Source: an uncultured Caryophanales bacterium
GTDB lineage: Bacteria > Bacillota_I > Bacilli_A > RFN20 > CAG-449
Length of the DNA: 51,953 bases
Direction of reading: 5' to 3'
Assembly: GCA_945929875.1 (NCBI GenBank)
Contig: CAMEOO010000005.1
Coordinates: 1 to 51,953 of the forward strand
Below are positions 1 through 51,953 of this stretch, one piece after another. The translations under genes were made by a program, and so were the position numbers. How positions within the stretch are numbered: the first letter of the stretch is position 1; the number at the start of each line of letters is the position of its first letter. The notes under the pieces were generated by a model. That model searched no databases. It saw only the letters and a program-made list of their open reading frames with translations, and was not told the origin of the DNA.

Positions 1-1712
1 TCTAAAAGTTTTTTCTTTCGAGAAATATCTCCTCCATAACACTTAGCAAGAACATCTTTTCTAACTGCTTTAATATCACTTCTAGCAATTACTTTTCCTC
101 CTATAGCGGCTTGAACTGGGACTTCAAATTGTTGCCTTGGGATAACATCTTTTAATTTTCTTACTATCGCATTACCGCGAGTAAAAGCAAAATCTTTATA
201 TACGATGCTACTTAATGCATCGATTGGGTCTCCATTTAGTAAGATATCCATCTTTACAAGTTTAGAAGCTTGATATCCAATTAACGAATAATCAAAAGAA
301 GCATAACCTTTTGAATAAGATTTTAGTTTATCGAAAAAATTATAGATTATTTCACTTAATGGTAGTTGATAGATTAGTTGCATCCTAATATCATCAAGAT
401 AAACTAAGTCTTGATATAGTCCTCTTCTTTCTTGACAAAGTTTCATAATTGGACCCACATATTCTTTAGGAGTCATAATCTTAGCTTCGACAAAAGGTTC
501 TTGAATTTCTTTAACTTTGGTTAATTCAGGAAATTTCGCTGGATTATCAAGTTCGATCATGCTTCCATCATTTAAATAAATGTGATAAATGACACTTGGA
601 GCAGTTAAAATCAAATCGATATTGTATTCTCTTTCTAATCTTTCTTGAACGACATCCATATGTAATAAGCCTAAAAAGCCACATCTAAAGCCAAAACCTA
701 AAGCTTGAGAAGTCTCTGGTTCAAAATGTAAAGAAGCATCATTTAAAGATAATTTTTCTAAAGCTTCTTTTAAGTCAGGATATTTTTTTGAATCGCAAGG
801 ATAAAGACCGCAATAGACCATTGGATTTAAAGAGCGATAGCCTTCTAGAGGTTCTTTTGCAGGGTTATTTTTTAAAGTGATGGTATCACCAGGTCTAACG
901 TGATTGATATCTTTAATTTGAGCAGCCACCCATCCTACTTCTCCAGCGGTTAATGAATCTGTTTTTACTTCACTTGGAGTTCTGATTCCAAGTTCAATTA
1001 CTTGATATTCTAAATTAGGATTCATAAGTAAGATCGTATCACCCACTTTTAAAGTGCCATCCATTATTCTAATTTGAGCGATTACTCCTCGATAAGAATC
1101 GTAAAAAGAATCAAAAATTAATGCTTTTAAAGGCTTATTTACATCACCTTTAGGAGCTGGGACCTTTTCTACGATCTGCTCAAGTACTTGATCAACATTT
1201 AATCCAGTCTTTGCTGAAATTCCAACAACATCGCTACAATCTAATCCTATTGAATCTTCAATTTCTTTTTTGGTTCTTTCAAGTGAAGCAGAAGGAAGAT
1301 CAATTTTATTGATCACTGGAATTATTTCTAAATCGTTATCGATAGCTAAATAAACATTTGCTAAAGTTTGCGCTTCAACTCCTTGAGAGGCATCGACGAC
1401 AAGAAGAGCACCTTCACAAGCAGCAAGAGAGCGGCTTACTTCATAAGTAAAGTCGACGTGACCTGGAGTGTCAATCAAATTAAATAGATAATCTTCACCA
1501 TTTTTTGCATGATAATTTAAATTAACTGCATTTAACTTGATAGTTATTCCTCTTTCTCTTTCTAAATCCATGCTATCGAGCATCTGCTCTTTTAATTCTC
1601 TTTTAGAAACGCTATTAGTAAGCTCTAAAATTCGATCAGCAAGAGTCGACTTACCATGATCGATATGAGCGATGATAGAAAAATTTCTGATGTGATCTAA
1701 ATCGTACTTCAT
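1..1712 (-). CDS. lepA: Elongation factor 4 (LepA), C-terminus truncated by window edge
   Basis: Reverse-strand translation from ATG at 1712: [63 protein letters not shown]...[46 protein letters not shown]1-G3 motifs typical of LepA. Not in ORF track because it is open at the edge. Confidence 0.96.
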
Positions 1713-1779
1713 GTTGATTCCTTTCTAAAGTCTTATTTATTTTAACGTATTATCTTCTTACTTTAAAGATTATTTTTTC

Positions 1780-4122
1780 TTAAAATTTATGATTGTTCCA
1801 AAAAGAGTCAACAACTCTTTCAATTTGTTTTATATCTTGGAGGTAATAGGCATTTTTATATTGTTCTTTCAATAAATTTTTATATTTATAAAAAGTAAAT
1901 CGATCATCGATAAATACCACTAAACCGACATCTTTTTCACTTCTTATCACTCTTCCAGCCGCTTGCATAATTTTATTCATTCCCGGATAAACATAAGCAA
2001 AATCAAATCCATTTTTTTCTATTGATTCGAAATACGATTTCATTTTATCTCTTTCATAAGATACTGTCGGTAATCCTAGTCCTATGATAATTGCCCCAAT
2101 TAATCTAGAAGAAACTAAATCGATTCCTTCAGAAAAAGCTCCTCCTAAAACCGCCATACCAATGGTAGTCTTTAATGGATTTTCTTTAAATTGATTTAAA
2201 AATTTTTCTTTTTCTTCTTCTTCCATTTCTCTAGTTTGCTTAATTAAAAGCATTTTTGGGTCTTTACACATACATTCATAAACTTTTTCCATATATTGAT
2301 ACGAAGAAAAGAAAATAAGATAATTTCCTACCTTCCTTTTGCACACTGAAAAGATCGTATCCGCGATATCTTGATAAGATTGATCTCGATCTTTATATTT
2401 AGTAGAGATATCATTTCTAACGATTGTGAGTAGGTTTCTTTTATCAAATGGTGATTCTAAAATAATTTTTGGAGTATTTTCATCTCCTCCTAAACAAGAG
2501 ATATAATAATCAATTGGAGTTAATGTGGCAGAAAAAAATATAGCAGCACGAAGTTTTGAAACGCTCTCTTTAATTAGTTTTGAAGGATCGATGCAACGAA
2601 TAAAGCAAGTAACTTCATCTTTACATTCAAAATAAATGTGAAAAGAAGAGTTGATGAATTCACTTATTTTTAAAAATCTAGTTAGTTTTCTAAAAAAATC
2701 TAAGAACAAATTCGTCGTGCACTCTGGATTATTTCTTAATATTGAAAGAGCTTGCGTATTTAAGGAAGATAATAAACTATAAAACTTTTCATCAAAATTG
2801 ATGTTTTCTTCAACATATTCTAATTTCTTTTCCTTTTGCTCATCTAAATATAGTATCACTTTTTTTAACGCTTTTTTAAATTTAGCGACCTTAAATTTTT
2901 TAAATTCAAATCGAAGGTGTTTCAATGTTTCATTATCTATACTAGCGGAATACATATCTCTCGAGCGATCAACTAGATTATGCGCTTCGTCAACTAAAGC
3001 GACATAAGGGGTCTTTTCTTGATCAAAATAACGTTTCAAATAAGCCATCGGATCAAAAATATAATTGTAATCACAAATTATAATATCACAATATAAACTA
3101 ATATCTAGTTGAAGTTCAAATGGGCACATCATTTCTTTATCAGCAATGTCATTTATTAAGTTTTCATCAATCTGAGTTTCACTTTTTAAAATGTCTTCTA
3201 TTACCCTTTTTAATTTATCATAATACCCTTTGGTAAATGGACACTCGTCAGGATTACATTTTCGTGCGTCGCATCGGCATAAATGATCTTTAGATTGAAG
3301 TTTGATAACTCTAGCAATTAGTCCTGCCTCTATTAATTTTTTGCTTGCTTCAAAAGCAACATTTTTAGCGACGTTCTTCGCGCATAGATAAAATATTTTT
3401 TCAACATCTAAAGTTGCAAACGACTTAACTGAAGGAAATAAAGTCGACATAGTTTTACCAATCCCAGTAGGAGCCTCAATAAATACTTCTTCTTTATTAA
3501 AGATTGCTCCATACACATATTTTGCTAACTCTTTTTGACCAGGGCGATAGACTTCAAAAGGAAAAGCTAAATTAGCGCTAGAAAGTCTTTTAGCTTCATT
3601 ATGCTTTTCGATACTGATATAAAAGGATAGATATCGTCGACATAAAGAGATGATAAATTCTTCTAATTCTTTAAAAGTATAAGAAAAATTGATGATTAAT
3701 TTATCATCGTTATCTTGTTGAGAAATATAAGTTAATCTAACTCCGCAACGTTCTAGATTATGCATCTTTGAGTACATATATGCATAAACTTTAGCTTGAC
3801 CTAGATGCCATTCTTTTTGGGAAGAGTAGAAATATTCTAGTTCCGCTACTGTCGATTTAATTTCATCGATTATAACGTTATTCCCATTAACGATAATTCC
3901 ATCGGCTCTACCAGAAATATTAAAATCATATCCATCAACTTCTAAAGATGTTTCTAAAAATTGTTCGGAAAGATAATTACCACTTTGAATTTGTTGGTAT
4001 CTTAAATGAATTCTAGTTCCTTCAAGCATCGAACTAGAATTATATATTCGATTATCAATATCTCCACTTCTTAAAAGAAAATCAACTAATCCGTGAACTG
4101 AAATAATAATTTTTTTATTCAT
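1780..4122 (-). CDS. DinG/XPD-like (Rad3-type) ATP-dependent DNA helicase with N-terminal PD-(D/E)XK-like nuclease domain
   Basis: Walker A (EAPTGIGKTMSTLFP), DEAH (VDEAHNLVDRSRDM), Fe-S type Cys cluster (CRCDARKCNPDECPF...MMCPFE), motif VI (QAAGRVIRSEKD); N-terminal GRADGIIVNGNNVIIDEIKST resembles a PD-(D/E)XK core. Confidence 0.88.
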   Translation of the reverse strand: MNKKIIISVHGLVDFLLRSGDIDNRIYNSSSMLEGTRIHLRYQQIQSGNYLSEQFLETSLEVDGYDFNISGRADGIIVNGNNVIIDEIKSTVAELEYFYSSQKEWHLGQAKVYAYMYSKMHNLERCGVRLTYISQQDNDDKLIINFSYTFKELEEFIISLCRRYLSFYISIEKHNEAKRLSSANLAFPFEVYRPGQKELAKYVYGAIFNKEEVFIEAPTGIGKTMSTLFPSVKSFATLDVEKIFYLCAKNVAKNVAFEASKKLIEAGLIARVIKLQSKDHLCRCDARKCNPDECPFTKGYYDKLKRVIEDILKSETQIDENLINDIADKEMMCPFELQLDISLYCDIIICDYNYIFDPMAYLKRYFDQEKTPYVALVDEAHNLVDRSRDMYSASIDNETLKHLRFEFKKFKVAKFKKALKKVILYLDEQKEKKLEYVEENINFDEKFYSLLSSLNTQALSILRNNPECTTNLFLDFFRKLTRFLKISEFINSSFHIYFECKDEVTCFIRCIDPSKLIKESVSKLRAAIFFSATLTPIDYYISCLGGDENTPKIILESPFDKRNLLTIVRNDISTKYKDRDQSYQDIADTIFSVCKRKVGNYLIFFSSYQYMEKVYECMCKDPKMLLIKQTREMEEEEKEKFLNQFKENPLKTTIGMAVLGGAFSEGIDLVSSRLIGAIIIGLGLPTVSYERDKMKSYFESIEKNGFDFAYVYPGMNKIMQAAGRVIRSEKDVGLVVFIDDRFTFYKYKNLLKEQYKNAYYLQDIKQIERVVDSFWNNHKF

Positions 4123-4123
4123 A

Positions 4124-5218
4124 TTATAAGCACATTAAAAACATGACAAGTAAAGCTACGCAAACGTCGATTAAAAGCCTTGCACAAATTCGACAAATTC
4201 TTAACTTATCTTTATTATTTGTCGCTCTTTTAACAATTCCTTTCCTCGAAGGCAAAGCACATAAAGAAAAAATAATTCCAAGAACAACTAATATTATCCA
4301 AATAAAATCAGTTATATTTCCTAAAATATGAGCAGGTAAATTTTCAAATCTAGCCTCTAAGTGCCATTTAAAAATGAATGATAAAACGCTTAATAAGGTG
4401 AAGATGATAATAGTAGGATAAGTCATCCACCTAGCTACAAGTAAATTGTGAGATATTTCTTTATTCTTTTCATATTGGATATCCATCTCACCATTCGCGC
4501 AATTGACATATTGTTCGTGCAAGCCGATTTTAATTCTTGCAATTGGAACTAAAACTACTTCAACTTCCATTTTTTCAATAGAAGACCATTTTTCTTTTTC
4601 TTTTTTTAGTCTTTTGTAAGACTTAGTTTGCTTTAATGCTACATCTACTTGTTTGTCGATATCGCTTTTTGAAAGAATATAGGAAGTTTCAAGAGGATAT
4701 ACTTCATCATCTAGTAGAGGCACGTCAAGAACAACGCTTGGAGTAAATATTTGCTCAGTTTTTAATAACTTAACATCATTATTTTCATATGATTCAATAT
4801 TAGTATAAGTCTCTTCATTTGATTTTGCCGCTTTTTTATCGATTACTTTTAATAGATTTAAATTGCTGATACGATTCCTTTTATTTTGACTAGTTGCATC
4901 AAAAACAAAAGTAAAGCGAACAAATTCTTGATGTTCCATCGGATCGTTATCTTCTTTTTTTTGATCTTTCCAATAAAGGCGAGCTAAACTAGTAACTCGA
5001 TAAATTGGAACGTATCTAATTTGAACATCAACAGTTGAACGATCCACCTTCTTAACAAAATCAAGATATTGGTCGTCGACATCTAATCCTCTTGAAGAAA
5101 TATAATCGCACATTTTATTAATTACATCGCTTCTAGATTCATAAGATTGGGCAATACTTAAATTATTTACAAATTCTCCTAAACGAATTTTTGTTTGTTC
5201 TAAATTCATCTTTATCAC
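4124..5218 (-). CDS. Hypothetical protein with two predicted C-terminal transmembrane helices
   Basis: Long ORF tightly packed between neighbours; hydrophobic segments WMTYPTIIIFTLLSVLSFIF and FIWIILVVLGIIFSLCALP near the C-terminus. Confidence 0.75.
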   Translation of the reverse strand: MIKMNLEQTKIRLGEFVNNLSIAQSYESRSDVINKMCDYISSRGLDVDDQYLDFVKKVDRSTVDVQIRYVPIYRVTSLARLYWKDQKKEDNDPMEHQEFVRFTFVFDATSQNKRNRISNLNLLKVIDKKAAKSNEETYTNIESYENNDVKLLKTEQIFTPSVVLDVPLLDDEVYPLETSYILSKSDIDKQVDVALKQTKSYKRLKKEKEKWSSIEKMEVEVVLVPIARIKIGLHEQYVNCANGEMDIQYEKNKEISHNLLVARWMTYPTIIIFTLLSVLSFIFKWHLEARFENLPAHILGNITDFIWIILVVLGIIFSLCALPSRKGIVKRATNNKDKLRICRICARLLIDVCVALLVMFLMCL

Positions 5219-5719
5219 CTACATTTTTTCTACTGGAAGGTCTTCTTCATCTTCCACGATCATCTTTTCGATAACAACATTTTCATAAGGACGATCATTT
5301 GGACTTGTTCTAACTCTAGCAATTTTGTCAACTACCTCCATCCCTTCAATTACTCTTCCAAAAGAAGCATATTGGCCATCTAGATATTTTCCATCTTTAT
5401 GCATAATGAAAAATTGACTTCCTGCAGAATTAAAGTCCATTGCTCTTGCCATTGATATTACTCCTCTTTCATGAGATAAAGTATTATTATACCCATTTTG
5501 CTTAAATTCACCTTTAATTGAATAACCTGGGCCTCCGGTTCCATTACCTTTTGGATCTCCTCCTTGAATCATAAAGCCTTTGATAACCCGATGAAAAGTT
5601 AACTCGTCATAAAAATGATTTCTTGCCAGACTAACAAAATTAGCGCAAGTATTTTTTGCGTTTTTATAATCTAATTCAATTTTAATATCCCCAAAATCTT
5701 TAACCTTAATTATTACCAT
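5219..5719 (-). CDS. Peptidyl-prolyl cis-trans isomerase, cyclophilin type
   Basis: FHRVIKGFMIQGGDPKGNGTGGPGYSIKGEF...GSQFFIMHKDGKYLDGQYASFGRVIEGMEVVDKI: canonical cyclophilin motifs. Confidence 0.96.
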   Translation of the reverse strand: MVIIKVKDFGDIKIELDYKNAKNTCANFVSLARNHFYDELTFHRVIKGFMIQGGDPKGNGTGGPGYSIKGEFKQNGYNNTLSHERGVISMARAMDFNSAGSQFFIMHKDGKYLDGQYASFGRVIEGMEVVDKIARVRTSPNDRPYENVVIEKMIVEDEEDLPVEKM

Positions 5720-6395
5720 GATTGTTCTCCTTTGAATTTTCTCTTTTTACATATTCTATAACATCTAAAAGAGAATTTAAAATTTTTACTCTACTTTTTT
5801 TCACTTCTTTTGAAGGTGAAACTAAATCTTTGATAAATATCACTTGACATAAAGCATTTAATCCTGCGATAGCTCCATTATTTGAATCTTCGATAACTAA
5901 AGTATTACTAGGTTCCTCTTGAAAAAAATCGATAGCTTTTAAGAAGATTTCTGGGTCTGGTTTACCATGAGTAATCAAATCTCCTGTTAATATTAAATCA
6001 AATTTTGTAAATAGATCGGTATATTTATTATACTCTTTTATATATCTGCTATTACTCGATGTACAAACTGCTATTTTAATACTATTTTCTTTACAAAATG
6101 CTATGATTTCATTTGCTCCTTTTTTTAATTTAATGCCATTTTTCTTCACATCTTCAAAAATGTAATCAAATCTTTTCGAGCACATATATTCATAAGGGAA
6201 CTCTGTCCCATAGATCGATTGAAGATACTTTTTTGAATTCTCAGATGACATTCCAAAAGTGTTCTTGCAATGCTTAGGTTTTACCTGATATCCAAATTTC
6301 TTTCCTTCTTCTACCTTAGAGATGATTGAAAACATTTCGGTATCTAATAATGTACCATCCATATCAAATAAAACTAACTTAATCATATAAATCAA
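5706..6395 (-). CDS. HAD-superfamily hydrolase (beta-phosphoglucomutase-like)
   Basis: FDMDGTLLDTEMFS, VCTSSNS, GKPDPEIFLKA, VIEDSNNGAIAG. Start is probably the second Met (MIKLVLFD). Confidence 0.9.
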   Translation of the reverse strand: MIYMIKLVLFDMDGTLLDTEMFSIISKVEEGKKFGYQVKPKHCKNTFGMSSENSKKYLQSIYGTEFPYEYMCSKRFDYIFEDVKKNGIKLKKGANEIIAFCKENSIKIAVCTSSNSRYIKEYNKYTDLFTKFDLILTGDLITHGKPDPEIFLKAIDFFQEEPSNTLVIEDSNNGAIAGLNALCQVIFIKDLVSPSKEVKKSRVKILNSLLDVIEYVKRENSKENNHGNN

Positions 6396-7017
6396 TCAAC
6401 TCCTTATATGAAGTAATAACCTTCATCCCACTAGTTAACAATCTTTCTTTACTTTGATGTCCTAAAGAAAACAAAACGCAAGAACACCCTAATTTTTTTG
6501 CAATTTCACTATCGTGAAGGCTGTCTCCAATCATTAAGCAATCAGAAGGTAAAATTTTATTTTCTTTAAAATAATTAACAGCAATTTCTTCTTTACTTTT
6601 TGCGTAGATATCATTAATTCCTAAAATGTCATCAAATAAGTCGTAGATGTTTAATTTTTGAAGTTGAAGAAGTAAATTACTTTTCTCACTTGCACTTAAA
6701 ACAATTAACTTAATTCCTTTTTCTTTTAAAATTTTAATCAAATCTAATAAGTATGGATATAGAGTGCAATTATAACTAGCTGGTTGATATTTTTTAATAA
6801 AATAAGTAGCTAATTCTTCAAAAGTGTATCCTTCAAAAGTAAATCCAGCTTTTTTATAATACTCAATAATAGGAAAAGTAAAAATATTACGATATTTTTC
6901 TTTAGTAATACTAGGTAATCCTTTTAGGTTCAACATTTCATTTAATAAAGATAAACATAAATCTACATCATCTAAAATCGTGCCATTGAAATCAAAAATT
7001 ACATATTTAAAATTCAT
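6379..7017 (-). CDS. HAD-superfamily hydrolase (phosphoglycolate phosphatase-like)
   Basis: FDFNGTILDDVDL, VLSASEKS, MIGDSLHDSEIAKKLGCSCV. Confidence 0.9.
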   Translation of the reverse strand: MNFKYVIFDFNGTILDDVDLCLSLLNEMLNLKGLPSITKEKYRNIFTFPIIEYYKKAGFTFEGYTFEELATYFIKKYQPASYNCTLYPYLLDLIKILKEKGIKLIVLSASEKSNLLLQLQKLNIYDLFDDILGINDIYAKSKEEIAVNYFKENKILPSDCLMIGDSLHDSEIAKKLGCSCVLFSLGHQSKERLLTSGMKVITSYKELIDLYD

Positions 7018-7026
7018 AATATTCCT

Positions 7027-8592
7027 TTAAAAAGAAGTAAAAGTAATATCTACTCCCTCTTCACTTAATGAAGATATTTCAATTTTATATTTTAATGAAC
7101 TACCATTATTAAAAGTAAAACTGTCAATTCGCGAATTGTTTTTATATAAGCACCCATTTGTGGCTATTCCTTCTTCTTTGTCTTGGTAGTAATAATTTTT
7201 TTTGCTATTTTTTTCATTAGATAACATAGTGATTAAATAATAGCCAGTCTGACTATAACTTGGAGTATTACTTGCTCCTATAAGAGAGTAACTAGAATCA
7301 GAATTAACAAAAGTAGAACTAAATCCTTTATTAACATAAGTTTGCTTGAAAAAGTCATATCCCATAGTGACTAGTCTAGAATCGACATGATATATTCTCA
7401 CTCCATAATCTGTTAGCATTTGAACTCCATTTTCATAAGGAGCTAGTGAATCTAATTCATTTAGAAGAGTAGGAGTATAAAATTCAAATAGCAAATATTC
7501 ATCAAAAGGAGAATTGTTATATGAGTTAATATCTGCTGGTAAAAGTAAACTCTCGCCATATTCGCTAAACGAAGAAAGATGATATGTTCCTTCTTCTTTA
7601 ACAATTCTTGGGGAAATCCAATTTAATAAATATTTTGTATAAGAATTATGATCTCCAACATTATTATCCATCATATCGACTCCTCCAGCTGGAGAAATAG
7701 GATATTTAGTTGAATAATCGTAATTGTAATAATCATCTAGCCCTAATAGATGCCCAGTTTCGTGAATGTAGGTATGAGAATCAACAAGCGATTTTTTATC
7801 TTCACTTTGATATCCACCATCCCAAAGAAAACTATATGAAGCCCAACTGTAGCAAAAAGGTGAAGGAGAATTAACATTCGCTTTAGTTCCATAATTCCAA
7901 TAAGTATATGCCCAAAGTAAAGAAGAAACTTTTTCCTTAATGCTAGGTCTAGAATATGAAGAATCGATTTTGTAATAATAATCTTCCGTCGAACTATTAA
8001 AATAAGGATTTAAATAAATGATCCATACACCATCTAAATAACCATCTTTATCTTGATCAAATTTACTAATATCTCCTTGATAATTATTCTTAAAGTAATC
8101 AAGAGCTTTGTTTAATACATAATAAGATGGATCATATCCATCGTCATTTCCCATGAGCTTACTTGTTTCTATCACGTTTAAATCTAAAGTATAAATCGGA
8201 GCAATTTCTCCTGAAATATGAAGTTTAGAATAGCTACTTTTCTCGTAATAAGAGCTAACTGACTCCCATCCGGTCTCTATAGATTCACCAAAGAATGCAT
8301 CATTTAAATTTTTAATTACCTCTTCTTCTTTTAAGTTTAAATACTCTAGAGTAAAATCTTTAAAACAAACTGGTAAAACTAAGATGTTTTGATTTCCAGT
8401 AGAATCTAATGATCTAATCTCGCTAGCTTCATTCATCATTTTTATAGTGATATTTTGGCCGGCATAATCTTTTAGCTCAATTGATTCTATTGATGAAGTG
8501 GAACTATTAAAAAAACCAATAAAACTGCAACTTGAAAGAACAAAAGAAAGCATCAAGATGCAAATATAACCAAACAAATTCTTAATTTTCAA
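7027..8592 (-). CDS. M6-type (immune-inhibitor-A-like) secreted zinc metalloprotease, putative lipoprotein
   Basis: HETGHLLGLDDYY zinc motif, SPAGGVDMMDNNVGDHNSYTKYLLNWISP; lipobox-like LSSCSF near the N-terminus. ORF track starts at 8628; a TTG start at 8592 follows a strong AAGGAGGGAGG site. Confidence 0.85.
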   Translation of the reverse strand: MKIKNLFGYICILMLSFVLSSCSFIGFFNSSTSSIESIELKDYAGQNITIKMMNEASEIRSLDSTGNQNILVLPVCFKDFTLEYLNLKEEEVIKNLNDAFFGESIETGWESVSSYYEKSSYSKLHISGEIAPIYTLDLNVIETSKLMGNDDGYDPSYYVLNKALDYFKNNYQGDISKFDQDKDGYLDGVWIIYLNPYFNSSTEDYYYKIDSSYSRPSIKEKVSSLLWAYTYWNYGTKANVNSPSPFCYSWASYSFLWDGGYQSEDKKSLVDSHTYIHETGHLLGLDDYYNYDYSTKYPISPAGGVDMMDNNVGDHNSYTKYLLNWISPRIVKEEGTYHLSSFSEYGESLLLPADINSYNNSPFDEYLLFEFYTPTLLNELDSLAPYENGVQMLTDYGVRIYHVDSRLVTMGYDFFKQTYVNKGFSSTFVNSDSSYSLIGASNTPSYSQTGYYLITMLSNEKNSKKNYYYQDKEEGIATNGCLYKNNSRIDSFTFNNGSSLKYKIEISSLSEEGVDITFTSF

Positions 8593-8671
8593 AATAATTC
8601 CTCCCTCCTTTATAATATATATTATCAAATTTATCTTGATTTAACCATAAAAATAATGTCGAAAATTCGTC

Positions 8672-8700
8672 AAAAAAAGATGTCAAATTAATGACATCTT
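8672..8700 (-). terminator. Rho-independent terminator in the gap downstream of the M6 protease direction / upstream boundary of the SPFH gene end
   Basis: Reverse strand AAGATGTCA-TTAAT-TTGACATCTT followed by T7. Confidence 0.7.
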
Positions 8701-8717
8701 ATACGTACATAATATAG

Positions 8718-9662
8718 TTATTTTTTTGAAGCATCTTTAGTATCAGTCAACACTTCTTTCATGCTAGCTAAAAGTCCTGTTACATTTTGAATTTCACTTG
8801 GGATGATTAACTTTGTAGAGTTACCATTTGCCACTTTTTCTAATGCTTCGAATCCTTTTAAGGTAACATAAGCAGAGTTAGGATTAGAATTGTTGATAAG
8901 TTCAATACCTTTTGCTTGAGCTTCATATACTTTAATCAACGCTTCAGCTTGACCTTCTGCTTCTTTGATCATTGAAATCTTCTTTGCATCTGCACGGAGA
9001 ATCGCTGCTTCTTTTTCACCTTGCGCGGATAAGATGGCTGCTTGTTTTTCTCCATCTGCTTTTAAAATTGCTTCACGTTTTTGACGTTCCGCACGCATTT
9101 GTTTTTCCATTGCCTCTTGAATGTCTCGTGGTGGAAGAATGTTTTTTAATTCTACACGATTAATCTTAATTCCCCAAGGGTCAGTTGCTTCGTCAAGAAT
9201 TGATCGCATTTGTTGATTAATTGTATCTCTTGAAGTTAATGTTTGGTCTAATTCAAGATCACCAATTAAATTACGTAAAGTAGTAGCAGTTAAATTTTCA
9301 ATTGCAGACATTGGTCTTTCAACACCATATGTGTATAGTTTTGGATCGGTGATTTGGAAATAGACAACCGTATCAATTTGCATGGTGACGTTATCTTTAG
9401 TAATAACTGGTTGAGGTGGAAAATCTGCGACTTTTTCTTTTAATGATACATGTCCTGCTTTCTTTTCAATAATAGGTGTAATTACATGAAAGCCAGCAGT
9501 CAAAGTTTTTCTATACTTTCCAAGACGTTCAACAATTACTGTTGTTGCTTGAGGAACGATTACAATTGAGCGGATTATTACTACTACGCAAAAAATTACT
9601 ACAATCGCTAGAACTACCCATCCTACTACAGCAAGAGGGGATGTTAAAAAATTAATATTCAT
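8718..9662 (-). CDS. SPFH/stomatin (band 7) family membrane protein
   Basis: N-terminal TM, VPQATTVIVERLGKYRKTLTAGFHVITPIIEK, DNVTMQIDTVVYFQITDP, coiled coil KQMRAERQKREAILKADGEKQAAILSAQGEKEAA. Confidence 0.95.
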   Translation of the reverse strand: MNINFLTSPLAVVGWVVLAIVVIFCVVVIIRSIVIVPQATTVIVERLGKYRKTLTAGFHVITPIIEKKAGHVSLKEKVADFPPQPVITKDNVTMQIDTVVYFQITDPKLYTYGVERPMSAIENLTATTLRNLIGDLELDQTLTSRDTINQQMRSILDEATDPWGIKINRVELKNILPPRDIQEAMEKQMRAERQKREAILKADGEKQAAILSAQGEKEAAILRADAKKISMIKEAEGQAEALIKVYEAQAKGIELINNSNPNSAYVTLKGFEALEKVANGNSTKLIIPSEIQNVTGLLASMKEVLTDTKDASKK

Positions 9663-9680
9663 AAATTATTCTCTCTTTCT

Positions 9681-10136
9681 TTATTTAATTTTTGAAACAA
9701 TTAACTTGTTTCCTTCAATCCTATCAACTAGAGCATATTCACCCTGGTTAATTGCATCATCACTTTTTAAAGTCCATACGATATCTCGATATTTACCTTC
9801 TCCAAAATGATCTGCATCTACGCTTTTAATGACTAAAATTTTTTCATTGATAAGCATATCCATATTTGTTTTTAGTGTTTCTTGGTTTTTTCTTTTCTTG
9901 TACATATAAAATTGCGATACGACCACTAAAAGAGCGGAGCAAACTGCAAAGACAACAATCTGGATGTACCAAGCGGCATTGCAAATTGATAAAATCATGC
10001 TGATTAAGGCTCCCCCACCAAACCAAACGCTGACAAGTTGTTCAGTTGCAAGTTCAATAATAATTGAAAGAACAAAAACCACAAGCCATATTATTAACCA
10101 AAAAATTGATGAATCTAATAAATTTGTTAATAACAT
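9681..10136 (-). CDS. NfeD-like membrane protein
   Basis: N-terminal TM helices and C-terminal OB-like segment (GEYALVDRIEGNKLIVSKIK), directly upstream of the SPFH gene, a usual SPFH-NfeD pairing. Confidence 0.85.
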   Translation of the reverse strand: MLLTNLLDSSIFWLIIWLVVFVLSIIIELATEQLVSVWFGGGALISMILSICNAAWYIQIVVFAVCSALLVVVSQFYMYKKRKNQETLKTNMDMLINEKILVIKSVDADHFGEGKYRDIVWTLKSDDAINQGEYALVDRIEGNKLIVSKIK

Positions 10137-10311
10137 ATTAGCCTCCTCCTAGGTAAATTGATTACCTATTGAAATTATATCATTTTTATCAATAAAAATA
10201 AATCAAAATCGAATCCAAGTAACTACAATCAATTACAATCAATAAACATCAATTTTTAATAAAAATTCGAGCTATTTTGATAATGTTTAATAAAAAAACA
10301 CAATTACTTTT

Positions 10312-10327
10312 ATGCAAGCGTTTTCTT
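10312..10327 (+). promoter_or_regulatory. Candidate catabolite-responsive element (cre) upstream of malQ
   Basis: ATGCAAGCGTTTTCTT matches WTGNAANCGNWNNCWW at every constrained position; 95 bp upstream of the malQ start. Confidence 0.5.
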
Positions 10328-10421
10328 TTTAAAAAATGTTAAAATATTCAAAAAAAAGGATAAATTTTATTGTTTTAAGTGTATCAAATATCTATAATTC
10401 TAATTAAGGAGTAAAAAATTT

Positions 10422-11999
10422 ATGGAAAAAGGTTCAGGTATATTATTGCATATCTCATCATTACCATCAAAGCATGGTATTGGAACATTTGGTAAAGAAG
10501 CTCATTCTTTTATCAGATTTTTAGCGAAAAGCAAACAAAAATATTGGCAAATTTTGCCATTAAATCCAACTAGTTATGGTGATTCACCATATCAAAGTTT
10601 CTCCGCTTTTGCTTTAAACCCTTATTTTATCGATCTTGACATCTTAGTTAAAGAAGGTTTATTAACAAAAAGCGAAGTTAGAAATATTAAAGGTGGATCT
10701 AATCCTCATTATGTTGATTATGGAAAAGTCTATAATGAAAGATTCGATGTATTAAGAATCGCTTTTAAAAGAGGTTATCCTCTCTTAGAAAAAGAAATTA
10801 ATAAATTCTATCGTCAAAATAAATATTGGATTGAAGACTACGCTTGCTTTATGTTATTAAAAGGCCTTCATGGTGGAAAATCTTTCCAAGAATGGAAACG
10901 TGAATATCGCCTTCATAATAAAACCGCAGTAAGAAAAGCAAAAGAAGCAAATATCGACGAGTATAGATTTTGGATTTTTGTTCAATATGAAGCATTCAAA
11001 CAATATAAAAAATTAAAAGCTCACGCAAAACGTAAAGGGATAAAAATCATTGGCGATATGCCTATTTATGTTTCCCTTGATTCCGCTGACGTGTGGGGAC
11101 ATCCAAAATTATTTAAACTTGATAGAAATAGAAGGCCAGAAGCAGTCGCTGGCGTACCACCAGATTTCTTCTCTAGTACCGGTCAATTATGGGGAAACCC
11201 ATTATATGATTGGGATAAATTAAAGAAAACCAATTACTACTGGTGGAGAAAAAGAGTTCAATCAGCTGCAAAACTATTTGATTGTGTGAGAATCGATCAC
11301 TTCCGTGGATTTGAATCTTATTGGTCAGTTCCATTTGGAGAAAGTACTGCCGTTAATGGAAAATGGGTAAAAGGCCCAGATTACGATCTATTTGCGCATC
11401 TAGAAAAGTGTACTAAGAAATGTCAAATCATCGCTGAAGATTTAGGCGTTATCACCGATGCAGTCAAAGAATTAAAGAGAAAAACAGGATTCCCAGGAAT
11501 GAAATTGATGCAATTTGCTTTCGATGATTACGATCGTCACATGAAGGGCATCTATTACGATGATGATCCTAACGAAAGAGGTGGCGCAGATTTTTCTCAT
11601 TGTAAAACTGAGCAAGATTATAAAGAAGCTAAATTAAAGAATCCTTTCTTACCTCACAATTACGAAGAAAATTGCGTAGCGTATTTAGGAACTCACGATA
11701 ATGATGTAATGACAAATTTCATCATTGAACATCCTGAATTAAAAGCGCCAATGAAAGATTATCTTCACATTTGGAGAGATGAAGATATCCTCGATACGAT
11801 GATTGGTTCATTGATGAGAAGTAGAGCTAATGTCGTTATCTTCTCTCCTCAAGATCTTCTCCACATGGACAAATATTCTAGAATGAATACTCCAGGGGTA
11901 GCTTCAGGAAACTGGCAATTTAGAATTGACAAAAAAGATTTATCAGATGAACTTGCCACTCATTTAAGAGTGATGACTGAAGAAGCTCAAAGAGCATAA
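10422..11999 (+). CDS. malQ: 4-alpha-glucanotransferase
   Basis: GSGILLHISSLPSKHGIGTFG, YWQILPLNPTSYGDSPYQSFSAFALNPYFIDL, VRIDHFRGFESYW, IIAEDLGVIT, YLGTHDNDV: MalQ motifs. Confidence 0.97.
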   Translation: MEKGSGILLHISSLPSKHGIGTFGKEAHSFIRFLAKSKQKYWQILPLNPTSYGDSPYQSFSAFALNPYFIDLDILVKEGLLTKSEVRNIKGGSNPHYVDYGKVYNERFDVLRIAFKRGYPLLEKEINKFYRQNKYWIEDYACFMLLKGLHGGKSFQEWKREYRLHNKTAVRKAKEANIDEYRFWIFVQYEAFKQYKKLKAHAKRKGIKIIGDMPIYVSLDSADVWGHPKLFKLDRNRRPEAVAGVPPDFFSSTGQLWGNPLYDWDKLKKTNYYWWRKRVQSAAKLFDCVRIDHFRGFESYWSVPFGESTAVNGKWVKGPDYDLFAHLEKCTKKCQIIAEDLGVITDAVKELKRKTGFPGMKLMQFAFDDYDRHMKGIYYDDDPNERGGADFSHCKTEQDYKEAKLKNPFLPHNYEENCVAYLGTHDNDVMTNFIIEHPELKAPMKDYLHIWRDEDILDTMIGSLMRSRANVVIFSPQDLLHMDKYSRMNTPGVASGNWQFRIDKKDLSDELATHLRVMTEEAQRA

Positions 12000-12008
12000 T
12001 GGATAATT

Positions 12009-12049
12009 AGGGCTAAAGCCAATTAAAATTTTGCATTAGCCCTTTTTTT
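12009..12049 (+). terminator. Rho-independent terminator of malQ
   Basis: AGGGCTAA ... TTAGCCCT inverted repeat followed by T7. Confidence 0.8.
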
Positions 12050-12088
12050 ATTGCAATTTATTATCAAATAATAAATAATATATACATC

Positions 12089-12165
12089 GGCCTATTGGAG
12101 AAGCGGCTTAACTCAGTGCCCTCTCAAGGCACCATTCACGGGTTCGAATCCCGTATAGGTCACCA
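12089..12165 (+). tRNA. tRNA-Glu (anticodon CTC), CCA encoded
   Basis: Full cloverleaf by eye: acceptor GGCCTAT/ATAGGTC, D stem GAG/CTC, anticodon arm GTGCC-CTCTCAA-GGCAC, T arm ACGGG-TTCGAAT-CCCGT, then A-CCA; 77 nt. Confidence 0.93.
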
Positions 12166-12202
12166 ATTTAATTTATTATTTTCTTTTTTTGGAGGTAGCA
12201 AA

Positions 12203-12916
12203 GTGATTAAAGCGATTTTCTTTGATTTAGATGGCACCTTACTTCCTCTTGACGAAAAAGAATTTACCAAAATATATTTTAATTTATTAAAAGAAAAAGC
12301 AAAATCATTGGGTTATGATGAAGATAAGTTTATCAAGTGCATCATTCAAACTATTTCTTTAATGTACTCTAATGATGGGAAAAAAACTAATGAGGAAGTT
12401 TTTTGGGACCACTTTTTAAACACTTTTGGTCAAGATAAAATTATAGATAAATTAGAATTTGATAATTTTTATAAAAATGAGTTTCTTAAAACAAAAATTT
12501 GTTGTAAAGATAATCCTTTAGCAAAGAAAATTGTAACTTATTGTAGAAAAAATTTTCTCTATGTTGTTCTTTCAACAAATCCAATTTTTCCTAAAATAGC
12601 TACAGAAACTAGAATGTCATTTATTTCCTTAAAAGACGAAGATTTTGATCTAGTAACCACGTATGAAAATTCCTATTTTACTAAACCAAATCCAAATTAT
12701 TTTATAGAAATATTAAAACGATTTAAATTAAATCCAGATGAAGTAATTCTATTTGGTAATAATGAACTAGAAGATTATGAATGCGCAAAAAAATGCGGGA
12801 TTAAAACATTTCTAGTTGGAGATTATATAATTAAAGATGATAGAGTAAAAGAATCTATACCTCATTATAAATTAGAAGAAATCATTAAAATATTAGATTC
12901 ATTAAAAAAGGAGTAA
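12203..12916 (+). CDS. HAD-superfamily hydrolase
   Basis: IKAIFFDLDGTLLPLDEKEF, VLSTNPIF, ILFGNNELEDYECAKKCGIKTFLV. ORF track start 12095 lies inside tRNA-Glu; GTG at 12203 has GGAGG upstream. Confidence 0.9.
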   Translation: MIKAIFFDLDGTLLPLDEKEFTKIYFNLLKEKAKSLGYDEDKFIKCIIQTISLMYSNDGKKTNEEVFWDHFLNTFGQDKIIDKLEFDNFYKNEFLKTKICCKDNPLAKKIVTYCRKNFLYVVLSTNPIFPKIATETRMSFISLKDEDFDLVTTYENSYFTKPNPNYFIEILKRFKLNPDEVILFGNNELEDYECAKKCGIKTFLVGDYIIKDDRVKESIPHYKLEEIIKILDSLKKE

Positions 12917-12919
12917 GTT

Positions 12920-13744
12920 ATGTTAAGAGTATTTGTCGATTCAGGAAGTAGCATTAAGCAAGAAGAGAAAGAAAAATATCAAGTTGAGATTATTCCATTA
13001 AAGATTATTCTAGGTGATAAAGAATACTATGATGGAATCAATTTAACAAATGAAATTTTTTACTCTTATTTGATGAATAATCAAGTTTTTCCAAAAACTT
13101 CCCTTCCATCATTAGATGATGTCGAAAAGAAAGTTAATAAATATACAAGTGATGGAGATGATGTTATTATCATTACAATCTCAAGTGAAATTTCTGGAAC
13201 TTATAATGCGATGCGTTTACTATTTGATAACAATAAAAAAGTAAGAGTTATCGATTCACGTTTAGCGGTAGGTGGAATTAGGCTTCTCGTTGATGAAATT
13301 AACACTCATCGAGATGAACCTCTTGATCAAATTATAGAAAGAGTAAATAATTTAATCCCTAGAATTGTTATTATGGCCATTCCAGAAACCTTAGAATACC
13401 TCCATAAAGGTGGACGCCTTTCTAAAATTGATTATGTATTAGGAAGCCTTCTTCACATAAAGCCTATTATTGGTTTTGAAGACGGAAAAGTTAAAATGAT
13501 TGCTAAAAAGGTTGGCTTAAAAAATTCTATGCGCTTTATTTGTGAGTCTCTTATCGATCTTGATTGCGATCCTAATTATGAAATTATTCCTTCAATGACT
13601 TATAATAAAAAGAATCTGGATTTATTAAAAGGAATGACTGATGAAAAGTTTTATCCTCAGATGAAAGTAATTGATGATTTAGACCACGCAATAGCCGCCC
13701 ATTGGGGACCAAATGCCTTTGGATATATCTTTGTAAAAAAATAA
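12920..13744 (+). CDS. DegV family protein (fatty-acid-binding type)
   Basis: VDSGSSIKQEEKEKYQVEIIPLKIILGDKEYYDG, TSLPSLDDVEKK, SSEISGTYNAMRL, LEYLHKGGRLSKIDYVLGSLLHIKPII. Confidence 0.95.
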   Translation: MLRVFVDSGSSIKQEEKEKYQVEIIPLKIILGDKEYYDGINLTNEIFYSYLMNNQVFPKTSLPSLDDVEKKVNKYTSDGDDVIIITISSEISGTYNAMRLLFDNNKKVRVIDSRLAVGGIRLLVDEINTHRDEPLDQIIERVNNLIPRIVIMAIPETLEYLHKGGRLSKIDYVLGSLLHIKPIIGFEDGKVKMIAKKVGLKNSMRFICESLIDLDCDPNYEIIPSMTYNKKNLDLLKGMTDEKFYPQMKVIDDLDHAIAAHWGPNAFGYIFVKK

Positions 13745-13770
13745 GTTAATCGGTTAGATTAACTTTTTTT
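13745..13770 (+). terminator. Rho-independent terminator of degV, overlapping the 3' end of the convergent U32 gene
   Basis: GTTAATC-GGTTA-GATTAAC followed by T7, starting right after the degV TAA. Confidence 0.7.
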
Positions 13771-14942
13771 CTTAATATTTCATATTTTTTTACTTTAAAA
13801 GGGATCTCTATTTGATAAGTAAAAAAGGTGTTATTCGCGCTTTCTACTTCATTTCCCTTTGCATCGATAATTCTATTAACAATAAAAGAAGTATTACCTC
13901 TATCAAAAGAAACTAATTCAATTTCTTCATTTTTATTAATTGGATTTTTCATAGTGATTGAAGCAAGATGAGTGTTTTCATCATAATCTATTATCATTCC
14001 TAAATAATTCTGTAAAGGTGTATTTGAAAAAGTATAAATCAAATCAAGGTGATCAGTATATCCTTTTAGCCAGCCAGATGTAGTTTGACGATTTCCACTT
14101 TCTTCAACTTCTTTAATGTAATTTGTTAATGGTTCAATTTTATTTTCATAGATATCATCAATTAACTTACGATAAGTTTTACAAACGTGAGCTAAATAAC
14201 TAATAGATTTCATTCTTCCTTCAATTTTTAAAGAGCTAACGCCAGATTCAATCAACGACTTAATAAAACTAACAGACATTAAATCCTTACTTCCAAGAAG
14301 AAACTTATTTTTTAATAATTTATTATTTTTGTAAAGATCATAATCCCATCGGCAAGGGTGAGAACAACTTCCCTTATTCGCGTCTCTTTGAGTATAGTAA
14401 TTTGAAAGAGTGCATCTTCCAGAATATGAGCAGCACATCGCTCCATGAATAAAGACTTCTACCTCTAAACTTGATTTAGAAGTGATATCTTTTATTTGTT
14501 CTAATGTGCATTCTCTTGCTAAAACTACCCTTGTAGCGCCCATGCTCTTATAAAAATCGATCATTAAATTATTTGAAGTAGATTCTTGGGTGGAAACATG
14601 TAACTCAAAAGAACATCCTAATTCTTTAGCCCTTTTCATTATATAAAGACTAGAAACGATGATTGCATCAACATTTAATGAATCTAAATCTAACAAATAT
14701 TGATCTAATAGATCTTTATCTTCATCATTAGGATAAACGTTTAAAGCGACGTAAACTTTACATTTCCTTTGATGAGCAAACTCAATTCCCTCTTTCATCT
14801 CTTCCAAAGTGAAATTATTTGATGCACTTCGTAAAGAAAATAGTTTACCGCCAATGTAGACTGCATCGGCCCCATAAAGAACATCGATTTTTAATTTTTC
14901 TAAATCCCCTGCAGGAGCAAGAAGTTCTATTTTATTCCTCAT
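13746..14942 (-). CDS. U32 family peptidase-like protein (TrhP/YrrO-like)
   Basis: ELLAPAGDLEKLKIDVLYGADAVYIGG, VFIHGAMCCSYSGRCTLSNYYTQRDANKGSCSHPCRWDY, LKIEGRMKS: U32 signature. Confidence 0.93.
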   Translation of the reverse strand: MRNKIELLAPAGDLEKLKIDVLYGADAVYIGGKLFSLRSASNNFTLEEMKEGIEFAHQRKCKVYVALNVYPNDEDKDLLDQYLLDLDSLNVDAIIVSSLYIMKRAKELGCSFELHVSTQESTSNNLMIDFYKSMGATRVVLARECTLEQIKDITSKSSLEVEVFIHGAMCCSYSGRCTLSNYYTQRDANKGSCSHPCRWDYDLYKNNKLLKNKFLLGSKDLMSVSFIKSLIESGVSSLKIEGRMKSISYLAHVCKTYRKLIDDIYENKIEPLTNYIKEVEESGNRQTTSGWLKGYTDHLDLIYTFSNTPLQNYLGMIIDYDENTHLASITMKNPINKNEEIELVSFDRGNTSFIVNRIIDAKGNEVESANNTFFTYQIEIPFKVKKYEILRKKVNLTD

Positions 14943-15747
14943 AGGTGTCTTTCTCCTTACTATCTAATATATATTTTTCGTTTGGATTATTAAGATAATC
15001 AAGAACTTTATAAACTATTTCTTCTTCAACAAAATTATCATCAAATAAGATGCTTTTAATATTTAAAGAGATAAATTTATCTAATTCATTAAGATGATTT
15101 TCAATATAATCAGTAAAGATATATGTTCCATTTCTATCTTCAAAAATAATGTTTTTTTGTTGTCTTTTTTGCTCCCTAATTAGATATTTATTTTTAGAGT
15201 AATATTTAGGTAAATTATATTCTTCACAGTAAGAAGAAAGAAGTTTTCTTCGAGAATAAAATAAATTACGATAAGAAAAACAAACAATTCCAACTTTATT
15301 ATTATTTTGATAGTTTTCTAATGACTTTAAAGGTAAATCTTTTGAGATATAAACTGAATCTATGCCTAAAGATAAAAAGCTCTCTAATTCCATAGCGCTA
15401 ACAATTTGAGTTTGGGAAAAATAGATCAACTTATGCTTTAAATTTAAGTTATTAAATAATTGATAGACACCTAAATCAGAAAAATAATATCCATCGCATG
15501 AATTTTCTTCTAATTCATTAATAAATCGACTTAATCTTTTTAAATCATCATTAAAATATACTCGATCAATTAGTATATAAGCTTTCTTGTTCTTCTTATG
15601 AATTTGATTAAGTAGTTCTAAGCAAGAATTATTACTTAACCCATATTTATGAAAACTAGAAAAATTCTTATTTACGAGTAAATAAGAATCAAAAATATCA
15701 TACTTTTCAATTTTCTCTTTTTTATCGATAGTAATTACTTTTTCCAT
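14932..15747 (-). CDS. Divergent U32-like protein (YrrN/TrhP1-like partner)
   Basis: Overlaps the upstream end of the U32 gene; barrel-like pattern (DGYYFSDLGVYQLFNNLNLKHKLIYFSQTQIVSAMELESFLSLGIDSVYISKDLP). Assignment rests partly on gene context. Confidence 0.6.
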   Translation of the reverse strand: MEKVITIDKKEKIEKYDIFDSYLLVNKNFSSFHKYGLSNNSCLELLNQIHKKNKKAYILIDRVYFNDDLKRLSRFINELEENSCDGYYFSDLGVYQLFNNLNLKHKLIYFSQTQIVSAMELESFLSLGIDSVYISKDLPLKSLENYQNNNKVGIVCFSYRNLFYSRRKLLSSYCEEYNLPKYYSKNKYLIREQKRQQKNIIFEDRNGTYIFTDYIENHLNELDKFISLNIKSILFDDNFVEEEIVYKVLDYLNNPNEKYILDSKEKDTYEE

Positions 15748-16991
15748 TATTTGAATTGAGCCATAAAGTTTTCAATATCATCAATTTCCTTAATGATATC
15801 TTTTGATAAGTTTTCATTTCCTTCTTCAGTCACAAGAATATCGTCTTCAATTCTAACTCCGATACCAAGATTTTCAAAATATAGTCCTGGTTCACATGAA
15901 ATGATCATTCCTGGCTTTAACACCCCTTTATATCGTGGATAAGGATCGTGAGTATCTAAACCGATATGATGTGAAATCCCATGGAAATAATAATTATGAA
16001 TTTCATCAAATTCTTTTATTAAACCTTGTTCTAAACAACTATTGCCTAAGAAAGAAATAGTTTCATTTTGTAATTCTTTAATGCTAACTCCAGGTTTAAT
16101 TAAAGAAATAATATGTTTATTACAATTTAATACGATCGTATAGATTTTTCTTTGAAGATCATTAAATTTACCAGAAATAGGATAAGTACGGCTAATATCT
16201 GCATGGTACATATTAAACTCAGCACCTAAATCAAGTAATAATAAATCTTCCTTATTCATTTTTGCATTATTTGATCGATAATGAAGTACAGCAGCATTTT
16301 TCCCTGAAGCAGCAATGGTATCAAAAGAAGTTCGTGCATTTTTTAAATATTTGATACTACCTTCAAATACTCCTTGAGCTTGGTACTCATATTCTAAAGT
16401 TGGTAAACGTTTTAATACTTCTTGTAAAGCTAAATTAGTAACCTTGACATCTTCTTTATATAATTCGATTTCATAAGGTTTTTTTACTCCTCTTAATTCG
16501 ACGATTAAAGGATAGATATCAACAACTAATTTACTAAAATTAATTGCGTTTACTTTATCTTTCAACAAATTACCAAAATTAACTTGGCCATCAAAAGGAA
16601 TCCTTTCTAAATCTAAATATACTTTTTTAAATTTATTTGATTTGACTTTCTTTTCTAAAGTGGTCTCAAAGTTATTTACAAATTCAATATGTTCAATTCC
16701 AGATATTTCACTTGCTTCATTAGGATAAAGATAAGCGCCAATCCAACGAACTTTCAATGGATCATTTTCATAAATGAATAAAGTTTCCAAAACTTTTCCA
16801 TTAACTTTTTCAATCATTAAATAAGCATTGTCTTGGTTAATTCCAGTCAAATAGAAAAAGTTCATATTGACTTTAAAAGGATAATTTTCATCATTAGAAG
16901 TTTGTTTTAAAGCTCCTGAATATAAAACCACAAGCGAGTTATCTTCTATTAATTTTTCTAATTCTAAACGATTATTTTGATAATTATTCAT
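15747..16991 (-). CDS. pepP: Xaa-Pro aminopeptidase (M24B)
   Basis: LLLLDLGAEFNMYHADISRTYPISGKF, YFHGISHHIGLDTHDP, LKPGMIISCEPGLYFENLGIGVRIEDDILVTEEG. Confidence 0.94.
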   Translation of the reverse strand: MNNYQNNRLELEKLIEDNSLVVLYSGALKQTSNDENYPFKVNMNFFYLTGINQDNAYLMIEKVNGKVLETLFIYENDPLKVRWIGAYLYPNEASEISGIEHIEFVNNFETTLEKKVKSNKFKKVYLDLERIPFDGQVNFGNLLKDKVNAINFSKLVVDIYPLIVELRGVKKPYEIELYKEDVKVTNLALQEVLKRLPTLEYEYQAQGVFEGSIKYLKNARTSFDTIAASGKNAAVLHYRSNNAKMNKEDLLLLDLGAEFNMYHADISRTYPISGKFNDLQRKIYTIVLNCNKHIISLIKPGVSIKELQNETISFLGNSCLEQGLIKEFDEIHNYYFHGISHHIGLDTHDPYPRYKGVLKPGMIISCEPGLYFENLGIGVRIEDDILVTEEGNENLSKDIIKEIDDIENFMAQFK

Positions 16992-17850
16992 ATTTTAAAT
17001 TCTCCAAATCTATAATCATATCTACTACTTCATCTAAATATTTATCGTCTGATTCTTCAATTCTTCCAGAGTCGATAAGGCTAGTTAGTTTGCTATCGAA
17101 AGGAATTTGTCCTAAACATTCGTATCCATATTTCTCTTTGAAAACTTTTTCATCATTTTTTCCATAAATGTAAATTTTTTCATCACAATTTGGACAAACG
17201 ACATAAGACATATTTTCAACAATTCCTAAAACTGGTATTCTCATTGCTTCAACCATGTGTAAAGATTTCTTAACGATCATGGAAACTAAATCTTGAGGAG
17301 TAGTAACCATAATTACTCCATCTAGAGGAAACGATTGGAAAGTGGTTAAACTAACATCGCCAGTTCCAGGAGGCATATCAATTAATAAGACGTCTAATTT
17401 CCCCCAATTAACATCTTTATAAAATTGTGTCAATAAACTACAAATTAACGAGCCTCGCCAAATAATAGGATCATCTTCATTTTCTAATAACATATTAGAA
17501 GAAATTATTTTAATTCCTGATTTTGTTATTGCCGGATTAATCAAATTATTTTCTTGGTAAGCAAATTCGTGAATATTGAAGGCTTTAGGAATGCTAGGTC
17601 CGGTGATGTCACCATCTAAAATTCCAACCTTTAATCCTTCTTTACTTAACTTAGAAGCAATCAAGGAAGTCACTAAAGATTTACCTACTCCACCTTTTCC
17701 TGAAAGAACTCCAATCACTAATTTAATTTTTGATTGATCATTTATTTTAACTTTTAAATCTTGCTTTTTATGTGAGCAAGAAGAACAATCTCCTGAACAT
17801 GAAGAACAAGATGAGCATTCTTCACTTTGACACTTTTCATTTTCGCTCAT
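16984..17850 (-). CDS. Mrp/NBP35-type Fe-S carrier ATPase with Cys-rich N-terminus
   Basis: GVLSGKGGVGKSLVTSLIASKL, DIDGDITGPSIPKAF-type segment (GILDGDITGPSIPKAF), LLIDMPPGTGDVSLT, CPNC; N-terminus CQSEECSSCSSCSGDCSSCS. Confidence 0.93.
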   Translation of the reverse strand: MSENEKCQSEECSSCSSCSGDCSSCSHKKQDLKVKINDQSKIKLVIGVLSGKGGVGKSLVTSLIASKLSKEGLKVGILDGDITGPSIPKAFNIHEFAYQENNLINPAITKSGIKIISSNMLLENEDDPIIWRGSLICSLLTQFYKDVNWGKLDVLLIDMPPGTGDVSLTTFQSFPLDGVIMVTTPQDLVSMIVKKSLHMVEAMRIPVLGIVENMSYVVCPNCDEKIYIYGKNDEKVFKEKYGYECLGQIPFDSKLTSLIDSGRIEESDDKYLDEVVDMIIDLENLKYE

Positions 17851-17858
17851 AAACTACC

Positions 17859-18467
17859 TCACCTTTCTACTATACTATATACCTTTTGAAAACCTTTTGA
17901 AATAATTTTCACATTTCCATTAGTAATATTTTTTAAATCATTAAGATTTAAATAGATGCAAGAATAAGTAATTATTACTTCTTCCTCATAGCTCACATTA
18001 ACAATATTTCCATTTGCTTTATCTAAGTAATTTTTCACAATTTGAAAAAGTGAATAGCTAGTGACTATATCAAATAATTCTTGCTCTTCTATACGATAGA
18101 TTTTAGCAATATCAAAAACATTTTTTGAAGAATCGACATAGGCTCTAATTAAGCCTGAAGCCCCTAATTTGATTCCGCCAAAGTATCTTACGACAATACA
18201 GAGGATATTTTCTAATTCTTTGTTTTTTAAGAATTCTAAAATCGGTCTTCCCGCCGTGCCGCTAGGTTCACCATCATCATTACTTTTTTCTTTTCCATCT
18301 ACGATGTAAGCATAACAATAGTGCGTAGCTTTAGGATATTCTTTTTTTATCTCTACAAGAATGCTTTTTGCTTCTTCAACACTTTCAATAGGTGCAATTA
18401 TAGCGTAAAACTTAGATTTGTTAATCTCTGTAAGTTTCACATATTTTTCTTTAATTCTAAGACTCAT
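17859..18467 (-). CDS. YigZ/IMPACT family protein
   Basis: KSKFYAIIAPIESVEEAKSILVEIKKEYPKATHYCYAYIV, SNDDGEPSGTAGRPILEFL, VVRYFGGIKLGASGLIRAYVDSSKN. Confidence 0.95.
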   Translation of the reverse strand: MSLRIKEKYVKLTEINKSKFYAIIAPIESVEEAKSILVEIKKEYPKATHYCYAYIVDGKEKSNDDGEPSGTAGRPILEFLKNKELENILCIVVRYFGGIKLGASGLIRAYVDSSKNVFDIAKIYRIEEQELFDIVTSYSLFQIVKNYLDKANGNIVNVSYEEEVIITYSCIYLNLNDLKNITNGNVKIISKGFQKVYSIVER

Positions 18468-21400
18468 AAATTAATCTATCTAATGGATTTGAACTTGGCT
18501 TATCAAAATCTATACCTACAATCTTATTTCCTAAATATGATTTATTTTGATTTGCTACATATCTATTAATTACTTTTCTAATCAATGATGATTCAATATT
18601 GCACTTAGCAATATCAACAATTGCTTCTAGCGATGATTCATTAGAAATACCATTTAATGTTTTAATATCATTATTGAATTTTACGACCTCACCAATATCG
18701 GTTGAGCCATTTCCTAACCATTTATCATATGTTTCTGTATTATTTGATAAACGGTTGTTTAATTCATAAAGATCATTTGCATAAAGAAGTCCCTGGAATC
18801 CTTCATTTTCTGTTTTATCAACTAAAACTATGAATAAGTTTTCAAATGAAGTCAGATTTGTTCTAATGATAGAGTTATCAACTTTTAAGATTAATTCTGA
18901 AGAATTAAAGATCTCTGAATTATGTAAAGCAAATAACATAGTTGAAAGAATAGAATTTTCTTTATTTTCGGTTAAATCTAAGACCGAATTGATATCACTA
19001 CTAAACTTGCTTGAATTAACATAAAGAGTATAGATTGAATAAACTTCGTTTAATCGAGCTTTTTCTTCTTCATATCTATTTACATATTTTTCATTATTAT
19101 CGATATAATTCATTTTATCGATGGCATTATAATCACAATATGATTCGTTAAACAATGATTGGAAAATATCACTTTCGCTATTATAAGAAATTTGTTTTAA
19201 TCCATTAGAAACAATCGGACCAACAAGACTACGTAAAGGATACGCTTTCATTACAACATTTAATAATTCATTAAAGTCATTATTATCTAATGAAGTCAAA
19301 TTATTGATGCTTGTAGAATATACAAATACTCTAGACAAGTTATAAATTTCTCCATAATATCCGCTAGGATTTTCTGTACAAGACCAATTAACTTTTATTG
19401 TACTATTATAATTAACGATATCTTTTTCAAATTTAAAATCAGCTTCACTATCTTTTAAAGCTTCTGTAGAAACTAAAGAACTATCTTTAAATATATTTTG
19501 TATTGTGCTATATAATAATCCTTGCATATCGATAGATTTAGTATCATTAATCGAATTTAATAAATTATAAGCTTTTGATTCACCCATAAAATATTTAGGG
19601 TAGCTTCCTTCATAAGTAGAATACTCTTCTTTATCATCAGTAAATTCATATTCTTTTAGTAATCCTGTATCACAATTTTGAATTAATATAGAAATATCTG
19701 TTTCAGAATTTGTTCCTTTGACTTCATTGATTGCATTTAAAGCTTTAGATAGATTTTTTCCTTCTTCTTCAAAAGAATCAATATTTTCAAAATTTACAAA
19801 TCCTTTTAAAGATTCATTTGAATCAAACATTTTATTTAATGTATTAGGTAATGCTTCTTTCATTAAAATAGATTCATCAACGCTAGAAAAGATTCTTTCG
19901 ATCTCATTGCCCATATCAAATAAATGATTATTGATATTCATTGAAGAATTTTTTAGATAATCAAACAAATATTCAGTAGATCCTAGTTCGTCATCTTTAT
20001 CAATTGAACCAATAACATTAAATAGGGAAATTATTTCACCATCGCCTTTTTCATTAACCCATCCTTTTATTGAATCTTCAATTGATAAAATACTATCTTT
20101 TTCAATTGAGAATAAACCATTAGTCATTGTAGGAATATTTAGTGAAGCATCTTCATCTTCTTTTAAAGGAGAGAAAATAGAAATCATGATATTTTCAAAA
20201 TTAGTATTTTTATCTTCTTCTACTAATTGATTGTTAAGTATTTGACTAGCATAAATTTTTTCAAATAATTTAGCAACATCAGTTGAATTCTTGACAACAT
20301 ATTCTAAATTGAATGTTTCAGCAGATAATATTTTATTTGCACTTGGAATAACTTCATCAACTAAGTAAGTAAATTGTTTTGCAAAATTGGTGTCTTCAGT
20401 AAATTCATTAAAGTTTAAATCACCAACAGTTAGATTCATAAATATAGGCGTATCTTTTTCTTCGCTAAGCATGTCGCTTATGACATTAGGAACAACGTTA
20501 TTAATGATAACTGATTGTTCCATATTTTCACCTATATAAGATAAAGCGAGATTAACTCCACTTCCCTTGTCTCCAATAGTTTTAAATACATCTTCAGAAT
20601 TAGCTAAGTCATTTGTAGCGACTATTAGAGGAAGAGCTAAAGATAGCATAGCAGAAAGTTCTTTTTTCCAATCGTTGAAAGATAATTTAGCTAGATTATC
20701 TTCAATTGAAACAAAGATTGATTCGTCTTGTCCTAATAAAGAGGTAAATAAGGTTTTAACAAACTTAGACATTAAACCAAAGTCATCTAAGAATAGATTT
20801 GAAACTTGTAAATTAAGTAGTCCAGTAGTGTTTTCATTAAGTCCTAATATTCCATTTGTGCCAGGAATATCTACTCCATTATATTTTCCTCCATTAAGGA
20901 AAACATTATCTTTAAATTGATCTTTAGTTGTATAGGAGATTGAATTATCGTATCCAAGGAATAATTTAATTGGATCAAAGTTTTCTAACGTCGTCATTAA
21001 CTCTTGAATAGAAAAATCTTGTTTTCCTTCAATAGATTTAACTTGATCAACCATATTAAACATAATTCCAATTATAGAAGAAAGTTCATCACCCCATCTA
21101 ATATTCTTATAGGTTTCAACATTATAAGCTTCTTCAGGTAAATTTTTAAATAAATCTTTATAATTTACCTTGTTTTCGCTAGTTTCACTACCTTCTTCTT
21201 CAGATAACCTTCTAGATTTCATAGTGGATACTTCACTTTCTGAAGAAGCATTATTCATGCTTTTAAAATAGCTTACCATTACTTGAGGAAGTAAAGTCGA
21301 AACAAAGGAAGAATCGCCAATTCTTTTCATAGCGTCTTTTAAATAAGTTTCATTTTCTTTACTTATTATTATTTGATTAAGAATATCATCAGGCGAAGAC

Positions 21401-22533
21401 ATAGCGATTTGGATATATCCAGTAGATTTGATTGCTTCAAATACATCTCCAACTGCTTTTAATGAATCAGACCAGTCGACATTACTTAAATCAATATCAG
21501 ATAAATCTATATCTAAATTTTCTTTACTAGAATTTAGTCCAATTGAAACAAATAAAGGTAAAGCAAATAAAACTAATGTGGAATCAGAAAGAGTATAAAT
21601 GACATTTTTAATTAATGTAGAATTTACTAAAATATCATAATTTATCGCCATAGTAGATAAATCTATTGCTCCAGTAGAAATAGTTTCATAAACAATGGCT
21701 AATGATTGGCCTAGTTCATCGTAGAAATGGAAGTCGACTCCTTCTCCTACCTTTGTCAAAGTAACATAATCCATTATTCTAAAGTCGATAGATTTCCCAT
21801 TAGAAGATAAAGAGAAGAGAGCTTTTGCAAGAATTGAATTATTATATCCATCCAAAACATTATAAACAAGATCGTATGATTCATTATCAACTTCTTCATT
21901 TTTAACAATATTTCCATTTTCGTCACGAATCTTCCCAACAGTTGAATTCACCATTGCAGTCAAAGGGTTAATGAACATGCAAAAGATAATTATAAATTCT
22001 ACAAAGCCAGATAATCCACCTAGTAGTCTAAGTTTTCGTTTTCTAAGAACTTTGGGAATAATAAGTTTAAATAAAAGATAAAATAAAGGAATTAAAATAG
22101 ATCCTAAAATTAGAACAACTATCAGTAAAACAAAATATAAGATAAAACGAATAACTGATAGACAAATACCTGAAGCAAATGCAACGATTTCTGCATTTGA
22201 ATAATCAAGGTTTGCATTAGTTAGGGCAGTAACAATATTATATTCAACTAAGTCTCCAATCGATTTAATATCTTCGCTAGGTAAGGAAACATTCGATTGA
22301 GATAGAAGAGAACTAATATCTAAGTCGTAGAGCCAATTGCTTATCGGTTTAAGTAATAATATCATTCCAATCAAAAGAACGATTGTACACACTAAAGTGA
22401 AAGTTTGAAGCCAAAAGCCTTTTATTAAACCAATAAAAAATCCAATAAGGCCTATCGCAGCGATTACAAGTAACGCTAGATTAACATAATTAGTAATCTG
22501 GCCTGAAGAAATGCTTGCAAGAATAAAATTCAT
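18457..22533 (-). CDS. Giant membrane protein (about 1358 aa) with CvpA-like N-terminal TM region and long hydrophilic extension
   Basis: GFFIGLIKGFWLQTFTLVCTIVLLIG and further TM helices through LLGGLSGFVEFIIIFCMFINPL, then about 1100 mostly hydrophilic residues. Start revised from 22569 to ATG 22533 preceded by GGAGGG. Confidence 0.75.
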   Translation of the reverse strand: MNFILASISSGQITNYVNLALLVIAAIGLIGFFIGLIKGFWLQTFTLVCTIVLLIGMILLLKPISNWLYDLDISSLLSQSNVSLPSEDIKSIGDLVEYNIVTALTNANLDYSNAEIVAFASGICLSVIRFILYFVLLIVVLILGSILIPLFYLLFKLIIPKVLRKRKLRLLGGLSGFVEFIIIFCMFINPLTAMVNSTVGKIRDENGNIVKNEEVDNESYDLVYNVLDGYNNSILAKALFSLSSNGKSIDFRIMDYVTLTKVGEGVDFHFYDELGQSLAIVYETISTGAIDLSTMAINYDILVNSTLIKNVIYTLSDSTLVLFALPLFVSIGLNSSKENLDIDLSDIDLSNVDWSDSLKAVGDVFEAIKSTGYIQIAMSSPDDILNQIIISKENETYLKDAMKRIGDSSFVSTLLPQVMVSYFKSMNNASSESEVSTMKSRRLSEEEGSETSENKVNYKDLFKNLPEEAYNVETYKNIRWGDELSSIIGIMFNMVDQVKSIEGKQDFSIQELMTTLENFDPIKLFLGYDNSISYTTKDQFKDNVFLNGGKYNGVDIPGTNGILGLNENTTGLLNLQVSNLFLDDFGLMSKFVKTLFTSLLGQDESIFVSIEDNLAKLSFNDWKKELSAMLSLALPLIVATNDLANSEDVFKTIGDKGSGVNLALSYIGENMEQSVIINNVVPNVISDMLSEEKDTPIFMNLTVGDLNFNEFTEDTNFAKQFTYLVDEVIPSANKILSAETFNLEYVVKNSTDVAKLFEKIYASQILNNQLVEEDKNTNFENIMISIFSPLKEDEDASLNIPTMTNGLFSIEKDSILSIEDSIKGWVNEKGDGEIISLFNVIGSIDKDDELGSTEYLFDYLKNSSMNINNHLFDMGNEIERIFSSVDESILMKEALPNTLNKMFDSNESLKGFVNFENIDSFEEEGKNLSKALNAINEVKGTNSETDISILIQNCDTGLLKEYEFTDDKEEYSTYEGSYPKYFMGESKAYNLLNSINDTKSIDMQGLLYSTIQNIFKDSSLVSTEALKDSEADFKFEKDIVNYNSTIKVNWSCTENPSGYYGEIYNLSRVFVYSTSINNLTSLDNNDFNELLNVVMKAYPLRSLVGPIVSNGLKQISYNSESDIFQSLFNESYCDYNAIDKMNYIDNNEKYVNRYEEEKARLNEVYSIYTLYVNSSKFSSDINSVLDLTENKENSILSTMLFALHNSEIFNSSELILKVDNSIIRTNLTSFENLFIVLVDKTENEGFQGLLYANDLYELNNRLSNNTETYDKWLGNGSTDIGEVVKFNNDIKTLNGISNESSLEAIVDIAKCNIESSLIRKVINRYVANQNKSYLGNKIVGIDFDKPSSNPLDRLIYES

Positions 22534-22664
22534 ATATTTACCCTCCATTATATCTTTTATTTTTACCAATTAATTAGTATAATATTTCCAAAAAGTATAT
22601 ACTTATAATAGCATATGCTAATTTATTTTTAAATAAATTATATAAATATTATTTTGGAGGTAAT

Positions 22665-23426
22665 ATGGAAGAAGAAAATAGAAAAGAAAAACTACCTATT
22701 TCCGATGTTAATAATTATAAAGCAATTGCGCTATTTTTAATCGGATTAATAGGACTAAATATAATTTACAATATAATTTACATCATTGTTAGTTTATTTA
22801 TCACTTTAGATCCTGAGATTAATCCTGATCAATTTAATAGCATTAATGGTGCTTTACAGTTTTCAACTTATCTAATTGGCCTAGCTACAATATTAATGAT
22901 TGTTGGTATTCCTACTTTAAAAAAAGTATTTGAAAGATATAAATCCTCTAATGTTTATCTTAATGGTATTACAATGGGTTTGATTCTTCTTTTTGCTCAA
23001 TCACTATATTCGATTCTATCAACTTTTATTTTTGGAAGTGTCGATTCGAATAATAATCAACAATCATTAATTGCCTTAACCCAACAATCGCCAATTCTTT
23101 TATTTATTACTACTGTAATCTTTGCTCCGATTTTTGAAGAATTAGTTTATCGATATAGTTTATTTGGTGTTCTTCGAAAAAAGAATAGAGTACTAGCTTA
23201 TGTGGTATGTCTAATTGTATTTGGTTTCATCCACTTTGATTACACTTGTTTTTCAAGTGGTGATTTTAGCTTAATAAAAACAGAATTAGTAAATTTGCCT
23301 GCTTATATGATAAGCGGAGGAATTCTTTGTTACGCATATGAAAAAAATGGATCACTTATCTCCTCTATTACTGCACATGCATTAAATAATTTAATTGCTT
23401 TTATTCAAATAATGATTCTTTTCTAA
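22665..23426 (+). CDS. CPBP-family intramembrane glutamic endopeptidase (Abi)
   Basis: IFAPIFEELVYRYSLFGVL, VFGFIHFD, HALNNLIA. Confidence 0.92.
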   Translation: MEEENRKEKLPISDVNNYKAIALFLIGLIGLNIIYNIIYIIVSLFITLDPEINPDQFNSINGALQFSTYLIGLATILMIVGIPTLKKVFERYKSSNVYLNGITMGLILLFAQSLYSILSTFIFGSVDSNNNQQSLIALTQQSPILLFITTVIFAPIFEELVYRYSLFGVLRKKNRVLAYVVCLIVFGFIHFDYTCFSSGDFSLIKTELVNLPAYMISGGILCYAYEKNGSLISSITAHALNNLIAFIQIMILF

Positions 23427-23427
23427 A

Positions 23428-24246
23428 ATGGAAAATAAAAAAGGAATATCTTCACTATCTTTAAAAATTATTGGACTAATCACAATGACTTTAGATCATT
23501 TTGGACGAATGGCTAAAGTATTTTTTGATAACCAAGTCCTGTTAAGAATTTCAAATATTTGTATTATTATTGGACGAATTTCATTTCCTATTTTTGCTTT
23601 TCTAATTGTCGAAGGAGTAATCCATACAAAAAACAAACTTAATTATTTACTTAGACTATTAATTTTATCAATTTTTTGTGATCTTACTTTTTATCTAATC
23701 TCTCATAATTATTGGGGAAATCCAATTACTACTCTATTTTTAGGCGCATTAACAATTTCATTACTAGAGAATAAAAAGTTATGGGTCAAACTATCCTCTA
23801 TTATTCCAATAACTCTAACTATCTTAATTGCTTTTGAAGTCATTCCTATTCTTTCAATGTATGATTTATATGGATTAGTTTTAATTTTATTATTTTATTT
23901 TTCAATATATTTATCAAAGATATTATGTAAAATCATTTCCAATTATTATCAACTAGATTATGATTTAGCATACAGTAAATATTATTTCTCAATTAGAAAA
24001 TATCTTAGTTGTTTTTTTCTTATATCATTTAATATTCTGATATGGTTTATAAATCCAACAGTTAATAATATAAACATATTTATTGATGATCCTATATCTC
24101 AACTTTATTCCCTTTTATCCATCCCTTTTATTATCTTATATAATGGAGAAAAAGGATATTCCAATAAAGTAATTAAATATTCATTTTATTTGTATTTTCC
24201 ACTTCATTTGGCTATACTATATTTACTAATGCATTTATTTAGTTAA
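23428..24246 (+). CDS. TraX family membrane protein
   Basis: LKIIGLITMTLDHFGRM, IGRISFPIFAFLIVEGVIHTKN, multiple TM helices. Confidence 0.88.
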   Translation: MENKKGISSLSLKIIGLITMTLDHFGRMAKVFFDNQVLLRISNICIIIGRISFPIFAFLIVEGVIHTKNKLNYLLRLLILSIFCDLTFYLISHNYWGNPITTLFLGALTISLLENKKLWVKLSSIIPITLTILIAFEVIPILSMYDLYGLVLILLFYFSIYLSKILCKIISNYYQLDYDLAYSKYYFSIRKYLSCFFLISFNILIWFINPTVNNINIFIDDPISQLYSLLSIPFIILYNGEKGYSNKVIKYSFYLYFPLHLAILYLLMHLFS

Positions 24247-24261
24247 AAGAAGGAGAAAATT

Positions 24262-24576
24262 ATGGAAGTAGTATTATCAAAAAAAGAAGAATTCGATTCT
24301 TATAAAAATAAAGGAAGAGTAGTCATTGATTTCAACGCTAAATGGTGTGGTCCTTGCAGAATGCTTTCACCAGTTCTAGAAGAATTAGCGGAAGAAGATG
24401 AAGATTTACTAGTTTTAAAAGTTGATACCGATGAATTTCCAGAATTAGCATATCAATTTAATGTAAGTTCAATTCCCGCTTTATTCTACGTATTAGATGG
24501 ACAAGTAGTAGGAAGTTCATTAGGCTATATGCCAAAGGATAAAATTAAAAAAATTATCCACGAAAAATTAGGTTAA
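24262..24576 (+). CDS. trxA: Thioredoxin
   Basis: VVIDFNAKWCGPCRMLSPVLEELAEE; SSIPALFYVLDGQ. Confidence 0.96.
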   Translation: MEVVLSKKEEFDSYKNKGRVVIDFNAKWCGPCRMLSPVLEELAEEDEDLLVLKVDTDEFPELAYQFNVSSIPALFYVLDGQVVGSSLGYMPKDKIKKIIHEKLG

Positions 24577-24581
24577 GATTT

Positions 24582-24610
24582 AGAAACTCTTAAGAGTTTC
24601 TTTTCTTTTT
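24582..24610 (+). terminator. Rho-independent terminator of thioredoxin gene
   Basis: AGAAACTCTTAAGAGTTTCT palindrome followed by T-rich tract. Confidence 0.75.
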
Positions 24611-24687
24611 AGAAAAAATCAAAAAATAAATATTTTTATTGCAAATGGATTTTAGACCCCTTATAATAGTTAATGCTTAAGGCAAAT

Positions 24688-24761
24688 GCGAGCGTAGTTC
24701 AGTGGTAGAACACAACCTTGCCAAGGTTGCTATGCGGGTTCGATTCCCGTCGCTCGCTCCA
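24688..24761 (+). tRNA. tRNA-Gly (anticodon GCC), CCA encoded
   Basis: GCGAGCG...CGCTCGC acceptor, anticodon arm CAACC-TTGCCAA-GGTTG, T arm GCGGG-TTCGATT-CCCGT, T-CCA end; 74 nt. Confidence 0.96.
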
Positions 24762-24781
24762 TTTTTTTATTATAAGATTTT

Positions 24782-24804
24782 GATACCATTTGGTATCTTT
24801 TTTT
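24782..24804 (+). terminator. Terminator downstream of tRNA-Gly
   Basis: GATACCATTTGGTATC inverted repeat followed by T7. Confidence 0.7.
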
Positions 24805-24812
24805 ATTAATTA

Positions 24813-25197
24813 TTACTTTTTATCAATTAAACCACCATTTCGTAAGCGTAAAAATTCTTTAGGTTCGATTCCGTTCGAACCATTAGATCGAATCTAATCT
24901 ATAGATTATAAAACAATGTTCCAAGGTAAAAGACTTTCTAATTCTTCTTCGTAAGCGCAAAAAATAGGCCATCCCCAAAAATATAATTAAAAATGTCATA
25001 TAGTTAACTAAGAATTTCAAGTAAATCTTGTTGAAGAAGAGTTGTCTAGAATATTAAAAAGGATGAAAATATTCTATTAGATAATGACATAATACCATAA
25101 TTTTTTCATTTATTGGCGGTTCTTTATCAATTGATTCTACTTTAATCCCTGATGAAAGATCTAAAAGATTCCCATATATGGGAACAATTCCAAGATA
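24813..25197 (-). pseudogene. Decayed protein-coding relics (unknown family)
   Basis: Reverse-strand frames read YLGIVPIYGNLLDLSSGIKVESIDKEPPINEKIMVLCHYLIEYFHPF* (25197-25054) and GWPIFCAYEEELESLLPWNIVL*SID*IRSNGSNGIEPKEFLRLRNGGLIDKK* (24974-24813), broken by stops. Confidence 0.4.
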
Positions 25198-25286
25198 TCA
25201 ACTTATTTCTAAGCAAGGACAAAAGATAACGCTCCATATTATCGTTTCATCAATATTAAATTATATTAATCTAATCTAGAAAAAAA

Positions 25287-25598
25287 TTATCTTTTAAACC
25301 ACTTTTTCTTTTTATCGACAAGTTCTTTTTTAGCTTGAACTATTGCTTCATCAACACAAATTTGAGCCATCTTTAAAGCTTCAGGTTGAGTGTAACCTTC
25401 TAATAGCCTTTGTCCAACAAATCCCATATAATTTTCTTTAATTTCATCCTCTCCTTTATTTCTTGGAGATGAGCGATACTCCAAATTTTTTATTTCTTCT
25501 TGAGAAAGTTTTGGAGCTCTTTCAATTATTCTAATCTTCGTTAAATAAATCTCTCGATAATACTTATTTTTTACTTTTTCCTTATATTCATCATTCAT
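25287..25598 (-). CDS. Hypothetical 103-aa protein
   Basis: Intact ATG-to-TAA ORF with highly charged sequence; no family recognised. Confidence 0.5.
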   Translation of the reverse strand: MNDEYKEKVKNKYYREIYLTKIRIIERAPKLSQEEIKNLEYRSSPRNKGEDEIKENYMGFVGQRLLEGYTQPEALKMAQICVDEAIVQAKKELVDKKKKWFKR

Positions 25599-25810
25599 AT
25601 TAACACCTGAAAATATGATAGCAAAATAAGATTAGATTTCAAATAGATAAATAAATCTAGGATGATAAATATCTCCATTTATCGCATTTAGATTTGATCC
25701 ACTTTCATTAAGGTTTTGTAAAGTTAAAGCATATTTTATCATCTGATATAACAATCGCTATACCAAATAATACTTTTTTAATACATTTAAAATCGTTACA
25801 AAGATAACTT

Positions 25811-25834
25811 AAAAAATAGCAGTCTAGCTGCTAT
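25811..25834 (-). terminator. Rho-independent terminator downstream of manA
   Basis: Reverse strand ATAGCAG-CTAGA-CTGCTAT followed by T6. Confidence 0.7.
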
Positions 25835-25855
25835 ATATTTATATTATTTATAAAA

Positions 25856-26788
25856 TTACATTAAACTTTTGGTAACAATAAGTTTACCTTTGCCTTTAAT
25901 TCTTATGTTTTTACAATTAGAAGTAAGGATAAAGCTTTTTCCAAGAGTCATTTCTTCACCTAATACTTTTAAACTTCCTTCAATGACACTACAAATAAGA
26001 TATTCATTTCCTTTTACTAAATCTAAATATTTGTCTATATTGTAGTAATATACTTCAAAGTATTGATTAAGCCATAATATTGGCGTTTTTAAGTCATCGA
26101 TATTATTAATATTGAAATCGTATTTTTCAAAACTAGTCACATCAAGAGCTTTTTGAACGTGAAGTGGTCTCTCGTTTCCATTTTTATCTTTTCGGTGATA
26201 GTCGTAAAATCGATATGTAACATCGCTAGATTGCTGAATCTCTAAAAGCACTAAATTTTTTCCAAGAGCATGGATCGTTCCAGAAGGAATCGGATAGAAA
26301 TCACCTTTATTTACTTTAATTTCATTTAATAGATGAGAATAATCATCATTTTGAATATATGTAATTAATTCTTCTTTATTTGCAGCATTGTGTCCAATAA
26401 CCAATGAAGAATCTTCTTTTTCGTCAAGAATTAACCACCCTTCAGTCTTTCCATATTGATTTTCATTGAGTCTTGCATATTCATCGTTTGGGTGAACTTG
26501 GACCGATAATTTATCGCTTGTTGCGATCAATTTAATTAAAATTGGAAAATCATTTAATTTTGAATTATTAAATAATTCTTTATGATTTAAAAAGACTTCA
26601 GATAATTTTTTACCTTTATAAGTATCATTTAAAATTATCGACTCACCTTCCTCATGTCCTGAACAAGACCATAATTCTCCAATAGGTTCTTCACTTTGAG
26701 TAATTTTAAGAACATCTTTAAAATATGTTCCTCCCCAAATTCTCTCTTTTAATGGTCCTGATAAAAATAGCACTTGATCTTTTTCCAT
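25856..26788 (-). CDS. manA: Mannose-6-phosphate isomerase, class I
   Basis: LKERIWGGTYFKDVL, DKLSVQVHPNDEYARLNENQYGKTEGWLIL, KGDFYPIPSGTIHALGKNLVLLEIQQSSDVTYRFYDY. Confidence 0.95.
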   Translation of the reverse strand: MEKDQVLFLSGPLKERIWGGTYFKDVLKITQSEEPIGELWSCSGHEEGESIILNDTYKGKKLSEVFLNHKELFNNSKLNDFPILIKLIATSDKLSVQVHPNDEYARLNENQYGKTEGWLILDEKEDSSLVIGHNAANKEELITYIQNDDYSHLLNEIKVNKGDFYPIPSGTIHALGKNLVLLEIQQSSDVTYRFYDYHRKDKNGNERPLHVQKALDVTSFEKYDFNINNIDDLKTPILWLNQYFEVYYYNIDKYLDLVKGNEYLICSVIEGSLKVLGEEMTLGKSFILTSNCKNIRIKGKGKLIVTKSLM

Positions 26789-27519
26789 TATTTGATCCTC
26801 TCAATTGAAGCCACTTCAACAGAATAACGATAAAGTTTTGCATCATAATAATTAATCGTATATTCAATTAATTTATTTTCAGAATCAAATCCTTTTCTTA
26901 TCCTTTTTAAAATCACTCCATCTTTATCAAGCTTAAGTAAATCTTGGTATTCTCTTGTTGGCATAATAGCTTCTAGTTCTTCTTCAAAACGAGAGAAAAA
27001 GACATTATTAGATATTAAAAAGTCATATAGAGAGCCAAATAAGAAATCTTTTGAAGTTGGAAGATCGATATCGATATTAAGCCAAGTGTTTGAAAAAACA
27101 ATTGGTTTTTCATTTACCCCTCTTAATCTACGAAGATTATATAATTTTTTTGATGAATCGCAAGAAAATAAGTCCATCATCTCTTTATTCGCATATAAAA
27201 TGGAAATAGTAGAAGAAAAAGTTTCGATATTTTTTGCACCGATTTCTTTCATTTCATTGGTAAGACTTTTAACCATTGTAAAATTTTTTAGTTCTGATAA
27301 ATTTTGATTAATAACAGTTCCAAAACCTGCTTTTCGTGATATTAGTCCTTCTTCTTCTAGCACTTCAAGAGCTTTTCTTAATGTAACTCTTGAAACATCA
27401 TATAATTCCACTAAAAGTTTTTCAGAAGGTAGCATGTTTGTATATTCTCTATTTTCTATTTTCCGATATATATCATTTTTAACTTGAATATATAAAGGAA
27501 TGTTTTTTTCGTAATCCAT
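26788..27519 (-). CDS. GntR-family regulator with UTRA effector domain
   Basis: PLYIQVKNDIYRKIENREYTNMLPSEKLLVELYDVSRVTLRKALEVLEEEGLISRKAGFGTVI then UTRA-like C-terminus; adjacent to manA. Confidence 0.93.
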   Translation of the reverse strand: MDYEKNIPLYIQVKNDIYRKIENREYTNMLPSEKLLVELYDVSRVTLRKALEVLEEEGLISRKAGFGTVINQNLSELKNFTMVKSLTNEMKEIGAKNIETFSSTISILYANKEMMDLFSCDSSKKLYNLRRLRGVNEKPIVFSNTWLNIDIDLPTSKDFLFGSLYDFLISNNVFFSRFEEELEAIMPTREYQDLLKLDKDGVILKRIRKGFDSENKLIEYTINYYDAKLYRYSVEVASIERIK

Positions 27520-27696
27520 AGTATTTCCTCTTTTTGTATTAAGAATAATAACACAAATCTAATACATTTAGCAATAGTAATTTTACCATTTATGATTATT
27601 CTTGCTTTATTAAAACTATATATTTACGATTAATTATTTATAATAATTAAATTAATTTTTTCGAATAATACTTATTTTTAATATATTAAGATATTT

Positions 27697-27723
27697 AAAA
27701 AAAGAGCCTTGTAAATTAGGCTC
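27697..27723 (-). terminator. Rho-independent terminator of the potRABCD-like operon
   Basis: Reverse strand GAGCCT-AATTTACA-AGGCTC followed by T7, immediately after the potD stop. Confidence 0.85.
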
Positions 27724-27726
27724 CTA

Positions 27727-29451
27727 TTACTTAGTTAATGATTCTAATTTTCTTTTATTTCTCATCGATTTTTTCTTTTTAATCAAATAATAACTTACAA
27801 ATCCAATGCAAATAGTTAGGGTTGCTCCAAGCACTAAATAATATGGTAACATATTTGTGTAAGCTTTAACTTGCCCCCACATAATGACTACTTGTTCATT
27901 AGCTTCTTCAAAATCATTCATTACTGCACATCTAGCTAAGGTATCTTGATCTGGGTATTGACACATTAGTTGATTTTCTGAATCTACATAAGGATAGATG
28001 ATAGGACTTTTTCCTTCAGAGATATTTTCTCCAAAGATATGTGATAAATCATAAGGCTTTGCCAATTCTTCTTCATCTATTTCTATTTCTTCAAAATAAT
28101 TAGAATCAGTTGGTAGATTTCCACATGAATCTGCGATGCATTGATAGAATTTATCATTATACATTACTATTGATCCTTCAACTTCTTCTTCAGATTCTTC
28201 ATCATAGTATGGTCCATAATATTCACTGCCTTCAAAGAAAGGGCTAATTCCATACCAAGAAGAAACTAAGTCAAAGACTTCATCGCAAGCGATAAATGAG
28301 GTATAACCGATATATTCCATATTTCTTTGAGCGTTCACTGGATCTGAGAGGAAATCGATAAATAATGTAGCTAACTCTTCATTTGCCCCTTTTGGCATCG
28401 TCCAAGCATCATACCAAACATTGCTTCCTTCTTCTGGTACATAATACTCAAGAACTTTATCTTGCTGCTCTAAAGCACAATCGATGGAATAAACCGCGTC
28501 TCCTGACCAAGCTAAATTCATTTTGATTTTCCCAGTAATAATATCATTTTTACCTGAGTCAACTTCAAATCCAAAGATATTCTTTTTTAAAGAAATTAAT
28601 TCATTTTTAACAAGATTAATTACTTCTGTAGGATTATCTTGGGTAATTACTAGATCAAATAAATTTTGAATCACTTTGTTGTATTTATTTCGAGCATTAT
28701 CAATTTCTTCTTGAGAAGTAGCTTCTTCCATCTCTTTTAAGAAAGCTTCTCTAGCTTGTAATGCAATATCTTCAACATCGCTATAAGGTGAGCCAGAATA
28801 AGCATGCATGAGTCCAACGACAAAAGTATCGCGCATCGAGTTTTTAATAGAAATTAAACTTTTATAATTTTCATCCCAGAAGACGTTCCAGGATCTCACA
28901 TCTTCTTGAATAGTTGGACTACAATTTGGATCGTAGATAATTCCTAGTGTCCCCCACATATAGCCAGCAGCATATTCATCTAGAGAAGTATCTTTAATAC
29001 CATCACCATTAGTATCAGCGTACATATCTTGAAGTTTTCCCCTTATTGGTTTAGAGGCATATTCATCATATAGAGGACAATCTTCTTTAATATTTAATGG
29101 AATTACTAGTTGCTCTCTTACCATTCTTTGAATCATGTAGTCAGAGGTGCATATTAAATCATAGGTTCCTTCAGGTTGTAAAGTAAATTGATTATACATC
29201 GTTTCGTTAGTGTCGTAAGTATAATAATTAACGTGGCAATTATAAGCTTCTTCAAATTCGCTGATCAACTCTTCATCAATATAATCTTGACAATTGTAAA
29301 TAGTTAAACTTTCACCTTTAAAATCTTTATTTACTTCTTGAAGTTTTGTTTTATTAACACTTTTATCAATTGATTGATTAAATGATATGCTGTAAGAAAA
29401 TAGCATACACAATGGAAGAAGACCTAATAAAGGTAAATATTTATTCTTCAT
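27727..29451 (-). CDS. potD: Spermidine/putrescine ABC transporter substrate-binding protein (PotD-like) with insertion and C-terminal TM anchor
   Basis: LTIYNCQDYIDEELISEFEEAYNCHVNYYTYDTNETMYNQF, DLICTSDYMIQRM, IYPYVDSENQLMCQYPDQDTLARCAVMNDF; C-terminal TM + KKKK. Start revised to ATG 29451 after GGAGGT. Confidence 0.9.
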   Translation of the reverse strand: MKNKYLPLLGLLPLCMLFSYSISFNQSIDKSVNKTKLQEVNKDFKGESLTIYNCQDYIDEELISEFEEAYNCHVNYYTYDTNETMYNQFTLQPEGTYDLICTSDYMIQRMVREQLVIPLNIKEDCPLYDEYASKPIRGKLQDMYADTNGDGIKDTSLDEYAAGYMWGTLGIIYDPNCSPTIQEDVRSWNVFWDENYKSLISIKNSMRDTFVVGLMHAYSGSPYSDVEDIALQAREAFLKEMEEATSQEEIDNARNKYNKVIQNLFDLVITQDNPTEVINLVKNELISLKKNIFGFEVDSGKNDIITGKIKMNLAWSGDAVYSIDCALEQQDKVLEYYVPEEGSNVWYDAWTMPKGANEELATLFIDFLSDPVNAQRNMEYIGYTSFIACDEVFDLVSSWYGISPFFEGSEYYGPYYDEESEEEVEGSIVMYNDKFYQCIADSCGNLPTDSNYFEEIEIDEEELAKPYDLSHIFGENISEGKSPIIYPYVDSENQLMCQYPDQDTLARCAVMNDFEEANEQVVIMWGQVKAYTNMLPYYLVLGATLTICIGFVSYYLIKKKKSMRNKRKLESLTK

Positions 29452-29452
29452 T

Positions 29453-30259
29453 TTAAATACCTCCATTTCTTTTTTTAACAATCATTTTCGCTTTATGATT
29501 GTTATATAGGGTATTTCCAATTACTACAAGAAGAACTAAAGCAAAGATAATAGTCGATAAAGCTCTAACTTCTGGAGGTATTGGATGCTTAGAGATAATC
29601 TTTTGAATATAAGTAGAAATAGTTTCAAAAGAAGGTTCTTTTAAATATTGAGTAATGACAAAATCATCTAAGGATAAAGTAAATGAAAGCATAAATCCTG
29701 AGAATATTCCTGGAAGAATTTCTGGAAGAATTACTTTATATAGAGCATATCTAGGTTTTGCGCCTAAATCTAAAGCTGCTTCGTAGGTAAATGGGTCCAT
29801 TTGCATCAGTTTTGGTTTGACATTTAAGTAAACAAAGGCAACAGTAAGAACCACATGTCCAATTAATAAAGTAAAGAAAGAAAACTTCCAAGAAAGAGCG
29901 ACCACTAAAACGGCAAGAGATAAAGCGATGACAATTTCAGCATTAACGACGGGAATTTGAGTCATCGTCTCAATCATTTTCTTTGCTCTTTTTGATGAGT
30001 AATATGATCCAATAGCACCAAGAGTTCCTAAAATTGTTGAAACGATTGCACTGACAAATGCAATTAAGAATGTATTTCCAACCGCGGTCATCAAGGCTTT
30101 ATTTCTAAATAAATCAACATATAATTGAAATGAAAATCCAGTCCATACTCCTACTTGATCAGAAACAGTGAAAGAAAACACTGCAAGAAGAAGAATCGGT
30201 AAATACATTATAATTAAGATTAAATAAATATAGCATTGAGCAAAAATTTTTCTTACCAT
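29453..30259 (-). CDS. potC: Spermidine/putrescine ABC transporter permease PotC
   Basis: Six-TM permease with EAALDLGAKPRYALYKVILPEILPGIFSGFMLSFTLSLDDFVIT. Confidence 0.94.
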   Translation of the reverse strand: MVRKIFAQCYIYLILIIMYLPILLLAVFSFTVSDQVGVWTGFSFQLYVDLFRNKALMTAVGNTFLIAFVSAIVSTILGTLGAIGSYYSSKRAKKMIETMTQIPVVNAEIVIALSLAVLVVALSWKFSFFTLLIGHVVLTVAFVYLNVKPKLMQMDPFTYEAALDLGAKPRYALYKVILPEILPGIFSGFMLSFTLSLDDFVITQYLKEPSFETISTYIQKIISKHPIPPEVRALSTIIFALVLLVVIGNTLYNNHKAKMIVKKRNGGI

Positions 30260-31050
30260 ATTGACTTTTTACCTCCTTCTTCATTAGAGAATTTACGAGA
30301 AATAACTACGCTTAATAAGATTAATAAAAGCATAATTAGAGCCATGAATGAACCGAAATTCCAATCAGATTGATTGAAGTATAAGTCGATATAACTACCG
30401 AATAAAACGACATTATATTCAGATAGAATATCAGAAATAACATAAGAGGAAATCGTAGGCATAAAGACCATCGTCGCACCAGATATAATTCCAGGAAGAG
30501 TTAAAGGTATAATAACCTTAACAAAATTTTGAACTGGATTTGCTCCTAAATCTGCGCCTGCTTCAATTTGACTTCGATCCATTTTTAACATTGTGGTATA
30601 CAAAGGCAAAATCGTAAATGGTAGATAGTTATAAACTAATCCGATTATGGTAGCTACTTCTGGATGAGAACCTCCTGATAAGCCAATCCAAGTCAATAAA
30701 TCTCTAGTTGCACCAGTTCTAATAACAAAGTTAATCCACATTGGCATAATAAATAAAGTAACTAATATAGCGGATTTATTGATTTTTTTATCTGCAAGGA
30801 AATAAGCGATAGGATAACCAATTAATAAGCATAAACCAGTATTAATTAATCCATATACAAGCGATATAACTAAAACATTAATATTCGTGGAATCAGAGAA
30901 AAACTTTATTAAATTATTAAAGCTAAATAATCCAGTAGCTTTATCAGTAAAAGCGTAAACTACAATTAAAATAATTGGACATATAACAAAGAATAAGAAG
31001 AAGAGAACGTAAGGAATAGAAAGATATTTTCTTTGAAATCTAAATTTCAT
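30253..31050 (-). CDS. potB: Spermidine/putrescine ABC transporter permease PotB
   Basis: EAGADLGANPVQNFVKVIIPLTLPGIISGATMVFMPTISSYVISDIL. Confidence 0.94.
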   Translation of the reverse strand: MKFRFQRKYLSIPYVLFFLFFVICPIILIVVYAFTDKATGLFSFNNLIKFFSDSTNINVLVISLVYGLINTGLCLLIGYPIAYFLADKKINKSAILVTLFIMPMWINFVIRTGATRDLLTWIGLSGGSHPEVATIIGLVYNYLPFTILPLYTTMLKMDRSQIEAGADLGANPVQNFVKVIIPLTLPGIISGATMVFMPTISSYVISDILSEYNVVLFGSYIDLYFNQSDWNFGSFMALIMLLLILLSVVISRKFSNEEGGKKSIW

Positions 31051-32557
31051 ATTTAGTAATATCTCCTTTTAACTTCAATTTGAGTTTACTAGGATTCACT
31101 TTTACGCTGACGATATCGTTAATATTCCATGTCCACTCAGTATCTACAACAAAGTCATCTTCATCTTCTGTTCTTACGATCACTTGATAGTGGTCTCCTT
31201 TATAAACCATTTCAATAATTTTTCCAGTAATATTACCTTCTTCTAAGTTGTCGCTAATGTCGACGTCACCCATATCAAATTCTACCGACACATCTGCATC
31301 AGTCAAATCGTATTTTTTTCCATCTGAACTAGCAAGATATCCTTCATCATCAATTGTAGAGCCTTTTAATAAAGTAGTGACATCACAATCCCAACTAGCT
31401 TCTGCAAAGACCACTTGATTATTTTTATTGATGTAACCCTCAAAAGCATTTGAAGAAATTTCTCTTTTCATGATGTGAATTAAATCAGGTTCAATCTTAA
31501 TACCTACTTCTTTATCAGTATCATACATTTTTGTGGATTGAACGATAACTTCGTTTTTACCCACCATAATAGTGTATTCATAGTGAATCCCTTTAAAGAT
31601 GCAATTAGTGATTTTTCCAACAGCTACTCCATCTTTTGGATTACAAATCTTGATATCCTCAGGACGAACGACAACATCAACTTTTTCGTGAATAGGATAT
31701 TCGTCAACACAATCCCATACTTTTCCAAGAAATCTGACTTTTAATTTATCATATATCGTTCCAACATAAATATTTGATTCACCAATAAAGTCAGCAACGA
31801 ATGCATTCTTTGGTTCATTATAAATATCGGTAGGAGTTCCTACTTGTTGAATCATTCCATCTTTCATAACTACGATCATATCTGACATAGTAAGAGCTTC
31901 TTCTTGGTCATGAGTGACATAAATAAAAGTAATACCTAATTTCTTATGCATTTCTTTTAATTCTAGTTGCATTTCTTTTCTCATTTTCAAATCTAATGCC
32001 CCTAAAGGTTCATCAAGTAAAAGAATTTCTGGTTCATTAACTATAGCTCTAGCGATTGCTACTCTTTGTTGTTGACCACCAGATAAAGTAGTAACGTTTC
32101 TCGATTCAAATTGTTCTAGATCAACTATCTTTAAAGCTCTAACGACTTTTTCATCAATTTCCTTTTGCGATAGGTGAACATATTTTACTTTTTCATTTCC
32201 TTTTTTATCTTTTACGACTTTTTTTACTTTCTTTAGTTTTAATCCAAAAGCAATATTATCGTAAACGTCTAGATGTGGAAATAATGCATAACGTTGGAAA
32301 ACGGTATTGACTGGCCTTTTATATGGAGGAAGTTGGGCGATGTCTTCTCCATTTAATAAAATCTTTCCACTTGTTGGAATTTCAAAACCCGCGATCATTC
32401 TTAATGTAGTGGTTTTTCCACAACCAGAAGGGCCTAAGAAAGTAACAAACTGGCCTCTTTTAACTGATAAATTGAAATTTTCAACAGCGAAGCTATCACC
32501 ATCATCAAATTTCTTATTAACATCAATTAATTCAATAATAATATCATCTCTATCCAT
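31040..32557 (-). CDS. potA: Spermidine/putrescine ABC transporter ATPase PotA, extended C-terminus
   Basis: FLGPSGCGKTTTLRMIAGFE, NTVFQRYALFPHLDVYDNIAFGLKLKK, LSGGQQQRVAIARAIVNEPEILLLDEPLGALDLKMR; C-terminal TOBE-like segments. Confidence 0.95.
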   Translation of the reverse strand: MDRDDIIIELIDVNKKFDDGDSFAVENFNLSVKRGQFVTFLGPSGCGKTTTLRMIAGFEIPTSGKILLNGEDIAQLPPYKRPVNTVFQRYALFPHLDVYDNIAFGLKLKKVKKVVKDKKGNEKVKYVHLSQKEIDEKVVRALKIVDLEQFESRNVTTLSGGQQQRVAIARAIVNEPEILLLDEPLGALDLKMRKEMQLELKEMHKKLGITFIYVTHDQEEALTMSDMIVVMKDGMIQQVGTPTDIYNEPKNAFVADFIGESNIYVGTIYDKLKVRFLGKVWDCVDEYPIHEKVDVVVRPEDIKICNPKDGVAVGKITNCIFKGIHYEYTIMVGKNEVIVQSTKMYDTDKEVGIKIEPDLIHIMKREISSNAFEGYINKNNQVVFAEASWDCDVTTLLKGSTIDDEGYLASSDGKKYDLTDADVSVEFDMGDVDISDNLEEGNITGKIIEMVYKGDHYQVIVRTEDEDDFVVDTEWTWNINDIVSVKVNPSKLKLKLKGDITKYEI

Positions 32558-32578
32558 TTACATACTCCTCCATCTTAT

Positions 32579-33115
32579 CTAGAAATTAGGTGGGCTTGAT
32601 ACCCAAATTATTTTACAAATCTTATCTTTAACATTTTTTAAGTAATGATTCTTTATCGAATCATAATAAAAGGATTCTCCTTTTTTAATTCTATAACTCT
32701 TTTTATCCATACATAGAAGTACTTCTCCTTCTAATACGTAGCCAAACTCCTGCCCTTCATGTGGGTAATCTAAATCAGTTTGGCAATTAGGTTGAATCGT
32801 AACAATTATTGGTTCCATCTCATTTTTTTGTGAATTTGTGATAAGCCAAGTTATACTGTATCCAGGATTTTCTTTAATAAAGTAATCATCTTTTTTAAAT
32901 ACGATTTGCTCTTCTTGTTTTTCTTCTTCAAAAAAGTCGCTTAAATTTGTTCCAAGAGCTTTTACAATATCTTCAAGAGTAGAAATTGAAGGCTCGGTCA
33001 AATCATTTTCAAGTTGTGAAATGTAACCTTTAGTTAATTCCACTCGATTAGCAAGCTCTTCTTGAGTAAGATTGTACATTGTTCTTAGATCTTTAATCTT
33101 CTTTCCTATCTTCAA
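32579..33115 (-). CDS. XRE-family regulator with C-terminal cupin domain, first gene of pot operon
   Basis: KIGKKIKDLRTMYNLTQEELANRVELTKGYISQLENDLTEPSISTLEDIVKALG HTH; YPHEGQEFGYVLEGEVLLCMDKKSYRIKKGESFYYDS cupin. TTG start 33115 fits the AGGTGATC site better than the track start 33124. Confidence 0.92.
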   Translation of the reverse strand: MKIGKKIKDLRTMYNLTQEELANRVELTKGYISQLENDLTEPSISTLEDIVKALGTNLSDFFEEEKQEEQIVFKKDDYFIKENPGYSITWLITNSQKNEMEPIIVTIQPNCQTDLDYPHEGQEFGYVLEGEVLLCMDKKSYRIKKGESFYYDSIKNHYLKNVKDKICKIIWVSSPPNF

Positions 33116-33151
33116 ATAGATCACCTCACAAAGTTTTACAATTTTAAATAA

Positions 33152-33174
33152 AAAGTTTAGAATCTTTAAACTTT
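33152..33174. promoter_or_regulatory. Candidate operator for the XRE-cupin regulator
   Basis: AAAGTTTA-GAATCTT-TAAACTTT inverted repeat 37 bp upstream of the regulator start; a further AAAGTTTTA lies at about 33130. Confidence 0.4.
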
Positions 33175-33429
33175 ACGTGAAAAATTATATATATAGACTG
33201 TTGATATTGCAATATAATTTTTTTGATTTTTTCAAAAAGATGTTCGCGGATATTTCCACTATTTTTATTAGAACGAATAGAAAAATAATATATATTAAAA
33301 AAAACATTATTTTTTCATAGAAAATGAGATTTTTTGATAAAAAAAGATTTATTCAATTAATACTGGATCATTTTTATTTATGTCTTTTTTTTACATAGTC
33401 TTAATGATAAAATAAACAATAGGTGAAAA

Positions 33430-34341
33430 GTGATGAATTCTGTAACTATTACTATTGATGATAAAACGCTATCTAAAATGGAAAATTTCTATCTTGAAAA
33501 CATTTCTTATGGTGGAGGAGACTACATTCTTTGGAAATGTAGAACTATCGATAATGTCAATATTACTATTTATTCTTCAAAAAAAGGAATTAAGGCCTTA
33601 TTTACTGGCGAGAAAGCTTTAGATGAAGCAAGGATTTGGGATTTAAATTCCTCTATCAATCAAAAAAAAGAAAAAAAAGAATACTCATGGTTATATTTAA
33701 ATGATCAAATCGGTTCAGATGAAGTAGGCACCGGAGACTTTTTTGGACCAGTAATCGTAGTTGCTTCCTACGTAAAAAAAGATGATATTCCTACATTAAT
33801 TGAATTAAAAGTGAACGATTCAAAAAAATTATCGGATGAAAAGATCTTGGATGTAGTACCAAGATTACTAAACCTTGTTACTTTTAGTAAATTAACGTTA
33901 TCTAATGAAAAATATAATTCATTAATTAATAAAGGCTATTCGATGAATAAAATTAAAGCTATTCTTCATAATCATGCTTTATTAAAAGTAAAAGAAAAAA
34001 TCTGCAATGAAAATATCCCTTGTTTTATCGATCAATTTTGCGATATTGATTTATATTACTCTTATTTGCAATATGAAGAAAAAATCATTACCAAAAACAT
34101 CACTTTTAAAACAAAAGGAGAATCTCAATTTCCTTCAGTCGCCGTGAGTTCAATGATTGCTAGATATTGCTTTTTAAAAGAAATGGAAGTTATAGAAAAT
34201 AGATATCAAGTTAAAATACCAAAAGGAGCGGGGTTAAAAGTAGATAATTTTGCAAAAGAATTTCTACAAAAATATGGATTAGATGAGCTTAAAAAGATCA
34301 GTAAAACTAATTTTAGAAATTATGAGAACTTAAATAAATAA
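33430..34341 (+). CDS. rnhC: Ribonuclease HIII
   Basis: LNDQIGSDEVGTGDFFGPVIVVASYV, VNDSKKLSDEKI, FKTKGESQFPSVAVSSMIARYCFL, N-terminal TBP-like domain. Confidence 0.95.
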   Translation: MMNSVTITIDDKTLSKMENFYLENISYGGGDYILWKCRTIDNVNITIYSSKKGIKALFTGEKALDEARIWDLNSSINQKKEKKEYSWLYLNDQIGSDEVGTGDFFGPVIVVASYVKKDDIPTLIELKVNDSKKLSDEKILDVVPRLLNLVTFSKLTLSNEKYNSLINKGYSMNKIKAILHNHALLKVKEKICNENIPCFIDQFCDIDLYYSYLQYEEKIITKNITFKTKGESQFPSVAVSSMIARYCFLKEMEVIENRYQVKIPKGAGLKVDNFAKEFLQKYGLDELKKISKTNFRNYENLNK

Positions 34342-34373
34342 ACATTCATAAGATAATTATTGTTATATTTTAT

Positions 34374-34403
34374 AAAAGAGTAGCAGAATTTTGCTACTCT
34401 TTT
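34374..34403. terminator. Bidirectional Rho-independent terminator
   Basis: AAAGAGTAGCA-GAATT-TTGCTACTCTTT with T-rich flank on both strands between convergent genes. Confidence 0.8.
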
Positions 34404-34415
34404 ATATTATCTAAT

Positions 34416-34595
34416 TTATTGTTTTTTATTATTACTACCTATAACAAAAATCGTACATGCAAAACCTGCAATCATTGTACATAATATCGCTGTAAATTCA
34501 CAAGGCATTATCGTCGATCCAAGGTAAAATCCTAAGATAGATGCGATAATCATAATCGCTATTGATATTGTTGTTTTGAGGATAATAGATTTCAT
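34416..34595 (-). CDS. Small membrane protein, 59 aa, two predicted TM helices
   Basis: Reverse-strand ORF MKSIILKTTISIAIMIIASILGFYLGSTIMPCEFTAILCTMIAGFACTIFVIGSNNKKQ*, 21 bp after the giant repeat gene, ending before the terminator. Below the 60-aa track cutoff. Confidence 0.6.
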   Translation of the reverse strand: MKSIILKTTISIAIMIIASILGFYLGSTIMPCEFTAILCTMIAGFACTIFVIGSNNKKQ

Positions 34596-34616
34596 ATTAA
34601 CTTCTTTATATCATTT

Positions 34617-37600
34617 TTAGACTAAATCTAAACTAGAATATTTCATCATTTCAACGCTTGGCATTGAAGAATAATCTAAATCTACTCCATAACTATTCAA
34701 AGTAAATTGTCCTTCTGCTTTGACTACTTTATAAATAGAAACGTCAATTCCTAATGTTTTTAAATAATATTCTCCATTATAATTAACTAAGCCAAATTTC
34801 AATGTTGTTCCATCGTCAAATATCGAAGCTACACATCCTAAATTTACTCCAAGAGTATAGTTTAGTTTATCTTCACTTACTGAATAACTATTAATAGCAT
34901 TATCTTTCTTTGACGCTGCAATTGAAGAGCCTGCAAACTTATCGATAAAGGATTGATCAAATTTAGTTAACCATACAAATGCGTTTAAAAAATCATTTAA
35001 GAATGCTTCTTGAGAGGAATATGACAATGTTTCATACATCATTGCATTTCCATATGTTTTTATTCCTAGCCAATTAGTTCCGGTCACTTTCCAAGTTTCG
35101 TATTCTCTTCTACATAACACTGTTCCATCTTTAGATAGATAAATATAAGAAGTAATATAATCGCCTCTAACTCCACCTTCTGATTTACTTAATGATCCAA
35201 GGGCAGATTTACCATCAGTAATTAATGAGTTTGTATCAGTAGTAAGTTTTATATATCCACTAGGAGTACCATTTTCATCAAGTTCAAGAAGGAGTTTATC
35301 TACTTTCATTCCAAGTTTAACTAAACTGATAACATTTAAATTAATTGTACCACTGAGATCATACTTACAAGCGTTTATCGTATTCATTGCGCCATTTGAA
35401 AGAATCTCCAAATCACTTAGATAAATGCAATTATCGGTAGAAATTGTAAAGTCTACATAATCATTAAAGTGCAAAGAACATTCATATGAATTCTTTTCAT
35501 CAATGGTTCCTACCCCATCTATTTGAATAAACTTCTTATCATTTTCATTAATATAGTGGCTTATAGTTCCATCAAAGTAATTATCAAATTTACAAATGAC
35601 ATTATCTTCTTGAACATCTAGGAATAATTTGTCATTTAATCTTAGTCCTAAAACTACTTTTAATATAGATACAAATTGATCAAATGAATTAATACTAGCT
35701 TCATCAAATGCACTAGAATCATCAAATGATAAGATGACACTTGGGTCAAGTTCTAATATATTTTTGATTACTCTCATCACTTCTAGATTTAAGCCATATT
35801 TTCCATTATTGAAAGGACCTTGGGCTAATTTAGTTAAAATGACATCAATCGCTCTCGCGGCATCTGATTTTGCCACATAAATATTTAAACCGATTAATTG
35901 GTTATACATTACATTGTGTAAATAAACAAAATTATTTTGATAAGAAATTGTTCCAGTAAATATTTGACTTCTAGTTAATACTTCAGAAACTAATTTTTCC
36001 TCATCCAGAGTCAATGTAATAGTAAGCTTAGCGTTATCTTTATCAGTATAATCATATTTAGCTATCGCATCGATATAATATGAAATATCGCTACTAGAAA
36101 ATTTCATATTCAAATCAAGGTAACCTTGATCTAAATAGAAGTAATCTTTAGCATCTTGGCAATACTCGATAATCTTCTTAAAGTCATCGTAAACTAAATA
36201 ATCTAAAGAATCATCTACTTGAACAACATTGTTAAATTCTTGAAGAATAGCATTTGCTTCATAGAAATCTGACGATAATAAGTATCCTAGATCTGTTGGT
36301 GAAACTTCAAAACTATAATTTGAGTTGTCAAAGATGAAGTTAACCAATAAGCCGTTTTCTTTTGATTTAATCGCGGAAATATATTCAGATAAATAGTATA
36401 CTGCTTCTGAAATTTTATTTTCTTCTTTCGTTTGATTTGGTGAATAATCAATCAATACATTAATATCTTCTATTAATAAATCAATATCATTTAAAGATAA
36501 CTTAGCTAAAATACTTCCATATTCAAAATAGATTACATCATTAATATATGTTAGAACAATAAGATGATTATTTCCTTGATATTCGATATTCAAATCAACA
36601 GAAACATTCATATTAGAATCAATTTTTATGGTTGAATTAAAAATCATATCTTCAATAACAAAATTTAATTCTACTAGATAGCCTTCATAATCAAGAACAT
36701 CAAAGATCATATTAGTAATCCAGGTGAAATCACTAGTCACATCGACATAGACGTAATCATCTTCCCTAATTATCTTACTTATTTCATAGTTAGATGAAAT
36801 TACTAGGTTTACAGAGTAATCTTCATAGATGAAGTTAACTTTGATATCACTATTTTCTTCTTCTATATAGCTTACTTGATAGTTTTCATAGCTAAATAGA
36901 TAGCCACCTGTAGTTTTTTCTACATCTAAACATGACAAGTATTGTCCATTAATAATATCTTTTACTAGTTTAATTACATCGATATTTGTTTCTACTTCTT
37001 CAGCATTAAAGACTTGATCATAGATTCCTAGATTGTATCTTTCATCGATTACTTTAAAGCTATTCTTTAATGAATCAATTAATATTGTTTCATCATTTTC
37101 TACTAGATACTTAATTCCTACTTGATAGTTATCGTATCTTACTTCTAAGTAGACATTATCTTCTACTTTAGAGATTTCTACTTCGATAGTCTTTTCTTGA
37201 TAGTTGACGTTTAACTTACTATAGATATTATCTTTTCCTAAGTAAATTACTTCACCACTTATTCTTACTTCATTGATAATTACATCAAGAAGTCCATTTA
37301 AGTGATTATTTGTATAATCCTCATATATACGTTTTGACATATCGACGATTTTGTTAAAGTCATCTAGACCTAAGTAGGATTCTTCTACCACGATACTTTC
37401 TATTACTTCTTTACTTTCACTTAAGTGTAAGACTAATTCATATAAATCAGTAACTGTTAATGTTAAGCCTTCATTATATGTTAAGTTGACGTTATAGACT
37501 TCTTCACTTACATTAAAGACTAATGATAAATCATTACTTAGAGTAATAGATCTAACGTATTCACTTACTTTGATAATACTTTCATTTACCTCTGAGCTTT

Positions 37601-40600
37601 GGTCTTTACTAATTAAATTAGAAATAGATGTAATTACTTCATCTAAATCTTCTTCATTTAGATAAATTTCTAGATTCTCAAAGTTTACATAGACCTTATT
37701 ATCTACATATTTAATCACTAGATCATAACTATTTTCTTGATGGCTTACATTAATAGAAAGGACGACATTTAAGTTCTTATCAATAGTTGCTTCAAAGTCT
37801 ACTTTAATTCCTTCATAGACTAAACTACCTTCTACTAGATAGCCTTCATAATCAAGAACATCAAAGATCATATTAGTAATCCAGGTGAAATCACTAGTCA
37901 CATCGACATAGACGTAATCATCTTCCCTAATTATCTTACTTATTTCATAGTTAGATGAAATTACTAGGTTTACAGAGTAATCTTCATAGATGAAGTTAAC
38001 TTTGATATCACTATTTTCTTCTTCTATATAGCTTACTTGATAGTTTTCATAGCTAAATAGATAGCCACCTGTAGTTTTTTCTACATCTAAACATGACAAG
38101 TATTGTCCATTAATAATATCTTTTACTAGTTTAATTACATCGATATTTGTTTCTACTTCTTCAGCATTAAAGACTTGATCATAGATTCCTAGATTGTATC
38201 TTTCATCGATTACTTTAAAGCTATTCTTTAATGAATCAATTAATATTGTTTCATCATTTTCTACTAGATACTTAATTCCTACTTGATAGTTATCGTATCT
38301 TACTTCTAAGTAGACATTATCTTCTACTTTAGAGATTTCTACTTCGATAGTCTTTTCTTGATAGTTGACGTTTAACTTACTATAGATATTATCTTTTCCT
38401 AAGTAAATTACTTCACCACTTATTCTTACTTCATTGATAATTACATCAAGAAGTCCATTTAAGTGATTATTTGTATAATCCTCATATATACGTTTTGACA
38501 TATCGACGATTTTGTTAAAGTCATCTAGACCTAAGTAGGATTCATCGACAACTGGAATTACTATTTGTTGAGCATATTCTTTTAGATCAATTTGTAACGA
38601 ATAGAAGTCAGTTACTTCTAAATGTAAATTTGAATTATTATATTGAACGTTAATTTGATATTCTTGTCCTTTAACATCAAAAATTGATAGAATTGAACTA
38701 GAATCAATTTGAATGTTTTTAATGAATAAATCAATTTGAGTTAAGGTATCTAAAACATATTGCTCATCCAATTGAATAGATGACATAGAAATATATTTAG
38801 ATAATTTTTCATAAATTGATAGAATGTCGTCTCCATTAAAGAAGAAATCTAGATTGCCAAATTTGACTATGATATTTTCACCATAATAGTAAACAATTAC
38901 ATTTTCTTCTTTATCTTCTGATTTAAAGATTAGATCAACATAAGCATTCTTATATTGATCAAATAAAATTTGTGATTCGACTACGATTCCTTCATAATCA
39001 ACTGACAAATCAATTTGATATCCAAGATAATGGATAATTTCTTTAGATGATTTCATTAAATCGATAAGTGAAGAAACGCCTGAAACATTGCAATAAACTT
39101 TAGTTTCATCAACTAAATATGTATCATCATTTTCTCTTAATGAAAAGAATAAAGAGTTTTGACTATCATTATAGGTTAATTTACTATCACCAATAGATAG
39201 ATTAAATTTGTCGTAAGTTAATAGTAAGTCTTCAGAAATACTTATTGAAAGAAGTTTGTCATAGTCACTTTTTACGATATTTTTAACTAAAGAAACTATG
39301 CTATCTTTAGATGTATCTATTTCTGGAGTAGTAATGTTTTCACCATAAGCTTCGTTAATAAATAAGATTAACTCTTCAACTAAATTATATGCATCATCAT
39401 TTTCTAAAACAAACGAAACTTCAACATCCTTATAGTTGACATCAATATATGTTCTATCTTTAATCAAAATTGAAATAGGAATGATTCTGTCTTGAATTTT
39501 AATAGATGAGATTATCTTATATTCTTTACCATTTCTAGAAATAGTACCAAATACTTGATATTCATCTAAATATGAATATACAAAGTTAGCTTTAAGGTTA
39601 GATGAACTAATTTGGTTATAAATATTTTCTATATTGCTATATACTTCTTCAAATTGTTCATTTGTTAAATAATTTGTTTCATCGATTGTTTCAATAGTAT
39701 CAACCTTATTTCTAACTTCTAAAGAGAAAGTCAATAAGGAAGAAGTGCAATTCAATGATACTTTTTCATTTTGATTGTAATTAAAAGTAATTGGATAGTA
39801 AGTACCATCTAATAAAATGGTAGTTACTAAACTATTTTCTGAGAAAGAAACACTTTCAATAACTAAGTTGATATTTTTAATTATAGAAACAAGAGAATCA
39901 GTATCTATTTGTTGGTCTTCACTTTCAAATATATTTAATAATTTATCTAAATATTCATTTAAATCTTTTTCATTACAGCATACTTTTATATTCCCATGCT
40001 CAAGATAATATGCGTGTTCTAGATTAGTAATCTTAATTTCTTTTTCGCCTTCATCTGTTTTAATAAATAGTAAATATTGACTGTTTCCATTTTGATCAAA
40101 TTGACAAATTAAATCAAAATCTATTCCTTCATAGTTTATATTACCGCTTAGAAGGTAACCTTGGTAATCTTTTAATTCTAAGTACGCATCTAAAATAAAT
40201 GACGCATAATGGATATTTTCAATTGGAGTATAATATATATCTTCATCTAAAACATAAGTAAAGTCTTCTTTATAAAGATCAAAGTTACAGCGGATTTCAT
40301 TATTATCAAATACAATATTTGTGGTGTCAGAATCAGTTAATGTAAGCTTGTATGTATCATAGTTAATGGAAACAACTAAGTCGTTAACATCGATACTAAT
40401 TATTTCTTCAAAGTTATTTTCAAGAAGCAATGTTACAATATCTTCTAAAGTAATATTCTCTTTAGAAAAGATTTGAGTAATATATTCTCTTATCTCATTT
40501 TCAAAATTAATTCCATAATATTCTGAAATTGTAGAGATGATAGTTTCGCTTAATGAATTTACTTGGTTTTTGTTAAATACAAATGATAATTCTACAAAGT

Positions 40601-42854
40601 CATGAACACATCGACAATAGCAATAAGAGCCTTCAATATAAACTTCTATATCAAAGTTAAATTCACCTTGAGAATTGCTCTTCATCAAGATCATATCATC
40701 TTTAACTTGGATAGACAAATTAGTTGTTGTATTTGACGCATCTATCTTTCCATTTAAAGAATAATCGTTTCCTTCTATTAAAGAATAAACTTTTTGATAA
40801 AACCTATACATGACGTTTAAGTCTTCTTCGTCTAGATAAGTAGATTCATCTGGCAATATAATTTCCCTATTATTCTTTGTAACAAATAGATTTAGGTTTA
40901 AATCAGAGCAATTTAATTCTACCCCTTCTTCTAAATATGGGCTAATAGATACTTTATAGGAATTATCTTCTTGTCCAAATTGAATGAATAATTCTCCTTC
41001 TTGGCTTGCTTCAAGCGAAGTAGAAATACCACCAGAGAAGCTAATTCCTTCTAATAAAGAGTTAATATCTATATCTTCATCATTAATAATCTCTAAAAGT
41101 TTATTAGTAATAGAGATAAGATTATTTTCATTCGCACGTACTTTTAAATTTCCATAATTTAAATAATAATCATCATTTATTTTTGTTAAATTGATAGTTT
41201 TCTTAGTTTCTTCATTTAATTTGCTAAAAGAAATATTCAAAGAAGCGTCACTTGTTTGAGAAGTGATTAAATCAATTTCAAAATCGATTTCATTATAAAC
41301 ATAGTTACCTTTAACTTGATAAGCTTCATAATCAAGTAGAGAAAATAAGCGATCAACTAATACGCTAGTGGAAGAAAGATCGCTAAATTCTTTATCTTTG
41401 ATATCTTCACCTTGATAAGTACTTTGAGCGTCAACACCAATTGTTACAATAGTTCCATTATAAGAAACGGAGCCATCCATAGAAATTAGATTCAAGTCTT
41501 CTTTGTCAAAATACAAATATGCATCTAGATCTAATCCTTGAGTTGAGGCTTTGATAATTACTTTTGCTCTTTCTTCCTCTTCAACTAAATCCATATTTTC
41601 CATGATTTGATTGATAAAATCTTCATAATCAAAGCTAGTTTCCATTTCTTCAAAAGAGGAAGTATCAATAGAAGAAGAACCAAATTTACTAATTAAATTA
41701 CTAATCACGTTATTGATGAATTCTTCGTCGACAGAAAAATTAAGTCCATCAATAGAAGCGTATGCATTTCCATTATAAAAACGAATGAAATATTTATCTT
41801 CGATATTGACATTTACTTCATTTTTATTTAATAAATTCAATTGAACTTTCCCTTTATATTTTCTCTGGTTATAGCAAAGATCAATATCAAAGCTATTCTT
41901 ATTGGTCAGCATGCTAGTCATCTCTTGAAGGTAAGTCAAAGGCGTTTTATTTTCTTCATTAATGACTTCGTTTCCCGTTTCAGCATCAAAATACTTTGAA
42001 TAGAAAGATACGATTCCTTGATCGATTTGTTTTCCATACTCAAATACTTCATTTAAAACTGATTCACAGGTTGCATCTACCACTCCAATGCCAATATTCT
42101 TTTTTATTGAATAACTTTCTGAAGTAACTAAATTTAAAACTTTCCAAGAAGGATCAATCGTAATATCAACATGGATATAGTAATAAACTGGATTATCTAA
42201 TGCGCCACCTAAAGTAACTATTTCCCTTTTAGAGTTGATTGCTCCTAAATCATTTAAATCGACGTGAAGAACATAGTTGTCACCTATTTTTTCCATAGAT
42301 GAAGTTTCTTCTATAGATTCCTCACAATAATAATATGAGTTTAATTGATCTGGCATCGATCCATAATTTGTATAAATATATTCTCTAGTAACTGGGTTTA
42401 CTTTATCGCTCCATTTTACTTCGTTAATATTTTTTGGTGATCCTTGAAGGATAAACACTTTATCTTTGTTATAAAACTTTTGCGTAGCTACCTTTACCAT
42501 ATTTGAATAAGAAATAGCTTCTTGGTACATATAGTTTTTATCGACAATTCTAGTATTTCTAACTTGTTGAGTTACATTAACACCAGCTTTAGAAACAACA
42601 TCTCCACTAGTAGTAGCTTTCCAATTTCGACTATTATACAAATAGCCAGAAGCATACTGAATGTTTTGTAGAATTGAATAATCTCCTGGATTTCCATTTT
42701 TTGGAGGAGTTACTACTTCTGTAATGTTTTCTAAATTAAAGTCTCCTTGATCTATAGGCCCTTGGTTAGCTTTTTTTGACATTGAAAAAGTATAGGCGCA
42801 TAAACTGACGCCTATGACATTTAAAATAGCTAGCAAGATCATTGATTTCTTCAT
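34617..42854 (-). CDS. Giant exported repeat protein (2745 aa)
   Basis: N-terminal hydrophobic signal/anchor (MKKSMILLAILNVIGVSLCAYTFSMSKK); recurrent motifs YL..(D/E)(D/Q)F, (Y/F)GYL..G...Y.GI.F, YL..GN(I/L)KV; no catalytic motif recognised. Confidence 0.85.
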   Translation of the reverse strand: MKKSMILLAILNVIGVSLCAYTFSMSKKANQGPIDQGDFNLENITEVVTPPKNGNPGDYSILQNIQYASGYLYNSRNWKATTSGDVVSKAGVNVTQQVRNTRIVDKNYMYQEAISYSNMVKVATQKFYNKDKVFILQGSPKNINEVKWSDKVNPVTREYIYTNYGSMPDQLNSYYYCEESIEETSSMEKIGDNYVLHVDLNDLGAINSKREIVTLGGALDNPVYYYIHVDITIDPSWKVLNLVTSESYSIKKNIGIGVVDATCESVLNEVFEYGKQIDQGIVSFYSKYFDAETGNEVINEENKTPLTYLQEMTSMLTNKNSFDIDLCYNQRKYKGKVQLNLLNKNEVNVNIEDKYFIRFYNGNAYASIDGLNFSVDEEFINNVISNLISKFGSSSIDTSSFEEMETSFDYEDFINQIMENMDLVEEEERAKVIIKASTQGLDLDAYLYFDKEDLNLISMDGSVSYNGTIVTIGVDAQSTYQGEDIKDKEFSDLSSTSVLVDRLFSLLDYEAYQVKGNYVYNEIDFEIDLITSQTSDASLNISFSKLNEETKKTINLTKINDDYYLNYGNLKVRANENNLISITNKLLEIINDEDIDINSLLEGISFSGGISTSLEASQEGELFIQFGQEDNSYKVSISPYLEEGVELNCSDLNLNLFVTKNNREIILPDESTYLDEEDLNVMYRFYQKVYSLIEGNDYSLNGKIDASNTTTNLSIQVKDDMILMKSNSQGEFNFDIEVYIEGSYCYCRCVHDFVELSFVFNKNQVNSLSETIISTISEYYGINFENEIREYITQIFSKENITLEDIVTLLLENNFEEIISIDVNDLVVSINYDTYKLTLTDSDTTNIVFDNNEIRCNFDLYKEDFTYVLDEDIYYTPIENIHYASFILDAYLELKDYQGYLLSGNINYEGIDFDLICQFDQNGNSQYLLFIKTDEGEKEIKITNLEHAYYLEHGNIKVCCNEKDLNEYLDKLLNIFESEDQQIDTDSLVSIIKNINLVIESVSFSENSLVTTILLDGTYYPITFNYNQNEKVSLNCTSSLLTFSLEVRNKVDTIETIDETNYLTNEQFEEVYSNIENIYNQISSSNLKANFVYSYLDEYQVFGTISRNGKEYKIISSIKIQDRIIPISILIKDRTYIDVNYKDVEVSFVLENDDAYNLVEELILFINEAYGENITTPEIDTSKDSIVSLVKNIVKSDYDKLLSISISEDLLLTYDKFNLSIGDSKLTYNDSQNSLFFSLRENDDTYLVDETKVYCNVSGVSSLIDLMKSSKEIIHYLGYQIDLSVDYEGIVVESQILFDQYKNAYVDLIFKSEDKEENVIVYYYGENIIVKFGNLDFFFNGDDILSIYEKLSKYISMSSIQLDEQYVLDTLTQIDLFIKNIQIDSSSILSIFDVKGQEYQINVQYNNSNLHLEVTDFYSLQIDLKEYAQQIVIPVVDESYLGLDDFNKIVDMSKRIYEDYTNNHLNGLLDVIINEVRISGEVIYLGKDNIYSKLNVNYQEKTIEVEISKVEDNVYLEVRYDNYQVGIKYLVENDETILIDSLKNSFKVIDERYNLGIYDQVFNAEEVETNIDVIKLVKDIINGQYLSCLDVEKTTGGYLFSYENYQVSYIEEENSDIKVNFIYEDYSVNLVISSNYEISKIIREDDYVYVDVTSDFTWITNMIFDVLDYEGYLVEGSLVYEGIKVDFEATIDKNLNVVLSINVSHQENSYDLVIKYVDNKVYVNFENLEIYLNEEDLDEVITSISNLISKDQSSEVNESIIKVSEYVRSITLSNDLSLVFNVSEEVYNVNLTYNEGLTLTVTDLYELVLHLSESKEVIESIVVEESYLGLDDFNKIVDMSKRIYEDYTNNHLNGLLDVIINEVRISGEVIYLGKDNIYSKLNVNYQEKTIEVEISKVEDNVYLEVRYDNYQVGIKYLVENDETILIDSLKNSFKVIDERYNLGIYDQVFNAEEVETNIDVIKLVKDIINGQYLSCLDVEKTTGGYLFSYENYQVSYIEEENSDIKVNFIYEDYSVNLVISSNYEISKIIREDDYVYVDVTSDFTWITNMIFDVLDYEGYLVELNFVIEDMIFNSTIKIDSNMNVSVDLNIEYQGNNHLIVLTYINDVIYFEYGSILAKLSLNDIDLLIEDINVLIDYSPNQTKEENKISEAVYYLSEYISAIKSKENGLLVNFIFDNSNYSFEVSPTDLGYLLSSDFYEANAILQEFNNVVQVDDSLDYLVYDDFKKIIEYCQDAKDYFYLDQGYLDLNMKFSSSDISYYIDAIAKYDYTDKDNAKLTITLTLDEEKLVSEVLTRSQIFTGTISYQNNFVYLHNVMYNQLIGLNIYVAKSDAARAIDVILTKLAQGPFNNGKYGLNLEVMRVIKNILELDPSVILSFDDSSAFDEASINSFDQFVSILKVVLGLRLNDKLFLDVQEDNVICKFDNYFDGTISHYINENDKKFIQIDGVGTIDEKNSYECSLHFNDYVDFTISTDNCIYLSDLEILSNGAMNTINACKYDLSGTINLNVISLVKLGMKVDKLLLELDENGTPSGYIKLTTDTNSLITDGKSALGSLSKSEGGVRGDYITSYIYLSKDGTVLCRREYETWKVTGTNWLGIKTYGNAMMYETLSYSSQEAFLNDFLNAFVWLTKFDQSFIDKFAGSSIAASKKDNAINSYSVSEDKLNYTLGVNLGCVASIFDDGTTLKFGLVNYNGEYYLKTLGIDVSIYKVVKAEGQFTLNSYGVDLDYSSMPSVEMMKYSSLDLV
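36669..37382. repeat. 714-bp direct repeat, copy 1 (within giant repeat gene)
   Basis: Line-by-line comparison shows identity to 37830-38543 with no mismatch found. Confidence 0.95.
37830..38543. repeat. 714-bp direct repeat, copy 2
   Basis: Identical to 36669-37382; offset 1161 bp (387 codons). Confidence 0.95.
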
Positions 42855-42909
42855 TTTATTGCCTCACAAAACGCTTTCTAATTATATATAATTAGAACGA
42901 AAAAATCCA

Positions 42910-42933
42910 AAAAAAATTATGGTTTCCCATAAT
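42910..42933 (-). terminator. Rho-independent terminator downstream of 43008-43331 gene
   Basis: Reverse strand ATTATGG-GAAA-CCATAAT followed by T-rich tract. Confidence 0.75.
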
Positions 42934-43007
42934 CTTTTCTAAATAATCGATTTTTGCTATTTTTTATGATAAAAATACTCTATTTTATTAACTGAAAATA
43001 AACAAGA

Positions 43008-43331
43008 TTAGGCTAAAAAGAGAGAAAGTAATCCAAGTAAAGCTACAACATACCACAAAATCATGCAAACTAAAGTTACTTTACTTTTGTTTTTTAAATA
43101 ACTAGATAATTGACTTCCACCTACTCCTAAACCTATTAAACATTCAGATAAACTTAAATCCATTTCCTTAATAATGCAAGTGATCAAGCCAACAATACCA
43201 ACAAGAATTACTAGTAAATACCCTAAATTATTAATTAATGACTCTTTATATTCTTTAAATGTTTTTTTATTTTCTTCAATAACGTTATTTTCTTCTTCAG
43301 TTAGTTCAATTTCTTTTTTTTCTTCTTCCAT
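43008..43331 (-). CDS. Small hypothetical membrane protein
   Basis: Acidic N-terminus followed by about three TM helices; stop-adjacent to the rluD-like gene. Confidence 0.65.
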   Translation of the reverse strand: MEEEKKEIELTEEENNVIEENKKTFKEYKESLINNLGYLLVILVGIVGLITCIIKEMDLSLSECLIGLGVGGSQLSSYLKNKSKVTLVCMILWYVVALLGLLSLFLA

Positions 43332-43332
43332 C

Positions 43333-44271
43333 TTATTTGCTCCTTGCTATTTCTAATACCCTTCTAAACTCTTCATCAATAGGGCAGCAGAATGTCATTT
43401 TTTCTTTTGTTCTAGGATGAATAAAAGTTAATTTATATGCGTGTAACATTTGTCCATTACACTTAATTTCTTGATGCCTTTTCCCATATTCTGGATCTCC
43501 GACGATCGGATGTTTTATATAAGCCATGTGAACTCTAATTTGATGAGTCCTTCCAGTTTCTAAACGGCAAGATAACAAAGTGTAATTTTTCATTCTTTCT
43601 TCTACGTGAGCGTAGGTCACTGCTTCTTTTCCTTCGTAGATATCAACCGCTCTTTTTAATCGATCTTTAGGATCTCTTCCTATAGGTGCATCGATTTTCA
43701 AATCTTGATGAGGGATGACTCCTTCCACAAGAGCGTAATACTCTCGATACATCGAATGGTCTTTTAGTTGATTTTGTAAAAAGATATGCGCTTCATCATT
43801 TTTGGCAACCACAAGTAAACCCGAAGTATTTTTGTCGATCCGATGGACAATCCCTGGTCTTACTACCCCATTAATTGAAGATAAATCTTTAATTGAATAA
43901 AGTAGAGCGTTGACTAAGGTATTACCATCGTAATGTCCATTAGAAGGATGAACTACCATTCCACGAGGTTTATTGATGACGACGACATCTTCATCTTGAT
44001 AGATAATGTCTAATTTTATATCCTTTTTTTCAAGATTTAACGGCTTTTCATCGAGTAGTTCAAACTCGACAACGTCATTTTCTCTTACCTTATAAGAATC
44101 TTTTGATAGTTTAGAATTGACTAAGCACTTCTTTTCTTCAATCACCTTTTGCGCGTAGCTTCTTGATTTACCATCTAAATATTTTACAAGATAAGCATCA
44201 AGTCTAATACCAGAATCTAATAAACTAACTATCAGTTTTTTCATCTTTGTTTTCGCTAGAAGAATCTTCAT
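43333..44271 (-). CDS. RluD-like 23S rRNA pseudouridine synthase
   Basis: S4-like N-terminus ([30 protein letters not shown]), [26 protein letters not shown]-type motif, [47 protein letters not shown]. Confidence 0.95.
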   Translation of the reverse strand: [312 protein letters not shown]

Positions 44272-44854
44272 TTTGTTTTTGACTATAAAATTCTTCTCTT
44301 TCCTTTTCTTTCTTTTTACTATCTTTGTGATCTCTTATTAAATAGCCGATTGCAAAAGCAATAATTCCAACAACTAAAAGAGAGTCAGCAAGATTGAAAG
44401 TATTCCAAACCATAAATCCAAGGTTGAATTCTAAAAAATCAATTACCCCTTCTTGAATATTAAATACCATCAATACGCGATCAACGAGATTTCCCAATGT
44501 TCCAGGGATGGCAAGAAGTAAGCCAAATCTTTCAAAATTATTGATTTTACTATAAAATTTAGCAAAATAGTAAATCATTAAAACACCACATACCAAAGAC
44601 AATAAAACTAAGATGATTTGGCCAAACAAACTTCCACCAAGCATTCCAGAGAACGCTCCAGGGTTATAAACTAGACTTAAGGTGAAGAAATTTTTGATTA
44701 CTTCTACTCTTCCTCCTCTTTCAAGTAAAAAGGATTCTATCACCTTTTTACTAACTAGATCTGCCACAAGTAAAAGAGCCATTCCAAGATAGAAATAGAT
44801 TTGATATTTAATACAAAACTTATGTAAATTTACTAGTTTATTTTTCATCTGCAA
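44225..44854 (-). CDS. lspA: Lipoprotein signal peptidase (signal peptidase II)
   Basis: DLVSKKVIESFL, SLVYNPGAFSGML, IPGTLGNLVDRVL, VWNTFNLADSLLVVGI: catalytic Asp pair context; charged C-terminal extension. Confidence 0.95.
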   Translation of the reverse strand: MQMKNKLVNLHKFCIKYQIYFYLGMALLLVADLVSKKVIESFLLERGGRVEVIKNFFTLSLVYNPGAFSGMLGGSLFGQIILVLLSLVCGVLMIYYFAKFYSKINNFERFGLLLAIPGTLGNLVDRVLMVFNIQEGVIDFLEFNLGFMVWNTFNLADSLLVVGIIAFAIGYLIRDHKDSKKKEKEREEFYSQKQNEDSSSENKDEKTDS

Positions 44855-47609
44855 TTACCTTTTTACATCTTGGGCAAACTTTGTTTCCATCTACTTCAAT
44901 TAGTTCATCAAAATAGTTCCAACATCTTTCACATTTTTCGCCTGAGTGATGGCTCACTTTAATAGATAGTGAATCATATTCATTTTCTTGTTTTGTAGAA
45001 GAAATGTTAACTTTACTGACGATGAAAATTAATTCTAATAAATCTTTTAATGAGGTAAATAAAGACTCTGTTTCTGAATCTTTAAAGTTTAAAGTGATTT
45101 CAGCTTCTTGACCTGAACCAATCACTTGATTTGTTCTAGCATCCTCTAAAGCTCTCATCACCTCTGAACGAACTGCCTTAAAAGTAGTAAATTCTTTTAA
45201 CAAAAGTTCTCTTTCTTTTTCATCTAGATTTAAGTTTTCTTTTGTTGGCATATCTTCTAAAGCGATATGTTCTTGTTTATGGAAAGGAATATTTTGATAA
45301 ACTTCATCCATAGTAAAGCAAAGAATTGGGGCAAATAGTCTAGATAAAGTATCGACGATCTTATAAAGAACTGTTTGGAATTCTCTTCTTAATTTATCAT
45401 CTTTACAGTTACAATACAAAGGATCTTTACTAATTGAACAATATAAAGCCGAACAATCGCCAGTTAAGAAATTCATCAAGGTAGATACAGCATTAGCAAA
45501 ATCATAATTATCATAATAATCTAAGACGCTTAAAACTGTGCTATCTAAAGACGATAGCATGTATTTGGATAATTTTGTCATATCGTTAACATCGACTTTA
45601 TTTAAATCGTAATTAAAGGATTCATTTTCATTGTCATTTAGATTTGCAAGCATAAATTTGAAAGTATTTCTAATCTTGCGATAAGTATCTGAAACCTTCT
45701 TAATTAGTTCGTCAGAAATTCTAACATCAGCTTGATAATCGACAGTTGCACACCAAAGTCTTAATACATCAGCGCCATAGACGTTGATAATCTTATTTGG
45801 ATCAACTCCATTACCTAGCGATTTAGACATCTTTTGGCCTTTTCCATCAAGAATAAAGCCATGAGATAATACATTTTTATAAGGGGCGCATCCCTTTGTT
45901 GCTACAGAAATAATCAATGACGAATTAAACCAGCCACGATATTGGTCGCTACCTTCAAGATATAAGTCAACTGGGAAAGAGAAGCCTCTTCTAATTTCAG
46001 TGTTAAATGAAGAGCCTGAATCAAACCAAACATCCATGATATCGGTCTCTTTTTTAAAGTTGCCATTTGGAGATTTTTCATTAGTGTAACCTTCTGGAAG
46101 AAGTTCTTTTGCACTTCTTTCAAACCAAACGTTTGATCCAAATTCTCCAATTAATTCTTCGATGTGATCAAAAACTTCTTTTTCCATAATTGGTGAACCA
46201 TCTTCATTGTAGATAATTGGAATAGGGACACCCCAAAGCCTTTGACGAGAAATACACCAATCGCCACGATCTTTAATCATGTTGTGCATTCTTAATTTTC
46301 CCCAAGAAGGAGTCCAATTGACTTTATCGATTTCTTCTAGGAGTTTATCTCTAATCTTATCGATTGAGCAGAACCATTGAGGAGTCGCTCTAAAGATGAC
46401 TGGTTTTTTAGTTCTCCAATCGTGAGGATAAGAGTGAACGATATTTTCTTTATGAAGTAGAGCGCCTACTTCTTCAAGCATCTTTAAGACTTCTTTATTT
46501 GCGTCTTCATAGAATAAACCTTGTAAACGTTCTCCACAAGTTTCATCCATCTTTCCATGTTCATCAACTGGACAGTAAGGTGGCAAGTGGTATTTCACAC
46601 CGACATTAAAGTCATCGGCACCATGACCTGGAGCAGTGTGTACGCAACCAGTACCAGCATCGCTAGTGACGTGATTTCCTAAAATGATGATCGATTCACG
46701 ATCGTAAAGAGGGTGTTTTGTAGTAATACCTTCTAATTCTTTGCCTTTAAACGTTTTGATTAATTCACATGTTTCAAGCCCAAGTTTTTCTTTTAAAGAA
46801 TCTTCAAGGCAAGTTAAGAAAATTAAATTCCCTTTTTCAGTTTTAAATAATCCATATTCTAAGAGCTCATTTAAACAGATTGCCAGATTAGCGGGAATTG
46901 TCCAAGGGGTAGTTGTCCAAATGACAAAACTATCTGTTTTTGGATTAAGTATACCTTTACCATCTAATACGTCAAACTTGACGTAGATTGTTGTAGCTTC
47001 AACATCGTAGTATTCAATTTCAGCTTCCGCGAGCGCGGATTCACTAGAAGGAGACCAATAGACTGGCTTAAGGCCTTTATAAATATAGCCTTTTAAAGCC
47101 ATTTCTTTAAAAACTTTAATTTGGTCTTTTTCAAATGATTTTTGAAGAGTGATATACTTATTGTCAAAATCCGCAGCAATACCAAGCCTTTTAACTTGAG
47201 CCATTTGGCGATCTACTTGTTTATAAGCGTATTCTTCACATTTTTTTCTAAATTCAACTGGAGGGGTAGTTTTTCTATTTACTCCAGATTTCGTCACTGC
47301 ATTTTCAATTGGTAAACCATGAGTGTCCCATCCAGGATAAAAAGGAGTGTCAAATCCGCTCATAGATTTATATCTTAAAATAATATCTTTCAATATACGA
47401 TTTAGCATGTGGCCACAATGCATATCTCCATTTGCGTATGGAGGTCCATCATGAAGAACATATTCTCTGTTTCCTTTATTTTTAATTTGCGTTTTTTCAT
47501 AGAGGTGATCTTCATCCCATTTTTTTAACATCAATGGTTCTTTATTTGAAAGATTCCCTCTCATTTCAAAATTAGTTTTACCCATTAATAAGGTATCTTT
47601 TAATTCCAT
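44838..47609 (-). CDS. ileS: Isoleucyl-tRNA synthetase
   Basis: HDGPPYANGDMHCGHMLNRILKDI (HIGH), DGKGQKMSKSLGNGVDP (KMSKS), C-terminal zinc motif CERCWNYF...CPRCKKV. Start revised to ATG 47609 after AAAGGAGT. Confidence 0.97.
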   Translation of the reverse strand: MELKDTLLMGKTNFEMRGNLSNKEPLMLKKWDEDHLYEKTQIKNKGNREYVLHDGPPYANGDMHCGHMLNRILKDIILRYKSMSGFDTPFYPGWDTHGLPIENAVTKSGVNRKTTPPVEFRKKCEEYAYKQVDRQMAQVKRLGIAADFDNKYITLQKSFEKDQIKVFKEMALKGYIYKGLKPVYWSPSSESALAEAEIEYYDVEATTIYVKFDVLDGKGILNPKTDSFVIWTTTPWTIPANLAICLNELLEYGLFKTEKGNLIFLTCLEDSLKEKLGLETCELIKTFKGKELEGITTKHPLYDRESIIILGNHVTSDAGTGCVHTAPGHGADDFNVGVKYHLPPYCPVDEHGKMDETCGERLQGLFYEDANKEVLKMLEEVGALLHKENIVHSYPHDWRTKKPVIFRATPQWFCSIDKIRDKLLEEIDKVNWTPSWGKLRMHNMIKDRGDWCISRQRLWGVPIPIIYNEDGSPIMEKEVFDHIEELIGEFGSNVWFERSAKELLPEGYTNEKSPNGNFKKETDIMDVWFDSGSSFNTEIRRGFSFPVDLYLEGSDQYRGWFNSSLIISVATKGCAPYKNVLSHGFILDGKGQKMSKSLGNGVDPNKIINVYGADVLRLWCATVDYQADVRISDELIKKVSDTYRKIRNTFKFMLANLNDNENESFNYDLNKVDVNDMTKLSKYMLSSLDSTVLSVLDYYDNYDFANAVSTLMNFLTGDCSALYCSISKDPLYCNCKDDKLRREFQTVLYKIVDTLSRLFAPILCFTMDEVYQNIPFHKQEHIALEDMPTKENLNLDEKERELLLKEFTTFKAVRSEVMRALEDARTNQVIGSGQEAEITLNFKDSETESLFTSLKDLLELIFIVSKVNISSTKQENEYDSLSIKVSHHSGEKCERCWNYFDELIEVDGNKVCPRCKKVIADEK

Positions 47610-47627
47610 ACTGACTCCTTTCATAAA

Positions 47628-47855
47628 ATAAAAACGTCCCTATCTAAGGACGTAAGTTACGCGGTACCACCTTAGTTTCTAGAATTATTCTAGACCCTCA
47701 ATTAAGCTATAACGCACAACCGATGAAACTTACTATTATTTCAGAATCATAGCTAGGAAGTGATAAGTTTCAATTAATTTTATCATTTCTCTTTCACCAT
47801 GTGAGAAACTCTCTAATATAAACTTAATCGGCTTTTGTCTTCTTACGCCTCTTTT
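47628..47855 (-). promoter_or_regulatory. T-box riboswitch leader of ileS
   Basis: Reverse strand AAGGTGGTACCGCG (47660-47673), terminator ACGTCC-CTATCTA-GGACGT + T tract (47628-47653), candidate Ile specifier ATC followed by A (47762-47764), distal loop ATGGTGAAAG. Confidence 0.93.
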
Positions 47856-47858
47856 CTT

Positions 47859-47886
47859 ATTATAAATAATAATTTATAAAAATCAA
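47859..47886 (-). promoter_or_regulatory. Candidate promoter for the T-box/ileS transcript
   Basis: Reverse strand TATAAT (47859-47864) with TTGATT about 16 bp upstream. Confidence 0.45.
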
Positions 47887-47913
47887 ACTTAATTCTAAAG
47901 TTTAGTAAAGTTA

Positions 47914-48166
47914 TTAAGAAATACTAAAACTAATTTCTTCTCTAATCATCTCTGCTTCTTTTAAATCTTTTGTTCAGCACAAAGAGTATTCATCTGTAGA
48001 TTCATGTGAGAAAGAAACAGAATTTCCATTTGTCAACTTAATATAAATGCTATAAGAGATATTCTCACCATACATATTGCCCATATAATGGGAGCATAAT
48101 GTTATTGCTCTTAATAGCTTTTTCTTTTTCTGCTTTTATTAATTTTTCATTATGCGAAATATTCAT
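47914..48166 (-). pseudogene. Frameshifted small gene relic
   Basis: ATG at 48166: MNISHNEKLIKAEKEKAIKSNNIMLPLY then +1/-1 shift into YMGNMYGENISYSIYIKLTNGNSVSFSHESTDEYSLC*TKDLKEAEMIREEISFSIS*: one frameshift and one in-frame TGA. Confidence 0.55.
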
Positions 48167-48198
48167 ATTGTTTTTCCTTAGATTTATGTTCAAAGTTT

Positions 48199-48837
48199 TT
48201 ATTCTTCAAACAAATCTTCTATATTGCATCCAAGTGTTTTAGATAATCTAAACAATATGTCTGCTTGTGCTTTGTTAATATCGTTATGTCGTTGTTCATA
48301 CATTTGTATATTACGAATTGATACTTCTGCTTTTTCAGCAAGTTGTTTTTGAGATAAGCCTGCAGCTGTGCGGATTCTTTTAAGATTTGTTTCCTTCTTA
48401 TGCGCATCAATATATTCGTCTGCAACAAAGAAGAATTTTGTAATATCTGCTTCGTGAAGAGTATCGTATAATGCCAAAACCTTTTCAATAGGGAATGCTT
48501 TGTTTATATTAAAGAAAGACGTTGCTTTATAATTTTGATATTGCGCTAAAGCCCAACCCGCCCAATAAAATTCGGAACGGCTAAAAAACGGCTTAGGTGC
48601 AGGCAATCTACCATTTGAAGCAGTTGTGTTTACAACGAGGTCTAATAAATCTATTGCAGAATATCCAACTAAAAATCTTGGATTGCCTTTTTCTATTTGT
48701 TTCGCCACTTCGGAAGAGGCAAACATATTCCAATATACTTTTGGTTCGTAGCCACAAGCCACTGCGTATTCAAACATTGTACCGATATTCGTAGCAACGC
48801 TATCTAAATATCTAACGTCATAAGATTTTATCGCCAT
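48199..48837 (-). CDS. HTH (XRE-type) protein with N-terminal domain; predicted antitoxin/repressor
   Basis: C-terminal TNLKRIRTAAGLSQKQLAEKAEVSIRNIQMYEQRHNDINKAQADILFRLSKTLGCNIEDLF; 20-nt overlap with upstream DUF3990 gene. Confidence 0.8.
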   Translation of the reverse strand: MAIKSYDVRYLDSVATNIGTMFEYAVACGYEPKVYWNMFASSEVAKQIEKGNPRFLVGYSAIDLLDLVVNTTASNGRLPAPKPFFSRSEFYWAGWALAQYQNYKATSFFNINKAFPIEKVLALYDTLHEADITKFFFVADEYIDAHKKETNLKRIRTAAGLSQKQLAEKAEVSIRNIQMYEQRHNDINKAQADILFRLSKTLGCNIEDLFEE

Positions 48838-49489
48838 TTTTGAGCCCCTTTCTAATAATATCCATTACAAATAAGCCGTCCGACACCAAGCTTTGTCTAT
48901 GACCGCTTAAATAAGTTTCTCTTGCCTTCTTATCACGGCTAACTCGTTTTACGTAATATTCCTTACATTCGGCTAATTCGTAACTTATATATTTTACCGT
49001 ATTAAACGCTTTTTTAGACTTTAATACGATTTGAATACCCAATTCACCAAGACGCATAGCTTCAGCAAGTTGTTCAACGGAAATAGTGTTGTTAATAAAA
49101 TCCTTAGCAAAGCTAAAATAAGAGTCATCTGCACGATAACCTATAATTACATCATACTCTTCCACGTCAACGTAAAAATTTTCTAATATATATTCTTTTG
49201 CTTGTGCTGAAATAGGGGTATTAACGTCAAACGTTCTAAACTTCAATAAAAGTGCCATCCAATTAAGGATAGAGTATTTTTCATCTCTTAAATCTAAAAC
49301 TTTATAATCACTTAAATCAATTTCATATTGATTAGCATATCCGTTTGTTTCGTTGTTAGAACAAGCCCATTCTTTTGCAAGTTCAACATTTTCAGTACAG
49401 TAAAAGCCTAACCCGTAATCATTCTTCTTATTGCCCTTACCGAATTCGGGTTTTTCAATAATATCCTTTGAACCGTGATAAATAATCAT
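48818..49489 (-). CDS. DUF3990-family protein, predicted ADP-ribosyltransferase-fold toxin
   Basis: MIIYHGSKDIIEKPEFGKGNKKNDYGLGFYCTENVELAKEWA (ART-like H and Y motifs) and LGIQIVLKSKKAF (candidate third-position Q). Confidence 0.75.
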   Translation of the reverse strand: MIIYHGSKDIIEKPEFGKGNKKNDYGLGFYCTENVELAKEWACSNNETNGYANQYEIDLSDYKVLDLRDEKYSILNWMALLLKFRTFDVNTPISAQAKEYILENFYVDVEEYDVIIGYRADDSYFSFAKDFINNTISVEQLAEAMRLGELGIQIVLKSKKAFNTVKYISYELAECKEYYVKRVSRDKKARETYLSGHRQSLVSDGLFVMDIIRKGLKNGDKIL

Positions 49490-49512
49490 AATAAACCACC
49501 ATCCTTGTCAAC

Positions 49513-49541
49513 ATTATATCATTAAAATGTCATCTTGTTAA
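49513..49541 (-). promoter_or_regulatory. Promoter of the DUF3990-HTH operon
   Basis: Reverse strand TTAACA (49536-49541), 17-bp spacer, TATAAT (49513-49518), 24 bp upstream of the ATG. Confidence 0.7.
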
Positions 49542-49582
49542 TATATTATGCCCCGAAATTTAAAGCTATCATTAAAATGATA
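49517..49582. promoter_or_regulatory. Pair of operator-like sites, TATCATTAAAATGTCA (49517-49532) and TATCATTAAAATGATA (49567-49582)
   Basis: Second copy has 7-bp inverted arms TATCATT/AATGATA; first overlaps the spacer and -10. Confidence 0.6.
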
Positions 49583-49682
49583 TAAAAATTTGTAAAAGAA
49601 AAAGACCTCAGATGGAATATCTAAGTTCTAATTTTCTTTTGACCGCTTGAAAGTGCAATTTCCTATAAATTTTTAATGTTTC

Positions 49683-49702
49683 AAAAAATCCCTTACAGGG
49701 AA
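49683..49702 (-). terminator. Rho-independent terminator of the LRR surface protein gene
   Basis: Reverse strand TTCCCT-GTA-AGGGA followed by T6, downstream of stop at 49734. Confidence 0.7.
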
Positions 49703-49733
49703 CGCCTTTGTCCATATTTTTTTATTCATATAA

Positions 49734-51953
49734 TTACCCCCATAAAACGATAGTTCCTTCATCATCATAATGCCAATATGAGAATAAATTATCTGTTGGT
49801 TCTTCTTCTGAGTAAATATATACTTTAGCATTCTTGAAAACTTCATTTTCTAAGCTAATTATGATACTTGTAAATTCATCGATAGTCCCTTTAAAATAGA
49901 TTGCATCTAACGAACAATTCTTAAATGCTGAATAATTGACCCTTTCGATAGGATATAAGACTATGTAATTCAAAGTAAACCCTAAGTATTGATACTTTCC
50001 AATTTGATCTACATTATTAATTGTAAAGTTATTCACTTCAACATAAACGCTATTTTCTTTTGCATAAAAATGATTTGCGTAGTACATTGGTGAAGAAGTT
50101 TCACCCTCTAGAGAAATCATATTAAATTTCTCTCTTGAGCCAGCATATTTAACTGTCTTTAGATTAGTACAATTCCCAAAAGCTCCAATTTGAATAGAAG
50201 TGACTTTCGCATGAATAGTAATCGAAGTCATAGTATTAAATCCATAGAATTGGAATTTACCAATTTTGGTCATTGAAGAAGCTACGCTAACTTCATTTAG
50301 CAATACGAAATTCTTATTGGAATCGTAATGATATAATCTTTTAGCATAACACATTGGATTACTACTCTCACAAGCGATAGAAATCTTGCTCCAATAGACG
50401 ATTTTCTGCTTGTAATAGACTTCTTCTAGTAAGTTTAATCCATCAAAGCAAGCATAGCCTAAAGTAGTCAAGGAAGCAGGTAGAGTTATCGTAATAACCG
50501 CAGAGCAATTAGTAAAACAATATTTCCCAATTTTTTTAAATCCGTCATTTAAGGAGATTTCTTGAAGTGAAAGGCAACCATAAAAACTATAATCTCCAAA
50601 AGAAATTAAACCGCTACCAAAAATGATTGTTTCGACATTTGAGCAATTCTTAAAAGCCGAATTTAATACTTTAGTAACGTTGTTTCCAATCTCTAACTTC
50701 GTAATTTGTTTAAGCCCAACAAATTGATATGGATTAATGATAGTTACTTCTTCAGGTATTACTAATTCCTCAACTAGAGCAAAGTTATCTTCTTCCTTTA
50801 TATAGTAATTTTCTGCATAATTCATCGGATTGGAAGATTGGCTAGAGAAAGAGATTCCACACCACGAAACAATGTCTCCTAAATAATAGACATCTTTTAA
50901 ATTTATTAAGGAGTAAAAAGCATTTTTTTTGATTTTAGTAATATCTTGATGCAAGGTTAATGATTCTATCTGCGTAAATCCATAGAATTGATAATCTCCA
51001 ATAATTAGCGTATCATTAGGAATTACTAATTCTTTTATCAAAAGATAATCATCTGACTCATTCTTCAAATAAAAATTAGTTGCATAAAACATCGGATTTG
51101 AATATTGGCTAGAAAATTCAATTTGACACCAATTTAATAAAGATCCTTGATAATAAACGTTTTTAACATTAGCAAATTTCTTCTCTTCTACTTGTATTCT
51201 AGAAATCTGATATCTAACACCATTAAATTCCTTAAATACCGGAAGATATAAATCTTGGCTAGTGCCTAAATAATCAACAATTGAGATGATTTTGTATTCA
51301 TCAGATATCAAATTATATTCAAATTCGTCACTAGATTTAATGGTCATAGTTGCTTTTAATGGATTTACTTCTTCAAAATTTCCCTTACCATCAAAGGTTG
51401 CAATTACTTCATATTCACCGCAATCAGTTTGATTATTATTTACATATACTACTTCTAACCCTTTTGGTAAATCACCTTTTACTTGTAAGTTTTTTTCTGC
51501 TCCATCAAAGAAGAATTCTTCATCTTCAAAAATAAGTTTAGAAGAATCAAATGTTCTTTTGGTAATAGTTAATCTAGCGCTTATTGATTTAGGGAGAATA
51601 TAATTATCATTTGTACTATAAAAGTATGCGTTTATTAAATATTCTCCTGCATTAATTAAATTTGTTTTATCAAAGATAACTTCTACGTCCGAAGGAACTT
51701 CTTCATTGATGTAAAGGTTATGTTCTTCTCCATCATAAACTACTTCTTGATCATCCATTGTAAAGTCTAGAACAATCTTTTCTTCAGAAGAAGACTCAGA
51801 ACTATCCGTTTCACTTGAAGTGTCTTCGCTACTAACTTCACTTGAAATATCTTCACTACTTTCTTCACTAGAAGTCTCCTCACTAGTTGCTTCACTTGAT
51901 ATATTATCACTAGTATCTTTACTAGTTTCTTCACTTGATATTTCACTAGTATT
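49734..51953 (-). CDS. BspA-like leucine-rich repeat (LRR_5) surface protein with MBG-like domains and Ser/Glu/Thr-rich stalk; N-terminus beyond window
   Basis: Repeats such as YYLGDIVSWCGISFSSQSSNPMNYAENYY...ELVIPEEVTIINPYQFVGLKQITKLEIGNNVTKV; VVYDGEEHNLYI...NAGEYLINAYF MBG-like; frame stays open from 51758 to 51953 (NTSEISSEETSKDTSDNISSEATSEETSSEESSEDISSEVSSEDTSSETDSSESSSEEKIVLDFT). Confidence 0.85.
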   Translation of the reverse strand, partial: NTSEISSEETSKDTSDNISSEATSEETSSEESSEDISSEVSSEDTSSETDSSESSSEEKIVLDFTMDDQEVVYDGEEHNLYINEEVPSDVEVIFDKTNLINAGEYLINAYFYSTNDNYILPKSISARLTITKRTFDSSKLIFEDEEFFFDGAEKNLQVKGDLPKGLEVVYVNNNQTDCGEYEVIATFDGKGNFEEVNPLKATMTIKSSDEFEYNLISDEYKIISIVDYLGTSQDLYLPVFKEFNGVRYQISRIQVEEKKFANVKNVYYQGSLLNWCQIEFSSQYSNPMFYATNFYLKNESDDYLLIKELVIPNDTLIIGDYQFYGFTQIESLTLHQDITKIKKNAFYSLINLKDVYYLGDIVSWCGISFSSQSSNPMNYAENYYIKEEDNFALVEELVIPEEVTIINPYQFVGLKQITKLEIGNNVTKVLNSAFKNCSNVETIIFGSGLISFGDYSFYGCLSLQEISLNDGFKKIGKYCFTNCSAVITITLPASLTTLGYACFDGLNLLEEVYYKQKIVYWSKISIACESSNPMCYAKRLYHYDSNKNFVLLNEVSVASSMTKIGKFQFYGFNTMTSITIHAKVTSIQIGAFGNCTNLKTVKYAGSREKFNMISLEGETSSPMYYANHFYAKENSVYVEVNNFTINNVDQIGKYQYLGFTLNYIVLYPIERVNYSAFKNCSLDAIYFKGTIDEFTSIIISLENEVFKNAKVYIYSEEEPTDNLFSYWHYDDEGTIVLWG

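Follow-up and report, generated by a model that had tools for sequence, protein, structure and literature searches.

An exact 714-bp repeat in a giant exported protein of uncultured Bacilli probably records recent homogenization within an ancient domain array

In a giant gene of an uncultured bacterium, there is a pair of long identical DNA segments, which raises the question of whether the pair arose by duplication, gene conversion or assembly error, and whether it serves as a switch of protein length. The window (the whole stretch of DNA analysed, 51,953 bp) is the entire contig CAMEOO010000005.1 of an uncultured Caryophanales bacterium, whose genome comprises 77 contigs. The host is an uncultured, gut-type Bacilli lineage. 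The initial annotation reported a base-for-base match between 36669–37382 and 37830–38543, and our comparison confirms it, with 0 differences over 714 bp, an offset of 1161 bp (387 codons) and a spacer of 447 bp. The match cannot be extended past these boundaries, and the window contains no other exact repeat of at least 30 bp. The open reading frame encoding P0001 contains both copies, in frame (Table 1). None of the ~137 synonymous sites between the copies is changed, giving a 95% upper bound on dS of ~0.022, and a chance origin of the identity is excluded. Furthermore, the tract was found neither in the rest of the source genome nor in seven other genomes of the genus, ruling out a mobile element or a dispersed copy. 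Elsewhere in the window are a 1370-aa open reading frame with no Pfam match (18457–22569) and, at 48199–51758, an HTH protein adjoining a DUF3990 protein (with an ADP-ribosyltransferase-like match) and a BspA-type leucine-rich-repeat protein.

The array of P0001 is composed of five units of ~387 aa, each formed by a half-unit A (~175 aa) and a half-unit B (~210 aa). Outside the tract, the units are only ~12–30% identical to one another. Specifically, different A halves share ~15–30% identity and different B halves ~12–24%. The only hydrophobic segment of P0001 spans aa 1–26, and the protein contains neither an LPXTG-type (sortase) motif nor a C-terminal hydrophobic segment. P0001 has no significant match in Pfam, NCBIfam or PDB sequences. 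To judge from its sequence, P0001 is an N-terminally membrane-anchored exported protein built as a chain of ancient, diverged domain repeats. The first description of the gene product as a surface protein is thus only partly supported, by the N-terminal membrane segment and the exported-type domains but not by a sortase motif.

Table 1. Features of the P0001 gene, in window coordinates
Feature	Position	Strand	Basis
Giant gene P0001 (2745 aa): membrane segment, N domain, five-unit array, C-terminal region	34617..42854	-	ORF and translation
N-terminal region, aa 1-491 (anchor and N domain), conserved order-wide	41382..42854	-	Alignment; 151/279 genomes
Repeat unit 1: A1 aa 492-667, B1 aa 668-876	40227..41381	-	
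Repeat unit 2: A2 aa 877-1056, B2 aa 1057-1255	39090..40226	-	
Half-unit A3, aa 1256-1435, upstream flank of tract copy 1	38550..39089	-	26% identity to A4 outside the tract
Tract copy 1, aa 1438-1675: B3 and first 25 aa of A4	37830..38543	-	Exact 714-bp match
Unlike spacer of 447 bp, the remainder of A4	37383..37829	-	25% aa identity to the matching part of A5
Tract copy 2, aa 1825-2062: B4 and first 25 aa of A5	36669..37382	-	Exact 714-bp match
Downstream flank: remainder of A5, then terminal half-unit B5	35748..36668	-	Grouping of A5 and B5 with the final G007 unit
C-terminal region past the array, aa 2370-2745	34617..35747	-	Residue left after the units

The offset between the copies equals the period of the old, diverged array, so that the second copy occupies the corresponding position one unit further on. 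The tract comprises half-unit B3 (identical to B4) and the 25 residues that open the following A. Its edges fall on the YL motif that opens B (aa 1827–1828) and on the GY motif that opens the A strands (aa 1671–1672), both among the best conserved positions across 23 units. In codon-aligned windows, nucleotide identity is 100% inside the tract and ~40–60% in the A halves on either side, with 20-codon windows across A4 and A5 giving 38–60%. The copies thus display the pattern of a gene-conversion tract, namely exact identity in register that breaks off sharply where the diverged paralogous flanks begin.

Both a single tandem duplication and a single unequal crossover were rejected, because either would yield identity over 1161 bp, against the 714 bp seen. 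Of the initial proposal, a very recent duplication or gene conversion, the kind of event is therefore upheld and plain duplication is not, since just 714 bp of the 1161-bp period are identical and both flanks drop abruptly to the old repeat background, favouring conversion. A recent duplication of A4 and A5 was likewise considered, as the two showed 37% identity in a first tree; the apparent pairing was due to the 25 residues that lie within the tract, and it vanished (25%) once these were trimmed. In the tree, B3 and B4 share one orthologue, the third B half of G007, and A5 clusters with the final A half of G007, with A3 and A4 not pairing with A5. G007, the nearest orthologue, has one B of the B3/B4 type and one unit fewer; the other relatives are more diverged.

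We therefore consider it likely that the tract reflects a recent homogenization in an old array, in which units 3 and 4 underwent gene conversion or an equivalent exchange in two steps, with conversion being the type of event that we infer. In such an event, adjacent units would misalign and undergo homologous recombination, either as gene conversion or as an unequal crossover that a second crossover then compensates. One unit would have its half-unit B overwritten by a copy from the neighbour two domains away, in either direction; the opening 25 codons of the following A would be carried along, and the exchange would end at two motifs that rank among the best conserved in the unit. Recombination of this sort is an ordinary process in repeat arrays.

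An alternative explanation is that the full B–A unit was tandemly duplicated and that diverged sequence, derived from another array or strain, later took the place of A4. Relatives do vary in unit number, from 4 to at least 6, and one of them, G006, carries a true full-period duplication. However, this scenario requires two events, the second of which would have to swap almost exactly one half-unit and leave B untouched, and A4 appears as old as the other A halves (21–26% identity to A1–A3 and A5). Replacement of a duplicated unit is thus unlikely.

Comparison with relatives of the same genus, deposited publicly as metagenome-assembled genomes under the labels uncultured Bacilli, Bacillales or Erysipelotrichaceae, points to turnover of units in this gene. 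Scanning genome contigs with the single P0001 protein gave no match, while scanning them with the N-domain alignment matched five of the relatives' genomes. The P0001 locus and the loci of G001 and G007 are syntenic orthologues, comprising genes for IleRS, LspA, an RluD-type pseudouridine synthase, a short DUF6442-like protein and the giant protein, as well as an RNase HII/HIII-type gene on the strand opposite to the giant gene; the synteny is based on Pfam matches in the window and on the order and size of open reading frames in the relatives, with G007 compared downstream only. The full-length matches of P0001 to G007 and G001 extend over its C-terminal region. Between P0001 and G007, array units 1, 2 and last are orthologous by position, and the middle of the array is without clear pairing.

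In a comparison between species, with one genome per species, P0001 and G001 have five units, G007 and G005 have four, and G006 has at least six, the last being a lower bound because its contig ends inside the array. The homologue in G003 is short, with 1–2 units. In G006 (L012, 1–2742), there is a near-exact unit duplication with a period of 1296 bp, which starts at the same A/B junction as the P0001 tract. The differences in unit number and the independent duplication in G006 together indicate that unit gain and loss is recurrent in the giant gene. We infer that, over evolutionary time, recombinational exchanges would also change the array by whole units, gained or lost in frame; such in-frame gain and loss is plausible from the sequences and is supported between species. 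The expectation that recombination between the copies would delete or add 387 codons in frame follows from simple arithmetic.

The structure of the assembly bears on how the tract is to be read. The copy, or its exactness, might be unreal if a loop of the assembly graph had been traversed once too often or if strain variants had been merged. The window is a complete contig of a genome that, with its 77 contigs, is probably a short-read assembly, and in short-read libraries the reads and many of the inserts fall short of the 714 bp of the repeat. Minor differences between strains are masked by metagenome assemblers, which also often leave repeats that exceed the insert size unresolved (PMC8021871). 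A short-read assembly may therefore misjudge the copy number of a loop, and the strict 100% identity of the tract and the exact number of B–A4 units are both subject to assembly effects. On the other hand, all four junctions (A3–B, B–A4, A4–B and B–A5) are present, in frame and each joined to unique sequence. Since A4 is unique and is joined to B on both sides, at least one genome in the sample would be expected to have B in both places. In addition, near-exact units are also present in a relative from a separate assembly. An assembly artefact is thus quite unlikely. More generally, exact repeats in metagenome assemblies should be weighed against the period of the protein before they are called switches.

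The N domain of P0001, unlike its array, can be followed across the order: it was found in 151 of the 279 genomes, mostly in open frames of ~300 aa. In the other genera examined, the N-domain gene often lies directly upstream of a gene for a separate exported protein of 950–1140 aa, some of these proteins having weak matches to the A unit, while in the genus of the window the N domain and the exported repeat part form one gene. Neither the N domain nor the separate exported partner has a significant Pfam match. Two-gene N-domain loci are found at L082 (2572–6879), L083 (2604–6500) and L088 (3349–7104), often beside an HTH regulator gene. Long proteins that begin with the N domain and lack exact internal repeats are encoded in another family of the order, at L080 (3579–9809, 2076 aa) and L081 (3012–8690, 1892 aa).

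Structural models of the array were predicted with a mean pLDDT of 72 for the unit and 75.7 for half-unit B. Both models show a helix followed by six strands, helices and further strands, five in half-unit B. In a Foldseek search, the best PDB matches of the half-unit B model are LolA and LolB, with an E value of 3e-4 and a probability of up to 1.00, but a TM-score of only 0.28–0.39. Sliding-clamp matches obtained in a structure search with the whole two-domain unit were discarded as meaningless (TM 0.1). The likeness to the lipoprotein carriers LolA, LolB and RseB thus lies in the predicted helix-plus-beta fold of half-unit B; with sequence identities to LolA and LolB of 7–14%, there is no relation at the sequence level. 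The models therefore suggest that the half-units are LolA-like, which we take as a lead and not as membership. LolA is not chained, whereas the LolA-like domains of P0001 are, and the array may be a membrane-anchored chain of LolA-like domains of drifting length. A bolder proposal, which we regard as distinctly improbable, is that about ten LolA-like domains chained on the membrane, originating from fusion of the two-gene operon of several other genera of the order, form a conduit for lipids or lipoproteins or a stalk, the length of which is tuned by unit recombination.

P0001 also resembles the periscope proteins (SasG, Rib/alpha C, Sgo_0707 and CdrA; PMC8201768) in that it is long, exported and repetitive and has an N-terminal domain as well as exact DNA repeats through which its length could change in frame. 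Periscope proteins carry long tandem repeats of at least 80% identity, vary in length between strains and, in many cases, have a C-terminal wall anchor (PMC8201768). By analogy, frequent recombination might delete or add 387 codons of P0001 and maintain a mixed population. The 714 bp of perfect homology, the offset divisible by three and the variable number of units between species agree with this proposal, as does the finding that, in known periscope proteins, repeats change in number more readily when their DNA is highly identical (PMC8201768). However, the identical units of P0001 are confined to the single pair B3/B4, separated by A4, and the remainder stand at 12–30%, unlike known periscope stalks. 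Moreover, the anchor of P0001 is N-terminal, with no sortase-type cell-wall anchor at the C-terminus, in contrast to SasG, Aap, Rib and Sgo_0707. A periscope-like length switch is thus very improbable, and the tract does not imply a regulated switch.

The likely homogenization event is instead closest to concerted evolution by gene conversion in intragenic tandem arrays. P0001 differs from such arrays in that just one half-unit is homogenized, with no recent homogenization elsewhere in its array, but it shares with them an exact, in-register stretch, a diverged remainder and a unit number that varies among relatives. The locus would thus show recombination at work on an ancient domain array of an uncultured lineage, and it draws attention to a protein family that lacks a Pfam entry and differs in unit number between species.
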